The notes under the pieces were generated by a model. The model did no database searches. It saw only the letters and a program-made list of their open reading frames with translations, and had not been told where the DNA came from. Position numbers and translations under genes: made by a program. 64,000 nucleotides of DNA from Ruminococcus flavefaciens ATCC 19208 (lineage in GTDB: Bacteria > Bacillota > Clostridia > Oscillospirales > Ruminococcaceae), in assembly GCF_000518765.1 (NCBI RefSeq), contig NZ_JAEF01000015.1, positions 124,001 to 188,000 of the forward strand. Reading direction: 5' to 3'. Every line of letters starts with the position of its first letter. Position 1 is the first letter of the stretch. Below, in pieces: positions 1 to 64,000 of this stretch.

Positions 1-262
1 GATCGGATACAAGAGTTGAAAGAAGTCTTGCAGGGAGACTGCGCTCCTCAAGACCGCACTTGCGTACAAGTCCGTCCTCTACTTTTTTCATGGGTACTAA
101 AAAGCCGATGATAAGGCTTATGATAGTGCTTATTCCGAAGCTCATAAGAAATCCCTGAACCGTGAAATGTCCCGAAGTGAGATTGCCTAAAAGTGAAAGG
201 CAGAAGCTGAGTGTTACCGCCATAAGTATATTCATCTGTAATCCGATTTTTTTCATATTCAT
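1..262 (-). CDS. Small integral membrane protein, cut by the window edge
   Basis: An open frame begins with ATG at 262 and runs off the left end (87 codons visible). GGAGG at 271-275 lies 8 bases before the ATG, a strong ribosome site that decides the start. The visible product begins MNMKKIGLQMN and has two hydrophobic stretches (about residues 10-28 and 36-58), followed by a charged segment (MKKVEDGLVRKCGLEERSL). It resembles the small two-helix DUF2798-type membrane proteins in layout, but that is a guess from composition. It lies 61 bases downstream of the speA stop on the same strand and may be the last gene of the speD-speA transcript. The C-terminus is missing. Confidence 0.6.
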   Translation of the reverse strand, partial: MNMKKIGLQMNILMAVTLSFCLSLLGNLTSGHFTVQGFLMSFGISTIISLIIGFLVPMKKVEDGLVRKCGLEERSLPARLLSTLVSD

Positions 263-323
263 AAATTGATCCTCCTGAAAAAATTAATACCCCGTTTTGT
301 ATACATTGTTTTTCTGAAATCCC

Positions 324-1775
324 TTATTTGTCTATAACATTAAGTCTTTCTATATTAAGATCTTCCGTACCTGTCATCTGACAGCCTTTTTCTTTTGCAT
401 ATTTTATATATTCGATTATCTCGGGAGTGATAAGCTCACCCGGAGCAAGTATCGGTATTCCCGGAGGATAACACATTACGAATTCACTGCAAACCTCTCC
501 TGCTGTTTCGTCAAGGGGAAGTGAGCGTTTGCTTGAGTAGAATGCCTTTCTCGGAGTTTCCGCAACCACAGGACTGATATACTCCTGTGTCAGCATATTG
601 GCTTCACTTTTTCCGAAGCGGCGTTTTATCTCGGCAAGCGCACTTATAAGGCGTTCGATATCGCGCTTTCTGTCGCCTACAGAGATATAGGCAAGCACAT
701 TTCCGATATCGCCGAATTCTATCTGTATATCGTACTCGTCGCGGAGAAGGTCGTAGACCTCGATACCTGCAAGTCCGATAGGCAGAGTGTAAATACTCAG
801 CTTTGACACATCGAAATCGTATATGCTGTCGCCGTTTATGAGCTCACGTGAATAAGCGTAATATCCGCCTATCTCGTTTATCTCGGAGCGGGCGTATTCA
901 GCCATTTCCACAGTCTGTGCGAATATCTCCCTGCCGCCGAGAGCAAGTCTTTTTCTGGAAATATCCAGACTTGAAAGCAGCAGATAAGAAGCACTTGTAG
1001 TCTGTGTAAGGTTTATTACCTGACGCATATAGTCTGAATTTATATTCTTACCCATGAGCAGGAAAGAGCTCTGTGTAAGGCTTCCGCCCGATTTATGCAT
1101 ACTTACCGAAGCACAGTCAGCTCCCACAGCCATAGCAGTTACGGGAAAGTTCTCACCAAAGTAGAAATGCGTACCGTGAGCCTCGTCCACAAGTACAAGC
1201 ATACCGTGAGCATGAGCAAGCTCGGTTATCTTTTTCAGATCCGAGCATATACCGTAGTATGTGGGATTGTTGACCATTATAGCCTTTGCATCGGGATTCT
1301 CGAGAATAGCCTGCTCCACCTGAGCCACCGACATACCGAGAGCGATGCCCAGCTTGTGGTTTACGTCGGGATTTACATAAACGGGAACAGCTCCCGTAAG
1401 GATTATTGCGTTTATGGCACTTCTGTGGACATTTCGGGGCATGATTATCTTGTCGCCCTCCTTGCAGGCATACATTATCATGCTCTGTACCGCAGAGGTA
1501 GTTCCGCCCACCATAAAGAAGGCATTTGCCGCACCGAAGGCTTCTGCCGCCAGCATTTCCGCGTCCTTGATGACGGAAACAGGGTGACAGAGGTTATCCA
1601 GAGGCTTCATGGAGTTGACATCAACGTTCATGCAGTCCTCCCCGAGAAACTCGGTAAGCTCCATATTTCCCCTGCCGCGCTTATGTCCCGGCACATCGAA
1701 GGGAACGACTCTCATTCTTCTGAATTTTCTCAGAGCCTCATATATCGGAGCATTTACTTGGGAAAGCTCAGCCAT
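324..1775 (-). CDS. speA: Orn/Lys/Arg decarboxylase family protein, probably biosynthetic arginine decarboxylase
   Basis: A PLP-dependent decarboxylase of 483 residues, the size of the Bacillus SpeA/YaaO branch (about 480-490) and shorter than inducible enterobacterial enzymes. Visible motifs are the fold-type-I core with LVDEAHGTH near 195-203 (the Asp contacts the PLP ring) and the Schiff-base lysine in SVSMHKSGG (K228). The C-terminal part carries the family's small domain ([12 protein letters not shown]). It should make agmatine from arginine in the cytosol, but lysine or ornithine as substrate cannot be excluded from sequence. Its start overlaps the end of speD by 8 bases, so the two are translationally coupled. 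Together they give the diamine precursor and the aminopropyl donor for spermidine. No spermidine synthase gene is seen here. Confidence 0.88.
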
Positions 1776-2538
1776 TTCCGAACACGTTCCTTCCGCTGAA
1801 AATTTCTATCATCTCCCGCTGGAGCGCATTTGTTATCTCAAGTCTGCGTCTCGGCGGAAGCTCGTTAACATCTGTATTGAACAGATAGTTCTGAAGATCG
1901 AGCTCCTTTATAAGCATCTTTGTGTGGAACATATTTGCCTGATAGACATTTATATCCACAGCATCGTATTTATCAAGCACCTTAGCGTCGATATAGTTCT
2001 GTATGGAAGTTATATCGTGGTCGATAAAGAGCTTTTCACCGTCAAGGTTACGCGTAAAGCCTCTTACTCTGTAATCCATAGTGATGATATCCGAATCAAA
2101 GCTGCCGATAAGATAATCCAGTGCGGTAAGAGGTGTTATCTTGCCGCAGGTAGCAACATCTATATCAACACGGAATGTAGCGATAGAAGTATCGGGGTGA
2201 AATTCGGGATAGGTATGAACAGTGACATGGCTCTTGTCAAGATGTGCCACAGTCTCATTACCGCCTACAGGTATCATGGTATCATCGGCAATAAGGAAAG
2301 TAGCCGATGCGCCCTGAGGGTCATAGTCCTGACGGGATACGCTGAGCACCTGTGCTCCTATCATCTCAGTAACATGGGTCATTATGTCCGTTATACGCTC
2401 AGAGTTGTACTGCTCATCAACATAAGCGATATACTCCTGCTGTGAGCGGGCTGTCTTTGCATAACAGACATCATATATATTAAAGCTAAGCGACTTTGTA
2501 AGGTTGTTGAACCCATAAAGCTTCAGTTTATTCTCCAT
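1768..2538 (-). CDS. speD: S-adenosylmethionine decarboxylase proenzyme
   Basis: This 256-residue protein is the longer, E. coli-type SpeD rather than the roughly 125-residue Bacillus/archaeal form. The autocatalytic cleavage site is visible in [15 protein letters not shown]103 after K102 would become the pyruvoyl group, giving a short beta and a longer alpha chain. Downstream stretches such as [16 protein letters not shown] and [10 protein letters not shown] agree with the family. It makes decarboxylated AdoMet, the aminopropyl donor of spermidine synthesis. AAAGGTGTGG precedes the ATG at 2538. It is the first gene of the speD-speA pair and starts 18 bases after the T-run of a strong terminator hairpin, so transcription either reads through that hairpin or starts after it. 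This makes regulation by attenuation possible but unproved. Confidence 0.93.
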
Positions 2539-2555
2539 AAAACCACACCTTTAAA

Positions 2556-2597
2556 CAAAAAATGCACACAAAAGACCTTACCAGCCATTGTGTGCAT
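2556..2597 (-). terminator. Intrinsic terminator between the structured RNA and speD
   Basis: On the minus strand the 10-bp perfect stem 2597-2588 / 2571-2562 (ATGCACACAA and its complement) is followed directly by TTTTTTGTTT. It is a textbook Rho-independent terminator just upstream of the speD ribosome site. It either ends an independent RNA or works as an attenuator for speD. Confidence 0.85.
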
Positions 2598-2863
2598 GAA
2601 ATATCTTCGCGGTGCGCAGAAACTTCATTTACGGTTTCAGAGTCTATACAAGCAAGTACTACCTTTTACTACTCTTATTGACCTTTCACAAGCTGATGAG
2701 AACTTATAAAAACTTTATCGACGTACAGTCGAATCAATAAGGCAACAGAAGTTGCCAGCCGAAAAATCGGCGGTCGGCATTTGACCCGGCTGTCCGTATG
2801 GCCTCGACTCCAAAAAGGAGTGGTCAATAGTCTTGCTCCGAAACCTAAGCTTCTTTTGCAATT
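2557..2863 (-). ncRNA. Structured RNA of unassigned class upstream of speD
   Basis: About 300 nt lie between a near-consensus promoter (2870-2898) and the terminator at 2556-2597, with no plausible gene on the minus strand. Two long-range helices close a multibranched fold: 2837-2832 with 2656-2651 (AGCAAG/CTTGCT), and 2829-2822 with 2683-2676 (TATTGACC/GGTCAATA). Inside are local hairpins CTCC-TTTTT-GGAG, GCCGA-TTTT-TCGGC, GGCAAC-TTCT-GTTGCC and TCGAC-TGTA-GTCGA, and GAAAC..GTTTC lies 3' of the closed domain. ACCGCGAAG at 2613-2605, just before the terminator, recalls the T-box core, but no stem I or specifier was recognised. It may be a free-standing RNA or a cis leader of speD. I could not place it in a known family. 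Confidence 0.6.
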
Positions 2864-2869
2864 CAGTTT

Positions 2870-2898
2870 ATTTTATCATATTTTCATGTTTTTGTCAA
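2870..2898 (-). promoter_or_regulatory. Promoter of the structured RNA
   Basis: On the minus strand TTGACA (2898-2893) is separated by 17 bases from TAAAAT (2875-2870), one mismatch from the sigma-A consensus. The predicted transcription start is near 2863, about 25 bases before the first long-range helix. Confidence 0.75.
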
Positions 2899-2941
2899 TA
2901 CTTAAAACCGCATTTTATCCCTGTTTTTCATTTGAGCGCAC

Positions 2942-2978
2942 ACAAAAAACAGGGAACGCCGAAAACAGCGATCCCTGT
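2942..2978 (-). terminator. Terminator of the sensor-GGDEF gene
   Basis: On the minus strand ACAGGGA (2955-2949 complement) and TCCCTGT form a stem with inner pairing (CGC..GCG), followed by TTTTTTG. It lies 130 bases beyond the stop at 3112 and separates this gene from the downstream RNA promoter. Confidence 0.7.
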
Positions 2979-3111
2979 CCGCATTATAAGTTTTTCACAA
3001 TTATGCAGTCTGCTAATTATGCATATAAACGAATATCCTGTATCGTTTTCCGATATTCAATGCTTTTCCGTTGAAAAAGCCGTTTTTTCAGCCCTTTTAA
3101 AAAAGCATTTT

Positions 3112-5022
3112 TCAGTCCTCGCGCAGCTTTCTTCGCTTCTGCTTATCCTCATACATTTTTGCGTCAGCTTTGCTGATATATCCGTCGATATTCGAGCCCT
3201 TTTCAGGGACACCGCAGAATGCGCCGAGACTCGCCTCTACCTTATAGGGCTTGCCTGATGCTTTATTATATCTTTTTAAATAGCTGCGTATGTAACCAAA
3301 GTACTTTTCCGCACTCTCTTCCGAATAATCTCCGCAGCCTATAAGGGCGTACTCATCTCCGCCTATTCTCGCGCATACCTCATTCATTCCGCAGCAGGAC
3401 TGCAATGCATTAGCAACAACGATGATAGCGTTATCACCCTCAATATGGCCGTAATTGTCATTTATCATTTTCAGACGGTCAAGGTCAGCGATGATAACAA
3501 AAAATATCTCACCTTCCTCGCAGGCTTTTCGGAATAGACCTTCCGCCATTCGCTTTAATCCCTTGCGGTTGTATATTCCCGTGAGGGTATCACGGATAGA
3601 GTTCATGAAAATACGCTGATTGATACTTGTGAGCTTTGTACGGACGCGGAGATATTCAAGTGCAAGACCTATATTCCTGTTCCATTCCGCAAATACCTTG
3701 CTCTCGGCATTGCGTATATCATCAAATCTGAATATCGAATAACCAAAACATCTGTCCATATAATGCAGAGGAAGCAGGAAAAATACCGACGGACCTTCGC
3801 AGTATTCGTCCATGAAATCGGGGATTATATCTGCCGATCTGAAGTCGCGCCCTATGAACTCAGTCTGCCTTCTTGTGTATATCATCTTGGCTTCCATTAT
3901 ATCTGCATAGCCTTCACGTATATAATCATCGTCTTTTTCATTCTCAACATTGTCCCAGTTGCGGCAAAGACAGAGCATATAGGTATCAAGACCTTTTATG
4001 GTATATATATATCCGTTAAGCCTGCGCAGCAGACTGTCAAGGTTTTCTTCCTCCATAAGTCCGTCCAGCATACAGCTCTTTGTATAATAGTCATCATAGC
4101 GCTTTATCCTGTTACTGAATGCCTCGCCGACGTTGACGCTGTACAGTGTATTGCTGCCGCAGCCGCATGAACGTGCAAGAATAAGCCTGCCGCGCTCCAG
4201 TGTTTCAAGAGGTTCAGCGTCTTCGCCTGTTATCTTCTTATGAAGTATACATACCGCTCTCGCGCCCATTCGTATATTTTCGGGACACAAAGTAGATATG
4301 GAGGGTATCTCCAGTACAGCCTTATTAGAGCCGTCATAGCCCGATATCCTGAAGTCCTCGGGTATCCTGTAGCCGCCCTTTACCATTGAGTTGCAAAGGC
4401 TTCTTGCCATATCGTCATTTGCACACACAACAGCATCGGGAATAGGTCTTTCGCCCGTAATGAACTGCTTTGCCAGACGCTGCGAAACTATTTTCCAGAA
4501 GTCGCCGTAAATAATATCATCTTCGGCTATTTCAAGTCCGTGCTTCTTCATTGAGCGTTTATATCCCTCAAGTCTTGACATTGCAGGAGGGCTTCCCTCA
4601 GGACCTGTAAGACACATTATCTTCTTGCAGCCGTGAGCTTCTATAAAATGGTCTGTCATCTGCTCGAAAAGCTCAGTATCCTCAGCATATAGGCTGTCGC
4701 AGAAATCAAAATCGTGATCGAGAGCTACTACAGGTATTCCCCAATGTGAAAATACCTTTACGAATTTATCCACAAGATTCTGGCTGGCAAGATTTCCCGC
4801 AAGGAGTATAACTCCGTCGATAACATCGGCTTTTATAAGTGAGAAGATATTCTCCTCGCCCTGCTGTATAAGTCCGCCGCTGTCAAGGTTAAAAGCCATA
4901 AGAAATGTGAGCACATCATATCCGAGAGATCTGCACTGCTCGGAAATGCCGATAAATATGCGATTCATGTAGCTGTTGAAAACATCGGCTGCGATGACTG
5001 CTATAGTCTTGCGTTTCTTCAC
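3112..5022 (-). CDS. LacI-type ligand-binding domain fused to an active-looking GGDEF domain
   Basis: The first ~300 residues of this 636-residue protein are a periplasmic-binding-protein/LacI-like sensor (GVILLAGNLASQ, ALDHDFDFCDS, VVCANDDMARSL, FRISGYDGS) with no N-terminal helix-turn-helix and no signal peptide, so it is probably cytoplasmic. A middle segment (~310-465) links to a C-terminal GGDEF domain (~475-630) with RIGGDEY intact and the metal-binding IIADLDRLKMIND stretch. The RxxD inhibitory site is absent (GMNE at that place). It should make cyclic di-GMP in response to a small ligand, possibly a sugar, but the ligand is unknown. The start is GTG at 5022, set by GGGGGA 6-7 bases upstream. 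It has its own promoter and terminator. A paralogue with a degenerate GGDEF and an AraC output lies at 27415-29580. Confidence 0.85.
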   Translation of the reverse strand: MKKRKTIAVIAADVFNSYMNRIFIGISEQCRSLGYDVLTFLMAFNLDSGGLIQQGEENIFSLIKADVIDGVILLAGNLASQNLVDKFVKVFSHWGIPVVALDHDFDFCDSLYAEDTELFEQMTDHFIEAHGCKKIMCLTGPEGSPPAMSRLEGYKRSMKKHGLEIAEDDIIYGDFWKIVSQRLAKQFITGERPIPDAVVCANDDMARSLCNSMVKGGYRIPEDFRISGYDGSNKAVLEIPSISTLCPENIRMGARAVCILHKKITGEDAEPLETLERGRLILARSCGCGSNTLYSVNVGEAFSNRIKRYDDYYTKSCMLDGLMEEENLDSLLRRLNGYIYTIKGLDTYMLCLCRNWDNVENEKDDDYIREGYADIMEAKMIYTRRQTEFIGRDFRSADIIPDFMDEYCEGPSVFFLLPLHYMDRCFGYSIFRFDDIRNAESKVFAEWNRNIGLALEYLRVRTKLTSINQRIFMNSIRDTLTGIYNRKGLKRMAEGLFRKACEEGEIFFVIIADLDRLKMINDNYGHIEGDNAIIVVANALQSCCGMNEVCARIGGDEYALIGCGDYSEESAEKYFGYIRSYLKRYNKASGKPYKVEASLGAFCGVPEKGSNIDGYISKADAKMYEDKQKRRKLRED

Positions 5023-5060
5023 AACAGATCCCCCTTTCGTATAAAATAAGTCTTATTGTT

Positions 5061-5123
5061 ATTATACACTAAAAGGCATATTTTTTCAACTCTTATACAA
5101 GAATTATAAAAAAAATATGCCTT
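5061..5123 (-). promoter_or_regulatory. Promoter of the sensor-GGDEF gene overlapping a 14-bp inverted repeat
   Basis: On the minus strand TTGAAA (5089-5084), a 17-base spacer and TATAAT (5066-5061) lie upstream of the GTG at 5022. The -35 and spacer coincide with one arm of a perfect inverted repeat, 5073-5086 against 5110-5123 (AAGGCATATTTTTT and its complement). The repeat could be an operator or a weak AT-rich terminator for mutS2, whose stop is at 5176. Confidence 0.6.
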
Positions 5124-5175
5124 CATCATATCAGTTATGTCGGTATTCTGCCGTTATTTTACCATTATTTTGCTA

Positions 5176-7566
5176 TTATTTTAACTCAACAACAGTTACT
5201 CCGTCCTCGCCCTCGCCGAAGAGTCCCAGACGGAAGCTCTTGACTGACGGGTGTGATTTCAGTCTCTTGTGCACAGCCTGTCTCAGAAGTCCCGTGCCTT
5301 TTCCGTGGATAATAGTCACCATTGAGATATTGGACATAACAGCCTGATCGAGAAATGCGTCAAGCTGGTAAACTCCGTCATCGCAGGCGCTTCCGCGTAT
5401 ATCGAGCTCCATTTTGCCTCTGCGCTCAGCCTTTACGCCTACCTTGTTCATCTTGCGGTTAGGACGTATGGACTTGTTGCTCACAGTTACCTTTTCGGGT
5501 TCTTCAAGACGCAGACGGGATATGTTCATTTTAGTTTTCATAACGCCCATCTGTACGTATACGAAATCGCTGCCGTCAGGGTCGCCCGAGATTATGCCCT
5601 TGCGCTGCAAGTCAACAACATAGACCGTATCGCCGCGGCGCAGCTTTCTCGGCAGCACATAGCCCTCGTTGGGATCACGCTTATCGATAGGATTAGCCGT
5701 ATCGTACATCTTGTTGAAGCTCTGCTTTGACTTGGATTTAACGTTTGAAACGTTTGCGCTGAAGTCCTTTTTATCCTTCTCCTTGCGAAGTCTTTCAAGC
5801 TCGTCGATAAGCTCGTTGGACTCAGCCTTAGTCTGCTCGATGATAGTCATAGCGCGGAGTCTTGCCTTTTCAAGCTCGTCAGCCTTTGCAGCTTCAAGCT
5901 TTTCGCGCTCTGTCCTGATAGCTTCTTCATGCTCGGCAGTCTGAGCTTTCAGGCGTGATATCTCCTCTTTCTGCTTTTCAAGCTCAAGTCGTGTACTCTC
6001 AAGCTTGCCTATTACCTCTTCAAGTCGGGTATTTGCTTCACTTACTCTTGTTTTCGCGTCCGCGATGATATCGGCAGGCATACCGAGACTTTCTGAGATC
6101 GCAAAAGCGTTGGATTTACCCGGAGAGCCTACGATAAGCTTGTATGTAGGTCTCAGAGTTTCGATATCGAATTCACAGGAAGCATTCTCGATGCCCTCAC
6201 CGTCGATAGCAAAGACTTTAAGCTCCTGATAATGAGTAGTTACCATTATTTTCGCGCCGTTTTGCATAAGGCGGCGGATTATTGATATGGCAAGTGCCGC
6301 ACCCTCAACAGGATCTGTACCCGAACCAAGCTCATCAAGGAGTACAAGTGACTGCTCATCGGCAGTGCGAAGTATCTCGATAACCTTATTTGTATGGGAC
6401 GAGAATGTGGAAAGGTTCTGCTCTATGCTCTGGCTGTCGCCGATATCAGCGAGGATATGATCGTATACGGATATCCTGCTTCCGTCAGCAACGGGTATAA
6501 GGAGTCCGCACATTGTCATAGCCGCAAGAAGCCCGGCGGTTTTAAGCGATACAGTCTTACCGCCTGTGTTAGGACCTGTGATTATAAGTGCCTGATAGTC
6601 CTCACCGAGACTTATATCAACAGGCACAGCCTTGTTCTTGTCGATAAGGGGGTGACGGGCTTTTTTAAGGTACATCTTTCCGTCATCGGTTATCTCGGGC
6701 AGCGAGCAGTTGAGCTTTGCGGCAAGGTTAGACTTTGCAAAATAAAGGTTCAGCTCTGTGCAGACCTTGTAATTCTCCGCAAGTATGTCCGCATATTCTC
6801 CGCACTCGCGGCAGAGCTGACGGACAATGCGTTCTATCTCCTCCTGCTCCTTTGCTTCAAGGAGACGTATATCATTATTAGCCTCGACAATTGCCATAGG
6901 CTCGATGAATATAGTCTGTCCCGTAGCCGATGTATCATGTATAAGACCGCTTACCTGTCCGCGGTATTCTGACTTTACAGGCAGAACGAAACGTCCGTCA
7001 CGGATAGTGACATTGCTCTCCTGCAAATACTGCTGTGTGGTCTTGTTTTTTATCATTTTGTCGAGAGTCTCACGGAGCTGCATACCTGCGCGGTTTATCT
7101 TTCGGCGTATTGCAGCCAGTTCCGCACTTGCAGCGTCTGCTATCTCGTTCTCGGAGATTATCGAACGCTCAAGCTTTTCAAGCAGCCAGTCGTTGGGCTG
7201 CAATCTTGAAAACAGGTAGCTCAGCTCAGTTTCAACGTTTTCGCAGTGAGCATACCAGTCCGCCAAAGACTTTATCTGTCTCAGCATTGCTGCTATATCC
7301 ATAAGGTCGCGGAGCGATATGACTGCTCCCGACTTTGCTCTTGCAGCTACAGAGCTTATGTCCTTGAAATTGCCGAAAGGCGGTGTTCCGAACTGTACTG
7401 AAAGAGACAGTGCCTGTGAGGTTTTAAGACACTCATAGCGCACTCTTTCGAGGTCGTTGTCGGGACGTACCGCCAATGCCATGCGGTGAGTCTCCTCGTT
7501 TGAGGTGAGCTCGGCAAGCATTTCAAGTATCTTGTCCAGTTCAAGTGTTTTCAAATATTTATCCAT
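5176..7566 (-). CDS. mutS2: Endonuclease MutS2
   Basis: The 796-residue length is typical of MutS2. There is no mismatch-recognition domain. The core helical domain is followed by the ATPase with Walker A GPNTGGKT (331-338) and Walker B LVLLDELGSGTDP, then a long coiled-coil, Glu/Lys-rich segment (~515-635) and a C-terminal Smr nuclease domain (~720-796) with LDIRG and HGKGTG. MutS2 proteins suppress recombination, and some bind collided ribosomes. Which role applies here cannot be read from sequence. It follows recO on the same strand, but a repeat-bearing gap of 130 bases separates the two. AAAGGATAATT precedes the ATG at 7566. Confidence 0.95.
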   Translation of the reverse strand: MDKYLKTLELDKILEMLAELTSNEETHRMALAVRPDNDLERVRYECLKTSQALSLSVQFGTPPFGNFKDISSVAARAKSGAVISLRDLMDIAAMLRQIKSLADWYAHCENVETELSYLFSRLQPNDWLLEKLERSIISENEIADAASAELAAIRRKINRAGMQLRETLDKMIKNKTTQQYLQESNVTIRDGRFVLPVKSEYRGQVSGLIHDTSATGQTIFIEPMAIVEANNDIRLLEAKEQEEIERIVRQLCRECGEYADILAENYKVCTELNLYFAKSNLAAKLNCSLPEITDDGKMYLKKARHPLIDKNKAVPVDISLGEDYQALIITGPNTGGKTVSLKTAGLLAAMTMCGLLIPVADGSRISVYDHILADIGDSQSIEQNLSTFSSHTNKVIEILRTADEQSLVLLDELGSGTDPVEGAALAISIIRRLMQNGAKIMVTTHYQELKVFAIDGEGIENASCEFDIETLRPTYKLIVGSPGKSNAFAISESLGMPADIIADAKTRVSEANTRLEEVIGKLESTRLELEKQKEEISRLKAQTAEHEEAIRTEREKLEAAKADELEKARLRAMTIIEQTKAESNELIDELERLRKEKDKKDFSANVSNVKSKSKQSFNKMYDTANPIDKRDPNEGYVLPRKLRRGDTVYVVDLQRKGIISGDPDGSDFVYVQMGVMKTKMNISRLRLEEPEKVTVSNKSIRPNRKMNKVGVKAERRGKMELDIRGSACDDGVYQLDAFLDQAVMSNISMVTIIHGKGTGLLRQAVHKRLKSHPSVKSFRLGLFGEGEDGVTVVELK

Positions 7567-7588
7567 AATTATCCTTTTTATTCAGTTT

Positions 7589-7686
7589 AGAGTTGAGAGT
7601 TGCGGTGTCGTCTACGGCGACAAATTGAAATAATGTGAGCCCAGTAACTACATTAACTCTCAACTCTCAATTCTCAACTCTCAACT
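7589..7686. repeat. MITE-like inverted repeat between recO and mutS2
   Basis: GAGTTGAGAGTT at 7589-7602 is answered by AACTCTCAACTCT at 7655-7667 and a further CAACTCTCAACT at 7675-7686. The right side is a tandem run of AACTCTC heptamers. In between is a small GTCG..CGAC hairpin. It encodes nothing and looks like an inserted or amplified palindromic element. Confidence 0.6.
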
Positions 7687-7696
7687 TTTATACTTT

Positions 7697-8446
7697 CTAA
7701 CAACTCAAAAGCGATTTGTAAAAATCCAATGTGCCGAAGCTGCGTTCAAGGTGAGTAAGTGCATATGTTTCCGTAAGTGCGGAGAGCTTCTGCTGAGTCT
7801 CCTCAGATACGCGGAAATTGAAAAGCCTGCTGAAATCAGCAAGCACTATATGCCGCACCGCGCTCAGCACAGGCAGCTTTACTTTCATATAGTTTTCCTT
7901 TGTGTCGTTTTCAAAGCAGTCAGAACAGTAAAAGCCGCCGCTCTCCATAAAGAAAAACAGCTCCTCGGGCTCGTAAACTCCGCAGCCTCTGCAAGCTACC
8001 ACATCGGGCATATAGCCTATCTCGGACATGAGCCTCATCTCAAACACGGATCTCAGCAGCTTTTCATCACGCTGACCTGTTTCGAGGTAGTGGAGTGAAT
8101 TCAGCAAAAGCCGCATTATATCACCGTTCTGAGCCTCGGGCTTGATGCAGAAGCGCATTATCTCGGCAAAATAGCTAGCCAGAGATATCTTTGAAAGCGA
8201 ATCACGAAGTCCGTAAAAAATATGTATCGGCTCTGCACTGTTGAGGTACAGATATTTACCTCTCTTGTCTATGCAGAACCGTGAATATGCCAGAAGCTGA
8301 GTGGAGCTGCCCGATTTTCCGTTTATTTTCTTTGCGCCTTTTACGGAAACCTCGATAACTCCGCTCTCTCCCGTCAGTATATCAATGAATTTGTCCTGTT
8401 CACCAACAGAACGTTCTTTAAGGACGATGCCTTCAACAGTTGTCAT
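7697..8446 (-). CDS. recO: DNA repair protein RecO
   Basis: The 249-residue protein has the usual length. The N-terminal OB-fold begins TTVEGIVLKERSVGEQDKF. The C-terminal part has a zinc site with Cys pairs CRGCG (C152, C155) and CSDC (C174, C177). RecO loads RecA onto SSB-coated DNA within the RecFOR pathway. It follows era and a YqzL-like small gene, the conserved Firmicute order, and its ATG at 8446 lies inside the end of that small gene. AAGGAAG is the ribosome site. Confidence 0.95.
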   Translation of the reverse strand: MTTVEGIVLKERSVGEQDKFIDILTGESGVIEVSVKGAKKINGKSGSSTQLLAYSRFCIDKRGKYLYLNSAEPIHIFYGLRDSLSKISLASYFAEIMRFCIKPEAQNGDIMRLLLNSLHYLETGQRDEKLLRSVFEMRLMSEIGYMPDVVACRGCGVYEPEELFFFMESGGFYCSDCFENDTKENYMKVKLPVLSAVRHIVLADFSRLFNFRVSEETQQKLSALTETYALTHLERSFGTLDFYKSLLSC

Positions 8447-8534
8447 GGTTATCTTCCTTATGCGCCGAATATTGCAGATAGTCCTCTATGCTGCCGCTTT
8501 CGGCAAATTTATTCCAAAGTATATCCTCCGACAT
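8433..8534 (-). CDS. yqzL: YqzL-like small protein
   Basis: Only 33 residues (MSEDILWNKFAESGSIEDY...). GGAGGTAAAA directly before the ATG at 8534 decides this start over longer in-frame options at 8573 and 8597, which lack a good ribosome site. The W-x-x-F-x-x-S/T-G-S-I-x-x-Y-L pattern and the position between era and recO match the YqzL family of Bacillus (about 47 residues). Function is unknown. The stop overlaps the recO start by 14 bases, so recO translation is probably coupled to it. Confidence 0.75.
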   Translation of the reverse strand: MSEDILWNKFAESGSIEDYLQYSAHKEDNHDNC

Positions 8535-8611
8535 TTTTACCTCCGCAGTTGATGATACGGGGATATCCCCCATAATATCTTCTGCGGTATCGGTCATAAT
8601 ATCAGCGGTAA

Positions 8612-9505
8612 TTATTTCTCGGAAAGTCCGAAGCTTCTGATGAGATTTTCCCTGTTTCGCCAGTCCTCCTTGACCTTTACCCAGCATTTGAGGTTGACCT
8701 TTATCTGGAAAAAGTCCTCAAGCTCCATTCTTGCGGCAGTTGAAGCCTTTTTCAGCATTGCTCCGCCCTTGCCGATAACTATACCCTTGTGGGACTCCTT
8801 CTCACAGTAGATAACAGCCGATATATCGAGGATATCCTTGTCCTCGCGCTCGCTCATCTGCTCTACACCAACAGCAATACCGTGAGGTACTTCATCGCTG
8901 AGCAGCATCAGCAGCTTCTCGCGTATCATCTCTGCTGCCAGCACCTTTTCGGGCTGGTCGGTTATCATATCATCAGGGAAGAAGTGTACTGACTCTTCAG
9001 AAATTGCGATTATCTCATCAATCACGATATCAACGCCGCTGTTTTCGGTCACGCTAACAGGTACGACCGCCTGAAACTTCACTTTTGAAGTCAGATCGGC
9101 GATCACAGGGGCAAGCTCGTCCTTGTTCTTCAGCAGGTCTATCTTGTTGAGCACAAGTATTATCGGCATCTTAGATGCGTTCATGGACTTCAGAAGTTCA
9201 AGCTCCTGCTCGTTTATCTTCTTTGTGCAGTCCATAACAAATACTACTGCATCAATATCGCTGACGGACTCCTTGACAGTGTTGAGCATATGCTCGCTGA
9301 GCTTGTTTACAGGCTTGTGCAGTCCCGGAGTATCGAAGAATACCAGCTGAACATCATCTATATTGCGTATACCCGTTATACGTGTACGGGTAGTCTGAGG
9401 CTTGCTGCTGACAGAAGCTATCTTCTCTCCCACGATAGCATTGAGGAGAGAGGATTTTCCTGCATTTGTGCGTCCTGCGATAGTAACGAAAGCGGTCCTT
9501 GACAT
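8612..9505 (-). CDS. era: GTPase Era
   Basis: The 297-residue GTPase has G1 GRTNAGKS (11-18), the switch/G3 FFDTPG (57-61) and G4 NKID (120-123). It is followed by a KH RNA-binding domain (~200-290) with GKGGAMLKKA. Era binds the 3' end of 16S rRNA and acts in assembly of the small ribosomal subunit. Its ATG shares one base with the ybeY stop (TGATG), so the two are coupled. The operon order phoH-ybeY-era-recO is the classic one, here without dgkA or cdd. Confidence 0.97.
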   Translation of the reverse strand: MSRTAFVTIAGRTNAGKSSLLNAIVGEKIASVSSKPQTTRTRITGIRNIDDVQLVFFDTPGLHKPVNKLSEHMLNTVKESVSDIDAVVFVMDCTKKINEQELELLKSMNASKMPIILVLNKIDLLKNKDELAPVIADLTSKVKFQAVVPVSVTENSGVDIVIDEIIAISEESVHFFPDDMITDQPEKVLAAEMIREKLLMLLSDEVPHGIAVGVEQMSEREDKDILDISAVIYCEKESHKGIVIGKGGAMLKKASTAARMELEDFFQIKVNLKCWVKVKEDWRNRENLIRSFGLSEK

Positions 9506-10017
9506 CAGTTATTATCTCCGTTCACAACGAAAGTAACATCACGTGAGATACCAAGCTTTTCGAGTACAGACTCTTCCTTCTCACGCATGATGCGCTGATC
9601 GAGCTGGCTTGTCTCGTGATCGTAGCCCAGAAGATGGAGCATTGAATGTACTGTGAGGAAGCCTACCTCACGCTCAAGTGAGTGACCGTAGTTCTGAGCC
9701 TGCTTGACAGCAGTTTCCAGTGAAATAACAACGTCACCGAGCTGTACTGCACCTGTTTCGGGATTTACCTCAACAGTGCCGTCCTCGCTTGTGAGCGGAA
9801 ATGAGAGCACATCTGTAACGCTGTCTTTATTTCTGTATATTTTATTGAGATTCTTTATCTCGTTATTGCTTACGAATGAAACGCTTACTTCTGCGTCCTT
9901 ACCAAAATTTTCAGTCGTGAGAACTGCCTGACAGCATCTTCTGATAAGCAGTCTTATACCAACGGGGACTTTCACCTCTGTCTGATTATTCTTAACATAT
10001 ACCTTTAACTTAGCCAT
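9505..10017 (-). CDS. ybeY: Endoribonuclease YbeY
   Basis: A 170-residue product from the ATG at 10017, chosen because GGGAGA lies 9-10 bases upstream and because the family begins near MAKLKVYVKN. A longer frame has no ribosome site. The zinc motif HSMLHLLGYDH (H-x3-H-x5-H) is intact. YbeY acts in 16S rRNA 3'-end maturation and ribosome quality control, fitting its place next to era. The start lies inside the end of phoH (8-base overlap). Confidence 0.95.
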   Translation of the reverse strand: MAKLKVYVKNNQTEVKVPVGIRLLIRRCCQAVLTTENFGKDAEVSVSFVSNNEIKNLNKIYRNKDSVTDVLSFPLTSEDGTVEVNPETGAVQLGDVVISLETAVKQAQNYGHSLEREVGFLTVHSMLHLLGYDHETSQLDQRIMREKEESVLEKLGISRDVTFVVNGDNN

Positions 10018-10981
10018 GAATATTTTTTCTCCCTTCGTTATATTTTTCATAAGCTTTAATAATATCCTGTACAAGTCTGTGTCTTACAACGTCTTTTTCG
10101 GTAAAGCGATGTATGCTGATATCGTCGATACCTTTAAGCACTTTTATAGCCTCAACAAGGCCCGATTTTCTTGTATCAGGAAGATCGATCTGTGTAATAT
10201 CGCCTGTGATGACCATTCTGCTCTCGTTTCCGAGACGGGTCAGGAACATTTTTATCTGCTCCGATGTAGTATTCTGTGCTTCATCGAGAATGATAAAGGC
10301 TTCATCAAGTGTACGTCCGCGCATATATGCAAGCGGAGCGACCTCGATTATGCCTTTTTCCATGTATCTTGCAAAACTCTCGGCTCCGAACATATCGAAA
10401 AGAGCGTCATAGAGCGGACGGAGATAAGGGTCTACCTTATCCTGAAGATCACCCGGAAGAAATCCCAGTTTTTCGCCTGCTTCAACAGCGGGACGGGTAA
10501 GGATTATCTTCTTTATCTTATGTTCGCGGAATGCCTTTACTGCCATTGCAACAGCGAGATAGGTCTTGCCTGTACCCGCAGGGCCGATGCCGAGAACTAT
10601 AGTATTGTCCTTTATTGCGTCTGTATAGCGCTTCTGACCGACTGTACGCGGACGGAGTATCTTACCCGAAGCTGTAACACATATACCATCTCCGCCAAGC
10701 TCCTGAAGCTCCTGCTCTGCGCCGTCGGCTACCATAGATGAGACATAGCGCACCGTCTGTTCATTTACAGCGTTGCCCTTATCAGCCATAGTCATCAAAG
10801 CCCTGAGAGCTTTTTCCGCACCGCCGATATTCTCATCATCTCCGATTATTTTTATACCGCCGTCTCTGCTTACGACGGTAACATTGAAGTTTTTCTGTAT
10901 TCTGTCCACATTTCCGTCAAGCTGTCCGAAAAGAGCGGAAAGCTGTTCGGGACTGTCTGCGGGCACAAATTTTTCTGACAT
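10010..10981 (-). CDS. phoH: PhoH-family ATPase
   Basis: A 323-residue PhoH/PhoL protein: an N-terminal KH-like segment, then a P-loop ATPase with Walker A GPAGTGKT near 133-140 and Walker B IILDEAQNT. Helicase-like sequences ITGDITQIDLP follow. The start is ATG at 10981 with GGAG 9 bases upstream. The TTG one codon earlier is less likely. The family is a predicted RNA-associated ATPase. Its fixed place before ybeY and era suggests an RNA-processing role, but the biochemical job is not settled. Confidence 0.94.
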   Translation of the reverse strand: MSEKFVPADSPEQLSALFGQLDGNVDRIQKNFNVTVVSRDGGIKIIGDDENIGGAEKALRALMTMADKGNAVNEQTVRYVSSMVADGAEQELQELGGDGICVTASGKILRPRTVGQKRYTDAIKDNTIVLGIGPAGTGKTYLAVAMAVKAFREHKIKKIILTRPAVEAGEKLGFLPGDLQDKVDPYLRPLYDALFDMFGAESFARYMEKGIIEVAPLAYMRGRTLDEAFIILDEAQNTTSEQIKMFLTRLGNESRMVITGDITQIDLPDTRKSGLVEAIKVLKGIDDISIHRFTEKDVVRHRLVQDIIKAYEKYNEGRKNIHG

Positions 10982-10997
10982 CAACTAATTCTCCAAT

Positions 10998-11498
10998 CTA
11001 TTGCTCGGGAAAAGCTCCTGCTTTTGCAAGTGCTGCATTGGAATAGCGCACATCGTCCGAGACCTCCATGATCACCCTGACATTATCGGGAAAATCTATT
11101 TTCTGTTCGGGTGACCCAAGTTCAAGCTCCATTATTGCAAGCTTATCCGAAAACGGGTAAGTATCAAGCTCGAACAGCTGATCGTGATAATCAAAACAGT
11201 AACGCACCTTTTCAACAGGCGGACAGTCTCTCCGCGCACCGCTGAGAAGGCTCTGATACTCCTCTGCGCTTATCTCAAACTCATTTTCTTCCCTTGTGAC
11301 ATGAGTATGGAAGATCTTTTCCGTATAGGTATATTTAACATTGCCATCCTCATCCACCGATCTGACTCTGCGCTGGGAACCGTTCTGTCCGCTTTTCAGA
11401 TAAGTCTGGACAATACCGATCCTGCGCTTCACATCAAGAGTGGAAACATCGGGGAACTCAACGAGAAATTTTCTTTCGATCTCATATGATTTACTCAT
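10998..11498 (-). CDS. CYTH-domain phosphohydrolase
   Basis: A 166-residue single-domain CYTH protein. The signature ExExK is visible as YEIERKFL at the N-terminus, and charged strands follow (RRVRS, YTYTEK, EFEISAEEY, AIMELELG). Such stand-alone CYTH proteins are usually inorganic triphosphatases acting with a divalent metal. Adenylate cyclase activity is possible but rarer. ATG at 11498 is supported by GGGAGCG. A longer frame upstream crosses the promoter and is unlikely. It heads the phoH operon with 13 bases before phoH, an unusual partner for that cluster. Confidence 0.85.
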   Translation of the reverse strand: MSKSYEIERKFLVEFPDVSTLDVKRRIGIVQTYLKSGQNGSQRRVRSVDEDGNVKYTYTEKIFHTHVTREENEFEISAEEYQSLLSGARRDCPPVEKVRYCFDYHDQLFELDTYPFSDKLAIMELELGSPEQKIDFPDNVRVIMEVSDDVRYSNAALAKAGAFPEQ

Positions 11499-11559
11499 AA
11501 AGCACGCTCCCAAAAGCAAAAATACTGCTCCGTAAAAGTTGAAATCTTTCAACATATAC

Positions 11560-11588
11560 ATTATACAACTTTTTTTGAATAATGTCAA
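11560..11588 (-). promoter_or_regulatory. Promoter of the CYTH-phoH-ybeY-era-recO operon
   Basis: On the minus strand TTGACA (11588-11583), a 17-base spacer and TATAAT (11565-11560), both perfect consensus. They lie about 60 bases before the CYTH start. Confidence 0.85.
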
Positions 11589-11653
11589 CAAAAATCCTGA
11601 TTTATTCTGTCTAAAATGCTAAGTTTTATCATACTGTCACATACTTGTCACCT

Positions 11654-12406
11654 TTAAAGGGGCAGATCTCTCAGCATAAGATTGAACGGGTTGAAAAAGC
11701 TTTCGCCAAATTCTGCGGAGGGCGCTTCGAGCACCGCCGACGCATTACCGTCAGAAAGCGGTATTACGGCTGTTATCTCGTTATCGCCAAACACTGCTTC
11801 CGCACCGATACGGGCAGCAAGTCCCTGCACGGTCTCATTGGGATAATTTTCAAATACATCAGGCAGACCGATGTTTTCTCCGTCCACAAATGTCCCTGCG
11901 GCTCTTATGCAAATTTTGACATTTTCAACAGTTTCTTTGCAAAAGGCTTCAAATATGTTTTTTTCAGAACCGCTTGCAAGCATATACTTTCTGATAAAGC
12001 TGAGCAGCAGCAATCTGAGTATATCACTGTTGGTACGAACAAATGATGCCGAACATTCCATGACTGTTATCCTGCACTTCCCTGCCGTAACTGCCTCACA
12101 GTTAGCGGCAAGATCAGCAAGGAAGGTATCTGTCCTTACAGTGCCTGTTCTCTCTGCGTCGTCGGGGGAAGCGATAAGGGCTTTACTCAGTTCTGCATTT
12201 CTCATAAGGTCGCAGCACATTGTCAGTATCCCCTCTATCAGCTCGCTCTCCTTTTTTGTTCCGTGCCTGTCGGCAATCTCTCTTAAAAGCTCGCAAGAAG
12301 CCGATATACCTGTTACCGAACGCCTCACGAGATACTCGGTATAAGCTATATAATCCTTGGCAAAAGGACTTTCAAAAAAGTCCCGAAGCTCGTTTTTCTC
12401 GTCCAT
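11654..12406 (-). CDS. Uncharacterised cytosolic protein, possibly histidine-kinase-like
   Basis: A 250-residue protein from the ATG at 12406 (GGAGAAAAT directly upstream). There is no signal peptide or membrane helix. Residues ~15-90 are helical (AYTEYLVRRSVTGISASCELLREIA) and recall a kinase dimerisation helix pair without a clear phospho-accepting His. The rest has an order of strands and helices (LRLLLLSFIRKYMLAS, VKICIRAAGTFVDGENIGLPDVFENY, LAARIGAEAVFGDNEITAVIPL) like a GHKL ATPase fold, but clear N and G boxes are missing. I read it as a degenerate sensor-kinase relative with low certainty. It lies alone, upstream of the CYTH operon and divergent from gap. Confidence 0.5.
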   Translation of the reverse strand: MDEKNELRDFFESPFAKDYIAYTEYLVRRSVTGISASCELLREIADRHGTKKESELIEGILTMCCDLMRNAELSKALIASPDDAERTGTVRTDTFLADLAANCEAVTAGKCRITVMECSASFVRTNSDILRLLLLSFIRKYMLASGSEKNIFEAFCKETVENVKICIRAAGTFVDGENIGLPDVFENYPNETVQGLAARIGAEAVFGDNEITAVIPLSDGNASAVLEAPSAEFGESFFNPFNLMLRDLPL

Positions 12407-12598
12407 ATTTTCTCCGATCGCAATGTTTGTATACAAAAAATGAATATATTATATTATACTACATTTTAAAATGAAATGAAATAGCCGAAGCCTATTTTTT
12501 GCCACAGAAATTTATAACAAAAATTTTTAGGCGGTATTCCTGACATTTGTTTAATATGTACTTTTACAAAAAAATCTGTTATTTTTTTATCGAACCAC

Positions 12599-12627
12599 TT
12601 GCAAAATTTTCCGAGTTGCGGTATAAT
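12599..12627 (+). promoter_or_regulatory. gap promoter
   Basis: TTGCAA (12599-12604), a 17-base spacer and a perfect TATAAT (12622-12627), 32 bases before the gap ATG. TAGGAGG precedes the start codon. A short untranslated leader leaves no room for a riboswitch. Confidence 0.8.
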
Positions 12628-12659
12628 TAATCTATACAAATTTTTAGGAGGTATATCCA

Positions 12660-13697
12660 ATGTCAGTTAAAGTTGCTATTAACGGTTTCGGCCGTATCGG
12701 TCGTCTTGCATTCAGACAGATGTTTGACGCTCCAGGTTATGAGGTAGTTGCAATCAACGACCTTACAAAGCCTTCAATGCTCGCTCAGCTTCTCAAGTAT
12801 GATACAGCTCAGGGCGGTTACTGTGGTAAGATCGGTGAGAACCTTCACACAGTTTCTGCTGATGATGAAAAGGGCACAATCACTGTAGACGGCAAGACAC
12901 TTACAATCTACGCTAAGGCTAACGCTGCAGAGCTCCCATGGGGTGAGATCGGCGTTGACGTAGTTCTCGAGTGCACAGGTTTCTACTGCTCAAAGGACAA
13001 GTCACAGGCTCATATCGATGCAGGTGCTAAGAAGGTTGTTATCTCTGCTCCGGCAGGCAACGATCTTCCTACAATCGTTTACAGCGTAAACGAGAAGACT
13101 CTTACAAAGGATGACAAGATCATCTCTGCTGCTTCATGCACAACAAACTGCCTCGCTCCTATGGCTAAGGCTCTTAATGATTATGCTCCTATCCAGAGCG
13201 GTATCATGAGCACAATCCACGCTTACACAGGCGATCAGATGATCCTTGACGGTCCTCACAGAAAGGGCGACTTCAGAAGAGCAAGAGCTGGTGCTGCAAA
13301 CATCGTTCCTAACAGCACAGGTGCTGCTAAGGCAATCGGTCTTGTAATCCCAGAGCTCAACGGCAAGCTCATCGGCAGCGCTCAGAGAGTTCCTGTTCCT
13401 ACAGGTTCTACAACAATCCTCACAGCTGTTGTTAAGGGTGCTAACGTAACTAAGGAAGGCATCAACGCTGCTATGAAGGCTGCTGCTTCCGAGTCATTCG
13501 GTTACAACGAGGATCAGATCGTTTCTTCTGACGTTATCGGCATGAGATTCGGTTCACTCTTCGATGCTACACAGACAATGGTAGCTGAGATCGGTGACGG
13601 CCTCTACGAGGTACAGGTTGTTTCATGGTACGACAACGAGAATTCTTACACATCACAGATGGTAAGAACAATCAAGTACTTTGCAGAGCTCGGCTAA
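12660..13697 (+). CDS. gap: Glyceraldehyde-3-phosphate dehydrogenase
   Basis: The 345-residue enzyme is of normal size. The Rossmann start [14 protein letters not shown] and the catalytic motif [12 protein letters not shown] (the Cys forms the thioester) are intact, as is the C-terminal [13 protein letters not shown]. It converts glyceraldehyde 3-phosphate to 1,3-bisphosphoglycerate with NAD, the central glycolytic oxidation. The codon choice is strongly biased (for example GCT, AAG, ATC, GGT), unlike neighbouring genes, which is the mark of very high expression. It is monocistronic, with its own promoter and terminator. Confidence 0.98.
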
Positions 13698-13722
13698 TAG
13701 CTGATATATATGCAACATTCAA

Positions 13723-13749
13723 GGGCGTTCATTGCGAACGCCCTTTTTG
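13723..13749 (+). terminator. gap terminator
   Basis: GGGCGTTC (13723-13730) pairs perfectly with GAACGCCC (13736-13743) and is followed by TTTTTG, 26 bases after the gap stop. Confidence 0.9.
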
Positions 13750-13761
13750 TATGTCAGTATA

Positions 13762-13789
13762 CAAAGAAAAGGCACTCGATTTGAGTGCC
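13762..13789 (-). terminator. Terminator of the convergent lipoprotein gene
   Basis: GGCACTC (13771-13777) and GAGTGCC (13783-13789) form a stem. Read on the minus strand it is followed by TTTTCTTT. It serves the gene ending at 13852. Confidence 0.75.
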
Positions 13790-13851
13790 TATATATGCTG
13801 AATTAACTATATAAATTTTACTTCAATCAAAACGTATAAGGATATTTAGAG

Positions 13852-14691
13852 TCAGCTCCATAATTTATCGATATAAATTTTAGTTCCTTTCAAAGTACTT
13901 GGGTCAAAGCTGAAAATATAAAAGTATTTAGGTTTAACCCCATACAAATTATCTTCATCTCCGTCAATATCAGTGTAAAAATAATCTTTCTGTTCTATAT
14001 AAGCGTCATTATCTAACGTAGTAAAGCCAACTTCCTTAATTTCTTTCAATCCCATATCGGTAATGCAAGATTTCGCAGTATCATAATCCATTGTATATAC
14101 TCCTGTAGGATAATAAACAATACCTTCACCATCGCCATCTATTGATACAGTTGATACAATAGCATCTTGGATTTTTACTCTCTCATTATCTTCAGCATGG
14201 TTTTTCCCATAACATACTTTCAATGTAATCCTTGTATCCTCTAAAGACGGAGCAGATGAAACCTTAAGCTCTCCCGGTGTTAAATATTCATCAAGAGCTA
14301 TTTCGGACATATCAAACTTATCGCCATATTTATCAACAAAATCCGCAACTGTGATATAGCAGCCGTTTCGGAATACTGTATCGCCTATCTGAATATATCC
14401 CGACCTGAACGAAGCGTTCTTTATCTCCTCTGTGGGCTCATATACTATCTCAGCAGCAGTTGTAGGCTCTGTTTCAGCTTCTGTTGCCTCTTCTTTCTCC
14501 TTTGCGAGCTCCTTTGATGTTTCTTCATCGAGCTTGTTGAGAGCGTCCTCAAGGTCTTTTTCGTCTATGTCCTCAGCAGATTTTGAACTTGTCTTTGTCT
14601 TCTTGTTGTCCTTGGTGTCGCCGCAGGCTGTCATTGAAACTGCACCTAAGCATACCGCAAATAAGAATGCAGCAATTCTTGTTTTTTTCAT
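13852..14691 (-). CDS. Predicted lipoprotein, function unknown
   Basis: 279 residues with an N-terminal lipoprotein signal (MKKTRIAAFLFAVC.., lipobox-like SMTAC, lipidated Cys near residue 23). A low-complexity Lys/Ser/Glu/Thr spacer (~25-85, KEKEEATEAETEPTTAAE) holds the folded part off the membrane. The C-terminal ~190 residues are unassigned and rich in strands (GYIQIGDTVFRNGCYITVADFVDKYGDKF). AGGAAAATAATT precedes the ATG. It is a single gene convergent with gap. I do not recognise the family. Confidence 0.7.
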   Translation of the reverse strand: MKKTRIAAFLFAVCLGAVSMTACGDTKDNKKTKTSSKSAEDIDEKDLEDALNKLDEETSKELAKEKEEATEAETEPTTAAEIVYEPTEEIKNASFRSGYIQIGDTVFRNGCYITVADFVDKYGDKFDMSEIALDEYLTPGELKVSSAPSLEDTRITLKVCYGKNHAEDNERVKIQDAIVSTVSIDGDGEGIVYYPTGVYTMDYDTAKSCITDMGLKEIKEVGFTTLDNDAYIEQKDYFYTDIDGDEDNLYGVKPKYFYIFSFDPSTLKGTKIYIDKLWS

Positions 14692-14800
14692 AATTATTTT
14701 CCTTTCAAATAAACATACTTATATAAGTATAAAGCTGAAATGTGATGATTTAGTGAAAGCAGCAATATTTCAGCAATAATGTACTTCCACATCAACATCA

Positions 14801-14829
14801 TTGACAATTTTTGACAAGTGATGTATAAT
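14801..14829 (+). promoter_or_regulatory. Promoter of the Zn-phospholipase-like gene
   Basis: Perfect TTGACA (14801-14806), 17-base spacer and perfect TATAAT (14824-14829). The predicted leader of about 75 bases contains a copy of the GGGCGGA/TCCGTCC dispersed repeat at 14860-14882. Confidence 0.85.
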
Positions 14830-14911
14830 TTAATAAGGTAATAACAGCGTATCAGTCTCGGGCGGACATCTCCGTCCTACAGATTCAATATAAAGTATAT
14901 AAGGTGATAAT

Positions 14912-15946
14912 GTGAATAATAAATGGAAAAAGGTCACTGACGAACTTCAAAGACTTACCAAACAATATACAACAATAAAAACTCAGCCGCAGTCGCAGAT
15001 ACATGAGGATATCCTCATCAGAGCATTGAAGCTCCTTGATGAGACCGCTCCCGAAGCTGCCGAGCTCATACGTCCGCAGCTCAACATAATGCTTCCGTAT
15101 ACAGTTATTGCCGACGACAATGATGACCGCGAAAACGGCGCAGGCAGGCATTATTACTGCGCCTGCAACACAAACGGAAAGCCCCTCAGACCTGTCTGCG
15201 GCTACTATAAAAACGGCAAGGACCTCTTCGCCAAAAGTGCCCGTACAATGTTCGAGGAGGACTACACAATGGCTCTGACTATGCACCAGAATGGCTTTGT
15301 AAAGCAGGGTGCAGTCTATCTTGCAAGAGCTGTGCATATGATGTCGGATATGTGCTGTCTCCCACACGCAGCAAAAATGACCTACTTCTCGAAGCTTCGC
15401 AGTGTTCATATCCGTTATGAGGAACTGGCACGGGTAATGTATCCCGAGTTTGTGCCCGAGCAGCATATAAACTATACTCATCTCCGCCGCTTTGCAATGC
15501 GAAGCAGCTTCTCGACTGCGATAAATACCAATTCAGCCGCTATATGCCAAGCTGCACATGAGCTTTTCACTGCACCGGAATATACTATAAAAAAACGTCT
15601 TTACGATACAGAGCAGGCTGTTGCAGCACTTCTCTACCGCTTTTACCGCGATACAAAGGTAACTCCCCTGCGCGGACACTACATTGTCAGCGGAATGGTG
15701 TGCCACCCGTTTTCAGATATGCCTGCCCTTAAAGTCAGGGTAACGGAAAAAGGCATAACCTTTGAGCATAACGGAATACCCGTAAACTCTCATCTCGGCA
15801 GCATTTTCAGAGCTGCTCACAGACGGGACGGTCTTTATACCCTGACTCCTCTCGGCTGTACAAACGGATACGTACTTTCCCGCGGCAGCCGCAGGCTTGT
15901 ACCCTTTGACCCACGTGACAAAAAACAGTTCTTCGGTATTATATAA
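14912..15946 (+). CDS. Zn-dependent phospholipase C-like protein
   Basis: 344 residues, starting at GTG 14912 (AAGGTGAT just upstream). Spaced His/Asp residues recall the all-helical zinc phospholipase C/S1-P1 fold: GAGRHYYCAC near 90, FEEDYTMALTMHQNG near 120, and RAVHMMSDMCCLPHAAKM near 145-162, the family's H..D..H pattern. Unlike secreted phospholipases it has no signal peptide and begins with a basic helical segment, so it may be cytosolic or carry another activity. The C-terminal ~90 residues look like small strands (GTYTLTPLG-type turns). It is transcribed alone from a consensus promoter. Substrate unknown. Confidence 0.65.
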   Translation: MNNKWKKVTDELQRLTKQYTTIKTQPQSQIHEDILIRALKLLDETAPEAAELIRPQLNIMLPYTVIADDNDDRENGAGRHYYCACNTNGKPLRPVCGYYKNGKDLFAKSARTMFEEDYTMALTMHQNGFVKQGAVYLARAVHMMSDMCCLPHAAKMTYFSKLRSVHIRYEELARVMYPEFVPEQHINYTHLRRFAMRSSFSTAINTNSAAICQAAHELFTAPEYTIKKRLYDTEQAVAALLYRFYRDTKVTPLRGHYIVSGMVCHPFSDMPALKVRVTEKGITFEHNGIPVNSHLGSIFRAAHRRDGLYTLTPLGCTNGYVLSRGSRRLVPFDPRDKKQFFGII

Positions 15947-15951
15947 AAAGA

Positions 15952-15976
15952 AAGCAGCCTGTCGGCTGCTTTTTTC
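15952..15976. terminator. Bidirectional terminator
   Basis: GCAGCC-TGTC-GGCTGC flanked by A-rich and T-rich sequence (TTTTTTCAT on the plus strand). It separates the convergent genes ending at 15946 and 16007. Confidence 0.8.
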
Positions 15977-16006
15977 ATATTCAGTATATCTCATCCATAC
16001 GAAGCT

Positions 16007-16522
16007 TTAAAGCTCTTCCATGCTGCCTGAGGAGTTTTTCTGCCTTTCTGCCATTTTCTGAGCGTACGGATTCTTTGTCTCCCACTTAGTCCTGTTCATG
16101 TCATATTCCTTCAGCTTTGGCTCGAACTGAGGAAAGCCATCCTGCTGTGCAAGCCACTGATACTGCTTTATATTCTTGAAGCTTCTGACAGCGACCCATA
16201 CGAATGCGGCGAACTCCACAAATCCGAGAATAGTAAAACTGCCAACAGAAAACATAGATATTATCTCCGCTATAAGAAGCACTCCCGAGACTACAGAAAG
16301 CGCGATATTTTTATTATATACACTGATAAGACCTGTTACCGAAGCAGCCGCAGCCAGTGAAGAAACAAGCAGCGCCCCCATATTTCCCGAAAGTACAAAT
16401 GCAATAAGGCACAATATTGCAACAGCGATATTACACATAAATATTACGAACATTTTGGTGTCATCTTTTTTTATTTTCTTCATTTGTGTCCTGTTCTGCT
16501 TGTATTCTTCTTCAAAATCCAC
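16007..16522 (-). CDS. Small membrane protein of unknown function
   Basis: About 171 residues. GTG at 16522 is preferred because GGAGG lies 10 bases upstream. An ATG eight codons earlier at 16546 overlaps that ribosome site. A charged N-terminus (DFEEEYKQNRTQMKKIKKDD) is followed by four hydrophobic segments (~24-120) and a cytosolic tail rich in Lys, Gln and Asn (EPKLKEYDMNRTKWETKNPYAQ). No family is recognised. It shares a divergent promoter region with the GH25 lysozyme. Confidence 0.65.
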   Translation of the reverse strand: MDFEEEYKQNRTQMKKIKKDDTKMFVIFMCNIAVAILCLIAFVLSGNMGALLVSSLAAAASVTGLISVYNKNIALSVVSGVLLIAEIISMFSVGSFTILGFVEFAAFVWVAVRSFKNIKQYQWLAQQDGFPQFEPKLKEYDMNRTKWETKNPYAQKMAERQKNSSGSMEEL

Positions 16523-16556
16523 AGTACCACTGCCTCCTTGATGCATTGTTAAATAA

Positions 16557-16585
16557 ATTCTATCATTTTTCTACTCATTTGTCAA
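16557..16585 (-). promoter_or_regulatory. Promoter of the 16007-16522 membrane protein
   Basis: On the minus strand TTGACA (16585-16580), a 17-base spacer and TAGAAT (16562-16557). Confidence 0.7.
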
Positions 16586-16616
16586 CACACCGCAGAAAAG
16601 AAATTCAAAAAAACTG

Positions 16617-16645
16617 TTGACTATTTTCAGTTTTTAGTTTATTAT
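16617..16645 (+). promoter_or_regulatory. Promoter of the GH25-manA-glk group
   Basis: TTGACT (16617-16622), 17-base spacer, TATTAT (16640-16645), divergent from the promoter at 16557-16585 with the two -35 elements 31 bases apart. Confidence 0.65.
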
Positions 16646-16729
16646 ATATATTGTATGACTTTTGGATTCTTGGCTCAGTGTGTTCCGATAAGGGAGCGTC
16701 CGAGAGCTTTGGAGGGGGCTGCATCTGAT

Positions 16730-17476
16730 ATGCATATCATAAAAAGAAATATCCTTTGCTCTCTGCTGGGCTCATTTCTTATAACCGCTGCTGCGGCTTC
16801 GGCTTTGTTCTTTGCCACAGCTAAGGTCAACAAGACGAAATATCCTGTATTCGGCGTTGATGTTTCAAACTATCAGGGCGATATCAACTGGCAGGAGCTT
16901 GAATCACAGAATGTATCATTCGCTTTTATAAAGGCTACGGAGGGCAGTGGTCACACTGACGAATCGGTACGCAGAAATCTTGACAGAGCAGCTTCAACAG
17001 GCATCAGAGTCTCAGCCTACCACTTCTTCAGCTTTGACAGCGCGGGTGAAACTCAGGCTGAAAATTTTATCTCGTCTGTGAGCCCTGATGAAATAGCCCT
17101 TCCGCCTGTTATCGACATAGAGTATTATGCCGACAAGCGCAGAAACAAGCCCTCAAAGGAAGAGACCGAAAAGATACTTCGTCCGCTTATCACAAGGATT
17201 GAGGAGTATTACGGCGTCAAGCCCATAATATATACTACCCTGCCTGTGTACTACAGATACGTAAAGGGCAGCTTTTCGGATTATCCGCTGTGGATAAGAA
17301 GTGTTAACTGCGAGCCCGACCTCATCGACTGGAAGTTCTGGCAGTACAGCGACAAGGGCACTCTTACAGGCTATGACGGCGACGAAGAGCATATCGACTT
17401 CAACGTATACAACGGCTCTGTGGAAGAATTTGAAAAGGAATTCCCCATGCCGAATAATAAAAAAGCAATATCATGA
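16730..17476 (+). CDS. GH25 lysozyme-like muramidase, membrane-anchored
   Basis: From ATG 16730 (GGAGGGGG about 10 bases upstream), 248 residues. One N-terminal hydrophobic helix (ILCSLLGSFLITAAAASALFF) acts as anchor or signal. The rest is a single GH25 domain: FGVDVSNYQGDINW at the start of the barrel, FAFIKATEG, AYHFFSF, and PPVIDIEYY with the catalytic Asp/Glu pair, ending with WKFWQYSDKGTLTGYDGDEEHIDFN. GH25 enzymes cleave the muramic acid-glucosamine bond of peptidoglycan. There is no cell-wall-binding repeat. It may serve cell-wall turnover or lysis of competitors. manA follows after 49 bases. Confidence 0.9.
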   Translation: MHIIKRNILCSLLGSFLITAAAASALFFATAKVNKTKYPVFGVDVSNYQGDINWQELESQNVSFAFIKATEGSGHTDESVRRNLDRAASTGIRVSAYHFFSFDSAGETQAENFISSVSPDEIALPPVIDIEYYADKRRNKPSKEETEKILRPLITRIEEYYGVKPIIYTTLPVYYRYVKGSFSDYPLWIRSVNCEPDLIDWKFWQYSDKGTLTGYDGDEEHIDFNVYNGSVEEFEKEFPMPNNKKAIS

Positions 17477-17525
17477 CAAATATTACGTGACACTTTGGCG
17501 GTGTTCCATACAGAAAGGCACTATC

Positions 17526-18482
17526 GTGAAACCATTTTTACTCAATGCACCTATTAAAGACTATATCTGGGGCGGCACAAAGCTGAGGGATATCTTCGGC
17601 AAGAAAAGCGACCTGGAACGCCTCGCGGAAAGCTGGGAGCTAAGCTGTCACCCTGACGGCGAGTCTGTTGTCAGCGGCGGCGAATTCGACGGCATGAAGC
17701 TTTCCGAGCTTATAAAAAAGCATCCCGAGATACTGGGAAAGAACTGCAAGAAATTCAGCAGCTTCCCCGTACTTGTAAAGCTTATCGACGCTAAAAATGA
17801 CTTATCGGTACAGGTACATCCCTGTGACGAATACGCTCAGAAGTACGAAAACGACAACGGCAAGACCGAAATGTGGTACGTTATCGATGCCGAGCCCGAT
17901 GCAGAGCTTGTTTACGGCTTCAAGGAGAAGACAACAAAGGACGAGTTCCGCAAGGCTATTGAGGACAATACCCTCATGGACAAGGTGAATCGCGTTCCTG
18001 TCAAAAAAGGCGACGTTTTCTTCATTGAGCCGGGCACTCTCCATGCTATCGGCAAGGGCATACTCATTGCCGAGATACAGCAGAGCTCCAATGTTACATA
18101 CCGCGTTTACGACTACGGCAGACTTGGTGCTGACGGCAAACCGAGACAGCTCCACATTGAAAAGGCTCTCGAAGTAACTAACACAGAGCCCCTTGACCCG
18201 CACAAACCTGTCTATGGCATGGAGCTTGACGGCGTAGTTATACAGCTTCTGGCTGAATGTGATTACTTCAACGTCAACAGAGAGAGACTTATCAAGGAGG
18301 CTGAGCTCTTCGCCGACGACAGTTCCTTCTCTCATGTTCTCGTTATCGGCGGCAGCGGCGAGCTGAGCACAGACGACTGCTGCATAAGCCTTGAAATGGG
18401 CACAAGTATTTTTGTTCCCGCAGGCACAGGAAATTACGTTATAAAAGGAAATTGTGATGTCATTATCACCACAATTCCATAA
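17526..18482 (+). CDS. manA: Mannose-6-phosphate isomerase, class I
   Basis: 318 residues from GTG 17526 (GAAAGG nine bases upstream), the length of the short Firmicute ManA. Cupin metal-site motifs are visible: VQVHPCDEYA (zinc His), KTEMWYVI, and FFIEPGTLHAIGKG. It interconverts mannose 6-phosphate and fructose 6-phosphate, bringing mannose from mannan into glycolysis, and it lies directly before a sugar kinase (12-base gap). The GH26 mannanase of this window could supply the substrate. Confidence 0.95.
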   Translation: MKPFLLNAPIKDYIWGGTKLRDIFGKKSDLERLAESWELSCHPDGESVVSGGEFDGMKLSELIKKHPEILGKNCKKFSSFPVLVKLIDAKNDLSVQVHPCDEYAQKYENDNGKTEMWYVIDAEPDAELVYGFKEKTTKDEFRKAIEDNTLMDKVNRVPVKKGDVFFIEPGTLHAIGKGILIAEIQQSSNVTYRVYDYGRLGADGKPRQLHIEKALEVTNTEPLDPHKPVYGMELDGVVIQLLAECDYFNVNRERLIKEAELFADDSSFSHVLVIGGSGELSTDDCCISLEMGTSIFVPAGTGNYVIKGNCDVIITTIP

Positions 18483-18494
18483 GGAGGATATAAA

Positions 18495-19448
18495 ATGAAA
18501 TATTATGTAGGAATTGACCTTGGCGGTACTAATATCGTTGCAGGTGTTGTTGATGAAAACTATAATATCATCGCAAAGGCAAGCACAAAGACAAACTGCC
18601 CACGTCCGGAAAAGGCTATCGCTGACGATATGGCAAAAATGGCTATCGAAGCTGTAAAGAACGCAAAGCTTTCAATGGATCAGATCGAATGGATAGGCGT
18701 TGGTACTCCCGGTATCGCTAACAGCGAAACAGGTATCATCGAGTACTCAAACAATCTCGGCTTCAAGGATACTCCTATGGTCAAGTACATTCAGGAGACT
18801 ATCGACAAGCCTGTATTTATTGAAAATGACGCTAATGCTGCTGCATACGGCGAATTCGTAGCAGGTGCTGCAAAGGGCGCAAAGAACGCTGTATGCATAA
18901 CTCTCGGAACAGGCGTTGGCGGCGGTATCATTATCGACGGCAAGATCTACTCAGGCTCTAACTTTGCAGGTGCTGAGATTGGTCATACTGTTATCGAGGT
19001 CGACGGAGCACAGTGCTCATGCGGCAGAAAGGGCTGCTTTGAGGCTTATTCCTCAGCTACAGGTCTTATCCGCATGACTAAGGAAGCTATCGCTGAACAC
19101 CCTGACTGTATCATGGCTCAGTCAGAAAAGGAAAAGGGCAAGGTAACAGCACGTACTTCATTTGACTGCATGAGAGCAGGCGACAAATACGCTAAGGCTG
19201 TTGTTGACAAGTACATAAAGTATCTCGCAGCAGGTATCACAAATACTATCAATATCTTCCAGCCTGATATTCTCTGCATCGGCGGCGGTGTCTGCAACGA
19301 GGGCGATCCGCTCCTCCTCCCTATGAAGGAGCTTGTTGCTAAGGAAGTATATACACGCAACTCACCTAAGAATACAGAGATCGTTATCGCTAAGCTCGGC
19401 AACGATGCAGGTATCATCGGTGCTGCATTCCTCGGTAAGGCTAAGTAA
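18495..19448 (+). CDS. glk: ROK-family glucokinase
   Basis: 317 residues with the ATP-binding IDLGGTNIVAGVV at the N-terminus, catalytic ENDANAAAYGE, GTGVGGGIIIDG and the ROK zinc motif CSCGRKGCFEAYSSA. It phosphorylates glucose (perhaps also mannose) with ATP. A perfect AAGGAGG ribosome site precedes the ATG. No N-terminal DNA-binding domain is present, so this is an enzyme and not a NagC-type repressor. It forms an operon with manA. Confidence 0.95.
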   Translation: MKYYVGIDLGGTNIVAGVVDENYNIIAKASTKTNCPRPEKAIADDMAKMAIEAVKNAKLSMDQIEWIGVGTPGIANSETGIIEYSNNLGFKDTPMVKYIQETIDKPVFIENDANAAAYGEFVAGAAKGAKNAVCITLGTGVGGGIIIDGKIYSGSNFAGAEIGHTVIEVDGAQCSCGRKGCFEAYSSATGLIRMTKEAIAEHPDCIMAQSEKEKGKVTARTSFDCMRAGDKYAKAVVDKYIKYLAAGITNTINIFQPDILCIGGGVCNEGDPLLLPMKELVAKEVYTRNSPKNTEIVIAKLGNDAGIIGAAFLGKAK

Positions 19449-19710
19449 GCCTTTAGCCATTTGTAGGGGGCGGTGACTCCCTGTAGTACAGGGAGATGTC
19501 AGCAAAGCTGACAGAGGGTCGCGGCTCCTGTTGGGAGTCCTCGATGTCCCGATAATTAGCGGATATTATCCGCACATTAATAAAATGATAAAAGCCGCAG
19601 CATTTACGTGCTGCGGCTTTTATTGTATTCTGAACCTCCCCGTTTTTACCGGTGATTCAGAATACAATAAAAAGGACGCCCTATGGGCGTCCTCGCTAAT
19701 GGCTAAAGGC
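19449..19710. repeat. MITE-like element with 13-bp terminal inverted repeats and internal hairpins
   Basis: GCCTTTAGCCATT (19449-19461) is repeated inverted and perfectly at 19698-19710, bounding a 262-bp noncoding segment directly after the glk stop. Inside are a GTAGGGG..TCCGC motif shared with 14860, 29609 and 37366; a terminator hairpin 19591-19602/19609-19620 for glk; a 14-bp palindromic pair 19621-19634/19656-19669; and a stem 19673-19681/19685-19693 which on the minus strand runs into TTTTTATTG and can end the gene at 19746. Confidence 0.7.
19591..19624 (+). terminator. manA-glk terminator
   Basis: A perfect 12-bp stem AAAGCCGCAGCA / TGCTGCGGCTTT with a 6-base loop, followed by TATTGT. 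It lies inside the MITE-like element, so the element may supply the operon terminator. Confidence 0.75.
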
Positions 19711-19745
19711 TAAAGGCAAACGGCTGATAAACAGCTAATGGCTCA

Positions 19746-20342
19746 TCAGTCCTCTGTCATTCTTGATTTTATATACTCTTCAAGCAGATCAACAGTTCTG
19801 TCGATGCCGAGACGTGAGCTGTTGATGCTGAGGTCATAGAGCCTTGAATCGCCCCAGTGACCGTCGCAGTGATAGTTGTGGTAACGCTTTCTCTTGCGGT
19901 CCTTCTTGTCGATGAAAGCTTTTGCCTTGTCCTCGGAAAGCTCGTAAATGTTCATTACACGCTTGATCTTTTCGTCCATATCACCGAGTATGAACAGTGA
20001 AACGAGGCACTTGAAATCGCGGAGCTTAGTCTCTGAGCAGCGTCCTACAACTACGAAGGACTCGCCGCTTGCAGCCTTTTCTCTGATGAAGTTGAACTGC
20101 ATCTCGGCAATATTGTCCTCAATGGAATTGCTGTAACCGTTTACTCTGCGTGAAAGGAGATGATTTTTGGGCTTTTCGTTGTACTTTTCGATCTCCTCGG
20201 GAGTAAGGCCCGTTTTGTTGGCGATCTCTGTGATGAGATGGCGGTCGTATATCGGGATATTGAAGCGCCTTGCGAGCTGTTCGGCGATATTCTTACCGCC
20301 GCTTCCGAATTCACGACCTACTGAAATGATTACCTGTGACAT
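19746..20342 (-). CDS. Cytidylate kinase-like family protein
   Basis: 198 residues starting MSQVIISVGREFGSGGKNIAEQLA, where GSGGK is a P-loop. RRFNIPIYDRHLI resembles the nucleotide-monophosphate-kinase core of the cytidylate-kinase-2 family. These are distinct from the essential Cmk, and their substrate is unknown. It is encoded 22 bases after an ion permease on the same strand, with AAGGGGGA as ribosome site. The link between the two products is not known. Confidence 0.85.
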   Translation of the reverse strand: MSQVIISVGREFGSGGKNIAEQLARRFNIPIYDRHLITEIANKTGLTPEEIEKYNEKPKNHLLSRRVNGYSNSIEDNIAEMQFNFIREKAASGESFVVVGRCSETKLRDFKCLVSLFILGDMDEKIKRVMNIYELSEDKAKAFIDKKDRKRKRYHNYHCDGHWGDSRLYDLSINSSRLGIDRTVDLLEEYIKSRMTED

Positions 20343-20364
20343 ATATATTCCCCCTTAAATTAAA

Positions 20365-21717
20365 TTATAAATAACGTACAAAGAGATAAACGGTTGAGAT
20401 AGCGAGTACTATAACGGTTGCAGGAGCGATCTTCTTACAGTATCTTCCCCAGCCGATTGGATAACCGTTTTTCTGTGCAACAGAAGTACCCACAACGTTT
20501 GCGGAAGCTCCGATAGGAGTAGCACTTCCGCCGATATCTGTACCGATAGCAAGTGACCATGCAAGAGTTGATATCGGAACGCCCGATGTCTCTGCAAGGC
20601 TCTGGATAATAGGCACCATAGTTGCTGCGAACGGGATATTGTCTACGAAAGCACTTGCGATAGCGGATACCCAGAGGATAATAGCTATCATAAGCTTTAT
20701 ATTGCCGCCGCTGATGTCACCGATGAAGTTTGCTATGAGTTTAAGTATGCCTGTTTCTTCAAGACCGCTTACAACGATAAAGAGTCCGATGAAGAAAATA
20801 AGTGTTTTGTAGTCTACCTTTTTGAGAAGCTCAAGAGCGTGTTTGCCGAAAGCTATGAGAGTGATAGCTGCTATGAAAAGACCGATAGTTGCTACAGTGA
20901 GGTGAGTAGTTGCGTGAGTAACAAGGAGTATAACAGCACAAGCGAAGATGATACTGCTGATGATAAAGTCCTTCTTGTTAGTGATAGCCTCTGAGGGCTT
21001 AGGAAATTTACTCATATCCACAGGATCACTACCATTGCATGCAAGCTCCTTGCGGAATGCAAAGTAGAGGAAAAGTACCGAAACTACCAGACAAATACCT
21101 GCACAGAGGCCTGTATTTGTAAGGAAGTCGAAGAATGAAAAGCCCAGTGAAGTACCAACGATGATATTCGGAGGATCACCGCACATTGTTGCCGAACCGC
21201 CAAGGTTAGCACAGAATATCTCAGAAAGTATCATAGGTACGGGATTGAATTTGAGTAGTGAGGCAAGTTCTATAGTGACAGCTGCAAGGAACATGATAAC
21301 TGTAATACTGTCGATAAACATAGAGAGTACAGCGGACATTACCATAAATGTAATGAATATCGGGATAGTTTTGCATTTTACGAGATAGGCTATCTTCATA
21401 CACAGCCATCTGAAGAAGCCTGCTTTCGCCATGCCTTCTACCATGACCATCATACCTGCAATAAAGATTATAGTCGCCCAGTTTATGCCTTTGCTTTCGC
21501 TTTCAGTGACCTGATACCAGAAGTCCTTTGTAGCGAAATTCTTGAAAGCGAGGGTGTCCATGATAGCTGTGCCGTTGTGCATACATATGCCGAAAACGAC
21601 TACCAGCGTAAGGATGCCGCTGCCGAGGGTTACATAGTGCCTTTCTATCTTGTCGAGAACGATCATAATGAACATTCCTACGAAGATAATAACGGCAAAG
21701 ATCTGTGCTGCTGTCAT
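20365..21717 (-). CDS. Ion-transporter (ArsB/NhaD/SLC13-like) permease
   Basis: 450 residues with about eleven hydrophobic segments. Two re-entrant-loop-like stretches carry the superfamily signatures: GGSATMCGDPPNIIVGTS (~175) and GGSATPIGASANVVGTSVA (~410). DNIPFAATMVPIIQ is also typical. It moves an anion or sodium coupled to a cation gradient. Arsenite, citrate, dicarboxylate or Na+/H+ exchange are all possible and cannot be told apart here. TGGAGG precedes the ATG. The leader (21718-21790) has two hairpins, TTTCCTATT..AATAGGAAA and GCGGA..TCCGC. Confidence 0.85.
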   Translation of the reverse strand: MTAAQIFAVIIFVGMFIMIVLDKIERHYVTLGSGILTLVVVFGICMHNGTAIMDTLAFKNFATKDFWYQVTESESKGINWATIIFIAGMMVMVEGMAKAGFFRWLCMKIAYLVKCKTIPIFITFMVMSAVLSMFIDSITVIMFLAAVTIELASLLKFNPVPMILSEIFCANLGGSATMCGDPPNIIVGTSLGFSFFDFLTNTGLCAGICLVVSVLFLYFAFRKELACNGSDPVDMSKFPKPSEAITNKKDFIISSIIFACAVILLVTHATTHLTVATIGLFIAAITLIAFGKHALELLKKVDYKTLIFFIGLFIVVSGLEETGILKLIANFIGDISGGNIKLMIAIILWVSAIASAFVDNIPFAATMVPIIQSLAETSGVPISTLAWSLAIGTDIGGSATPIGASANVVGTSVAQKNGYPIGWGRYCKKIAPATVIVLAISTVYLFVRYL

Positions 21718-21983
21718 TAAAAAACCTCCATAAGAGCGGAACAGCTCCGCGTAATAAAACCTTTCCTATTTAATAGGAAATATACCATAGCGAATTATAG
21801 CACAAAAGGGGATGTAATTCAAGGCAAATATTGATATTTTTTCTGAAATGCCGAATTTTGGATAAGCTGTACTTTTTTAATTGAAAAGTGCAGATATTTT
21901 TGTTATTGTGCCGTCAAAAATATTCGTGAAAATAAAACATTTCAGCCTTTCGGCGGCAAAAACAAAAAAATTTTTGATGTGTA
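21718..21983. other. Intergenic region between divergent permease and exchanger genes
   Basis: AT-rich. Near the permease are two small hairpins (21747-21782). The remainder has several A/T runs and no gene, repeat or riboswitch pattern that I recognise. Confidence 0.5.
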
Positions 21984-22012
21984 TTGCTTTATTCATAATT
22001 ATGTGATATAAT
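21984..22012 (+). promoter_or_regulatory. Promoter of the Ca2+ exchanger and zinc-ribbon genes
   Basis: TTGCTT (21984-21989), 17-base spacer, perfect TATAAT (22007-22012), with a leader of about 75 bases to the ATG. Confidence 0.65.
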
Positions 22013-22096
22013 AAGATATACAGATTAAGGAGTTAAAGAACTTATAAAGAGTTCTTGTGAACTTGAATTTATAAACTGCTGTAAGGAGATCTTTTA

Positions 22097-23035
22097 ATGC
22101 TTAAATATATTTTGCTCATAGTCGGATTCATACTTCTTATTAAAGGAGCGGATTTTTTTGTTGACGGAAGCTCGGCGGTGGCTAAGCGCCTGAAAGTACC
22201 TGCTCTGATAATCGGAATGACTATAGTTGCAATGGGAACAAGTCTGCCCGAAACATCGGTGAGCGTAAGTGCTTCCGTGCTGGGAAAGAATGATCTTGCC
22301 ATAAGCAACGCCGTGGGGTCGAATATATTTAACCTTATGGTCGTCTGCGGAGTCTGTGCGGTGCTTTGTCCTATGGCTATAGGCAGGGAGACCCTGAAAA
22401 AAGACCTGCCTTTCTCTATAATAGTAGCAGGTGTGCTTCTTGCTCTCGGAACAATAACAGGAACTGTAATGCGCTGGGGAGGAATTATACTTCTTGCGCT
22501 TTTTGCGATCTTCCTCTATATGATGATAAGCTCAGCTAAAAAAGCAAGAGATGCAGGAGAGCTTACAGAAGAGGACGAATACAAGATAATGCCTGTGTGG
22601 AAATGCCTTGTCTGTATAGTGGGCGGAGCTGCTGCCATAGCAGTCGGCGGAAAAATGGTCGTTGACGGTGCTTCTGATATAGCACGTGCTTTCGGAATGT
22701 CGGACAACCTTATAGGTATGACCATAGTTGCTCTCGGAACAAGCCTTCCCGAGCTTGTAACATCTATCGTAGCCGCAAGAAAAGGCGAGGTGGATATGGC
22801 TCTGGGAAATGTAGTAGGCTCAAATATATTCAATATCCTGTTCGTACTCGGTATAGCTTCGACTATATCGCCTATAGCCTTCACTATGCAGAACACTATA
22901 GATACCGCTGTTCTTATAGCTATGAGCCTGCTGGTGCTTATACTGTGTCTGCCGAAGAAAAAGCTGCTCAGGTGGCACGGCGCACTGATGCTTGCGGTAT
23001 ATGCAGGATACACAACTTATATATTTATGAGGTAA
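22097..23035 (+). CDS. Na+/Ca2+ exchanger of the CaCA family
   Basis: 312 residues with ten predicted membrane helices and the two inverted alpha-repeats of the family: GMTIVAMGTSLPETSVSVSAS with GSNIFNL (~40-75) and GMTIVALGTSLPELVTSIVAA with GSNIFNILFVLG (~210-255). The conserved Glu/Asn residues bind Ca2+. It resembles YrbG and would export Ca2+ against Na+ or H+. AAGGAGATC is the ribosome site. Three small zinc-ribbon membrane genes follow closely on the same strand. Confidence 0.93.
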   Translation: MLKYILLIVGFILLIKGADFFVDGSSAVAKRLKVPALIIGMTIVAMGTSLPETSVSVSASVLGKNDLAISNAVGSNIFNLMVVCGVCAVLCPMAIGRETLKKDLPFSIIVAGVLLALGTITGTVMRWGGIILLALFAIFLYMMISSAKKARDAGELTEEDEYKIMPVWKCLVCIVGGAAAIAVGGKMVVDGASDIARAFGMSDNLIGMTIVALGTSLPELVTSIVAARKGEVDMALGNVVGSNIFNILFVLGIASTISPIAFTMQNTIDTAVLIAMSLLVLILCLPKKKLLRWHGALMLAVYAGYTTYIFMR

Positions 23036-23049
23036 AGGGGAGATCATCG

Positions 23050-23409
23050 GTGTATTGCCAGAAATGCGGTTCGATGTACGATGACGTACAGCCATGCTGT
23101 CCTTACTGTAAAACACCGAGAGCAGGCGTAAATAATTCACAGTTTCACGGCTTGGTGCCGCCTGTTGACCAGCGAAGCGGTATGCCGTGCTATGAGCCAA
23201 ATGATACACCTGCCGAAACAGGTATAATAATACTCTCTCTGCTTGTCCCTCTTGTTGGGATAATATTTGGCTGCATCTGCCTGAAAAACGGCGAAAAAAG
23301 AGCAGGAAATGCCTATCTGCTTGCTGCTGCGGCAAGATACGTTATTTTGCTGCTTCTGGTTCTTTCCATTGTTTTTCATTTCTTTTCTTTTTTCGCATTA
23401 TTGATTTAA
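23050..23409 (+). CDS. Zinc-ribbon protein with two membrane helices (1 of 3)
   Basis: 119 residues from GTG 23050 (AGGGGAG upstream, 14 bases after the exchanger stop). The N-terminal zinc ribbon has Cys pairs YCQKCG and CCPYC. A Pro/Gly-rich linker and two C-terminal hydrophobic helices follow (IIILSLLVPLVGIIFGCICL and AARYVILLLLVLSIVFHFFSF). It is like DUF4190-type small proteins whose ribbon faces the cytosol. Function is unknown, and the arrangement in threes points to a shared role. Confidence 0.75.
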   Translation: MYCQKCGSMYDDVQPCCPYCKTPRAGVNNSQFHGLVPPVDQRSGMPCYEPNDTPAETGIIILSLLVPLVGIIFGCICLKNGEKRAGNAYLLAAAARYVILLLLVLSIVFHFFSFFALLI

Positions 23410-23430
23410 GATACTAAGGAGGTAAATGGT

Positions 23431-23796
23431 ATGATCTGTCCACATTGCGGAGCTTCAATATCTGAGTTTAAAGTACAGTGCCCGTATTGTGATTCGTTTG
23501 TTGAACATAATTTTGAAAATGATCCTGAAAAGATAATTTATAAGTCGCGTGATGAAGCAAATTTTGAGCCGCGTAATTCTTTTGCAAGTAATTTCAAGCC
23601 TGAAGATGATAAAATAAGACTTGTATTGCTTTTGGTTTCGTTTATTCCGATATTCGGTGTAATAATTGGTGCGATATTGATTACAGCCGGAATGAAGAAA
23701 AGCGGAACGGTTTATTTATTAATAGGGTGTTCCTTCTTTTTATTACCGATTCTCTTTTCAATACTGGCTGTGTTTTATTCACTGTTATTTGGCTGA
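23431..23796 (+). CDS. Zinc-ribbon protein with two membrane helices (2 of 3)
   Basis: 121 residues, AAGGAGGTAAATGGT before the ATG. Zinc ribbon ICPHCGASISEFKVQCPYCDS, an acidic linker (~30-65), then two helices (LVLLLVSFIPIFGVIIGAIL; LLIGCSFFLLPILFSILAVFY). It shares the CPxCGASIS...CPYCDS start with the next gene, so the two are paralogues. Codon use is more A/T-rich than in the exchanger. Confidence 0.75.
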   Translation: MICPHCGASISEFKVQCPYCDSFVEHNFENDPEKIIYKSRDEANFEPRNSFASNFKPEDDKIRLVLLLVSFIPIFGVIIGAILITAGMKKSGTVYLLIGCSFFLLPILFSILAVFYSLLFG

Positions 23797-23849
23797 TAAA
23801 ATAACTTTTGCGTTTTTTGTATGATATATAAATGAGGTATCAGTTTTAT

Positions 23850-24206
23850 ATGAGATGTCCAAATTGTGGAGCTTCGATCTCCGATGCAGAAGAGAAATGT
23901 CCGTATTGTGATTCTTATCTTGATACAAAAAAGACAACCGTAAATATAGAGGATATGCAGGATAAATTGAGAAATATTGGTTTCCCTATAAAAAATGATC
24001 CTAACGACAAGCCGAATATCCTTATGGTGCTGATATCGCTGTTCATGCCGATAGGTGTAATGATGTTCATTATAAATATTTTGTCAGGACGTCCCAAAAG
24101 CGCAATAGCGTGCTTTATGGCTGTTTTTTCCGGAACGTTTATCATAGTATTCTGTATGATAGTTTTCAATTTCTTCAGTATGTCACGTTCCATGCCGTAT
24201 TTTTGA
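23850..24206 (+). CDS. Zinc-ribbon protein with two membrane helices (3 of 3)
   Basis: 118 residues from ATG 23850, chosen because GAGG lies about 10 bases upstream. An ATG at 23832 has no ribosome site. Ribbon MRCPNCGASISDAEEKCPYCDSY, linker, then two helices (ILMVLISLFMPIGVMMFIINIL; FMAVFSGTFIIVFCMIVFNFF). It is a paralogue of the preceding gene and ends before a strong bidirectional terminator. Confidence 0.7.
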   Translation: MRCPNCGASISDAEEKCPYCDSYLDTKKTTVNIEDMQDKLRNIGFPIKNDPNDKPNILMVLISLFMPIGVMMFIINILSGRPKSAIACFMAVFSGTFIIVFCMIVFNFFSMSRSMPYF

Positions 24207-24208
24207 AT

Positions 24209-24244
24209 AAAAAACTCCCACGGTTAACCGTGGGAGTTTTTTTA
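24209..24244. terminator. Bidirectional terminator
   Basis: A perfect palindrome AAAACTCCCACGGTT/AACCGTGGGAGTTTT centred at 24225-24226, with A and T runs on both sides. It serves the zinc-ribbon genes and the convergent beta-propeller gene. Confidence 0.93.
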
Positions 24245-26641
24245 TCAGAATACCAGTTCATCAGTAACTTCAAGTGTGTCAATAGATGCTGCGACGAATT
24301 TGCTGCCGGATAGAGCATATACATAGTCGCCTATATATATCGCTCTTTCAAAGCCCGGTCGATTAGTGCGGGCAAGATCGTTCTCGTCGTTCAATTTCTC
24401 TGAGATAGTGCCTTTTTCAACGAATTTACCGTCCTCAAAGCTGAAGAAAACATACTGAGATGTTGTTGAAGCTCTCCAGCCTTTTTCATTGCTGTAGTGT
24501 TCTAATGATATTGATATCGGTACACCTATAAGGTTTTTCTCGGGAGCTATAAGCAGAGCCTTTCTCTCCCAAACTGCCGTTGATTCATACCACGTTGCCG
24601 TTGTGCCTGTATCATCGCCGTAGTCGTAGTCTTGGAAGTCCTCATTGTTCCATGTGAATACGTCGGCAGACTTTAAGTTGTTAGGGTCGGAGTTATCGAA
24701 CATAGTCAGTCTCAGGCCTGATATTCTGCCGTCGTCGTCAGCGTCCTGACCGAAGCCGAGAAGAAGTCCTTCGCCCCAGCTCTGCATATATGTGCTGAAG
24801 CCGTTTATCTTGAATTCGTCAAGTACAACGGGCTCGGCAGGGTTACTGAGGTCAACAGCGTATAACGGGTCAGTCTGACGGAATGTTACAACATAAGCCA
24901 TATCGCCGCTGAAGCTTGCAGATTTGAGCTGCTCGCCCACACCGAGGTCACCAACTTCGCCGACTAAGTTCATATCCATATCAAGGACATAGACATGAGT
25001 ATCTGTTTTGACATTCTCATATGTGTAGTAGCCGTCCTCATCATCGCCTGTGAGAGTGCCCCATATGTCCTCAATGAAAGTCTTATCATCATCAGTGTAT
25101 TTATAGAACGTTCTTTTCTGCTCGTTATAGGTAGCAGCTACGCGGAAGTAGCCGTTATACTCGCTCATTGAGAACTGATCCTTTACATAGCCCTTGATAA
25201 TGCCGCCTGCTTCGGGAACGATAGCACCGCCTGCGATAGATATACGTGTGATATCGGAGGTATTGTAAACACCGTTCTCGTCGTCATAGCGTGTAGTAGC
25301 TGTGTAGAGATTATTTGCGGAGCAGTAAACGCTTCCCGAATAACCTGCGAGAGTCTTTATATCATTAGCCTTCGGCTCGCCTGACTTGTTAAGGTCAACA
25401 CTTCCTATAACGCTGTAGCTGAGGGAGTATGAGCTGCCGAAGCCGCACTCGGGGAGGAGTATATCCTCAGCTGCGATAACGTCATAGTTCTTTTTGAAGC
25501 CATAGCGTGGTATATAATGTATCGTATCCTCACAGTCCTCGACTGTATCGAATGAGCAGGTCGAGTAATCTGAGATAAGGAGCATATAGCCCTCGGGAGA
25601 TATTCTTACGTCATTGCAATAGCCGTCCTGCTTGTAAACATCTATAAGCTCAGGCTCGTCACCTGTGGTGAAGAAAGCTGCAAATGTATAGACGTATGAC
25701 GAATTAACTGAACTGTCATAGGTAGTATCTGTACCTATAACAACTATCATATCGTTATAGACGTACATATCGTTGATATTTGTATAATGCTCGTCGTCTA
25801 TACCAATAGCCTCGTTGATATTTATAGAAAAGCTGTGGGTGAACTTTCCGTTTTTTGCGTTTGCAACGAAGAGCGTATTACGATACATATCATAATTACC
25901 GGAAACATAATAGATATGTTTTCCGTCAGTCTTTACGATATCAGCTTCGAGAACGTCCTGTTCCTGATTATAGGTATCGGAATGCTCGGGATCGGTTTCC
26001 TCGGGCTCGGAAGTTTCTGTAGCAGGCTCAGTTTCTGGGGTTTCTACAGCAGTAGCAGGCTTTGTCTCAGCCTCGGTGGGCAGTTCAAATGTTGTGGTAT
26101 CAGGTCCGCCTGATGTTTTAGGTGAAGTGCTTGCACCGAAATCTTCATCGCTGCCGTAAACAGGGACTTCGGCACCTGTTGCTCCGATATCTGCATCATC
26201 AAATACAGCTTCCTCGACCATTTCATCTGCAATGGCATTTTTATATTTGTTTCTTCTGTTCTCTCTTTCAGCCTTTGAGTAGGACTTCTTGAACATGGTA
26301 TATACCTGTTCATAGTCGGAAGCACCGCTCATATAGCTTCCCTGCTTCTTTATTTCCTGATCTGTGGTGCTGTTGATATCATGTGCCGTAGCAGGCTCGG
26401 TAACAGTGACTTCCTTGTCATCATATTTATTTGTATTTCTGTTGTTCAGTGAATATGCAGCCGTACCGCCGATAATGGTACAAGCAGCCGCAGCAGCGGT
26501 TATGCGCCCTGCAAGCTTTATGCCGCTTCTCTTTTTCTTTGGTGCTTGTTCGTCAAGCATCTTCTTTATATTTTCAGGTTTGAGAGAGTCCGGAACAGGC
26601 TCTTTGTTCATCATCTCTCTGAGCTTTTCGTCATTGTTCAT
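24245..26641 (-). CDS. Membrane-anchored beta-propeller protein, probable anti-sigma partner
   Basis: 798 residues. The N-terminal ~40 are cytosolic and charged (NNDEKLREMMNKEPVPDS). One membrane helix follows (~43-66, GRITAAAAACTIIGGTAAYSL), then a low-complexity Thr/Glu/Pro linker (~180-225), then a secreted beta-propeller of the PF09826 type (~228-798; repeated DGKHIYYVSG, VYNDMIVVIGT, SFSGDMAYVVTFRQTDPLYAVDLS, GEGLLLGFGQDADDDGR). It starts 19 bases after an ECF sigma gene. The short cytosolic head is where such proteins hold the sigma factor, so a transmembrane anti-sigma sensor is likely. No zinc-finger anti-sigma motif is seen. Confidence 0.8.
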   Translation of the reverse strand: MNNDEKLREMMNKEPVPDSLKPENIKKMLDEQAPKKKRSGIKLAGRITAAAAACTIIGGTAAYSLNNRNTNKYDDKEVTVTEPATAHDINSTTDQEIKKQGSYMSGASDYEQVYTMFKKSYSKAERENRRNKYKNAIADEMVEEAVFDDADIGATGAEVPVYGSDEDFGASTSPKTSGGPDTTTFELPTEAETKPATAVETPETEPATETSEPEETDPEHSDTYNQEQDVLEADIVKTDGKHIYYVSGNYDMYRNTLFVANAKNGKFTHSFSININEAIGIDDEHYTNINDMYVYNDMIVVIGTDTTYDSSVNSSYVYTFAAFFTTGDEPELIDVYKQDGYCNDVRISPEGYMLLISDYSTCSFDTVEDCEDTIHYIPRYGFKKNYDVIAAEDILLPECGFGSSYSLSYSVIGSVDLNKSGEPKANDIKTLAGYSGSVYCSANNLYTATTRYDDENGVYNTSDITRISIAGGAIVPEAGGIIKGYVKDQFSMSEYNGYFRVAATYNEQKRTFYKYTDDDKTFIEDIWGTLTGDDEDGYYTYENVKTDTHVYVLDMDMNLVGEVGDLGVGEQLKSASFSGDMAYVVTFRQTDPLYAVDLSNPAEPVVLDEFKINGFSTYMQSWGEGLLLGFGQDADDDGRISGLRLTMFDNSDPNNLKSADVFTWNNEDFQDYDYGDDTGTTATWYESTAVWERKALLIAPEKNLIGVPISISLEHYSNEKGWRASTTSQYVFFSFEDGKFVEKGTISEKLNDENDLARTNRPGFERAIYIGDYVYALSGSKFVAASIDTLEVTDELVF

Positions 26642-26660
26642 ATGTATTCTCCTTTCGGAC

Positions 26661-27170
26661 TCATATTTCGGGAGTAAGCTCCAGTTTCAGCTTCTGCTTT
26701 ATCCTCGTCAGCCGTGAACGGACGGTACTTGGCTTGATTCCGCAGACCTTGGATATCTCATCGCTTGAATAGCCTTCAAGTACAGACATGGAAAGCAGCA
26801 GTCGTGACTGTGTATCAAGATTATCCACTGCTTCACGAAGCTCCACTGATTCATAGTTAAAGCTTTCGGTAAGGTCTGTGTTTTCGTTTAGTTCATCGGC
26901 AGGCTCGAAATAAGAGCGCTGTTTTCTTTTTATCTTAGCTGCAAGGATAGTCATTATCCAGCTTCTGAATTTTTCGGGGTTGCGCAGTTTTTTTATGGAA
27001 CAGAATGCGTCCAGTACGGTATCGCTTACTGTATCGGCAGCGTCATGGGGGCTTCGCAGACTGTAAAGGGCTATATGATACAGATCCTCGTAAACTGTTG
27101 CATACAGTCTTGAGAATGCTTCTGTACTTCCTTCACGTGCCAGCCTGACATCTGCTGAGTAGTCATTCAT
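26661..27170 (-). CDS. ECF sigma factor
   Basis: 169 residues from ATG 27170 (GGAGGG upstream). Region 2 covers ~15-75 (AFSRLYATVYEDLYHIALYSLRSPHDAADTVSDTV) and region 4 ~115-165 (SVLEGYSSDEISKVCGIKPSTVRSRLTRIKQKLK), the DNA-binding helix-turn-helix. There is no C-terminal extension. It should direct RNA polymerase to a small regulon once released by the membrane partner encoded next. The regulon is not evident from this window. Confidence 0.93.
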   Translation of the reverse strand: MNDYSADVRLAREGSTEAFSRLYATVYEDLYHIALYSLRSPHDAADTVSDTVLDAFCSIKKLRNPEKFRSWIMTILAAKIKRKQRSYFEPADELNENTDLTESFNYESVELREAVDNLDTQSRLLLSMSVLEGYSSDEISKVCGIKPSTVRSRLTRIKQKLKLELTPEI

Positions 27171-27354
27171 GTGGATCCCTCCTTTGAATTCGAATTCATA
27201 AACTATGTGTCTTTGAGAATGCAGATTGCTGCAAAAAATGTATAAAATCAGCGATTTAAACAAAATGTAAAGCGTCTGATTGTGGATTATAACGGTATAT
27301 AAATATTCAACCCACAAAAATGCTCTTATGGTGGAAAAAACGCAGAAAAGTTCA

Positions 27355-27383
27355 TTGACAATTCTTAATAAATCATGTATAAT
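27355..27383 (+). promoter_or_regulatory. Promoter of the sensor/AraC regulator
   Basis: Perfect TTGACA (27355-27360), 17-base spacer, perfect TATAAT (27378-27383), only about 25 bases before the GTG start. Confidence 0.85.
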
Positions 27384-27414
27384 ATATGTAACTTCTAATA
27401 TAGGGGTGGAAAAC

Positions 27415-29580
27415 GTGATCAAAAAAAAGAGAATGATTTTTGGCGTTGTAGCTGCTGAGGCGAACAGTATTGAACAGCGTCAGGTCATAAAGGGAATTGC
27501 AAGGTTCGATCAGTGCGTCGGAGTGGATACGGTCATTTTCTCCAACAATTATAATCCTAATATAAAGGAAAAGGAGCTTTTCTGTGAAAACAGGATATAC
27601 GATCTTATCCTTTCTGACGAGATCGACGGATTGATAATCATTTCAGAATCTTTTGTAAATGAAGAGCTGCGCAAGGTGATCGCAGATCTTCTGTCACGCA
27701 AGACGATACCCATAGTCGTTGTAGGCACGTACCTTGCCGAGCTTGATATGCCGCAGTGTACATTTATAAATACCAGCGACGAAAATGATATCGAGGATCT
27801 TACCGACCATCTTGTAGAAAAACACGGCTTTACGGAAATAGATATAATCACGGGCTATGATTTTATCGAAGCATCAAATCTCAGAGTAAACGGCTACAGG
27901 AAATCCCTCGAAAAGCATGGTATCGAGTACGATGAAAAGCGTGTCCATTACGGAAATTTCTGGATGAATTCAGGCGAAGAGCTTGCCGAGCGCTATTACA
28001 GCGGCGAGCTTCCTCTGCCGCAGGCTATAGTCTGTGCCAATGATTATATGGCTTACGGACTTATAGACAAATTTGATGAGCTTGGCATAAGAGTCCCTGA
28101 CGAAGTTACGGTAGTAGGCTACGAATTCGTAGGCGATCGTTTTATGCATTCGCCATTGCTCACGACTTACAAGAGAAACCGTGAAACTATAGGTGAGGAC
28201 GCGGCAAATTTTGTATACAGCAAATTGAAAAAGCGTGAATTTCTCTTTGCACCGCCAAAGGGCGAGATGATATGCGGTACCAGCTGCACCTGCGGCATAG
28301 ACCGTATACAGTACAAGGAGGAGCTGAAATACGCCCGTACCAAAAAGGAGTACGACAACTGGAATCTGTTCAACCCTCTTGATCAGAAGCTGACTGAGTG
28401 CCGTACACTTGGTGAATTTACGGATATATGCAGTGAATTTCACTGGCAGGTGCGCGGTATCCAGAGCTTTTATCTGTGTCTTTACAAAAACTGGTATGAT
28501 ACAGATGCAGAGCTGAGCGAGATACTGTCGTGTCAGAGCATGGTCAACTGGGAGGACAGAACTCCCTTTGATATGCACAAATTCAATTTCTCGGCACTTC
28601 TTTCCAAGAATTATGAGCCTGCGGTATATTATTTCAATCCGCTGTTCTTCAATGACAGGATTTTCGGACATCTTGTGCTCAAATACCATGATCCAGATAC
28701 CTATGACGATATCTACAGAAACTGGCTCAAATCCGTATCCAACGGACTTGAATTCCTGCGCATGAAAAATGATATACAGTATCTTACCCAGTGCCAGAAC
28801 CTTTCGGATATGCGTGATACCCTTACGGGAATGTATAACGAGACGGGTATGAGAAAGGCTTATCATACGCTTGATATAGACAATCAGGAGTATTCTATCG
28901 TAATGATGAGGATAGGTATTGCAAATGCGGGATTTTATGAGCTCAACGGCAAGATACCTGCTGTAATGGACGCGGCTGAGGCTATAAACCAGTTCTGCGG
29001 AAGCAATGATATCTGCGGAAGGGTCAATGATAATACCTTTGCCTGCATAATACAGGGCGAAACAGATACCGAGCTTCTTGAGAACAGGCTGACATCTATA
29101 ATGCTCCAGCACAATATCTATATAGACCAGTACGGACTTGATTCCTTCGTATGTGCTGCCATAAAGTGCAGAGAAAAATCATATACAAAGCTTACGGCAT
29201 TGTGCACGGATATACTTGCCGAGCGTCAGCGCGAGAAAATGGAAATGCGTATGCGTCCGCATTATGAGGATATGCTCAGTATAAGGAGCTATATCTACAG
29301 CAATCCTCAGGACAGCTTTGAGTCGGAGAAGCTTCGCAAGCTCTATCCCTACAGTGCAGGACATCTCCGTGAGGTTTATAAGAAGTGCTTCGGCGTGAGC
29401 ATACATAAGGACTGCATCAACGCACGTATGGCAAAGGCTACCTACTGCCTGACGGTGACACCGCTGAGTATGGCGGAGATAGCTGAGCAGTGCGGATATG
29501 TGGACAGTAAATACTTCCTGCGTCAGTTCCTTGCAACGGTAGGCGTAACGCCTAACCAATACCGTAACATGGCAAAGTAG
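27415..29580 (+). CDS. LacI-type sensor, degenerate GGDEF and AraC DNA-binding domain in one regulator
   Basis: 721 residues from GTG 27415 (GGGGTGGA upstream). Any longer frame runs back through the promoter. Residues ~1-290 are a LacI-like ligand-binding domain (DGLIIISESF, VVVGTYLAELDMP, IVCANDYMAYGL, VTVVGYEF). The middle resembles the 3112-5022 protein throughout. Residues ~470-590 are a GGDEF fold whose motif is GRVNDNTF in place of RxGGDEF, so it cannot be a normal cyclase. It ends in an AraC-type double helix-turn-helix (~625-721; MAEIAEQCGYVDSKYFLRQF). It probably turns sugar and/or dinucleotide binding into transcription control. Confidence 0.85.
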   Translation: MIKKKRMIFGVVAAEANSIEQRQVIKGIARFDQCVGVDTVIFSNNYNPNIKEKELFCENRIYDLILSDEIDGLIIISESFVNEELRKVIADLLSRKTIPIVVVGTYLAELDMPQCTFINTSDENDIEDLTDHLVEKHGFTEIDIITGYDFIEASNLRVNGYRKSLEKHGIEYDEKRVHYGNFWMNSGEELAERYYSGELPLPQAIVCANDYMAYGLIDKFDELGIRVPDEVTVVGYEFVGDRFMHSPLLTTYKRNRETIGEDAANFVYSKLKKREFLFAPPKGEMICGTSCTCGIDRIQYKEELKYARTKKEYDNWNLFNPLDQKLTECRTLGEFTDICSEFHWQVRGIQSFYLCLYKNWYDTDAELSEILSCQSMVNWEDRTPFDMHKFNFSALLSKNYEPAVYYFNPLFFNDRIFGHLVLKYHDPDTYDDIYRNWLKSVSNGLEFLRMKNDIQYLTQCQNLSDMRDTLTGMYNETGMRKAYHTLDIDNQEYSIVMMRIGIANAGFYELNGKIPAVMDAAEAINQFCGSNDICGRVNDNTFACIIQGETDTELLENRLTSIMLQHNIYIDQYGLDSFVCAAIKCREKSYTKLTALCTDILAERQREKMEMRMRPHYEDMLSIRSYIYSNPQDSFESEKLRKLYPYSAGHLREVYKKCFGVSIHKDCINARMAKATYCLTVTPLSMAEIAEQCGYVDSKYFLRQFLATVGVTPNQYRNMAK

Positions 29581-29602
29581 GGAACGCCGCCTCGGCGTTC
29601 CG

Positions 29603-29640
29603 TGCCGTTAGCTTGTAGGGACGAGTTCCGCTCACCCGTG
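29603..29640. repeat. Fragment of the dispersed TTAGC-TGTAGGG repeat
   Basis: CCGTTAGCTTGTAGGGACG followed by TTCCGCTC matches the left part of the elements at 19449 and 37340. A GGAACGCCG..CGGCGTTCC hairpin (29581-29601) lies beside it, with no T-run. Confidence 0.45.
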
Positions 29641-29661
29641 CGAGAAATACACAAATTGACA

Positions 29662-29707
29662 AAACCCGAAAGCTTCATTATCCGAACGCTTTCGGGTTTA
29701 TTTTTAT
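29662..29707 (+). terminator. Terminator of the AraC-type regulator
   Basis: AAACCCGAAAGC (29662-29673) pairs with GCTTTCGGGTTT (29688-29699), followed by ATTTTTATC. Confidence 0.8.
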
Positions 29708-29723
29708 CATACACTATAATGTA

Positions 29724-30101
29724 TCAGACCATTTTCCCGTCCTGTACCGAAACAGCCACCTGCCAATCATCTTCATAAACTATAGTGCCGACGAAGTTGG
29801 TGTACACAACATCATAAGGCTTTTTATATTTCTCCAGCAGCATTATGGCAGGTTCGAGTTTTTTTATCATGTGTTCAGTGCTTTCGCATTTAAAAAATGT
29901 TATGACTTGTTCGTGATTTTTACAGGACTCAGGTTCGGGAAGATTTTCCTTGAACCATTCATTAATTGAAATGAACAGCTATTCATCTTCATCATTCATT
30001 ACCTTATTATTTATTAAATTCCAGCACAGACTGAATACACCTTTAGGATATTTGGTTATATAGGAATCATCTCTGCCCTGAATACGCATATATTTATACA
30101 T
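29724..30101 (-). pseudogene. Small hypothetical gene interrupted by one in-frame TAG
   Basis: Read on the minus strand from ATG 30101, which has GGAG 6-8 bases upstream, the frame is open for 40 codons (MYKYMRIQGRDDSYITKYPK...). It meets TAG at 29981-29979, then continues in the same frame for 84 codons to TGA at 29726-29724 (LFISINEWFKENLPEPES ... EDDWQVAVSVQDGKMV). Both halves look protein-like, and the frame is not shifted, so a single point mutation broke a gene of about 125 residues. Family unknown. A sequencing error or stop readthrough are alternatives. Confidence 0.7.
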
Positions 30102-30161
30102 TGTTTGCTCCTTTGATCTATTTTACTAAGATTATACCTCAGAAAGCCTGATATGTCAACA

Positions 30162-30190
30162 AAAAAGCTGCACATAAAGTGCAGCTTTTT
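30162..30190 (-). terminator. Terminator of the GH26 gene
   Basis: AAGCTGCAC (30165-30173) pairs with GTGCAGCTT (30179-30187). On the minus strand it is followed by TTTTGTTG. Confidence 0.8.
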
Positions 30191-30194
30191 CGTT

Positions 30195-32441
30195 TTATTT
30201 TGCTGTTGGATCAAGTGTATCTACCTTGTTAAGGAGATACTCCTGTATCCTCAGAGCATCGTTTGATGTGATGCCTGCACTTGATCTGTCAACGTCTGCA
30301 AGATCTGCACCTTCTTTAATAAGATGATACGGATCGGTTCCTTCAAGTCCGTACTTGTTCGGATTTGCAAGAGACTGCATTATAAGTACAACGTCGCTCA
30401 TATCAACTTCGCCGTCATAGTTTGCATCGCCCCATAACGGGTCTTTATCGCCGCCCATGAGGTAGTGTACCTCGCAGCTGTCGATAGTGTAAGGCTGATC
30501 GACAGCCTTTTCAGCAGCTGAATTCCATACATTCGACCACCATACCTGTACCTCGCAGGTCTTGAAGCTGTCAGGCATATCACTGATATCAACGTTTAAT
30601 GAAAGCTTGCCGTCCTTGTCGGCTGTGCCCTTCCACTCAACATTTACCCAGTCATCAGCAGTTGTACCGTAGCCTATTGCTCCGCCGATAGATGCATTCG
30701 GTGCGCCTGTTATTTCTATTGCCATAGTCTTGCCTAAAGCAAGCTCAGGCTTTTCAGGGATAGTTACGCTCTTCTTCTGAATCGAGAACTTGTAAGGAGC
30801 AGTCGTTGTCGTGGTCGTTACGCTGGGATCAGAAGTTGTAGTGGTAGTAGTTGTAGTCTTGGAAGGATCGGGAGGAGTGATGCCTTCCTTCTTGTAGAGA
30901 TCCTTTGGAAGTTCGTCAAGAGTTATACAGTAATCGCTCTGATACATTGCGATCGTGTCTTCCTTGGTATTGAAGATCGGATTAGTAAGGAAGTTGTTGT
31001 TATCACTTCCGCCGTCATACCATGTGCAGAAATAGAGCCAGCCTGCCTTTTCCTCCTGAAGCTTGTCAGGTGTTGAGAAGCAGTCATTCTCAGCCATTGC
31101 AACCATTTTTGCTCCGTTATACTTGTCTATGATACCGTAGAATGTGGAGCTTATCGGGCTGTCGTCATGTCTCAGCGAAGCCTGCCAGCCATTCTCTTCA
31201 AGGTATACAGTACAGTTGTACTTGTCATAGCCGATTATATCAACATATGCGTCGCCCGGATACCAGTTAGCGGAATTAGCGTAGTTATAGCTGTTCCACT
31301 CCCAGATAAGGTTGTGGCAGTTCAGGTCGTTGGTAAGGGTATTGTATGTGTATATCCACAGCTTCTTGTAAGCCTCGGAGCCTTCTCTGCCCCACCAGAA
31401 CCATGAACCGTCCTCACCGCCGCCGCCTTCGGCTTCGTGGAGAGGTCTCCAGATAACAGGTATGCCCTCAGCTTCAAGCTTGTTGAACTCTGCGGCAAGT
31501 GTTTTCAGTGTGGAGAGATAATACTCGTTCTCCTTAGTGCCGGGAGTTGCAGCCTTTGAAGGCGAGAAGTCCGTATCCTTTGCTGTATAGGTGGACAATG
31601 ACCAGTCCATCTTTGTGCCTATAGTATAGTTTGCGAAATCCTTAGGCACGTTGATGTGGTATGAAGCTGTTGCGATACCGCCCTTGTTCTTTACCCAGTC
31701 GATGATACGCTTTGTAGAGCCGTCATCGCTGCCATAGAGCGGACAGCAGAAATTACCGTAGTCAAAGCCGCGGATAGCAGGATAATGTCCTGTTGTTTCC
31801 TTTAAGTACTCGAACTCGGTCTCAAGTCCGTGAGGTCCGCCGCTGTATATCTCCTGCTGACCTGAGATTATGTTCTTGCCATATACCTCAGCAAGATAAG
31901 CCATAAGGCTCTGGGTCTCCACTGTTGCCAACTGATCGCAGGGAGTTGTCTGCTTTGCCTCTATCTTTGTTGCGCCCATTGGCTCTACTTCGAGACAATC
32001 GAACTGTGACCAGCCCCATGACTTGTCGATAGTAATTGTGTTCTCACCTGCTTTGAGTACGATGGCAGGAAGTGCTATCTCCTGATAATCTGTACCCTCA
32101 GGTATTCCAAGTGCGCCCTGTGAAGTGCCGTTGACACTTAAATTCTGCTGCTTGTCTGTGCCTATTCCGAAAGCGTGGAAAATAAGCTTGTAAGGACCTG
32201 CCTCATCGACCTTTACTGTCATTGTGATAGTTCCGCTGTCTGTCATTTTAAGTGCAGAACCGCCGCTTGCATTTGCGTCCTTTTCAACGGTTATAGTGCC
32301 TGTATACTTTGCGTCCTCAAACTCGAATTTAAGGGGAGCATCGGCAGCTGTTACCGTGGGAGCACTGTAAACAGCACAGTTCAGCAGAAGGGCTGCTGAC
32401 ATGATTGCAGAGCTTGCTTTTTTAAGAATTTTAATTCCCAT
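30195..32441 (-). CDS. Cellulosomal GH26 mannanase with CBM35 and dockerin
   Basis: 748 residues from ATG 32441 (TAGGAGG upstream). Signal peptide to about residue 34. A CBM35-like module (~36-155, FEFEDAKYTGTI, GWSQFDCLEVEP), then the GH26 catalytic barrel (~165-510) with acid/base E336 in WRPLHEAEGGGGEDGSWFWWG and nucleophile E451 in MAENDCF. A Thr linker (~528-548) and a second beta-module (~550-655, possibly carbohydrate-binding, family not recognised) follow. A type I dockerin ends the protein (~665-748, GDANYDGEVDMSDVVLIMQ and a second, poorer Ca2+ loop ADVDRSSAGITSNDALRIQEYL). It hydrolyses beta-mannan outside the cell, bound to a scaffoldin. It is monocistronic. Confidence 0.93.
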   Translation of the reverse strand: MGIKILKKASSAIMSAALLLNCAVYSAPTVTAADAPLKFEFEDAKYTGTITVEKDANASGGSALKMTDSGTITMTVKVDEAGPYKLIFHAFGIGTDKQQNLSVNGTSQGALGIPEGTDYQEIALPAIVLKAGENTITIDKSWGWSQFDCLEVEPMGATKIEAKQTTPCDQLATVETQSLMAYLAEVYGKNIISGQQEIYSGGPHGLETEFEYLKETTGHYPAIRGFDYGNFCCPLYGSDDGSTKRIIDWVKNKGGIATASYHINVPKDFANYTIGTKMDWSLSTYTAKDTDFSPSKAATPGTKENEYYLSTLKTLAAEFNKLEAEGIPVIWRPLHEAEGGGGEDGSWFWWGREGSEAYKKLWIYTYNTLTNDLNCHNLIWEWNSYNYANSANWYPGDAYVDIIGYDKYNCTVYLEENGWQASLRHDDSPISSTFYGIIDKYNGAKMVAMAENDCFSTPDKLQEEKAGWLYFCTWYDGGSDNNNFLTNPIFNTKEDTIAMYQSDYCITLDELPKDLYKKEGITPPDPSKTTTTTTTTSDPSVTTTTTTAPYKFSIQKKSVTIPEKPELALGKTMAIEITGAPNASIGGAIGYGTTADDWVNVEWKGTADKDGKLSLNVDISDMPDSFKTCEVQVWWSNVWNSAAEKAVDQPYTIDSCEVHYLMGGDKDPLWGDANYDGEVDMSDVVLIMQSLANPNKYGLEGTDPYHLIKEGADLADVDRSSAGITSNDALRIQEYLLNKVDTLDPTAK

Positions 32442-32481
32442 GCTTAATATCCTCCTATTAAATAAAAATTTCTGTACTTTA

Positions 32482-32510
32482 ATTATAGTAATAATTTCAG
32501 TTAAAATCAA
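32482..32510 (-). promoter_or_regulatory. GH26 promoter
   Basis: On the minus strand TTGATT (32510-32505), a 17-base spacer and perfect TATAAT (32487-32482), about 40 bases before the start codon. Confidence 0.7.
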
Positions 32511-32671
32511 TAAGTACATCGCAATGTTTTTATATTGTATATAATTTTCGTATACACGCACAATTGGGAGAAAACAAGTTTGACATATAGTGCAAAAATC
32601 AGCTTAATTTAAGCTTAAATTACTAAAGTGTTAATAAAGTCATTTTTTCTACATATTTTTTCGAGTATATA

Positions 32672-32700
32672 TTGACATTTTATATAAAAAGGTGTATAAT
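32672..32700 (+). promoter_or_regulatory. Promoter of the 32743-nth operon
   Basis: Perfect TTGACA (32672-32677), 17-base spacer, perfect TATAAT (32695-32700). The start at 32743 fits this promoter. Any start at 32692 would lie inside it. Confidence 0.85.
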
Positions 32701-32742
32701 TTGATTAGAGTTTCGTTTACTTTGTTCATGGAGCGTGAGAAA

Positions 32743-33099
32743 ATGACCGAATACCTTACTAATTACATGAAATACATTCAGCAGCGCCTTGAAAGCTGTT
32801 CAAGCCTTGATGAACTGGACGAGATAATGTCAGAGCATAAGGACAAGATCGCCTTTATGCAGCATGAGAGGATAGTTCATTTTCTTGTGACTATGCTTTT
32901 CGCTGTTGTTCTCACCATATTCATGGCTGTTACAATATTCAAAACAAGTATCCCCGTACTTATTCTGGTCACTATGATACTTGTGCTCCTTGCATTCTAT
33001 ATCAAGCATTACTACTTCCTTGAAAATACTGTGCAGAAGATGTACAAGGTCTATGACGGGATACTTGAAAAACAGAAAAAGCTGAAGGAGTCTGACTAA
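32743..33099 (+). CDS. Small two-helix membrane protein
   Basis: 118 residues from ATG 32743 (GGAG nine bases upstream). A helical N-terminus (~1-45, TEYLTNYMKYIQQRLESCSSLDELDEI) precedes two hydrophobic helices (~46-66 and ~71-90) and a Lys-rich tail (LEKQKKLKESD). Function unknown. Its stop overlaps the nth start (TAATGA), so it is translationally coupled to nth, but nothing in it suggests a repair role. Confidence 0.7.
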   Translation: MTEYLTNYMKYIQQRLESCSSLDELDEIMSEHKDKIAFMQHERIVHFLVTMLFAVVLTIFMAVTIFKTSIPVLILVTMILVLLAFYIKHYYFLENTVQKMYKVYDGILEKQKKLKESD

Positions 33100-33728
33100 T
33101 GACCAAAAAGGAAATTGCCGAGCTTGCCGTAAAGGAGCTTGAAAAGCTCTACCCCGATGCAGCGTGTACTCTCAACTACGATAAGCCCTATGAGCTTATG
33201 TTCGCAGCCCGTCTTGCGGCTCAGTGCACCGACGCGAGAGTAAACGTAGTCACGGAGACACTTTTCAAGAAGTATCCTACTCTTGAAGCCTTTGCCAATG
33301 CCGACCTTGCCGAGCTTGAACAGGACGTAAAGCCCTGCGGCTTTTACCATAACAAAGCCAAAAGCCTCAAGGAAATGGCTAATCAGCTCATAAACGACTT
33401 CGGCGGCGAAGTCCCCGACACTATGGAGGAGCTCCTCACCCTTTCGGGTATAGGCAGAAAGACTGCCAATCTTATGCTGGGTGATGTTTTCGGCAAGCCT
33501 GCAATGGTGACCGATACCCATTGCATACGCATTACCGGCAGACTTGGTCTTACCAAGAACAAAGAGCCCGCAAAGGTGGAAAAAGACCTTGTAAAGCTCA
33601 TACCTCCCGAAGTATCCTCGGATTTCTGCCACAGGACCGTAGAGTTCGGCAGAGATATCTGCAATGCGCGTAAGCCTAAATGCGATATCTGTCCGCTGAA
33701 TTACTTCTGTAGGTTCTATCAAAACTGA
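33099..33728 (+). CDS. nth: Endonuclease III
   Basis: 209 residues, normal length. The helix-hairpin-helix LLTLSGIGRKTANLML with the catalytic Lys, the catalytic Asp in VTDTHCIRITGRLG, and the C-terminal [4Fe-4S] cysteines CNARKPKCDICPLNYFC (C-x6-C-x2-C-x5-C) are all present. It removes oxidised pyrimidines and cuts at abasic sites in base-excision repair. The ribosome site would lie in the end of the preceding gene (AAGGAG, TGACTA). Confidence 0.96.
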   Translation: MTKKEIAELAVKELEKLYPDAACTLNYDKPYELMFAARLAAQCTDARVNVVTETLFKKYPTLEAFANADLAELEQDVKPCGFYHNKAKSLKEMANQLINDFGGEVPDTMEELLTLSGIGRKTANLMLGDVFGKPAMVTDTHCIRITGRLGLTKNKEPAKVEKDLVKLIPPEVSSDFCHRTVEFGRDICNARKPKCDICPLNYFCRFYQN

Positions 33729-33783
33729 ATTTCGATATTTTTCATATAAATAAAACTATCTACACGAAAGGAGTTACTGATAT

Positions 33784-34179
33784 ATGTTATTTAATTTCAA
33801 ACTGAGCACACCTGCTGAGGGGCTTGTGGATATCACACGCGAGGTTAGTGAATCCGTTAAAGAAAGCGGTGTTCTCGAAGGGATATGCATAGTTTACTGT
33901 CCACATACCACTGCGGCTATAACCATAAATGAAAATGCCGATCCCGATGTCCAGACGGATTTCATTCACGGTATAGATAAGGTGTTCCCTGACTTATCTA
34001 TTTTCAAGCACGCAGAGGGAAACTCCGATGCTCACCTTAAATCATCAGCTGTCGGAGCAAGTGAAACTATTATCATCAGCGGCGGAAAACTCCTTCTCGG
34101 TACATGGCAGGATATTTATTTCTGCGAGTTCGACGGCCCGAGAACAAGAAAGTTCTTCGTCAAGGTCATAGGAGATTGA
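33784..34179 (+). CDS. yjbQ: YjbQ family (UPF0047) protein
   Basis: 131 residues, the full length of the family. The signature CPHTTAAITINENADPDVQTDF is present, with HAEGNSDAHLKSSAVG and LGTWQDIYFCEFDGPR later. Members show a weak thiamine-phosphate-synthase activity in vivo. The true role is uncertain. AAAGGAG precedes the ATG. It lies three bases before the Sir2 gene, in one transcript with nth and the two genes that follow. Confidence 0.92.
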   Translation: MLFNFKLSTPAEGLVDITREVSESVKESGVLEGICIVYCPHTTAAITINENADPDVQTDFIHGIDKVFPDLSIFKHAEGNSDAHLKSSAVGASETIIISGGKLLLGTWQDIYFCEFDGPRTRKFFVKVIGD

Positions 34180-34182
34180 GTT

Positions 34183-34896
34183 ATGGATAATATCGAAAAA
34201 CTTGCGGATATAGTAAAAAACTCCCGAAACATCGTCTTTTTCGGAGGCGCGGGAGTATCCACCGAAAGCGGCATACCCGATTTCAGAAGCGTTGACGGTC
34301 TGTACAATCAGCAGTGGAAATATCCGCCCGAAACTATTCTCAGTCACACATTCTTTATGGAAAAGACCGAAGAATTCTATCGCTTCTACAGAGCTAAAAT
34401 GCTTTGCCTTGATGCAAAGCCGAATGCTGCTCACTTAAAGCTTGCTCAGCTCGAAGCTGAGGGCAAGCTCACAGCCGTTGTTACACAGAACATAGACGGC
34501 CTGCATCAGGCAGCAGGAAGCAAAAAGGTATATGAGCTCCACGGAAGCGTACTCAGGAATTACTGCACAAAATGCGGTAAATTCTACGGCGTTGACTACA
34601 TCGCAAACTCTGAAGGCATACCCAAATGCGAATGCAGCGGCATTATAAAACCCGATGTAGTCCTTTACGAAGAAGCTCTCAACGATGATACGGTAAGCGG
34701 CGCTGTACACGCTATAGCTGCTGCCGATACCCTTATCATCGGCGGCACTTCCCTTAACGTATATCCTGCCGCAGGTCTTATACGTTACTTTAACGGAAAC
34801 AACTTAGTTATTATCAACATGGCACCTACCCAAATGGATAACAGCGCAGATCTTCTCATCTGCGACAGAATAGGAGAAGTTTTCTCCCGAATTTAG
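34183..34896 (+). CDS. cobB: Sir2-type NAD-dependent protein deacylase
   Basis: 237 residues. The NAD site GAGVSTESGIPDFRS, catalytic TQNIDGLHQAAGSKKVYELHGS (the His is the base), and a zinc module with CTKCG and CEC cysteines are visible. It removes acetyl or other acyl groups from lysines in the cytosol, yielding O-acyl-ADP-ribose. TAGGAGATTGAGTT precedes the ATG. The upstream position of yjbQ and downstream lipoprotein gives no clue to its targets. Confidence 0.95.
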   Translation: MDNIEKLADIVKNSRNIVFFGGAGVSTESGIPDFRSVDGLYNQQWKYPPETILSHTFFMEKTEEFYRFYRAKMLCLDAKPNAAHLKLAQLEAEGKLTAVVTQNIDGLHQAAGSKKVYELHGSVLRNYCTKCGKFYGVDYIANSEGIPKCECSGIIKPDVVLYEEALNDDTVSGAVHAIAAADTLIIGGTSLNVYPAAGLIRYFNGNNLVIINMAPTQMDNSADLLICDRIGEVFSRI

Positions 34897-34906
34897 GAGG
34901 TTTAAT

Positions 34907-35638
34907 ATGAAACGACTGGTTACAGCCGCTTTATCTGCCATAATGCTCATAAGCTGTGTTTCACGCTCATCTGAAAACGAGTCTGAAATACCGCAGGGCG
35001 ATAATGTCATAAAAACCGAAGTCGCAAACGCCCCTTCATCAGCTCCTAAAAAAATCGCGGCAAGTACGATAATCTACCGCGAAAAGCTCTACAATATAAA
35101 CTCAGATATCAAATCCGACCTGATAATCCAGTCAGATGGCAGAGTATGGTGCGGTTTCTACATGAGTGAAGAAGGTACTATTGACAAATTCAACCGTTTA
35201 TGGACAAGCGATACGGAGTATACCTCAAACTATCAGCTTGAGGACGATATCTGGTTCGACGCTGTTCTTACAGGAAATGCGAAAGAGGCTAAATTGCCTT
35301 TCAGCAATATCACCGAGCTTACAGCTCTGGACGATAACGAGCTTGAAAAGCTGCATTCTCTCATAGGCGGTATCGACCCCTTCAGCGCAAGAAGCATATA
35401 TACAGCTTCAGAGGCTGCTTTTGATCCCGATGTAATCGAGACAGAATACAGCTTTATCGACCTTGTTATAGGCAGCAACGCCTGCCGTGCCTATGAGTAC
35501 ACTCAGTCATACAAAAGTATGATACAGGACGAAACGGCGTCTGAAGTCATAGACCTTATCCACAGCCAAAGCTACTACAGCGAATGGCGCAATAAGTGCA
35601 GTGAAGAATTGCTGCCCCGTGAACTATCAGAAGTATAA
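34907..35638 (+). CDS. Predicted lipoprotein, function unknown
   Basis: 243 residues with a lipoprotein signal (MKRLVTAALSAIMLISCVS, Cys17). A short Ser/Glu spacer follows, then a globular part (~50-243, IYREKLYNINSDIKSDLIIQ, YMSEEGTIDKFNRLW, LDDNELEKLHSLIGG). No family is recognised. GGAGG lies in the end of cobB, 10 bases before the ATG, so it is the last gene of that operon. Confidence 0.7.
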   Translation: MKRLVTAALSAIMLISCVSRSSENESEIPQGDNVIKTEVANAPSSAPKKIAASTIIYREKLYNINSDIKSDLIIQSDGRVWCGFYMSEEGTIDKFNRLWTSDTEYTSNYQLEDDIWFDAVLTGNAKEAKLPFSNITELTALDDNELEKLHSLIGGIDPFSARSIYTASEAAFDPDVIETEYSFIDLVIGSNACRAYEYTQSYKSMIQDETASEVIDLIHSQSYYSEWRNKCSEELLPRELSEV

Positions 35639-35640
35639 AA

Positions 35641-35684
35641 AAAGTCCGAAAGTACAATCCCCCCGTGCTTTCGGACTTTTTGTA
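35641..35684. terminator. Bidirectional terminator between the cobB operon and the ABC-F gene
   Basis: AAAGTCCGAAAG (35641-35652) pairs with CTTTCGGACTTT (35668-35679), with T-runs on both strands (TTTTTG on plus, TTTTTTTATAC on minus). Confidence 0.9.
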
Positions 35685-37289
35685 TTATATCATTCCGTTT
35701 GCTTTTTTGAAGTCGATGAACTCCTCATATGTGCCCTGTCTGTCAAGGCAGCCCTCAGGAAGTATCTCGATTATGCGGTTCGCAGTAGTCTGCATTATCT
35801 CATGGTCGTGTGACGCAAGAAGTACAACTCCCTTGAAGTTGATAAGACTGTTGTTTACAGCTGTGATGCTCTCAAGGTCGAGGTGGTTTGTTGGACGATC
35901 AAGCAGGAGTACATTCGAGCCGAAAAGCATCATTCGTGAGAACATACATCTCACCTTTTCGCCTCCCGAAAGTACATTTACGGGCTTGTATACGTCATCG
36001 CCCGAGAACAGCATACGTCCGAGGAAGCCGCGGAGATATGTCTCTGTCTCGTCCTTTACGGAATACTGTCTTATCCAGTCAAGTATAGAAAGCTCGCAGC
36101 CGTTGAAATACTCTGAGTTGTCAACAGGCATATACGATGTTGTTACAGAAACGCCCCATTTGAAGCTTCCGCTGTCAGGCTGCTCCTCTTCCATGAGTAT
36201 TTTGAACAGCATAGTGATAGCCTGCTCGCTTTCGCCTACGAATGCTACCTTGTCTGTTCTGCCAAGTGTGAAGCTTACGTTGTCAAGGAGCTTTACGCCG
36301 TCAACGGTCTTTGAGATGCCGTCTACCTGCAATATATCCTTGCCGAGCTCTCTGTCCATATCAAAGCCTATGAACGGATATCTTCTGCTTGATGCAGGGA
36401 GCTCCTCAACTGTCAGCTTTTCAATGAGCTTGCGGCGTGATGTAGCCTGATTTGACTTTGATTTATTTGCTGAGAAACGTGCGATAAAGTCTTTCAGTTC
36501 CTTTATCTTTTCTTCGTTCTTCTTGTTCTGCTGCTTTATCATTCGCTGTATGAGCTGACTGGACTCATACCAGAATTCGTAGTTGCCTACGTACATCTTT
36601 ATCTTGTTATAGTCGATATCAACGATATGTGTGCAGACATTATTGAGGAAGTGTCTGTCGTGGGATACCACGATGACTGTACCGAAGTATTCGGAAAGGA
36701 ATTCCTCAAGCCAGCGTACAGCGTCTATATCAAGGTGGTTGGTAGGCTCATCAAGGAGTATGATGTCGGGATTGCCGAAAAGTGCCTGTGCAAGCAGTAC
36801 CTTTACCTTTTCATTACCTGAGAGCATGGACATCTGTGTATAGAGTATATCCTCGGAAAGTCCGAGTCCCTGTATGAGCTTTGAAGCGTCAGCCTCAGCC
36901 TCCCAGCCGTTGAGCTCGGCAAATTCGCCTTCAAGCTCAGAAGCCTTTACGCCGTCCTCCTCAGAGAAGTCCTCTTTTGCGTAAAGAGCGTCCTTTTCCT
37001 GCATTATCTCATAAAGACGGGCATTGCCCATAATAACGGTGTCGAGGACTGTGTACTCGTCGTATGCAAAGTGATCCTGCTTGAGAACGCTCAGGCGCTC
37101 CTCCTTTGGCATTACGACCTCACCCGAAGCAGGTTCAAGCTCGCCGCAGAGCACACGGAGAAATGTGGATTTGCCTGCTCCGTTTGCACCGATAACACCG
37201 TAGCAGTTACCGTTAGTGAATTTAAGATTTACGTTTTTAAAAAGTGTTGAGCCGCCGAACTGCACGCTCACATTGCTTACTGTTATCAT
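35685..37289 (-). CDS. ABC-F family ATPase with a degenerate second nucleotide site
   Basis: 534 residues, two ABC domains in one chain with no membrane part, nearest in length to the YbiT-type ABC-F proteins. Such proteins bind the ribosomal E site and modulate translation or give antibiotic protection. Domain 1 is intact: Walker A GANGAGKST, signature LSGNEKVKVLLAQ, Walker B LLDEPTNHLD. A charged linker (~245-290) follows. Domain 2 has a normal signature (LSGGEKVR), but its Walker A reads GESEQAIT (no GK) and the catalytic Glu after Walker B is Arg (LLLDRPTNHLD). One site should therefore be inactive. GAAGGGAG precedes the ATG, and a perfect hairpin (37305-37337) lies just upstream. Confidence 0.9.
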   Translation of the reverse strand: MITVSNVSVQFGGSTLFKNVNLKFTNGNCYGVIGANGAGKSTFLRVLCGELEPASGEVVMPKEERLSVLKQDHFAYDEYTVLDTVIMGNARLYEIMQEKDALYAKEDFSEEDGVKASELEGEFAELNGWEAEADASKLIQGLGLSEDILYTQMSMLSGNEKVKVLLAQALFGNPDIILLDEPTNHLDIDAVRWLEEFLSEYFGTVIVVSHDRHFLNNVCTHIVDIDYNKIKMYVGNYEFWYESSQLIQRMIKQQNKKNEEKIKELKDFIARFSANKSKSNQATSRRKLIEKLTVEELPASSRRYPFIGFDMDRELGKDILQVDGISKTVDGVKLLDNVSFTLGRTDKVAFVGESEQAITMLFKILMEEEQPDSGSFKWGVSVTTSYMPVDNSEYFNGCELSILDWIRQYSVKDETETYLRGFLGRMLFSGDDVYKPVNVLSGGEKVRCMFSRMMLFGSNVLLLDRPTNHLDLESITAVNNSLINFKGVVLLASHDHEIMQTTANRIIEILPEGCLDRQGTYEEFIDFKKANGMI

Positions 37290-37304
37290 ATTTTCTCCCT
37301 TCGT

Positions 37305-37337
37305 AAATCATAATTTTGCGGAGCAAAATTATGATTT
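37305..37337 (-). promoter_or_regulatory. Hairpin directly upstream of the ABC-F ribosome site
   Basis: Perfect 14-bp arms AAATCATAATTTTG (37305-37318) and CAAAATTATGATTT (37324-37337) with a 5-base loop, beginning about 16 bases upstream of the start codon. The right arm recurs as a direct copy at 37551-37564. It could be a leader structure or part of a repeat insertion. Confidence 0.5.
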
Positions 37338-37600
37338 GAGCCGTTAGTCATTAGCCGTTAGCCCATTGTAGGGGCGGATATTATCCGCCCACTAATAAAG
37401 CGGCGAAGCCGCTTCCTAATGGCAAAAAGCTAAAGGCTTCATCATTTAGCAAATCACGCGATGATATTTCCCTAATAATTTATTGTCTCTCGCGGTTTTT
37501 TTCTATATCAGAAGTATTTTAGCGCGGAGCAAGGGTGCAGCGTCACGCTGCAAAATTATGATTTACCGCACAACATTGTCCATTATACCATATTATGGAC
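37338..37600. repeat. Second MITE-like copy and associated repeats
   Basis: CCGTTAGTCATTAGCCGTTAG is followed by CATTGTAGGGGCGGATATTATCCGCCC (a palindromic core at about 37366-37390), then AAGCGGCGAAGCCGCTT and CTAATGGC..GCTAAAGGC, in the same order as the element at 19449-19710 but with decayed ends. Another copy of CAAAATTATGATTTAC follows at 37551. There is no gene in 37290-37792. Confidence 0.55.
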
Positions 37601-37721
37601 GGCTTGTAAAGTGCAGGCCGCCATATATCGCCGTTCAGCTCCGCTTTTTTCAAATAATCGCCAAATTACCGCCGTAAGTACGTGATTATTTATATGAAGT
37701 TCCAAAACCTTTGTTACTTCC

Positions 37722-37750
37722 TTTACACACAGGTCGAAATGTGCTATTAT
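37722..37750 (+). promoter_or_regulatory. Promoter of the solute-binding lipoprotein
   Basis: TTTACA (37722-37727), 17-base spacer, TATTAT (37745-37750), about 40 bases before the start. Confidence 0.6.
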
Positions 37751-37792
37751 AGGTTTATCAGCTATATAAGATACTGAAAGAGAGGGTTTTTA

Positions 37793-38686
37793 ATGCGAAA
37801 AAAGTTTTTCAGCAGTTTTATTGCAGGTATTACTGCTGTAATTGCAATGACGGCTATGACAGGCTGCACTGCCTCAGAGAAGAAGGCTGTCACCGCCTCG
37901 ACCACTCAGCCGTACACGAAGTATTCTGCGGAAGAAGAAGCCAATCCCGATAATACCTCAAAGCTTGATCCTTCGCTACAGAATGTATACGATAATAAAA
38001 AGCTTGTTGTCGGATTTGATACAAGTGCAGTGCCTATGAGCTTTACAGATGAAAACAATGAGATCATCGGTTTCTATGTGGACGTTGCTCAGGAATTATG
38101 CGACCGAATGGATATAGGGCTCGAAAAACAGCCTGTTGATTCAAATAAGCCCGAATCAGCACTGAACGACCACAAGGTCGACATTATCTGGAACTCTGCC
38201 ATATCCTCAGATATCGAAAGTGATGAGACTGTAAACGCTTCAAAGCCTATCGTAAAAACCGAAATGGTATTCGTTATACCGTCCTACAGTGACCTCCTTT
38301 CCATTAACTACCTCGAAGGAATGACCGTCGGCGTCAAGGCAGGTTCTCCTGCTCAGAATTTCCTCGGACTCTCTCCTGTCTTTGAAGATATAAAACTTGC
38401 TCCTGCCGAAAATATAGCAGATGCCCTAAGCGATATGGACAAAGGTTCATCAGATGCTGTATTTCTCGACACCGCTGCTTCAAATTATTACATAAAAACA
38501 CTCAAAAAAAATTATACCCAGCTCGAAGGAAGTCTTGAAGAGGTATTGCACAATGTCGTCCTCAGAAAAGACGACATTACTCTACACGATGAAGTGCAGA
38601 ATCAGCTCTCCGCCATGAAGCAGGACGGCAAGCTTGCCGAAATATCCGTCAATTGGTTCGGCACTGACCTTACAAACGTCGGATAA
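37793..38686 (+). CDS. Amino-acid-type solute-binding lipoprotein
   Basis: 297 residues. Lipoprotein signal MRKKFFSSFIAGITAV.., lipobox MTGC, Cys near 25. A spacer and then a family-3 solute-binding domain (~65-295; KLVVGFDTSAVPMSFTDENNEIIGFYVDVAQELCDRM, DIIWNSAI, VGVKAGSPAQNFL, AVFLDTAASNYYI). It should capture a polar amino acid for an ABC importer. No permease or ATPase gene is nearby, so it is an orphan that uses a partner elsewhere or acts as a receptor. AGAGAGGG is the ribosome site. Confidence 0.9.
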   Translation: MRKKFFSSFIAGITAVIAMTAMTGCTASEKKAVTASTTQPYTKYSAEEEANPDNTSKLDPSLQNVYDNKKLVVGFDTSAVPMSFTDENNEIIGFYVDVAQELCDRMDIGLEKQPVDSNKPESALNDHKVDIIWNSAISSDIESDETVNASKPIVKTEMVFVIPSYSDLLSINYLEGMTVGVKAGSPAQNFLGLSPVFEDIKLAPAENIADALSDMDKGSSDAVFLDTAASNYYIKTLKKNYTQLEGSLEEVLHNVVLRKDDITLHDEVQNQLSAMKQDGKLAEISVNWFGTDLTNVG

Positions 38687-38700
38687 CATCTCATATCCAA

Positions 38701-38727
38701 AAACTCCCCTTTCGGGGAGTTTTTATT
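38701..38727 (+). terminator. Terminator of the solute-binding gene
   Basis: AAACTCCCC (38701-38709) and GGGGAGTTT (38714-38722) followed by TTATTTTA. Confidence 0.85.
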
Positions 38728-38949
38728 TTATCTGTACTGCTCTGTGCAAAATAATACCTTGTTAAATAAATCTTATCCCTGCCAAGCTGATTTTTGAACA
38801 CCTCTGTAGGAACTCCGCCCTTTTCAACAATGATAACGCAGTATTACCGAGTGATCGCCAGCTTCTTAATGATTCACTAATTAATGTCTGCTCAACAACT
38901 AAAAATGGCTTATTATAGCTTTTAAAAACCATTTTATATCAAGACAAAA
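38728..38949. other. Noncoding stretch, possible gene remnant
   Basis: No intact gene. On the minus strand a short frame around 38830-38720 reads EKGGVPTEVFKNQLGRDK, which looks protein-like but has no start and runs into the terminator of the neighbour. It may be the relic of a lost gene. Confidence 0.3.
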
Positions 38950-39082
38950 AAATCCCGACACCGAAGAACACTGAAACTTCGGTATCGGTTCAATGAGGAT
39001 GATTTATTTAAGCCCTCGCAGGCTTCAGAGAAAGCATCAAATGCTCTCAACAGAGAACAAACCCCATTGGATCTCTTCTCTG
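38950..39082 (-). ncRNA. Small structured RNA candidate
   Basis: About 130 nt between a promoter and a strong terminator, with no gene. In order on the minus strand: CAGAGAA..TTCTCTG, GAGAGCAT-TTG-ATGCTTTCTC, AAGCC-TGCGA-GGGCTT, then the terminator stem 38988-38977/38966-38955 (CCGATACCGAAG with CTTCGGTGTCGG, with a T:G pair) followed by ATTTTTTTG. Any reading frame stops after a few codons (for example MGFVLC). It lies between sulP, which ends at 39185 with its own terminator, and the convergent solute-binding gene. Confidence 0.6.
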
Positions 39083-39087
39083 ATAGT

Positions 39088-39116
39088 ATAATACCATTTT
39101 ATCGTGTCAAATACAA
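39088..39116 (-). promoter_or_regulatory. Promoter of the small structured RNA
   Basis: On the minus strand TTGTAT (39116-39111), 17-base spacer, TATTAT (39093-39088). An overlapping TTGACA (39110-39105) with TACTAT at 16 bases is an alternative reading. Confidence 0.55.
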
Positions 39117-39151
39117 CTCATTTTTTGCAGATTAAGTGTAAAAAACACAGG

Positions 39152-39180
39152 AAAAGCGAACCGAAGTTCGCTTTTTTCTT
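39152..39180 (-). terminator. sulP terminator
   Basis: AAAAGCGAA (39152-39160) pairs with TTCGCTTTT (39167-39175), five bases beyond the SulP stop on the minus strand. Confidence 0.7.
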
Positions 39181-39184
39181 TATA

Positions 39185-40903
39185 TCAGGATCTTTTTGCA
39201 GCAATTTCCTTCTCTATCTCTTCTGCTCTGAGAAGTGCAGTGTCGATATGATCGCAGAAATTCTCCTTACCTACCTGTTCGATGAAGCCAGCCTTTGTCA
39301 TTACCTTCATAGGCTGCTCGTTTACATGAGAGAATACGACCTTTACATTATGTCTCTGACAGCGTTTAACTATGCGGATAAGTGCTTCAACGCCTGTAGC
39401 GTCCATAGCAGGAACATTTCTCATTCTGATGCAGAGTACGTCTATATCCTTATCGCTGAGTACGTATTTGTACTTATCTGTAGCTGCAAAGAACATAGGT
39501 CCGTTTATCTCGAATACTCTTGTATTATGAGGTATCTTCTTGAGGAGGATATTATCGGGATCGGTGTCCTCATCGTCCACATCTATCCATGCATGAGCCT
39601 CGGTAACATCTGCCATACGCTTCATGAAGAGAAGTGCAGCCATTACCATACCCACACCGATAGCAACTACAAGGTCAAATACTACTGTAAGTATCAGTGT
39701 TACGAAAAGTACAGCGATATCACTCTTTGGAGCAGTCTTTACTGTGTTTCTGATATTTCTCCAGCCGCACATATTATAGGCAACTATAAAGAGTATAGCT
39801 GCGATAGTCGGCATAGGGATAAGTGAAGCATAAGGCATGAGGACTACGAGAATTACAACGAGGACTACAGAGTGTACCATACCTGAAATAGGTGTACGTC
39901 CGCCGTTCTTTACGTTAGCAGCTGTACGTGCGATAGCACCTGTAGCAGGGATACCGCCAAAGAATGCAGAACCGATATTTGCTGTACCCTGAGCGATAAG
40001 CTCCATATTCGAGCGGTGCTTTGAACCTACCATACCGTCTGCGACAACACAGGAGAGAAGCGACTCAACTGCTGCAAGAACTGCAATAGTAAATGCATTG
40101 GGGATAAGTGCTCTTACTCTTCCGAATGTTACCTCGGGCACTGTGAGCTTAGGAAGTGAATTTGATATCTGATAAAGGTCGCCTATTGTATTCACCTTGA
40201 TGCCGCTGAGCTTTACGATAGCTGAGCATACGATAACGGCAATAAGTGAAGCAGGTATCTTTTCCAGCTTCTTTGGCCAGAGTATGAGTATTACAAGTGA
40301 AGCTGCACCGATAGCAAGTGCCTGCCAGTTGATAGAATCCATAAACAGGAAGATAGCCTTTACCTTGTCAACTGTCTCGATAGGAGAAGAAATACCGAGC
40401 TTGTCCTGCATTACTTCCTTATCAAACGTAAGCCCGAGGAAATCCTTTATCTGTCCTATCAGGATAGTAACAGCAATACCGAATGTAAAGCCTGTGGTTA
40501 TAGTACCGGGTATGTATTTGATAAGTGCTCCGAAACGGCAGAAGCCCATGATTATAAGGATTATACCTGCCATTATAGCGGATATTGCCAGTCCGTCCAT
40601 TCCCTCTGTAGCCACGATGCCTGCAACTGTTGTGGCAAATGCCGCCGTAGGACCTGCTATCTGTACACGGCTTCCGCCTAAGAATGAAACGATAAAGCCT
40701 GCGATTATAGCAGTATAAAGTCCCTGCTCAGGACCTACTCCCGAAGCAAGTGCAAGTGCTATGGAAAGCGGAAGGGCTATGATAGCAACGATTATACCTG
40801 CGATTATGTCCTTGATGAACTGTTCCTTTGAATAGGTCTTCATTACCGAGAAAAGCTTTGGTTTGAGCTTTTCTTCCGTTGGTTTCAATGCTTTTTCAGC
40901 CAT
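39185..40903 (-). CDS. SulP-family anion transporter with STAS domain
   Basis: 572 residues from ATG 40903 (GAGG eight bases upstream). An upstream GTG at 40942 lies at the predicted transcription start. The membrane part (~30-425) has the SulP signature GVGPEQGLYTAIIAGFIVSFLGGSRVQIAGPTAAF and GAIARTAANVKNGGRTPISGMVHS. The C-terminal STAS domain (~440-550) contains VLCIRMRNVPAMDATGVEALIRI, whose loop interacts with regulators. It transports sulfate, bicarbonate or another anion. Monocistronic with a consensus-like promoter (40955-40983). Confidence 0.93.
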   Translation of the reverse strand: MAEKALKPTEEKLKPKLFSVMKTYSKEQFIKDIIAGIIVAIIALPLSIALALASGVGPEQGLYTAIIAGFIVSFLGGSRVQIAGPTAAFATTVAGIVATEGMDGLAISAIMAGIILIIMGFCRFGALIKYIPGTITTGFTFGIAVTILIGQIKDFLGLTFDKEVMQDKLGISSPIETVDKVKAIFLFMDSINWQALAIGAASLVILILWPKKLEKIPASLIAVIVCSAIVKLSGIKVNTIGDLYQISNSLPKLTVPEVTFGRVRALIPNAFTIAVLAAVESLLSCVVADGMVGSKHRSNMELIAQGTANIGSAFFGGIPATGAIARTAANVKNGGRTPISGMVHSVVLVVILVVLMPYASLIPMPTIAAILFIVAYNMCGWRNIRNTVKTAPKSDIAVLFVTLILTVVFDLVVAIGVGMVMAALLFMKRMADVTEAHAWIDVDDEDTDPDNILLKKIPHNTRVFEINGPMFFAATDKYKYVLSDKDIDVLCIRMRNVPAMDATGVEALIRIVKRCQRHNVKVVFSHVNEQPMKVMTKAGFIEQVGKENFCDHIDTALLRAEEIEKEIAAKRS

Positions 40904-40954
40904 TTTTCTAACCTCTTTCTCAAAATTCTCTATTAAAGACACGCAACGTTTACT

Positions 40955-40983
40955 ATTATACTACTAAAAATAGCGGTTTTCAA
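40955..40983 (-). promoter_or_regulatory. sulP promoter
   Basis: On the minus strand TTGAAA (40983-40978), 17-base spacer, TATAAT (40960-40955). Confidence 0.75.
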
Positions 40984-41128
40984 GAGATTTCAAACGAGGC
41001 TGAAAATTTTGTAGGTTTATATATATTCCTGTCTTTGGTGGAGAAATCATTCAGCATTTTAATAAGTAAGAAGGTATCAGTGGTTAATGAATAGTGCATA
41101 GTAATTAGTTATTAGTATACAAAAGGTC

Positions 41129-41156
41129 AGCCCCGAGTTTTACCTCGGGGCTTGTT
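41129..41156 (-). terminator. Terminator downstream of the 41176 gene
   Basis: AGCCCCGAG (41129-41137) and CTCGGGGCT (41144-41152). On the minus strand it follows the stop at 41176 and is trailed by GACCTTTTG. Confidence 0.65.
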
Positions 41157-41175
41157 CATTCTATTTCTCCACTAT

Positions 41176-42381
41176 CTACTCACTTTTACTTTCGGGTATA
41201 GCCTGTAGATATGTTCCGAAGAACCATATGACTGCAACATAAAGCAGAGGCTCTGTCATGGCGCGTAATGCAATAGTATAGGTGGTATTACCGAATATGC
41301 CTGTGAAGCTCCTGTCAAAAAGGTCTGTCTCAAACCAGCCTGCAATATTCAGTATCAGTGACGCCGCTGTCAGCAGAAGCATTGAATTGCGAAGGTACTT
41401 CCTGTTGCGCTTTGTATTGAACTCTCCCTTTGCAGTATTCAGCAGTACACGTACAAACGCCCATACTGCCGCACCTGTAAGTGCAAAAACGGGCAGGTCA
41501 CGCAGGTATCTGAACAGTATCACGTTTTTATAAGCCTGAGCCGAAACTGCGTCCTCAAAGGGCAGCCTGCACATATATCTCGTCTGGCTCTCCATTACTG
41601 TGAAAGGCAGCCATACGCTGTACTTATCGCCCGACATAACACGGATAAGCTCATAGGTACGCACACCAAGCCTCCATGCTATGAAGCCTGCCGAGCCTGC
41701 AATAATTAGGGCTGACAGCGTTTTCAGTGTATCGGAAACCTTTACGGAGTTTTGGCTATTAAGCTGTTTTTCATACATCAGAAGCACAAATGCTCCGCAT
41801 ATCATAATGAACGGTATACCAAGTATATCGTATATCTGGCAGTACTGCCGACGCTCGGTGAATACGCTTGTCATACCGTCAAAATCCGAGGTCGTACTGA
41901 TAAAATTGCTGTCTATATACGCATAAATATTGCCAGCTGCGTACAAAGCTCCGCCAAAAAGGAAGTAACGCCATGCCCTGCCGCAGAAAATACGCTTCTT
42001 GTCGCCGCTGCGAAGTGCCAGTATCATAGCAGCAACAAGAACTAAACTTGGGATCATGCCGAGATAACTCAGGACATTCTCTGCCGTTGTGGGTTCAACA
42101 GTTGCATTGCTGCGCTCAAGATACGCAGAATAGTCCGCATCGGAAGCAAAGGAATTGGCACGGTCGAACTCAACGAAAAACGTTCCGCAGTACTGGTGGA
42201 AAAGGAACGGCGACTCCTCTGTCCCTCTGTCGGGAAGTCCCATTATCTTTGTAAACAAGGCGAGATACAATATTAAAAAAATCGTAGCCCCTATCAAGGC
42301 TTTCAGCGTAAAGTATATAAGATGAAGCCGTTTATGTATCTTTTCGGGTATTATATCCGTTGGTCTATCGAACTTTTTCAT
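41176..42381 (-). CDS. Polytopic membrane protein of unknown function
   Basis: 401 residues from ATG 42381 (AAAGGGGGCGG upstream). After a charged N-terminus (KKFDRPTDIIPEKIHKRL) come about seven hydrophobic segments (for example LKALIGATIFLILYLALF, IPSLVLVAAMILAL, IPFIMICGAFVLLMY, LPVFALTGAAVWAFV, SMLLLTAASLILNIAG). One large loop (~60-115) is probably outside. I see no transporter or enzyme motif. It stands alone with its own promoter. Confidence 0.65.
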   Translation of the reverse strand: MKKFDRPTDIIPEKIHKRLHLIYFTLKALIGATIFLILYLALFTKIMGLPDRGTEESPFLFHQYCGTFFVEFDRANSFASDADYSAYLERSNATVEPTTAENVLSYLGMIPSLVLVAAMILALRSGDKKRIFCGRAWRYFLFGGALYAAGNIYAYIDSNFISTTSDFDGMTSVFTERRQYCQIYDILGIPFIMICGAFVLLMYEKQLNSQNSVKVSDTLKTLSALIIAGSAGFIAWRLGVRTYELIRVMSGDKYSVWLPFTVMESQTRYMCRLPFEDAVSAQAYKNVILFRYLRDLPVFALTGAAVWAFVRVLLNTAKGEFNTKRNRKYLRNSMLLLTAASLILNIAGWFETDLFDRSFTGIFGNTTYTIALRAMTEPLLYVAVIWFFGTYLQAIPESKSE

Positions 42382-42402
42382 ATTACCGCCCCCTTTAATA
42401 AA

Positions 42403-42432
42403 ATTGTAGCATATCAGCGATACAGAAGTCAA
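42403..42432 (-). promoter_or_regulatory. Promoter of the 41176-42381 gene
   Basis: On the minus strand TTGACT (42432-42427), 18-base spacer, TACAAT (42408-42403). It overlaps any longer reading of the gene, supporting the start at 42381. Confidence 0.6.
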
Positions 42433-42485
42433 CGGATTAAGAAAGATTTAAGGAAATGATAAGAAATACGATGTTTCCGCACAAT

Positions 42486-42511
42486 ATAAAGGGCTCCCCT
42501 TTCGGAGAGCC
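42486..42511 (-). terminator. Terminator of the BceAB-like operon
   Basis: On the minus strand GGCTCTCC-GAAA-GGGGAGCC (42511-42492; one G:U pair) followed by CTTTATATT. Confidence 0.8.
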
Positions 42512-42537
42512 ACAAAAACTATATCATGGAATTTTTT

Positions 42538-44622
42538 TTACTTTTGTTCCTTTGTTATTGCTTTGCTGCCGAGGAATGTCAGCAGGAAGTATCCGCCGTA
42601 AATGAGAACAACTACTGCGGCTGTAAAGAGTATCGGCTTCAACATACCGCCTGTTACTATCATTGATATTGCAAACATACCGAATTTCATGCCCACAAAT
42701 GCGTGCAGGCAGGCAAGCAGCAGCGGCAGCAGGAAGAATATTCCTGACTGAATGAACAGTGACTTTGTTATTTCCTTTTCCTCTGCACCGATCTTTCTGA
42801 GCATTGTATATCTCGGAACGCTGTCTGAGCTTTCCGAAAGCTCTTTAAGTGCAAGGATAGCGCCGCAGGATACAAGGAATATAAATCCGATGTAAAGACC
42901 GAGGAATGTTACCATTGCGCTGAGACCGACAGTGGAATTTGCCTCCTCTCGTCTTGAGGACATATACTCGGAATAGCCTATTCCTTTTTCACCTTCAAGG
43001 TTTCCCATGACATTTCCCCATTTTTCACGGAATTTCTCTTCAAGCTTCTGCTTTTCTTTTGCATCAGATGCCTTCAGATTGCCGACTATTATATTATCAC
43101 ACGCCGCATTCTCATCAACCGCTGAATCGGGAACGATGAAAAGCCCTCCATTTATCGGCTGTACCGCAGGGCGGATAAATCCCTTGTATGTCTTGTTAAA
43201 ATGAGGAACAAGGGTGTTTCCGAATACATTTATCTCTGCCTTATCCTTTAGTATCTCATCGTAAAATCCCATCATTCCCCCGAATGACGCACATAAAACA
43301 TACTCGTTATCATTGATGTCAAGAGTCTTTAAGCCATAGAGCTTCATTAATTTATTATAATCACTGAGCTTTATGATCTCCAGCCAATAATCATCATCTG
43401 TACTTATCACTGAAGGAAGTTCCTTTTTTAACTCATCCTTTGCCTCGCTGAGGAATGTATTAAAAGTAAAATTCGGGTCTGCATAGTTATGAAAATCGCA
43501 GTATTCACCAAATTCCTCATATAGATCCAAGCCCTTTTTTTCATATTCATCTTTAAGACTTGTATAAAGAGGCTTTTCAGTAAAATTTTTTGCTTCTTCG
43601 GGTGTTTCAGCGCTTGTTGTTCTTCCGAACTCAGCGTACATATCTACAGGGTAAAATTCCTGTACCTGCCTGTTCAGAGAGTTTCTGATAACAAAAGCTG
43701 TAGAAAGTGTACAGATAGTGAGAAAGAGCATAAGGCAGATAACTGTCATAGAAGCAACTGTTGTATTTACCTTGCTGCTTATCTGACGGAAGGTAAAGCT
43801 GTTGAGTCCCTTATTGTAAACGCCCTTCATTGACATTATAACTCTCAGAAGCATTCCTGCAACTGACCAGAAGATAAAGAATGTGGAAACTGCACCCATT
43901 ATGATAGCTGTGACCAGTTTGTTTCCGCTGATACGGAGATAATCCCAGCCTACCATGTAGTAAGCATATCCGAGGACTGCGGCTGAAAGTATGAACACTA
44001 TAACGCATACCCACGGATTTTTCATAGTTATTTTTTCCGAGCGCTTGCCCGACTGCATAAGAGTTATGAGCCTGCACTTGCTGATGACAAATCCGCTTCT
44101 GATTATTACGACCACATACATGATACTAAAGTAAAGTATGGTCTTTAATATAGCTGATGCAGATACCGTAAATCTATAGCTGTTCATGTCGGCTTCAAAG
44201 AGATTTGCAACGACTGCGCTCATTACCTGCGAAAGTCCGATACCTATCAGAAGTCCCACAAAAAGTGAGCCTACACCGATAATGACTGTCTCACAAAGCA
44301 GAAGCAAGGATATTTTCCATTTGCTCATGCCAAGCATCATATAAAGTGCGAACTCCTTGTTCCTGCGCTTCATTAAGAAACGGCTTGCGTATACGATAAG
44401 AAGTCCAAGCACTACCGCTACAAATACGCTTACACCTGCAATAGCTTTTATGAGGATATTGATCATTTCCCTCTGATCTTCATTCATTTTCAGGAATGCT
44501 GTCTGAGTCTCTATAGCATTGAATACATAGAATATAGCAACACCTATTATAAGAGTAAAGAAATATACAGTGTAATCTTTGATACTCTTGCGGATATTGC
44601 TCATTGATATCTTAAAGAGCAT
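42538..44622 (-). CDS. BceB-type ABC exporter permease
   Basis: 694 residues. Ten predicted membrane helices and FtsX-like domains at each end (~55-190 and ~590-690), with a large extracellular region (~320-560) between helices 7 and 8. That layout is the hallmark of the BceB/VraG permeases, which sense and remove peptide antibiotics such as bacitracin. Visible features include MLGMSKWKISLLLLCETV (coupling helix) and YTMLRKIGAEEKEI. The start overlaps the ATPase stop by 11 bases. GGAGGTGA lies 11 bases upstream. The usual BceRS two-component genes are not adjacent. Confidence 0.9.
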   Translation of the reverse strand: MLFKISMSNIRKSIKDYTVYFFTLIIGVAIFYVFNAIETQTAFLKMNEDQREMINILIKAIAGVSVFVAVVLGLLIVYASRFLMKRRNKEFALYMMLGMSKWKISLLLLCETVIIGVGSLFVGLLIGIGLSQVMSAVVANLFEADMNSYRFTVSASAILKTILYFSIMYVVVIIRSGFVISKCRLITLMQSGKRSEKITMKNPWVCVIVFILSAAVLGYAYYMVGWDYLRISGNKLVTAIIMGAVSTFFIFWSVAGMLLRVIMSMKGVYNKGLNSFTFRQISSKVNTTVASMTVICLMLFLTICTLSTAFVIRNSLNRQVQEFYPVDMYAEFGRTTSAETPEEAKNFTEKPLYTSLKDEYEKKGLDLYEEFGEYCDFHNYADPNFTFNTFLSEAKDELKKELPSVISTDDDYWLEIIKLSDYNKLMKLYGLKTLDINDNEYVLCASFGGMMGFYDEILKDKAEINVFGNTLVPHFNKTYKGFIRPAVQPINGGLFIVPDSAVDENAACDNIIVGNLKASDAKEKQKLEEKFREKWGNVMGNLEGEKGIGYSEYMSSRREEANSTVGLSAMVTFLGLYIGFIFLVSCGAILALKELSESSDSVPRYTMLRKIGAEEKEITKSLFIQSGIFFLLPLLLACLHAFVGMKFGMFAISMIVTGGMLKPILFTAAVVVLIYGGYFLLTFLGSKAITKEQK

Positions 44623-45376
44623 CGCTTACGTCACCTCCGAGAAGTGTAAGTACATCTATTATCTTATTGAAGAATACCTTTCTTGTATCTGCTCCGCGGT
44701 TTATCTCGTTGAAAACCTTGCCGTCCTTGATGAAAAGAACTCTCGAAGCATAGCTTGCTGAAAACGAATCATGGGTTACCATTATTATAGTAGCATCATG
44801 CTCGTGATTGAGATAGCTGAGTCTTTCAAGAAGCAGCTTTGATGACTTTGAGTCAAGTGCTCCTGTAGGCTCGTCTGCAAGCACAAGCTTGGGATTTGTC
44901 ACGATAGCTCTTGCAGAAGCTACCCTCTGCTTCTGTCCGCCTGACATCTGATAAGGGTACTTGCTGAGCACATCTGTTATGCCAAGCTGCTCCGCAACTG
45001 TCTTTACAGCTTTATCTATGTCCTTTGCAGCATACTTCTGTATGGAAAGTGCAAGAGCGATATTCTCATAAGCAGTAAGTGTATCCATAAGGTTAAAGTC
45101 CTGAAAGATAAATCCAAGCTTTTCACGGCGGAACTTATTCAGAGCCTTGCCCTTCAAGGCTGTTATATCTGTATTTTCAAGGTAAATATGTCCTGCTGTT
45201 ACACGGTCGATAGTAGAGATGCAGTTAAGGAGTGTAGTCTTGCCGCTTCCCGAAGCACCCATTATAGCTGTGAACTCACCCTTTTCCACATCGAATGAGA
45301 TATTGTCTACAGCCTTTGTAAGGCATGATCTGCTTCCGTAGTATTTTTCAACGTTCTCTAATTTAAGTAATGGCAT
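44612..45376 (-). CDS. BceA-type ABC exporter ATPase
   Basis: 254 residues. Walker A GASGSGKTT, Q-loop FQDFNLMD, signature MSGGQKQRVASARA, Walker B LVLADEPTGALDS and the switch His in MVTHDSFSA are all intact. Together with the BceB-type permease it forms an antimicrobial-peptide resistance exporter. A GAGGAGAAAG ribosome site precedes the ATG, 12 bases after the small membrane gene. Confidence 0.93.
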   Translation of the reverse strand: MPLLKLENVEKYYGSRSCLTKAVDNISFDVEKGEFTAIMGASGSGKTTLLNCISTIDRVTAGHIYLENTDITALKGKALNKFRREKLGFIFQDFNLMDTLTAYENIALALSIQKYAAKDIDKAVKTVAEQLGITDVLSKYPYQMSGGQKQRVASARAIVTNPKLVLADEPTGALDSKSSKLLLERLSYLNHEHDATIIMVTHDSFSASYASRVLFIKDGKVFNEINRGADTRKVFFNKIIDVLTLLGGDVSDAL

Positions 45377-45388
45377 TGTTCTTTCTCC

Positions 45389-45616
45389 TCAATTCATTCC
45401 TATTGTGTTATTATGGCTGTGGCTGCACACATACCTGTTCAGAAAATAATCAGCAACAAGATCAAGACTCCAGATAATAGTCAGCAGATCGTTTCTCTGA
45501 TCATTTACCGCTTTCACCCTGAATATATCATATAATACCGCAAAGCTCAGCAGAACGCAGATAAGCTTGCTTATCCTCGCAATGTTTTTTAATGTGTATA
45601 TTGACATTTTTTTCAT
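45389..45616 (-). CDS. Small membrane protein heading the BceAB-like operon
   Basis: 75 residues from ATG 45616 (AAAGGAAATG upstream). MKKMSIYTLKNIARISKLICVLLSFAVLYDIF contains one membrane helix, followed by a polar tail (KAVNDQRNDLLTIIWSLDLVADYFLNRYVCSHSHNN) that may contain a second, weaker one. Family unknown. It lies between a palindromic operator and the exporter genes and is probably co-transcribed with them, perhaps as an accessory or sensor subunit. Confidence 0.6.
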   Translation of the reverse strand: MKKMSIYTLKNIARISKLICVLLSFAVLYDIFRVKAVNDQRNDLLTIIWSLDLVADYFLNRYVCSHSHNNTIGMN

Positions 45617-45696
45617 AAGATCATTTCCTTTCGGTCTTTGTTGTCGTTTCCATGATCTTATTATATCTCTTATCAGTATTAATGTCGTGCTTTTAA

Positions 45697-45734
45697 CATT
45701 ACGCAACATTACAATTTTGAAATGTTGCGCAATG
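45697..45734. promoter_or_regulatory. 38-bp palindromic operator before the BceAB-like operon
   Basis: CATTACGCAACATT (45697-45710) and AATGTTGCGCAATG (45721-45734) match in 13 of 14 positions as an inverted repeat, with a 10-base A/T spacer. On the minus strand it lies 25-60 bases upstream of a TATAAT (about 45660) that has no good -35, the usual arrangement for an activator such as a BceR-like response regulator. Confidence 0.65.
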
Positions 45735-45807
45735 ATCGTCTGTTATTTTACACATACTTTATTATACTCTATAACAAGCGCTTCTGCAACATGATAATAC
45801 ATTATAT

Positions 45808-46030
45808 AACAAAAAAACGTCTGTGACACAGGTCAAGACGTTAAAACGGTATAAACGACAATACCGCACTTAAAGTGCGGCATCGTCTGATAATGGTATA
45901 TGTTTGTATGGAGTTTACTGTTTTTACTGCTTCTTTGAGGAAAGAAGCACTCAGCAGCATTGAGAGTACACTGCCTTATAAAATCCATGTTATATGCATC
46001 AGTAACAAAAAATTCATTGTCCGTATCGAC
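45808..46030 (-). ncRNA. Structured RNA candidate upstream of the BceAB-like operon
   Basis: About 220 nt with a perfect promoter and a terminator (AACGTCT..AGACGTT at 45842-45816, then TTTTTGTT). Strong hairpins are present: TGCTTCTTT-CCTC-AAAGAAGCA, and a 15-pair stem around GCCGCACTT-AAGTGCGG (45860-45892, with G:U pairs that keep it intact). The longest minus frame from an ATG is 51 codons (MDFIRQCTLNAAEC...), with no ribosome site, and it runs through both hairpins, so coding is unlikely. It may be an independent sRNA or a leader for the downstream exporter operon. Confidence 0.6.
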
Positions 46031-46036
46031 AATATT

Positions 46037-46065
46037 ATTATATCACAACACTTCTCATGTGTCAA
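46037..46065 (-). promoter_or_regulatory. Promoter of the structured RNA at 45.8-46.0 kb
   Basis: On the minus strand a perfect TTGACA (46065-46060), 17-base spacer and perfect TATAAT (46042-46037). Confidence 0.85.
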
Positions 46066-46184
46066 CCAAAATAAATGGTATTGCCAAACGAAATGTACTA
46101 ATATAAAAAACATATATATTGTACAGAATGCACAAAAGCCTATACGGATTCTGACCCTTTTCAGAAGCTGAACAGCTATATATA

Positions 46185-46219
46185 CAAAAAGCCCCGACTC
46201 AGGAATGTCGGGGCTTTAG
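46185..46219. terminator. Hairpin terminator beyond the cysteine peptidase gene
   Basis: AAAGCCCCGAC (46188-46198) and GTCGGGGCTTT (46207-46217). On the minus strand it is followed by TTGTATATA. It lies about 125 bases past the stop at 46342. Confidence 0.75.
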
Positions 46220-46341
46220 CTGCTTTCAGCGCGCTCATTTTGTCTGAAATCAGCATATATACTCATTCGGAGTACTGGAGATCACAGAAAATTGTACTCC
46301 GAAAATGAGGCTTTTATATAAAGTTCAGTGACAGCTTAGTC

Positions 46342-48444
46342 TCAGCCCTGAACAAGTACGCCGTTCTCATCAAATGTATAGCTTACGCCGTCAATTGTAT
46401 GAGTGCCTGTGAGCATACCTGCATCAGAATAATACTTTGTATTGTCTGCGTTCCAGCCAACTACCTGAACGCCATTCTCGTCAAAGTAATATGTACGGTT
46501 GATGCCGTAGATATAGAATGCTACCTCTCTGTCCTTTACAATGTGTCCGAACTGATCTGCACAGTACTGATTACCGTTGAAAGCAAATCTGCGATTTACA
46601 ACTTCGCGTCCGTCTTCATCAACAAAGAGTGTCTCACCCTTGTTCTCATCTTCGATAAATCTGTTTGTTACCTTGTAACCGTTTTCATCCAGGAAATAAT
46701 AATTTCCGTTGATAAGATGCCAGCCTGTGAAAATTGCACCGTTCTTATCCTCGTATCTTCCGTCTTCTGTAAAGAAGAAATCTTCAAGCTCAAGGTCTTT
46801 CTTATCAATTACACCGTCATTGTTTGTATCCATGAGGTCCTTCTGAAGTGATGAGAACTTATCCTTAGCAAGCTGATCGTTTGCAGCAAGATACTCTCTT
46901 ATCATATCCTGATCATCAAGGTCAATATCTCCGTCATAGTCAATATCACCTCTCTTAAGATCAAGTGTGATAGAAGCTGTAATGTTTTCCTTATATCTGT
47001 TGTCCTTGCTGCTAAGTGAAGAAACGAAATCATTTGTATCATAATCCAGATCCTTTACAGCAACAAGGTTTCCTAAATTATCTCTCAGAGCAACAGACTT
47101 TACAAAGAATTTTGAATCACGGTCATTGTTGCTTACGGTAATTGAGAAGGTCTTGCCATCAATGTAATTGCTATCATACATATTTGAGATATCAGTGATG
47201 ATAGGACCATTGAATACTGCTCCTCCGTATGTTCTGTTGCCATCTTTATCAGGTGCACTGTAGAAGTCATTGTAATTAAGACTTCTCATTTTATCGGTTG
47301 CGAAGTCCTTGGTTTCAACATTAAGACCATAGTAGTTTGTAGACATAATGTCTGCTTCTGATATGAGCTTAACATCAGGTAAACCTGCTTCGATAGTATA
47401 TATGAAGCAGTTGTGTGCCTGACCTGCCCATTCAAATGCACCGTATCTTGTATATTTTTCGGAATCATATGTAAGTCCCTGAGCACTTTCAAGGTTAAGA
47501 GCATCGTACATGATCCAGATGCAGCCGCTGTTTGCCCATTCACCCCATGAATTGGCAACCTTGAATGCACCCTTCATAACTGTATGATCGTCAAGCTCTA
47601 CCTCGAAATCATCATCATAACCTACGATATTGAATGCGTGGCAGCCTTCACCGAATTTGTTTTCCTTATCTTTTCCCTTGTCGTCTTTTCCGATTTTCTT
47701 CATAAGAGCCTGAGTAAATACAAACTCTTCTTCGCCCTTTGCATTGGTTGTTGACTTAACCCAGCTCTTAGCGTCATCTTTTACGTAGTATACCCATTTA
47801 TTATTATCGTAGTCATAATCATAATCAAGATAATCACCATACCAGAAATCTCCGACAGTTACAACAGGGCTGTCATTGTTGAGCATTTCCTTTATAAACT
47901 GGATACCTTTACGTGTACCATTTGCAGTTGAGCAATTGAATTTTTTATCATTAACATTTACTACTCTTACACCAAGACCCTTACAAAGCTCTGCAGCATC
48001 ATTAGGGAATATCCTGTCAGAGATAGCTTTATGATTTTCATCGTAATATGCAAACTGATCGACAGTCAAAGCACCGTTTTCCTTAATAAGATCATATACC
48101 TGATCAGGGCATACTGCTTCACCTAATCCGCGGTTAAGCAGATTAAAGGTTGAAACAGGAGAATAAGTAACGTCAAAATACTGATTATACTTATTATAAA
48201 GTGCTTTTCTTGCCTCATAAGTAAACTGATACCATGTTGTTGAGAAAGCTCCGCAGTCACCGTAATTCTGATTATCTATTTCAGGGAAAAACGGGCTTGT
48301 TGTCAAGTCAAGCTTTCTTGGTAACTCAGTGTTCTCTGCTGCTGATGCTGTGAATATGTTAGCTTCGCCTGCGACAGGAAGTACGCTTACTGCTGAAGCT
48401 GTGAGTGCGAGTGCTGCTGCGAATGCAGAAATCTTCTTAATCAT
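46342..48444 (-). CDS. Secreted papain-like cysteine peptidase with dockerin and cell-wall-binding-type repeats
   Basis: 700 residues from ATG 48444 (AAAGGAAAAAATT upstream). Signal peptide to about 35. C1-family peptidase (~40-370): oxyanion Gln and catalytic Cys in DNQNYGDCGAFST (C64), His in GCHAFNIVGYDD (~268) and Asn in VANSWGEWANSG (~296). A strand-rich segment follows, then a dockerin (~500-565; GDIDYDGDIDLDDQDMI and MDTNNDGVIDKKDLE, both Ca2+ loops good). It ends with four or more aromatic repeats (~570-700; GWHLINGNYYFLDENGYKV, YTFDENGV) like choline/glucan-binding repeats. A peptidase that can dock to a cellulosome and bind a surface polymer. It follows an ECF sigma pair. Confidence 0.88.
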   Translation of the reverse strand: MIKKISAFAAALALTASAVSVLPVAGEANIFTASAAENTELPRKLDLTTSPFFPEIDNQNYGDCGAFSTTWYQFTYEARKALYNKYNQYFDVTYSPVSTFNLLNRGLGEAVCPDQVYDLIKENGALTVDQFAYYDENHKAISDRIFPNDAAELCKGLGVRVVNVNDKKFNCSTANGTRKGIQFIKEMLNNDSPVVTVGDFWYGDYLDYDYDYDNNKWVYYVKDDAKSWVKSTTNAKGEEEFVFTQALMKKIGKDDKGKDKENKFGEGCHAFNIVGYDDDFEVELDDHTVMKGAFKVANSWGEWANSGCIWIMYDALNLESAQGLTYDSEKYTRYGAFEWAGQAHNCFIYTIEAGLPDVKLISEADIMSTNYYGLNVETKDFATDKMRSLNYNDFYSAPDKDGNRTYGGAVFNGPIITDISNMYDSNYIDGKTFSITVSNNDRDSKFFVKSVALRDNLGNLVAVKDLDYDTNDFVSSLSSKDNRYKENITASITLDLKRGDIDYDGDIDLDDQDMIREYLAANDQLAKDKFSSLQKDLMDTNNDGVIDKKDLELEDFFFTEDGRYEDKNGAIFTGWHLINGNYYFLDENGYKVTNRFIEDENKGETLFVDEDGREVVNRRFAFNGNQYCADQFGHIVKDREVAFYIYGINRTYYFDENGVQVVGWNADNTKYYSDAGMLTGTHTIDGVSYTFDENGVLVQG

Positions 48445-48508
48445 AATTTTTTCCTTTCTGTAATGCAATACTATATTGCTGATCATATTTATCCTTTTAT
48501 TTATCATT

Positions 48509-49735
48509 TCAGTCCGATGTGACATTCAATAAAGACCACTTGTTGGCCTTAAAATCTCTTACTACACCGTATTTTACCGTAACGGTACTGCCGTCAGTAA
48601 GATCAATATAATTCTTTTCAGCTGTAAACGCACATTCGCTTACATTGTAAACAATTGCTTTTTCATACGGCAGCGGTTCAAGCTCATGCTTTTCCCGTCC
48701 CAGAAGCCTGTAAAGCTTGCCGTCATATGTGATGTACGAATATGCGTGATCGACCACGATACCTTCGGGAGATGAGCCTGAGGAGAACTCATCGCCAAAT
48801 ACATCGCTTTCTATAATCGAGCTGCACATCACAGAGTAAAAACGTTCCTTCAAGGTCTGTATATCGGGGTATACATCAGGATCTACCTGTCCGTATTCCA
48901 GAAGCCTGTTAAACACTCCATCACCTGACGGAGTTGCCATTTTGTGGGTAACAGTTATAGTACTGCCCTCAATAACAGGAAGTTTTACATCTGTGATATT
49001 CCTTATGGCATCATAATCTGCGATAAGGCACTCTGCCGTATCAACAAGCTTTTCGTAATCATCTGTGCTCTGTACAGCTGTAGTCTGTATACTTTCACGT
49101 GATACAGCCGTCACCGCCGTGGTGACCGCTGTATCTGTCTGAATATCTTCATGAGGCTCATTCGTTTCTGCCTCTGTTGTATCTGCAATAAAAGCAGATG
49201 TTATATCCTGTTCCGCTGCTTCATCATTTTTCATTGAAACAGCGGCCACAGCGGGAGTTTTTGCTGTATTATCCTTTGCATCAGTTTCGGCAAGGTGGTC
49301 TTCCACGGCTTTTGTGGCCTTTGGTACGGGATAATTGTTTTGGTTTTCAGCCGTTTTTCTTGTCTCATCCGATACAACAGATTTTTCAGAAGAAGGAATT
49401 ACAGACTCTGTGACGATTTCCGGTGCAGGATCATCAGGGGCGCCTTTTTTCATATTACGCATAAGGCACAGGCTGCTGCCGATACCTCCGAACAATACGG
49501 CTGCCGACGCAGCAATGCTTATAATATTCATAAAGCGCGGTCTTGTATATTCCTCAACTCCGCTTACCTCTCCGCTGTGGTCATTGTTTACAGCTTTATC
49601 TATATTCAGTTTTCTCTCAACAATAGAGAATATCCTATCCTTTTCTTCATCTGAAAGTACGGGATAGTCCTCTGATATCTTCTCCACTGTCTTCTCATCA
49701 ATAATTTCATCAAAAAAATCGGTTTTCTCTGACAT
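48509..49735 (-). CDS. Single-pass membrane protein, probable anti-sigma factor
   Basis: 408 residues. Cytosolic N-terminus (~1-68, DEIIDEKTVEKISEDYPVLSDEEKDRIFSIVERKL), one membrane helix (~70-92, IISIAASAAVLFGGIGSSLCL), a Thr/Ala/Glu-rich extracellular stretch (~95-230), and a C-terminal strand-rich domain (~235-408). Its gene starts 9 bases after an ECF sigma gene, and the N-terminal helix could bind sigma. No known anti-sigma motif is seen, so this is inference from context. The dockerin peptidase follows 64 bases later. Confidence 0.65.
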   Translation of the reverse strand: MSEKTDFFDEIIDEKTVEKISEDYPVLSDEEKDRIFSIVERKLNIDKAVNNDHSGEVSGVEEYTRPRFMNIISIAASAAVLFGGIGSSLCLMRNMKKGAPDDPAPEIVTESVIPSSEKSVVSDETRKTAENQNNYPVPKATKAVEDHLAETDAKDNTAKTPAVAAVSMKNDEAAEQDITSAFIADTTEAETNEPHEDIQTDTAVTTAVTAVSRESIQTTAVQSTDDYEKLVDTAECLIADYDAIRNITDVKLPVIEGSTITVTHKMATPSGDGVFNRLLEYGQVDPDVYPDIQTLKERFYSVMCSSIIESDVFGDEFSSGSSPEGIVVDHAYSYITYDGKLYRLLGREKHELEPLPYEKAIVYNVSECAFTAEKNYIDLTDGSTVTVKYGVVRDFKANKWSLLNVTSD

Positions 49736-49744
49736 TTTATCCTC

Positions 49745-50311
49745 CTATATACTGACACCGATCTCAGTCAGCATTGATCTAAGCCTTTTTCGCGCCCTCA
49801 CGCTTCTTTTCTGAACTGCGGCAGCAGTCATTGATATAGCATTTCCGATCTCAATAGTTGTTCGGTTATAGTAATACTGCTGAATGATTATGGTCGAATC
49901 AGGTTCACCGAGTTCATGCACTTTTTTAAGCAGCAATTCATTTCTCTCGGATCTCTCTGTTTCACGCTCAACGTTTTCAGACGACGCAATTTCGTCGAGG
50001 TCATCATCATCGATTGAAACCGTTTTCCCAATGCTTCTGCTAAGACGTCTGTATGTATCTATAGCACGGCGTTTAGCTATAACGCCTATAAAGCCTTTAA
50101 GTTCTTCGTTTCGCTTACTTATAGTATCAAAACTTCTGAAGAAATCAAGAAAAACATCACTTACGCATTCCTCTATATCCTCACGGCTACATGAATTTCT
50201 AAGCTTGTTTATCACAATAGCGTATACGTAATTGCAATATTCATCAAAAAATGCTCTTCTTGCTTCCGCAGGGGACTTTTTCATCTTTGCTCTGAGTTCC
50301 TTGTCAGTCAC
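49745..50311 (-). CDS. ECF-type sigma factor
   Basis: 188 residues from GTG 50311, preferred because GGAGG lies seven bases upstream. An ATG two codons earlier is too close to it. Region 2 ~20-90 (AFFDEYCNYVYAIVINKLRNSCSREDIEECVSDVFLDFFRSF, FIGVIAKRRAIDTYRRL) and region 4 ~130-182 (TIIIQQYYYNRTTIEIGNAISMTAAAVQKRSVRARKRLR). It probably controls its own operon with the membrane partner and peptidase. Confidence 0.9.
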   Translation of the reverse strand: MTDKELRAKMKKSPAEARRAFFDEYCNYVYAIVINKLRNSCSREDIEECVSDVFLDFFRSFDTISKRNEELKGFIGVIAKRRAIDTYRRLSRSIGKTVSIDDDDLDEIASSENVERETERSERNELLLKKVHELGEPDSTIIIQQYYYNRTTIEIGNAISMTAAAVQKRSVRARKRLRSMLTEIGVSI

Positions 50312-50317
50312 CTGCAT

Positions 50318-50575
50318 TCCTCCCTTCTGTTTTTATGGGCGATCGCTTCTATAAATAATAATCGCACCCATTTACCACAATCGGACAAAAAAAGGAAAAA
50401 TTTTTTTACAGCAAAGAGCCGCAAAACGTTCAAACGACCGTGATACGTTATATTCGTGGGATAAAAAAACACAAAAAAATTTCCTCCGCCGACTTATTTT
50501 TCACCGACAGAGAAAAGAATTTCTTTTTGTTCTAAAACACTTTTTTTCTTCTCTTCCTATTATAATATACCATAA
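50318..50575. other. Leader region of the second ECF operon
   Basis: AT-rich with many A and T runs. On the minus strand a TATAAT lies near 50560 without a good -35, as expected if ECF-dependent or weak. No gene or hairpin was recognised. Confidence 0.4.
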
Positions 50576-50611
50576 AAAAGAAAGGACAGCCGTAAAACGA
50601 CTGCCTTTCAG
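50576..50611 (-). terminator. Terminator of the xylanase/deacetylase gene
   Basis: On the minus strand GAAAGGCAGTCG..CGGCTGTCCTTTC forms an imperfect long stem followed by TTTTTTATGG. A second hairpin (GTGCCGATCA..GGTCGGCAC, 50646-50674) lies between it and the stop at 50706. Confidence 0.7.
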
Positions 50612-50705
50612 GGGATATTAAAATTGGAGAAATCTTGATTAAAGTGTGCCGACCACCGATCAGATGATCGGCACGATAGTTTATCGGTCTATTAGTAAGT
50701 TAAGA

Positions 50706-53042
50706 TCAAACACGTGTGTGGATCTGTCCGCCTGCAAGAGTCTTGCCCTTTGCAGCTGCAAGATCAGAGATGTTTACGTTCTGGTAACCATTCTGTGCGA
50801 GCCATGGGAGAACCTCTTCCATAGCTGCTGCTGTTGTAGCATAGTTCTCGTGACAGAGTACGATAGCACCCTCAAGTGAGCCGTTCTGAGCAGCCTGCTT
50901 GATTGTGTTTACGATCTGATCCTTAGATGCGCCGTTCCAGTCCTGAGTGTCGATTGCACAGCTGATAAGCGGTACATCGTAGAGAGCTGACTTAACCTGT
51001 CCGCCGCCATCGAGATATGGAAGTCTCATGAGGTGTGAAGGCTCAGCACCGATGATGCTCTTGAGCTTGCTGTTGCACTGCTCCCACTCGCTTCTGATCT
51101 GCTGTGAACCAAGTGAACCCAGTGACTGATGTGACTTTGTATGGTTAGCTACTTCCATACCGTTCTGGTACTCGTACTTGACCTGATCGTTTGTCTTGAT
51201 CCAGTCACCTACGATGAAGAATGTAGCTGTCATGTTGTTCTTGATAAGAGCGTCAATGATTCTGTAACCCGGATCTGACTTGCTTGTAGCTGATGCACCG
51301 TCATCGAATGAGATAGCGCAGAGCTTCTTGCCAGCCTGTACGCCGCCGCCCTGAGGCTGACCGCCGTTGTTCTGCTGACCCTGATTCCAGTCATTGTTCT
51401 GGTTGCCCCAGTTGTTCCAGTCATTATTCTGCTGACCCTGGTTGTTCCAGTTCCAGTTATTGTTGTTCCAGTCATTGTTTACAACGCCGTTCCACTGGTT
51501 GTTGTTCTGGTTATTCCAGTCCCAACCCTGGTTCTGGTTCCACTGATTGTTGTTCTGGTTGTTCCAGTCCCAGTTGTTCTGCTGCTGACCCTGATTATTC
51601 CAGTCCCAGCCCTGATTCTGGTTCCACTGGTTATTGTTGTTCCAGTCATTGTTCTGGTTCCACTGGTTATTATTGTTCCAATCGTTGTTCTGGTTCCACT
51701 GGTTGTTATTGTTCCAGTCGTTATTCTGGTTCCAGTTATTCTGATTGTTCCAATCCCAACTCTGGTTGTTCCAGTCATTGTTTACAACGCCGTTCCACTG
51801 GTTGTTATTCTGGTTATTCCAGTCCCAAGTATTATTCTGGTTCTGGTTGTTCCAGTCCCATGACTGATTGTTCCAGTCATTGTTCTGCTGGCCCCAGTTG
51901 TTCCAGTCATTGTTCTGGTTGCCCCAGTTGTTCCAGTCATTGTTCTGCTGACCCTGGTTATTCCAGTCCCAGCTCTGATTGTTCCAATCATTGTTTACAA
52001 CACCATTCCACTGGTTGTTGTTCTGATTGTTCCAATCCCATGTATTATTCTGCTGACCCTGGTTGTTCCAGTCCCAAGACTGATTGTTCCAGTCGTTGTT
52101 CTGCTGACCCCAATTGTTCCAGTCATTGTTCTGCTGCTGACCGCCCCAATTGTTCCAGTCATTGTTCTGCTGACCCCAATTGTTCCAGTCGTTATTCTGC
52201 TGCTGACCGCCCCAATTGTTCCAGTCATTGTTCTGCTGCTGACCGCCCCAATTGTTCCAGTCGTTGTTCTGCTGCTGACCGCCCCAGTCATTTGACTGCT
52301 GGCCGCCACCGCCGCCTGCACCTTCTGTAACAGTTACACTCTTTACATTAGCGGAACCATTTGATCTGTAGCCTTCAATATTGAGTGATACCTCGTAAAG
52401 TGTACCTGACATATCGAGACCAGCCTTTTCCCAAGCCTCGAAATGCTTTGATACGTCGATAGTACCCTTCATGTAGTTTGTCTGGTTATTAGCCGAACCA
52501 CTCTGTGTACGAACGCTCCAGTACTGTGGGAATGTTGCTGTACCATCAAGTGATGGCTGATTATAACGCATTGACTTGCGTATATCATATGTATTGCCGT
52601 TAAGAGTTACTGTACCCTTATTCTCACCGTCATTTCCGGGTGGTCTCCAGTCGCCCCAGCCTTCTACGATATAGTACTCCATGAGAGGATTTCTTGTCCA
52701 TCCGTATACACACATATACGAATTTCCTCTTGGTGTGTACTCAACATCGTATGTAAGAACGATATTTCCGAAAGCCTTGTAATTTTTCTTCTGGCTGTCG
52801 TAATTCTTACCCATACGTGCAAGGAAGTTTTCAATATTGCTCCATGAGCAAGTAAATGAACCTGCACCCGGGTTCATTGAAACCTGACCCTGACCGTTCT
52901 GATTCCACATTTCGTAGTCGTATCCGCCGATATTACCTCTTGTCTGCTGATCAGCAGCTGAAGCAACAGCAGGGATACTTGCTGCGATCATCATTGCAGA
53001 AGCGCCTGCGCTAATGATCTTTTTGAGTTTTGTAAGCTTCAT
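50706..53042 (-). CDS. xynB: Bifunctional GH11 xylanase / CE4 deacetylase (XynB-like)
   Basis: 778 residues. Signal peptide to about 29. GH11 jelly roll (~31-240) with nucleophile E122 in NPLMEYYIVEGW and acid/base E223 in LNIEGYRSNG. A ~320-residue linker made of Asn/Gln/Trp units (NNDWNNWG, WDWNNQ) follows. It ends in a CE4/NodB domain (~575-778) with the metal Asp pair in SFDDGA and HTKSH. The enzyme cuts xylan and removes acetyl groups. The layout and size match what I recall of R. flavefaciens 17 XynB. No dockerin is present. AAAGGAGTG precedes the ATG. A near copy begins at 63537. Confidence 0.93.
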   Translation of the reverse strand: MKLTKLKKIISAGASAMMIAASIPAVASAADQQTRGNIGGYDYEMWNQNGQGQVSMNPGAGSFTCSWSNIENFLARMGKNYDSQKKNYKAFGNIVLTYDVEYTPRGNSYMCVYGWTRNPLMEYYIVEGWGDWRPPGNDGENKGTVTLNGNTYDIRKSMRYNQPSLDGTATFPQYWSVRTQSGSANNQTNYMKGTIDVSKHFEAWEKAGLDMSGTLYEVSLNIEGYRSNGSANVKSVTVTEGAGGGGGQQSNDWGGQQQNNDWNNWGGQQQNNDWNNWGGQQQNNDWNNWGQQNNDWNNWGGQQQNNDWNNWGQQNNDWNNQSWDWNNQGQQNNTWDWNNQNNNQWNGVVNNDWNNQSWDWNNQGQQNNDWNNWGNQNNDWNNWGQQNNDWNNQSWDWNNQNQNNTWDWNNQNNNQWNGVVNNDWNNQSWDWNNQNNWNQNNDWNNNNQWNQNNDWNNNNQWNQNNDWNNNNQWNQNQGWDWNNQGQQQNNWDWNNQNNNQWNQNQGWDWNNQNNNQWNGVVNNDWNNNNWNWNNQGQQNNDWNNWGNQNNDWNQGQQNNGGQPQGGGVQAGKKLCAISFDDGASATSKSDPGYRIIDALIKNNMTATFFIVGDWIKTNDQVKYEYQNGMEVANHTKSHQSLGSLGSQQIRSEWEQCNSKLKSIIGAEPSHLMRLPYLDGGGQVKSALYDVPLISCAIDTQDWNGASKDQIVNTIKQAAQNGSLEGAIVLCHENYATTAAAMEEVLPWLAQNGYQNVNISDLAAAKGKTLAGGQIHTRV
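51370..52300 (-). repeat. Tandem repeats coding the Asn/Gln/Trp linker
   Basis: Degenerate tandem units of GTTGTTCCAGTC(A/C)-type sequence (24-30 bases, grouped into larger blocks that recur, for example around ACAACGCCGTTCCACTGG at 51480, 51782 and 51995). The higher-order copies suggest growth by unequal recombination within the linker. Confidence 0.75.
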
Positions 53043-53130
53043 TCTTAATCACTCCTTTGTTTTTTTACAAAAATAATAAGTAATTTCAGAATTAAGTAAT
53101 TTCCCTGTTTGGTGCTTTCTTTATGTCATA

Positions 53131-53159
53131 ATTATATTTCTTGGCAATATATTTTACAA
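53131..53159 (-). promoter_or_regulatory. xynB promoter
   Basis: On the minus strand TTGTAA (53159-53154), 17-base spacer, TATAAT (53136-53131), with a leader of about 80 bases. Confidence 0.6.
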
Positions 53160-53738
53160 GTCATTTTTTGCCCTAATAGTTCAAACTAATCAAAAATTGC
53201 TATCGGATATGCATATCTCTACGGCGTAAACAAGCCCAAAACAACGTATCTACTTACAATAGTTAACCAAAAGGAGCTGTTTTACAAGATGTAAAAAAAT
53301 ACTTAAAAAAAACAAAACATAATATTATTTTTATCTTTTAACATAGAAATTTTACCATATTATTGTTCTTTTATAAGATTCGGACAAATAAATGCATTTT
53401 GCAGTTTGTACAAAAAAATCCTGAAAGTATTATTTTTTTCATACGCTTCTCTTTTTTCACGAAGATCAGAGCCTATGATTTTTGAAAAACGAGTCTGCAT
53501 AATACACAAATCGCACAGATAAAATTCATCAAAAATGCCAATCGGGATTTTTTAACGCTGCTGCGTTATTTTCAGCTTTTCATTTTATGATTTAACAGCC
53601 GTATTTCATCACTGCTCTCTTTCGATACAGAAAACTATTCATTTCATATTTCACCACAAAAGCCTATTTATAGCTTTTCGACAAGTTGTATATCATACAA
53701 ATTCAAACGTGGTTTGTTAACTTTTTTCTTATATTATA
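53160..53738. other. Long AT-rich region between divergent xynB and giant dockerin genes
   Basis: About 580 bases with no gene. It has several A and T runs and no clear repeat or riboswitch. Its length suggests regulation of both genes, but no specific site can be named apart from the promoters at each end. Confidence 0.45.
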
Positions 53739-53801
53739 TTGACTATTCGTATAAAATACGATATAATTTACGTAAATTGTGAGATTAAGTTCACACAATT
53801 G
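53739..53801 (+). promoter_or_regulatory. Promoter and palindrome of the giant dockerin gene
   Basis: TTGACT (53739-53744), 17-base spacer, perfect TATAAT (53762-53767). Just downstream, AATTGTGA (53775) and TCACACAATT (53792-53801) form an interrupted palindrome at the predicted start of transcription, a possible repressor site. Confidence 0.7.
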
Positions 53802-53835
53802 GTTTTATCCTAATTTTTATGTAAGGAGTGGTAAA

Positions 53836-56800
53836 ATGTTCAAACGAACCATTGCTATTGCACTAAGTGCTGTCTTATGTGCATCGGCGGTCACTTCAGG
53901 TTCTTATCCGGGGCTTTATCAAAAAGGCTCGGGAGGAAGCAGTTCGGCTGATGTCAATGCTTCCGATGCAGAACTGAAGGCGACAAACTCTCTTGGAAAA
54001 TATTTCCAGGAAACAATCGAAGACAAAAACAAAGTCCAAAAACTATCATTCAAAAACGACTTAATTGAAGGACAATTTGAGATCACAGCTCTTGATTTTG
54101 ATCCCCAAACAGGAGATATCCATGTCTTTTCTACTCAGTCTGAAAGTTGTACAGTAGAAGTCGATTTCTTTGATGATGAGTCCAACAAGCTGATCACATC
54201 AACTCAGATCAACGTTGAAAAAGGAGAAGTCATTGAAAGCGTAGGTCATATTGATACTCTGCTTCTTCCTGAATACTTCGTTGTCAAAGCTCATCTTCTT
54301 GACAGATTTGGCACAAGACTCTGCGCTGATTATACCAGAACACAGTATACAGAAAAGGTACACGAGTTCATCGCCACAGACATCAATGATTTCGACTCGG
54401 ATAAGGTAGTTAACTTTGATGAAAGTGAAAATACCAACTTTATCGTTCTAAGCGACGATACAGTCAAGGTCGATGTTTCTGAAGACAAGAATCAGCTCAT
54501 TTCCGTTGACTATGACAATAACATCTATAAATTTGAAAACGCAGATGAAATCCTTCTCAATGTGGAAAATGGTCAGTATCTCTACTGTCAGCCTAACGAA
54601 GAGGATATAATTGCTATCAAAGTAAATGATATCAGCACCAAAAACAACATAACAACTATTAAAGGTAACAATGATATACAAGAGATGTTTGATTTCGTAA
54701 AATTCGAATCTGTTTCAACTGTTGCTGATGGTGTTGTTGATAATTCAGATACAGGTATCGGCTATGAAATTCAGAAAAGCGAGGACGGCTCAGATGATAA
54801 GATAGTAGTTGATTCGGATGATCTTGCATATCATATTACTCAAGAAATGCAACAATATAACGAATATAATTACAGTGACACCGTAACAGGAATAGTTTCT
54901 GATAGTTTCCCTTTACAATTTGGACCAGATAACGCCAATATTAAGATAACTCCTTCTGCAACTATCAAATATTCGCTGACCGTAAATTTCTATCAGGACT
55001 GTTTGGATGTAAATGTTGAATTTGATTTGAAATTAGAATCAGAGCTTTCTATATCTATAGCTCTAACAGGAACTGGTGCATTAGTTACAGACAAAGCAGA
55101 AGAAGATGGTATCAAGCTTTTTGGCATCACTGTCGCTACATCTATCCCTGGACTTACAGTTCCAATAACAGTAAAATTTGTTTTTGAAATAAAAGGTGAA
55201 TTAAAAGTGTCATATAAAGCCACTGTTGAAATTGGCTTCTACTATGATAATGATAATGGACTAACTAAGATAGGTCTGTCTTCAGGAACCTGTACCGATG
55301 TCAAAATATCTGGTACTATATACTTTGGACTAAAAGTTAGCCTCGGATGTGCGATAATAGATGAAGATCTTGCTTCAATATCAATGTTCGGAAAATTTGG
55401 AATACAAATAACAGGTCATCTATGCGATGACACAGCAGGAAAAAACAAAGCGAATATAACAGGAACCAAAAATATATTATGTACTTCAAGTATGTCAGGT
55501 GATTCAATACACGCCTGCGATACCTGTATAACTGGTGAAATTTCACTTGTTGGTTCTTTTGGCCTTGACATTAAGCTCCTTGACAAACTTCCTATTTTAA
55601 AATTTTCTAACAGTATTACTTTATTATCGTACTCTGACAAAGCAGGTGATTATCATCTTTCACTTGGTGAATTTGATCCATCTGCTGAAACTATTGATCC
55701 AGAGAACGATTCAAACTGGTTATCTTCATCCCTTTCAAAACTACAGTTAAATCTTCTCTCTGAATGCCCTATCAAAGCATACCAAATTACAATAGATCCT
55801 CAAATCACACGTGAAACTATAAGTGCTGATGGAACCCCAAGAGAAACAACTGTTCCCAAAAATCAGCTTTCAATAAAAATTGACGACGTTACAATACCTT
55901 CGGGAAAAAGAGTCTATTGTAAAGGTGCAGTTGACGGTAAAGGCAAGTCATACACTGCTTATGTAACAGTTGACGGAAAAACTTTCCATGAAGACTTTGA
56001 CGTTTATTATTCAAGCAAAACAGTTACCGTCTCAGGTACAATAACTGTAAACGAAGACGGCGGTGTAATTTCATCACAAGATAACAATGACAATAATAAT
56101 AGCGGAGAACCTGTTTCACCTCCTGCAACAACGCAGCAAGTATTCCCTTCTGCTTCAAGCGGAAGTAAGCCTGCAAATCCTAAGCCTGCTCCGAGAACGA
56201 TAGAATCAATACAGCTTGGCGACCACATTACAGGTACTATTTACGATAATGGGTATCTTAATATTTATGGCTACGGCGATATGTATGATTTCAACTCACC
56301 TGCTTTCTCACATGGAGCAATGGTAAAGCAGATCTTTTTCCAGGATAAAGCACCTGAAGAAGATCTCTTTATCACAAGCATAGGAAATCACGTATTTGAC
56401 GGCTTTACTTCACTAAATAATTCGACTTGTACACATGGTGTTAAACCAACAGAGGATATACTCCTCCTTCCTGAGCACCTTAAAAGGATAGGAGCATATG
56501 CTTTCAAGGGCTGCTCAGCTATCAAAAATCTTCCTTTAGGCAAGGAGATCGAAAGCATCGGCGAATACGCATTCCAGAACTGTACAGGCATAACAGAGCT
56601 TGTTATCCCTGATTCAGTTACAGCTATCGGCAGACTTGCTTTCAACGGCTGTACTGCTCTTACCGATCTCACTCTCCCAATCGCAGCAACAGATAAGAGC
56701 TATACTCTCAAGGACGCTGAGATCAATCAGCATTGTTCAGTAGCAGATATGTTCCTTTCTCAGGATTGGAGCTGGACAAATGACGGTATGGACTTCTCCG

Positions 56801-59800
56801 ATTACTCTATTGCAAATATCACTGTAACAGGCGGCGAAGTTATCCCTTCTTATGCATTCTCTCACATGACTACACTGAAGAATATAGACCTCAGCAGCAC
56901 TTCTATCAGTGCAATAGGAGACTATGCTTTCTGGAATTGTAATAATCTCACAGAAGTCAAGCTTCCAAAGACAGTTACAACACTCGGAAACTATTCATAT
57001 TACGGAAACCCGATAACTGCTCTTCCTGATAACGGTGCAATTACATCAGCAGGAAATTATGCATTTGGTGAATGCCCAAATCTGAAAAAGGTAACTGTTC
57101 CTTCGACATATACATCTTTAGGAAAGGGGGCATTCTACAGTTGTACTAACTTAACAGACCTCACTATCCCAAGTTCTGTTACATATATGGGTAATCTCAT
57201 ATTTAACGGTTGTACTTCTCTTGTAAATCTTGAAATACCATATGCAGCAACTTCCAAGAGCTGTTCAGACGCAGAAGGCAAAATTGACCAGCACTGCTCG
57301 GTTTCAGATCTATTCCTTGCTCAGGATTGGAGTTGGACAAATGATGGCATGGACTTCTCCGACTACTCCATCTCAAACATCACTGTAACAGGCGGATACA
57401 GAATACCAGACTATGCTTTCTCAAATATGACCACTCTTAAGGTGATCGACCTTAGCAAGTCAAAAATATACGATATAAACAGCTATGCTTTCTGGAACTG
57501 TAAAAACCTTACAACAATAAAGCTCCCTAAAACAACTATGAATATCGGCGGTCATGCATTCTACAATACCGCTATACCATCTCTTCCTGACAACGGAAAG
57601 ATAAAGACAATAGGTGAATATGCATTTGCTGACTGCTCAAAGCTTACATTCACTACATTCCCAGCATCATACACATCTATCGGCGCATATGCATTCCAGA
57701 ATTGTCTTGGAATAAAGAAACTCGTTGTTCCGGCAACAGTTACAACACTTGGTACACAAATGTTCAATGGCTGTACTGCATTGACAGATCTTACTCTCCC
57801 ATATGCAGCAACAAAGAACAGCTGTGCTCTTACAAGCGGTGCTCTCGATCAGCATTGTTCAGTTGCTGACCTATTCCTCAGTCAAGATTGGAGTTGGGAT
57901 AATTCAGATATGGAATTTATTCCATCATATAATCTTGAAAAGATCACTATAACAGGCGGCGAAATAATTCCGGCATATGCATTCTCGCACATGACAAGCG
58001 TTAAGGAGATCGACCTCAGCGGTACAGAACTTACTGTTATTGGCAAGTACGCTTTCAACGACTGTACTGCACTTGAAAAGATAACTTTACCTGATTCACT
58101 TCATACGCTCGGTGAATATGCATTCAGAAACTGCACAGCATTACCTGAGATTACTCTGAATGACGGACTTGATACTATCAGTGGACGTGCTTTCCAGAAT
58201 TGTGAAAAAATCACATCAATGATAATTCCTGATACAATTACAGTTTTGGGAACACAGATATTCAACGGCTGTACAAAACTTGAAGAATTACAGCTTCCAT
58301 ACGCAGGCACATTAAAAAGCTGTACTTTTTCTGACGGCGAAGTAAATCAGCATTGTTCTGTAGCCGATCTCTTCCTTACTCAGGATTGGAGCTGGCCGAA
58401 TGACGGTATGGATTTCTCAAACTATGCTATCAGAAAAATCACCATAACCGGCGGTGACAAGATTCCTTCATACGCATTCTCACATATGCAGACTCTTGAA
58501 GAGATCGACCTCAGCAATACTTCTATTAATACAATAGGTGATTACGCATTCTGGAATTGCAGTAAACTTGCTGAAATAAAGATACCTGATACTGTTACAT
58601 CAATCGGCAATTATTCTTACTATGGTACACCAATCACAAAACTTCCTGATAACGGACATATCAAGACAGTAGGCAGTTACGCATTCGCAGAGTGTCAGAA
58701 CTTCGGCGACATCACTATACCTAAGTCCTATACAAGCTTCGGAAGCTATGCATTCCAGAATTGTAAGGGCATTAAAAAGCTTGTTATACCTCCTACAGTT
58801 ACATCACTTGGTACACAGATATTCAACGGCTGTACATCACTGAAGGAACTTACTCTTCCATATGCTGCTACAACATTAAAGGGTACTCAGGGTGACGCAG
58901 ATGTCAACCAGCACTGTTCTGTTGCTGACTTATTCCTTGTACAGAATTGGAGTTGGGAAAATGACAATATGGATTTCTCAACATATGCTCTTACAAAAGT
59001 TACTATCACAGGTGGAGATGTAATACCTAAATATGCTTTCTCGGGAATGAAATACCTTGAGGAGATAGATCTCAGCAACACTAAGATAACAACTATAGGA
59101 GATGCCGCATTCAACAACTGTGTAAATCTCACAACTCTCAAATTACCTACATCTCTGAAAAACATAAACTCATATGCATTTACAAACTGTGAGTCGATGA
59201 CAAACTTCGAGCTTCCAAAGAACCTTAGAGTTATCGGAGAATATGCTTTCAAGAATTGTACAGGAATACATACTCTTACTATCCCTGATTCCATAACATC
59301 TATGGGAACACTTATGCTTAACGGCTGCACAAAGCTTGAAACACTTACTATCCCATATGCAGGAACAGTAAAGACCTGTACTGATATGGACGGTGACATA
59401 AATCAGCACTGCTCAGTTGCCGATCTCTTCCTTTCACAAAATTGGAGCTGGGAAAACGATAAAATGGACTTCTCACCGTATAAGATCGCAAAGATAACTG
59501 TTACAGGCGGAGATAAGATACCACAGTATGCATTCTCTGGTATGAAAACTCTCAGAGAAGTCGATATAAACGATTCAGATATTGAACTGATCGCAGATTA
59601 TGCATTCAACAACTGCCCTGCTCTCAGATATGTTGAGGTACCTGACGGTGTTAACTTCATCAAGACAGGTACTTTCATAGGCGATACAGCAGATGTATAT
59701 ATCTACAGCAAGGATTGCTCTATAGCTGACAAGTCATTTGATGAGCATTACGCAGGCACTATCTACGGCTACGCTGATTCTATTGCAAAGAAATTTGCAG

Positions 59801-61038
59801 CAGCAAACGAATACAAATTCGTTCCTCTTGACGGAGAAGTTGTTTTAGGTCCTAAGGACATCTCAATGATAGCAGGAGATACCTACACTATCAAATCTGA
59901 TTATACTAAGCTTGAATACACATCTTCAGACAAGAAGGTGGCAACAGTTGACGAGAACGGTGTTATCAGTGCTATAGCAGCAGGTAAAGCTGTTATCAAT
60001 GTCAAGGCTTCCGACGGAAAGACCTGCGATATAAACGTAGGTGTAAACGCTCCTGCCAAGACAGTAACAACATCAACTACAACAACTTCAACAGGCAAGA
60101 CTACAACATCTACCACTTCCACAACTTCAAAGCCAACAACTACAACAAGCAAGACAACTACATCTACCACTTCTACAACATCAAAACCAACAACTACAAC
60201 AAGCAAGACTACAACATCTACCACTTCCACAACTTCAAAGCCAACAACTACAACAAGCAAGACAACTACATCTACCACTTCTACAACATCAAAGCCAACA
60301 ACTACAACAAGCAAGACAACTACATCTACCACTTCTACAACATCAAAACCAACAACTACAACAAGCAAGACTACAACATCTACCACTTCCACAACTTCAA
60401 AGACCACAACTACAACAAGCAAGACAACTACATCTACCACTTCCACAACTTCAAAGACCACAACTACAACAAGCAAGACAACTACATCTACCACTTCTAC
60501 AACATCAACCACTACAACTTCAACTACATCTGAGACTACAGAAACAACTACTACATCTACATCAACAACTTCTGAGTCTACAGAAACAACTACTACATCC
60601 ACATCAACAACTTCTGAGTCTACAGAAACAACTACTACATCTACATCAAAAACTTCTGAGTCTACAGAAACAACTACTACATCTACTTCAACAACCTCTG
60701 AGTCTACAGAAACAACCACAACAACCACTTCAACAACTTCACAGCCCGAACAGACAACAACTACTACAACTACACAGCCAATAACATATACCCCCGGCGA
60801 TATCAACAATACAGGTACTGTTGATGCTGTAGACGCTTCACTTATACTCGCTTATTATGCACGCATTTCCACAAATAAGGAAGGCAGCTTCACCGAGGCA
60901 CAGAAGCTTGCAGCAGATGTAGACGGTGACGGTATGATAAATTCTATTGACGCTTCATATGTTCTTGCATTCTATGTTTACGTTTCAACAACTAAAGAAA
61001 CTGTCGTGACTATAATAGAATTTATTAAGAAAAAGTAA
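53836..61038 (+). CDS. Giant secreted BspA-type LRR protein with Ig-like domain, Thr linker and dockerin
   Basis: 2400 residues from ATG 53836 (AAGGAGTGG upstream). Signal peptide (~1-22). An N-terminal ~750-residue region of strand-rich, unassigned sequence and a Pro/Ser/Asn linker (~755-790) precede a long BspA-like LRR_5 array (~815-1970; repeats such as YAFQNCTGITELVIPDSVT). The array is organised in six super-repeats, each bearing QHCSVADLFLSQDWSW. Then a BIG2 Ig-like domain (~2000-2072, ISAIAAGKAVINVKASDG), a ~240-residue Thr/Ser linker, and an R. flavefaciens-type dockerin (~2318-2400; GDINNTGTVDAVDASLILAYYA, ADVDGDGMINSIDASYVLAFY). No catalytic domain is recognised. An adhesion or binding role on the cellulosome is likely. 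Confidence 0.88.
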   Translation: MFKRTIAIALSAVLCASAVTSGSYPGLYQKGSGGSSSADVNASDAELKATNSLGKYFQETIEDKNKVQKLSFKNDLIEGQFEITALDFDPQTGDIHVFSTQSESCTVEVDFFDDESNKLITSTQINVEKGEVIESVGHIDTLLLPEYFVVKAHLLDRFGTRLCADYTRTQYTEKVHEFIATDINDFDSDKVVNFDESENTNFIVLSDDTVKVDVSEDKNQLISVDYDNNIYKFENADEILLNVENGQYLYCQPNEEDIIAIKVNDISTKNNITTIKGNNDIQEMFDFVKFESVSTVADGVVDNSDTGIGYEIQKSEDGSDDKIVVDSDDLAYHITQEMQQYNEYNYSDTVTGIVSDSFPLQFGPDNANIKITPSATIKYSLTVNFYQDCLDVNVEFDLKLESELSISIALTGTGALVTDKAEEDGIKLFGITVATSIPGLTVPITVKFVFEIKGELKVSYKATVEIGFYYDNDNGLTKIGLSSGTCTDVKISGTIYFGLKVSLGCAIIDEDLASISMFGKFGIQITGHLCDDTAGKNKANITGTKNILCTSSMSGDSIHACDTCITGEISLVGSFGLDIKLLDKLPILKFSNSITLLSYSDKAGDYHLSLGEFDPSAETIDPENDSNWLSSSLSKLQLNLLSECPIKAYQITIDPQITRETISADGTPRETTVPKNQLSIKIDDVTIPSGKRVYCKGAVDGKGKSYTAYVTVDGKTFHEDFDVYYSSKTVTVSGTITVNEDGGVISSQDNNDNNNSGEPVSPPATTQQVFPSASSGSKPANPKPAPRTIESIQLGDHITGTIYDNGYLNIYGYGDMYDFNSPAFSHGAMVKQIFFQDKAPEEDLFITSIGNHVFDGFTSLNNSTCTHGVKPTEDILLLPEHLKRIGAYAFKGCSAIKNLPLGKEIESIGEYAFQNCTGITELVIPDSVTAIGRLAFNGCTALTDLTLPIAATDKSYTLKDAEINQHCSVADMFLSQDWSWTNDGMDFSDYSIANITVTGGEVIPSYAFSHMTTLKNIDLSSTSISAIGDYAFWNCNNLTEVKLPKTVTTLGNYSYYGNPITALPDNGAITSAGNYAFGECPNLKKVTVPSTYTSLGKGAFYSCTNLTDLTIPSSVTYMGNLIFNGCTSLVNLEIPYAATSKSCSDAEGKIDQHCSVSDLFLAQDWSWTNDGMDFSDYSISNITVTGGYRIPDYAFSNMTTLKVIDLSKSKIYDINSYAFWNCKNLTTIKLPKTTMNIGGHAFYNTAIPSLPDNGKIKTIGEYAFADCSKLTFTTFPASYTSIGAYAFQNCLGIKKLVVPATVTTLGTQMFNGCTALTDLTLPYAATKNSCALTSGALDQHCSVADLFLSQDWSWDNSDMEFIPSYNLEKITITGGEIIPAYAFSHMTSVKEIDLSGTELTVIGKYAFNDCTALEKITLPDSLHTLGEYAFRNCTALPEITLNDGLDTISGRAFQNCEKITSMIIPDTITVLGTQIFNGCTKLEELQLPYAGTLKSCTFSDGEVNQHCSVADLFLTQDWSWPNDGMDFSNYAIRKITITGGDKIPSYAFSHMQTLEEIDLSNTSINTIGDYAFWNCSKLAEIKIPDTVTSIGNYSYYGTPITKLPDNGHIKTVGSYAFAECQNFGDITIPKSYTSFGSYAFQNCKGIKKLVIPPTVTSLGTQIFNGCTSLKELTLPYAATTLKGTQGDADVNQHCSVADLFLVQNWSWENDNMDFSTYALTKVTITGGDVIPKYAFSGMKYLEEIDLSNTKITTIGDAAFNNCVNLTTLKLPTSLKNINSYAFTNCESMTNFELPKNLRVIGEYAFKNCTGIHTLTIPDSITSMGTLMLNGCTKLETLTIPYAGTVKTCTDMDGDINQHCSVADLFLSQNWSWENDKMDFSPYKIAKITVTGGDKIPQYAFSGMKTLREVDINDSDIELIADYAFNNCPALRYVEVPDGVNFIKTGTFIGDTADVYIYSKDCSIADKSFDEHYAGTIYGYADSIAKKFAAANEYKFVPLDGEVVLGPKDISMIAGDTYTIKSDYTKLEYTSSDKKVATVDENGVISAIAAGKAVINVKASDGKTCDINVGVNAPAKTVTTSTTTTSTGKTTTSTTSTTSKPTTTTSKTTTSTTSTTSKPTTTTSKTTTSTTSTTSKPTTTTSKTTTSTTSTTSKPTTTTSKTTTSTTSTTSKPTTTTSKTTTSTTSTTSKTTTTTSKTTTSTTSTTSKTTTTTSKTTTSTTSTTSTTTTSTTSETTETTTTSTSTTSESTETTTTSTSTTSESTETTTTSTSKTSESTETTTTSTSTTSESTETTTTTTSTTSQPEQTTTTTTTQPITYTPGDINNTGTVDAVDASLILAYYARISTNKEGSFTEAQKLAADVDGDGMINSIDASYVLAFYVYVSTTKETVVTIIEFIKKK
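56728..59480 (+). repeat. Six super-repeats in the LRR array
   Basis: The block QHCSVADLFLSQDWSW-NDGMDF is coded six times, at about 56728, 57289, 57849, 58348, 58907 and 59400 (spacing about 560 or 500 bases). Each is followed by ITVTGG..IPxYAFSxM and several LRR units. The two spacings differ by roughly one LRR unit, which suggests duplication with loss or gain of whole repeats. Confidence 0.8.
60064..60780 (+). repeat. Tandem repeats coding the Thr-rich linker
   Basis: First about seven units of 54 bases (18 residues, SKPTTTTSKTTTSTTSTT), then 42-base units (SESTETTTTSTSTT). The copies are nearly identical in DNA. Such linkers are likely O-glycosylated and extended. Confidence 0.9.
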
Positions 61039-61050
61039 ACTTTTCCGAAA

Positions 61051-61080
61051 GGAGCTCCCCTATTCTGGGAGCTCTTTTCT
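61051..61080 (+). terminator. Terminator of the giant dockerin gene
   Basis: GAGCTCCC (61052-61059) and GGGAGCTC (61067-61074) followed by TTTTCTTTT. Confidence 0.9.
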
Positions 61081-61165
61081 TTTCGGACTGATAATCAATG
61101 TTATATCGGCTTTTTCGGACATATAAAAATAAAACATCCACTTTTCCTTCACTATTTTTCGCAGG

Positions 61166-61194
61166 TTGACTTTTTAATTTAATTATGGTACAAT
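61166..61194 (+). promoter_or_regulatory. Promoter of the GAF-GGDEF gene
   Basis: TTGACT (61166-61171), 17-base spacer, TACAAT (61189-61194). The leader is unusually long (about 180 bases), AT-rich and without a recognised riboswitch. Confidence 0.65.
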
Positions 61195-61380
61195 AATAAG
61201 CACAAAAACGCGTCTTTGTATTATGTATTTTTATACAATTCGCTTAACGCTATATAATATTTACTATAAGGATATAAAAAATAGCAATTTTCAACTCACA
61301 ATCGCAATTATTGATTAGACTCAATCAGCAGACGCATTTATAATAAAATATAAGCTGTTGCAGCTTCAAGGGGGATCTTT

Positions 61381-62799
61381 ATGAATTCTGACTTCCATTT
61401 CTTTTCAGAACATATAAATGCAATGGCAAGTGTTTTTTCAGTTGAAGTATTCCCTGACGGAACTTACGGAAACATACGCCTTGTTACAGGTAATAGTATC
61501 TTCTTCAAAAATACGGAAGAAAACCGCAATAAGATCGGCGAACAAGGTATATATAATACCGAGTTTGTCCCGAATCAGCCTTATGAGCATTATATCCCCA
61601 AGGACAAGAATTTTGAGGAATTCTGCTATAACAGTGCTATCCGCGGCGAAACGCTGCATACATATATACATCCCGAAAGAATGCCTATTTGGATACATCT
61701 GACAGCTTTTCCGCTGAGATCAGACAAGCCAAACATCGGCTACTGTGCATATGTGCAAAGCTTTTCGGAAATGCCCGATTATGAGCTGATGACCAATATT
61801 GCTCCGGATATCGCATCAAATGTATTGCAGATATGTATGAAGCTCCGCGGTGCCAATGATTTTATGAGCGCCATAAGCGAGGTCATATCAGATATACGCA
61901 GCATAAGCACTGCTGAACGCTGCTGTATCCTTACAACTGATTTCGGACAGAGAAAATGCTCTGTTTTATGCGAAGCAATCAAAGAAAATGCTTCTCTGGC
62001 TCCTATGAAGGATTATGTCACTGATGATTTCTTTTCTATTGTTGATACATGGCATGAAACTATTGCAGGCAGTACCTGTGCTATCATAAAGGACGATCAG
62101 GACTGGGAAAGGCTCAAAAAGATCAATTCAGTGTGGTATAATTCAATAAAGTCAGGCGGTGTGAATAATATCATACTCTTTCCCCTGAGATACCGCAATG
62201 ATATACTCGGTTTCATCTGGGCTACTAATTTTGATGTAAGTCAGACGCTGAAGATCAAAGAGACTCTGGAACTGACTACCTATTTCGTAGCTTCCGAGCT
62301 GGCTAATCACCAGCTTTTCAACCGCCTTGAAACTCTGAGTTCAAAGGACGTTCTCACGGGAGTTATGAACAGAAATGCCATGAATAACCGCATTGACGGC
62401 TTCATTGCAGACAACTCCGATTCCGACGAGCCAGTAGGAATAGTATTCGCTGATCTTAACGGACTTAAACAGGTAAACGACAACGACGGACACTTTGCAG
62501 GCGACCTGCTGCTGAAAGACGCCGCCCTCACCTTGCAGAAGCACTTTCCTGAGTATGAAGTTTACCGTGCAGGCGGCGATGAATTCATGGTGCTTGCACT
62601 TGAAGCTGACAAAGATGTATTTATAAAAAAGGTCGAACACTTTAAGGAAATGACCTCATCTCCCGACAACGTATGCTTTGCCGCAGGCTGGTGCTACGCT
62701 ACTGTCGGAACTATAAGAAAAGCCCTTCAAACTGCGGACAGTAATATGTACGCCGATAAGGAGGAGTTTTATAAAAAATATCCTGAAAGAAAAAGATAA
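61381..62799 (+). CDS. Diguanylate cyclase with N-terminal sensor and GAF-like domain
   Basis: 472 residues, AAGGGGGATC upstream of ATG 61381. The N-terminal part (~1-130) looks like a PAS-type sensor (VFSVEVFPDGTYGNIRLVTGN). The middle (~150-300) is GAF-like (DFMSAISEVISDIRSISTAERCCILTTDF, NIILFPLRYRNDILGFIWATNF). The C-terminal GGDEF (~315-470) is intact: VFADLNGLKQVNDNDGH and YRAGGDEFMVL. The inhibitory RxxD site is missing (FPEY at that place). There is no signal or membrane helix. It should make cyclic di-GMP in the cytosol in response to an unknown signal. Confidence 0.9.
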   Translation: MNSDFHFFSEHINAMASVFSVEVFPDGTYGNIRLVTGNSIFFKNTEENRNKIGEQGIYNTEFVPNQPYEHYIPKDKNFEEFCYNSAIRGETLHTYIHPERMPIWIHLTAFPLRSDKPNIGYCAYVQSFSEMPDYELMTNIAPDIASNVLQICMKLRGANDFMSAISEVISDIRSISTAERCCILTTDFGQRKCSVLCEAIKENASLAPMKDYVTDDFFSIVDTWHETIAGSTCAIIKDDQDWERLKKINSVWYNSIKSGGVNNIILFPLRYRNDILGFIWATNFDVSQTLKIKETLELTTYFVASELANHQLFNRLETLSSKDVLTGVMNRNAMNNRIDGFIADNSDSDEPVGIVFADLNGLKQVNDNDGHFAGDLLLKDAALTLQKHFPEYEVYRAGGDEFMVLALEADKDVFIKKVEHFKEMTSSPDNVCFAAGWCYATVGTIRKALQTADSNMYADKEEFYKKYPERKR

Positions 62800-62908
62800 C
62801 CAATTGCATTTAATTTATTCAAAAACTACATTGATCGAAAACCAAAAATCACACTAAGATACCAAGCTTAATCAATTTTTATAATCTACATAATAAGGAG
62901 AAATGACA

Positions 62909-63109
62909 ATGTGTATTGAAATGTTCGGTAACCTTAATAATTCATACGACCAAAAAACACCAGATGTAGTTGAATGGGGAAAACAGGAAACCACTGTACG
63001 GGGGAAACAGGAAATAAAGAAATTAATGCACGAAGATGACAAAAAACTTATTGCAGAATGCCTTGTGACATTAAAAAGAGTAGAGAGAATAATAGGCGAT
63101 TTATACTAA
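62909..63109 (+). CDS. Small hypothetical protein
   Basis: 66 residues from ATG 62909, with AAGGAG eight bases upstream. An ATG two codons earlier is too close. MCIEMFGNLNNSYDQKTPDVVEWGKQE, then a charged helical half (KKLMHEDDKKLIAECLVTLKRVERIIGDLY). No family recognised. It has its own terminator but no clear promoter. Confidence 0.55.
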   Translation: MCIEMFGNLNNSYDQKTPDVVEWGKQETTVRGKQEIKKLMHEDDKKLIAECLVTLKRVERIIGDLY

Positions 63110-63187
63110 AATTTACTACTATTAATACCATTTTCTTTTTCGGTCGATACCACAGTTTTTGAATATTTATTTATAATGGAATTTGAA

Positions 63188-63224
63188 ACACCCGACTTGC
63201 ACAAAAGTCGGGTGCTTCTTTTTG
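63188..63224 (+). terminator. Terminator of the small hypothetical gene
   Basis: CACCCGACT (63189-63197) and AGTCGGGTG (63206-63214), then CTTCTTTTTG. Confidence 0.85.
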
Positions 63225-63536
63225 CTTCAAGATATACGTCTGTATTCTGCCGTTGGCTTTTATATTCATTTTTAATCATTTTTGGTAAAAATATGCGCTT
63301 AACTATATTTTAAGTTAAATTCCCCAAATTGCTGTAAACAACATTATTTAAACGAAAAACCGCCAAAAGCAAGAGTAAATTATAGCAATTTATGGTCAGT
63401 TATTATTTTAACAGCAATTTTTGGCTTGTATTGCAGATCGTCAAAATACTATAATTATGTACAGATAGACATACGAGCTCGTTTAAATTCTGAGGGATAA
63501 CTTAATCTAAAAAAAGACTCAGAAGGAGTGAGCGAA
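63225..63536 (+). promoter_or_regulatory. Upstream region of the second GH11 gene
   Basis: No gene. The best promoter guess is TTGTAT with an 18-base spacer to TATAAT at about 63450-63456, giving a leader of roughly 75 bases. It does not resemble the xynB upstream region in the parts I compared, so the two genes may be regulated differently. Confidence 0.4.
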
Positions 63537-64000
63537 GTGAATTTGAAAAAAATCAAAAGGATCATCGGCGCAGGCGCGTCCACAATGATGCTCGCAGCCG
63601 CTATCCCTGCTGTTGCTTCAGCTGCTGACCAGCAGACAAGAGGCAATATCGGCGGATACGACTACGAAATGTGGAACCAGAACGGTCAGGGTCAGGTTTC
63701 AATGAACCCCGGTGCAGGCTCTTTCACCTGTTCCTGGAGCAACATTGAAAACTTCCTTGCGCGTATGGGTAAGAATTACGACAGCCAGAAGAAAAATTAC
63801 AAGGCTTTCGGAAATATCGTTCTTACTTATGACGTCGAGTACACACCAAGAGGCAACTCTTATATGTGTGTTTACGGCTGGACCAGAAACCCTCTCATGG
63901 AATACTACATCGTAGAAGGCTGGGGCGACTGGAGACCACCCGGAAATGACGGCGAAAACAAGGGTACTGTAACTCTCAATGGCAATACCTACGACATACG
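63537..64000 (+). CDS. Second GH11 xylanase gene, cut by the window edge
   Basis: GTG at 63537 with GGAG nine bases upstream. 154 codons are visible. The signal peptide (NLKKIKRIIGAGASTMMLAAAIPAVASA) is like that of xynB but not identical. From DQQTRGNIGGYDYEMW onward to NTYDIR all 124 mature residues equal those of the gene at 50706-53042, including the nucleophile Glu in NPLMEYYIVEGW, while the DNA differs at scattered, mostly third positions. What follows the GH11 domain lies outside the window, so linker and second enzyme are unknown. Confidence 0.93.
   Translation, partial: MNLKKIKRIIGAGASTMMLAAAIPAVASAADQQTRGNIGGYDYEMWNQNGQGQVSMNPGAGSFTCSWSNIENFLARMGKNYDSQKKNYKAFGNIVLTYDVEYTPRGNSYMCVYGWTRNPLMEYYIVEGWGDWRPPGNDGENKGTVTLNGNTYDI

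Follow-up and report, generated by a model that had tools for sequence, protein, structure and literature searches.

A two-module leader RNA upstream of polyamine genes in Bacillota: a probable polyamine-sensing transcription attenuator

The speD gene in the window analysed here (the whole 64,000-nt stretch of DNA from Ruminococcus flavefaciens ATCC 19208) is preceded by a structured leader RNA, and RNAs of the same kind stand before polyamine genes in Ruminococcus, other gut Clostridia, Faecalibacterium, Blautia, Paenibacillus, Bacillus, and Streptococcus-like genomes. Comparison of these loci suggests that the RNA is probably a cis-acting transcription attenuator, most likely a polyamine-sensing riboswitch that would turn polyamine synthesis or uptake off. 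We see an even chance that it defines a class of polyamine riboswitches that is widespread in Bacillota and had gone unrecognised: an RNA of ~200–300 nt in two modules, with its putative sensing core outside the piece held in Rfam, one conserved antiterminator for both spermidine routes and for import, and no structural relation to the rare spermidine riboswitch derived from SAM-I.

The existence of polyamine riboswitches has long been anticipated, and the polyamine supply of the gut is of wide interest; to our knowledge, polyamine control in these gut bacteria is poorly known. If the proposal is true, it would explain how one sensor can serve bacteria with different spermidine pathways, and it would offer a testable switch with natural deletion variants. 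The Rfam entry RF02440 apparently represents no more than a quarter of the RNA, and a dispensable one. The 2023 paper on a spermidine class considered earlier evidence for polyamine riboswitches unconvincing and said of further classes that they "remain to be discovered" (PMC10853860).

The Leader in the Window

The first-pass annotation had placed a structured RNA with its own promoter and terminator at 2557..2898, before speD, and it was right on each of these points. On the minus strand this segment holds a near-consensus promoter, a strongly folded leader of ~308 nt, and an intrinsic terminator just 5' of speD (Table 1); we infer a start site near 2864 (−). The leader folds at −107.7 kcal/mol against −78.8 ± 5.1 kcal/mol for shuffled sequences (z −5.70, 0/100 shuffles as good). 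Five promoter-like sites were found in the 2.5 kb scanned, where 5.7 are expected by chance, and the other four have 9/12 consensus letters. A simple scan for terminator hairpins (loops ≤8) found three where 1.8 are expected, two of them at other places of the leader on the minus strand and the third on the plus strand; the 2596–2563 terminator was not among them. The speA-type gene and speD overlap by 8 nt. The genome has a single copy of the RNA, both by RF02440 and by a core model, R2 (91.9 bits); the next R2 match has 16.2 bits (E 2.3), and there are no others.

By eye, the protein encoded by the gene upstream, at 3112–5022 (−), combines a periplasmic-binding-like part (LacI-type sensor) with a C-terminal GGDEF-like domain; what resembles the terminator of that gene, an inverted repeat with T's behind it, lies at about 2990–2930.

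Table 1. Features of the window locus, all on the minus strand.
Feature	Position	Strand	Remarks
speA-type Orn/Lys/Arg decarboxylase family protein	324..1775	−	no NCBIfam model above cut-off among those shown
speD, S-adenosylmethionine decarboxylase	1768..2538	−	TIGR03331, 398 bits, cut-off 256; ATG at 2538
SD-like AAAGGTGTGG 5' of speD	2552–2543	−
Intrinsic terminator	2557..2596	−	hairpin 2596–2563 (−15.7 kcal/mol), T-tract 2562–2557
Whole leader RNA to end of T-tract	2557..2864	−	308 nt from assumed start
Candidate antiterminator	2582..2695	−	CAGCUUGUG 2695–2687 (P6 3' side) with CACAA 2592–2588 and GCUG 2585–2582 (terminator 5' arm)
P0, 3' strand	2633..2657	−
P9 hairpin, GAGUAGUAA..UUGCUUGUAUAGACUC	2640..2674	−	3' strand common to P0
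P4, long-range	2675..2740	−	UUAUUGA 2740–2734 with UCAAUAA 2681–2675; nearly invariant in A1
P6	2684..2711	−	UUUUAUAAGU 2711–2702 with GCUUGUGAAA 2693–2684; 97.9% paired, no double changes
P5 hairpin	2718..2732	−	UCGAC/GUCGA (UUGAG/CUCAA elsewhere); double-sided changes at 4/5 pairs
P3 hairpin, GGCAACUUCUGUUGCC	2741..2756	−	double-sided changes at all 5 counted pairs
Extra hairpin between RF02440 module and P3	2758..2772	−	by eye
RF02440 match	2826–2774	−	53 nt
Candidate pseudoknot	2775..2796	−	loop CGG 2796–2794 with CCG 2777–2775; 99.2% paired, no double changes
P1	2781..2827	−	UUGACC 2827–2822 with GGUCAA 2786–2781; closing pair U-A/G-C/C-G in relatives
P2 hairpin, GGC-CAUACGGACA-GCC	2788..2803	−	local hairpin, 10-nt loop
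P1a hairpin	2807..2821	−	ACUCC/GGAGU; double-sided changes at 5/5 pairs
P0, 5' strand	2831..2845	−	GGUUUCGGAG, then CAAGA; long-range closing helix
Sigma-70 promoter	2870..2898	−	TTGACA-17-TAAAAT, TG before −10; 11/12 consensus letters

Rfam Coverage and Earlier Descriptions

The sole Rfam match at the gathering threshold across the whole window is RF02440, "Streptococcus sRNA SpF59 (ldcC RNA)" (70.3 bits, gathering 37.2), a family of type sRNA whose model describes a single hairpin over 54 positions. At E values up to 5, positions 2500–2950 match no T-box or SAM family and nothing credible besides RF02440; an isrK match on the opposite strand (14.5 bits, gathering 50) was set aside as not credible. 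The Rfam scan, on which the first-pass annotation had made the novelty of its suggested ncRNA class depend, thus leaves that suggestion half standing: a known family covers 53 nt, and about three quarters of the conserved RNA lie outside it. Conservation runs ~150 nt further downstream, so RF02440 is refuted as the whole of the conserved unit, and judged by the alignments described below it misses about three quarters of a conserved RNA of ~200 nt (172–245 nt from P1 to P9 in aligned sequences holding both ends).

A search of the literature within reach, which left Weinberg et al. 2017 (224 motifs) outside, found "ldcC RNA", SpF59, and RF02440 nowhere treated as a polyamine element and found no "speA motif" or "speD motif"; only lists of pneumococcal sRNAs touch on the RNA of RF02440. 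Of six polyamine terms looked for, the main text of PMC11109978 (50 genomes) contained none. The Rfam alias "ldcC RNA" may hint at an earlier description of at least the 5' module.

The pneumococcal lists hold what is probably a counterpart. SN20 of strain TIGR4, at 869478–869791 on the plus strand (318 nt as printed), has a promoter and a rho-independent terminator and lies between SP0915 (−) and SP0916 (+); an FMN switch was suggested for it from a common motif (PMC2887815). F59, of 82 nt, lies at the same place (PMC3395615), and where a review tabulates pathogenesis profiles, F59/srn235/SN20 comes under "Lung" (PMC4387999). The title of PMC7531197 names SP_0916 as an arginine decarboxylase. 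From its position and size, and from the Streptococcus-like loci L191, L192, and L222, SN20 is probably the same full-length RNA.

Distribution and Modular Composition

At E values up to 0.001, RF02440 matches 35 of 60 genomes of the genus and 69 of 295 of the order, 18 of 398 in a phylum sample, 31 of 398 in the class of a Paenibacillus-like genome, and 7 of 78 in a Streptococcus-like genus. The labels "Paenibacillus-like" and "Streptococcus-like" are inferred from sequence likeness and gene order, the latter leaning on what we take to be the pneumococcal gene order. A DNA pattern applied to named genomes matched at least 118 stretches, of which 80 are named among the matches listed. These listed matches include Paenibacillus, Bacillus, Neobacillus, Acetobacterium, Acidaminococcus, Phascolarctobacterium, Faecalibacterium, Blautia, Flavonifractor, Ruminococcus flavefaciens, and one MAG labelled Spirochaetes. 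One locus labelled Bacteroides (L085) proved to be a chance match to the pattern without the rest of the RNA, and was excluded from later counts.

A longer model, R1 (P1 to P4), finds the RNA in 47 of the 60 genus genomes, compared with 35 for RF02440. All 12 extra loci (L280–L291) precede speD and none has an RF02440 match; by eye, other hairpins replace P1–P2 in them while P3–P9 remain. The core-only model R2 adds further loci beyond R1. Altogether 23 loci, found only with R1 or R2, have a core and no RF02440 match, and 22 of these are in polyamine context; a remnant containing CGGAC is present in three (L327, L333, L335) and none is visible in the other 20. Since loci exist with the core and without an RF02440 match, RF02440 is a detachable 5' accessory module; what stays constant is the core.

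Some loci depart from the common form. Three very short ones (L328–L330) keep chiefly CUUGUGAA..AAUAAGAGUAGUAAAAG..GACUC; the usual 5' strands of P4 and P6 are missing, and the segment with the 3' strands of P6 and P4 and with P9 is retained, still upstream of speD. They may hold a minimal functional unit. One genus genome (G006) has two copies of the RNA (L224 and L225), each before a speD-speA pair with speD identities to the window of 91.8% and 98.0%, respectively; contamination of 6% is a possible cause. A mobile or phage origin was rejected: with one Bacillus-type query (L127), 50,697 phage records gave nothing, and the single match among 72,556 plasmid records was a Paenibacillus replicon of 2.7 Mb.

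Gene Context

We compared downstream ORFs with four reference proteins, the SpeD and SpeA of the window, a carboxyspermidine-dehydrogenase-like (CASDH-like) protein from L034, and PotA from L066; the tally sought only these four. Of 239 loci, 230 have enough downstream sequence and nine are too short to classify. The first reference match is speD in 112, speA in 52, the CASDH-like gene in 50, potA in 15, and none in one, so that a polyamine gene follows on the same strand in 229/230 loci (165/166 after removal of near-duplicates). The distance from anchor to gene is 64–629 nt (median 280), and an ORF of at least 100 aa intervenes in one locus only (L121). The sole exception in context, L333 (G970), is a degenerate copy with a remnant of the RF02440 module, and its next genes are unlike the four references. 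Two loci that the anchor missed (L043 and L045) both precede speD and are not among the 230.

The lowest identities to the references are 60.5% for speD, 67.1% for speA, 78.4% for the CASDH-like protein, and 51.5% for potA, with 4 of the 15 PotA calls at 51–55% identity. The PotA of L050, the sole one compared with NCBIfam, is above curated cut-offs (NF043075, TIGR01187). We call the CASDH-like protein only "like" because it scores 385 against NF043000, under the cut-off of 800. In the loci looked at, nspC stands beside CASDH, in the operons CASDH-nspC (L220, L221), speA-speE-CASDH-nspC-aguA (L222), and speD-speA-speE-speB-CASDH-nspC (L223). The RNA therefore stands before two chemically unrelated spermidine routes, through decarboxylated AdoMet and through carboxyspermidine, and before a spermidine/putrescine importer.

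Helices and Covariation

The helix names P0–P9 are our own. Three alignments were built, A1 with 81 of 92 selected sequences, A2 with 46 of 47, and A3 with 55 of 61. The conservation in relatives that the first-pass annotation had looked to is strong. In A1, 92.6% of cells are paired and there are 248 double-sided changes, compared with 77.6 ± 7.6 in shuffles (0/500); further pair types number 78 against 64.9 ± 2.6, and the covariation score is 0.166 against 0.087 in shuffles and 0.026–0.052 in slid controls. A weaker measure is how many pairs show a double change: 23, only a modest excess over the shuffles (18.2 ± 1.9, 6/500), and the slid control at −1 also gives 23. The double changes are located in P1, P1a, P2, P3, P5, P7, and P8, with none in P4, P6, or P9. 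P7 and P8, which are paired in 78.9% and 64.6% of A1 cells, are carried on P6 (UUUUAUAAGU/ACUUGUGAAA) where present; the window is without both. In L137 and L327, compensation within P4 can be seen by eye.

The two long-range helices of the first-pass annotation fared differently. One corresponds to P0, which is backed by covariation: its own strands pair at −14.2 kcal/mol, compared with −11.4 kcal/mol for strands exchanged between the 33 cluster representatives (z −5.1, 0/20000), with 18 of 162 loci lacking anchors and six more mis-anchored loci left out before the test. The second long-range helix of the minimum-energy fold, between the 5' UAUUGACC and the distal GGUCAAUA, is not the conserved one; comparison replaces it by the local P1 (UGACC/GGUCA) and the separate long-range P4 (UUAUUGA/UCAAUAA). 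P0 and P9 have one strand in common and are mutually exclusive.

The first pair of P2 is G-C in 70, A-U in 4, and C-G in 3 of 81 sequences, and the helix is GCC/GGC in two Streptococcus-like loci (L191 and L192). A pseudoknot of this GGC with a downstream GCC was dropped, as the G-C/A-U/C-G variants show a local GGC/GCC hairpin. The candidate CGG/CCG pseudoknot is practically invariant, and hence outside the covariation test. Long insertions in P1a occur in L070 and L029 (Ruminococcus flavefaciens FD-1 and a relative), with the flanking conserved parts intact. By eye, the extra hairpin before P3 is present in Ruminococcus and some potA-type leaders, and other families are without it. On this comparative evidence the architecture is that of a conserved core (P0, P3–P6, P9) with an optional 5' module (RF02440: P1, P1a, P2).

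Terminator and Antiterminator

A terminator hairpin with a T-tract follows the RNA in 133 of 155 loci, and none was found in the other 22. The 5' arm of the terminator tends towards complementarity with a strand made up of the 3' side of P8, the joiner, and the 3' side of P6. In 38 cluster representatives, drawn from 124 usable of the 155 loci (31 without a clear core or terminator were left out), this strand pairs with its own terminator arm at −13.1 kcal/mol, compared with −9.5 kcal/mol for swapped partners (z −8.1, 0/20000). Own arms are on average 2.5 standard deviations better than shuffled own arms, with 29/38 beyond −1.64. Scanned along the leader in 5-nt steps, the signal reaches z −8.0 at the P8/P6 3' strand, and outside its flanks no position falls below −2.42. 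The arm of the window itself ranks 6th of 38 for its core. A cruder first test, with its search interval too wide and some cores mis-anchored, had given a weak result (median rank 0.21, 24% in the best tenth).

In loci collected afterwards the test gives z −3.7 (11/20000; 21 representatives from 48 usable of 53 loci). Their clades are partly those of the first set, a slightly different terminator filter was used, a few terminators are clearly mis-picked inside genes (e.g., L170 and L208), and five of the 53 were dropped. This later set includes a Streptococcus-like pair, UCAUCUU/AGGAUGA, in which both strands are unlike those of other families. Compared across loci in this way, the arrangement looks like a terminator/antiterminator switch. 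In ViennaRNA, the state with P6 and the terminator has −103.9 kcal/mol and the antiterminator state −89.4 kcal/mol, and a transcript ending at the terminator loop still keeps P6. Since equilibrium folding favours the terminated state, either the ON state would be attained kinetically, during transcription, or the energy model fails to capture it.

Proposed Mechanism and Ligand

Three features expected of a riboswitch were looked for. The 5' leader holds a conserved, covarying, aptamer-like structure, the genes behind it have one metabolite in common (229/230 loci), and mutually exclusive structures emerge from sequence comparison, with an ON state that equilibrium folding does not predict. A leader sensing a polyamine, one of several options in the first-pass annotation, is the best reading. 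Two unrelated spermidine routes together with uptake point to a polyamine as the ligand, most likely spermidine, and another polyamine after it; spermidine is favoured because it is the common product of all the associated enzymes. As nearly all members keep the core, we assign the sensor to it.

In the mechanism we propose, binding of a polyamine would stabilise the P4–P6 domain, the 3' strand of P6 would then be unavailable, and the terminator would form and stop transcription before speD (OFF). When polyamine is scarce, the 3' strand of P6 would capture the terminator arm and RNA polymerase would read on (ON). The direction of switching, OFF with polyamine, is presumed from gene function alone.

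AdoMet, another ligand suggested by the first-pass annotation, can be set aside because CASDH-nspC and potA do not involve it, and the RNA precedes both these AdoMet-independent spermidine genes and potA. It is also possible, if improbable, that the ligand is a precursor or relative of spermidine, such as agmatine, putrescine, arginine, or cadaverine. In 52/230 loci the first reference gene is speA, whose product in pneumococcus makes agmatine from arginine, and several such metabolites rise and fall together; against this, CASDH is first in 50/230 loci, which neither AdoMet nor dcAdoMet can explain, nspC follows CASDH in L220 and L221 and the two enzymes catalyse only the step from putrescine to spermidine, and spermidine is the product common to all the enzymes. 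The same attenuator might instead be read by a protein or other trans factor that binds the core and chooses between terminator and antiterminator, in the manner of PyrR or of ribosomal proteins at their own leaders. The extreme conservation of the core sequence, P9 with its internal loop included, would suit such a factor, as would the reduced loci L328–L330, in which the segment that is mainly kept could be a protein site. We nevertheless regard it as unlikely: the ten proteins identified downstream of the RNA in four loci include no regulator, a single protein would need to act across many families whose polyamine pathways differ, and large conserved folds with covarying helices are in general more typical of small-molecule aptamers.

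A trans-acting sRNA, as the Rfam type given to SpF59 implies, would make the site near polyamine genes incidental. A terminated transcript is expected of it and one was seen in pneumococcus (PMC2887815), and F59/srn235/SN20 stands under "Lung" among the pathogenesis profiles (PMC4387999); altered speA expression could also give such a phenotype, the RNA lies directly upstream of the same four gene groups on the same strand in 229/230 loci, and the terminator arm covaries with its own leader, all of which makes this very unlikely. T-box action, AdoMet sensing, and leader-peptide attenuation are together hardly credible. The T-box idea, raised by the first-pass annotation as tRNA sensing, starts from a short ACCGCG 5' of the terminator, but no T-box or SAM family matched and the T-box-like ACCGCGAAG is not conserved; it lies in a variable linker, where L015 keeps ACCGC only and L005 and L008 differ. 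Leader peptides occur at polyamine genes besides odc1. That of odc1 is a uORF (PMC8632094), yet in the core of 207 loci we found no uORF with an SD-like sequence at a conserved position. Short-ORF starts with an SD-like sequence do cluster at offset 210–219 from the anchor in 21 loci, past the core, either within the linker or where the gene begins. Finally, that there is nothing here beyond the known 54-nt element of RF02440 is almost certainly wrong: the match in the window is well above gathering, but the longer-RNA and core models find members that RF02440 misses, among them the 20 core loci without even a visible remnant of it. A polyamine-sensing attenuator remains our preferred explanation.

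Comparison with Known Systems

The riboswitch-like attenuator is a known kind of element, and the architecture of this one matches no Rfam family other than RF02440. The window and most of the collected relatives score above the RF02440 gathering threshold; pneumococcal SN20 (F59, srn235) is alike in size (318 nt), has a promoter and a terminator too, and likewise stands before a polyamine gene, SP0916 (PMC2887815). What is a one-hairpin, 54-nt "sRNA" in RF02440 is here one module of a 200–300-nt leader with a core, helices P0–P9, and a switchable terminator.

T-box leaders likewise make a choice between terminator and antiterminator in a long Bacillota leader; here there is no Rfam T-box match and no conserved T-box sequence, and the targets are not amino-acid genes. 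The odc1 (PMC8632094) and speF (PMC11477304) leaders also belong to polyamine synthesis genes. The odc1 leader incorporates a uORF (PMC8632094) and speF was described from alphaproteobacteria (PMC11477304); Rfam gave no match of speF type at 2500–2950, nor one of odc1 type as far as Rfam covers that leader. A functional parallel is the spermidine riboswitch of Salvail et al. 2023, a SAM-I variant with 13 examples, which has similar gene targets (speE, speB, speD, ldcC) and the OFF-by-termination logic that we propose here (PMC10853860). That RNA keeps the four-stem SAM-I fold, whereas the leader described here matches no SAM family in the same Rfam search, and it was found in far more genomes than the 13 examples given for the 2023 class (PMC10853860).
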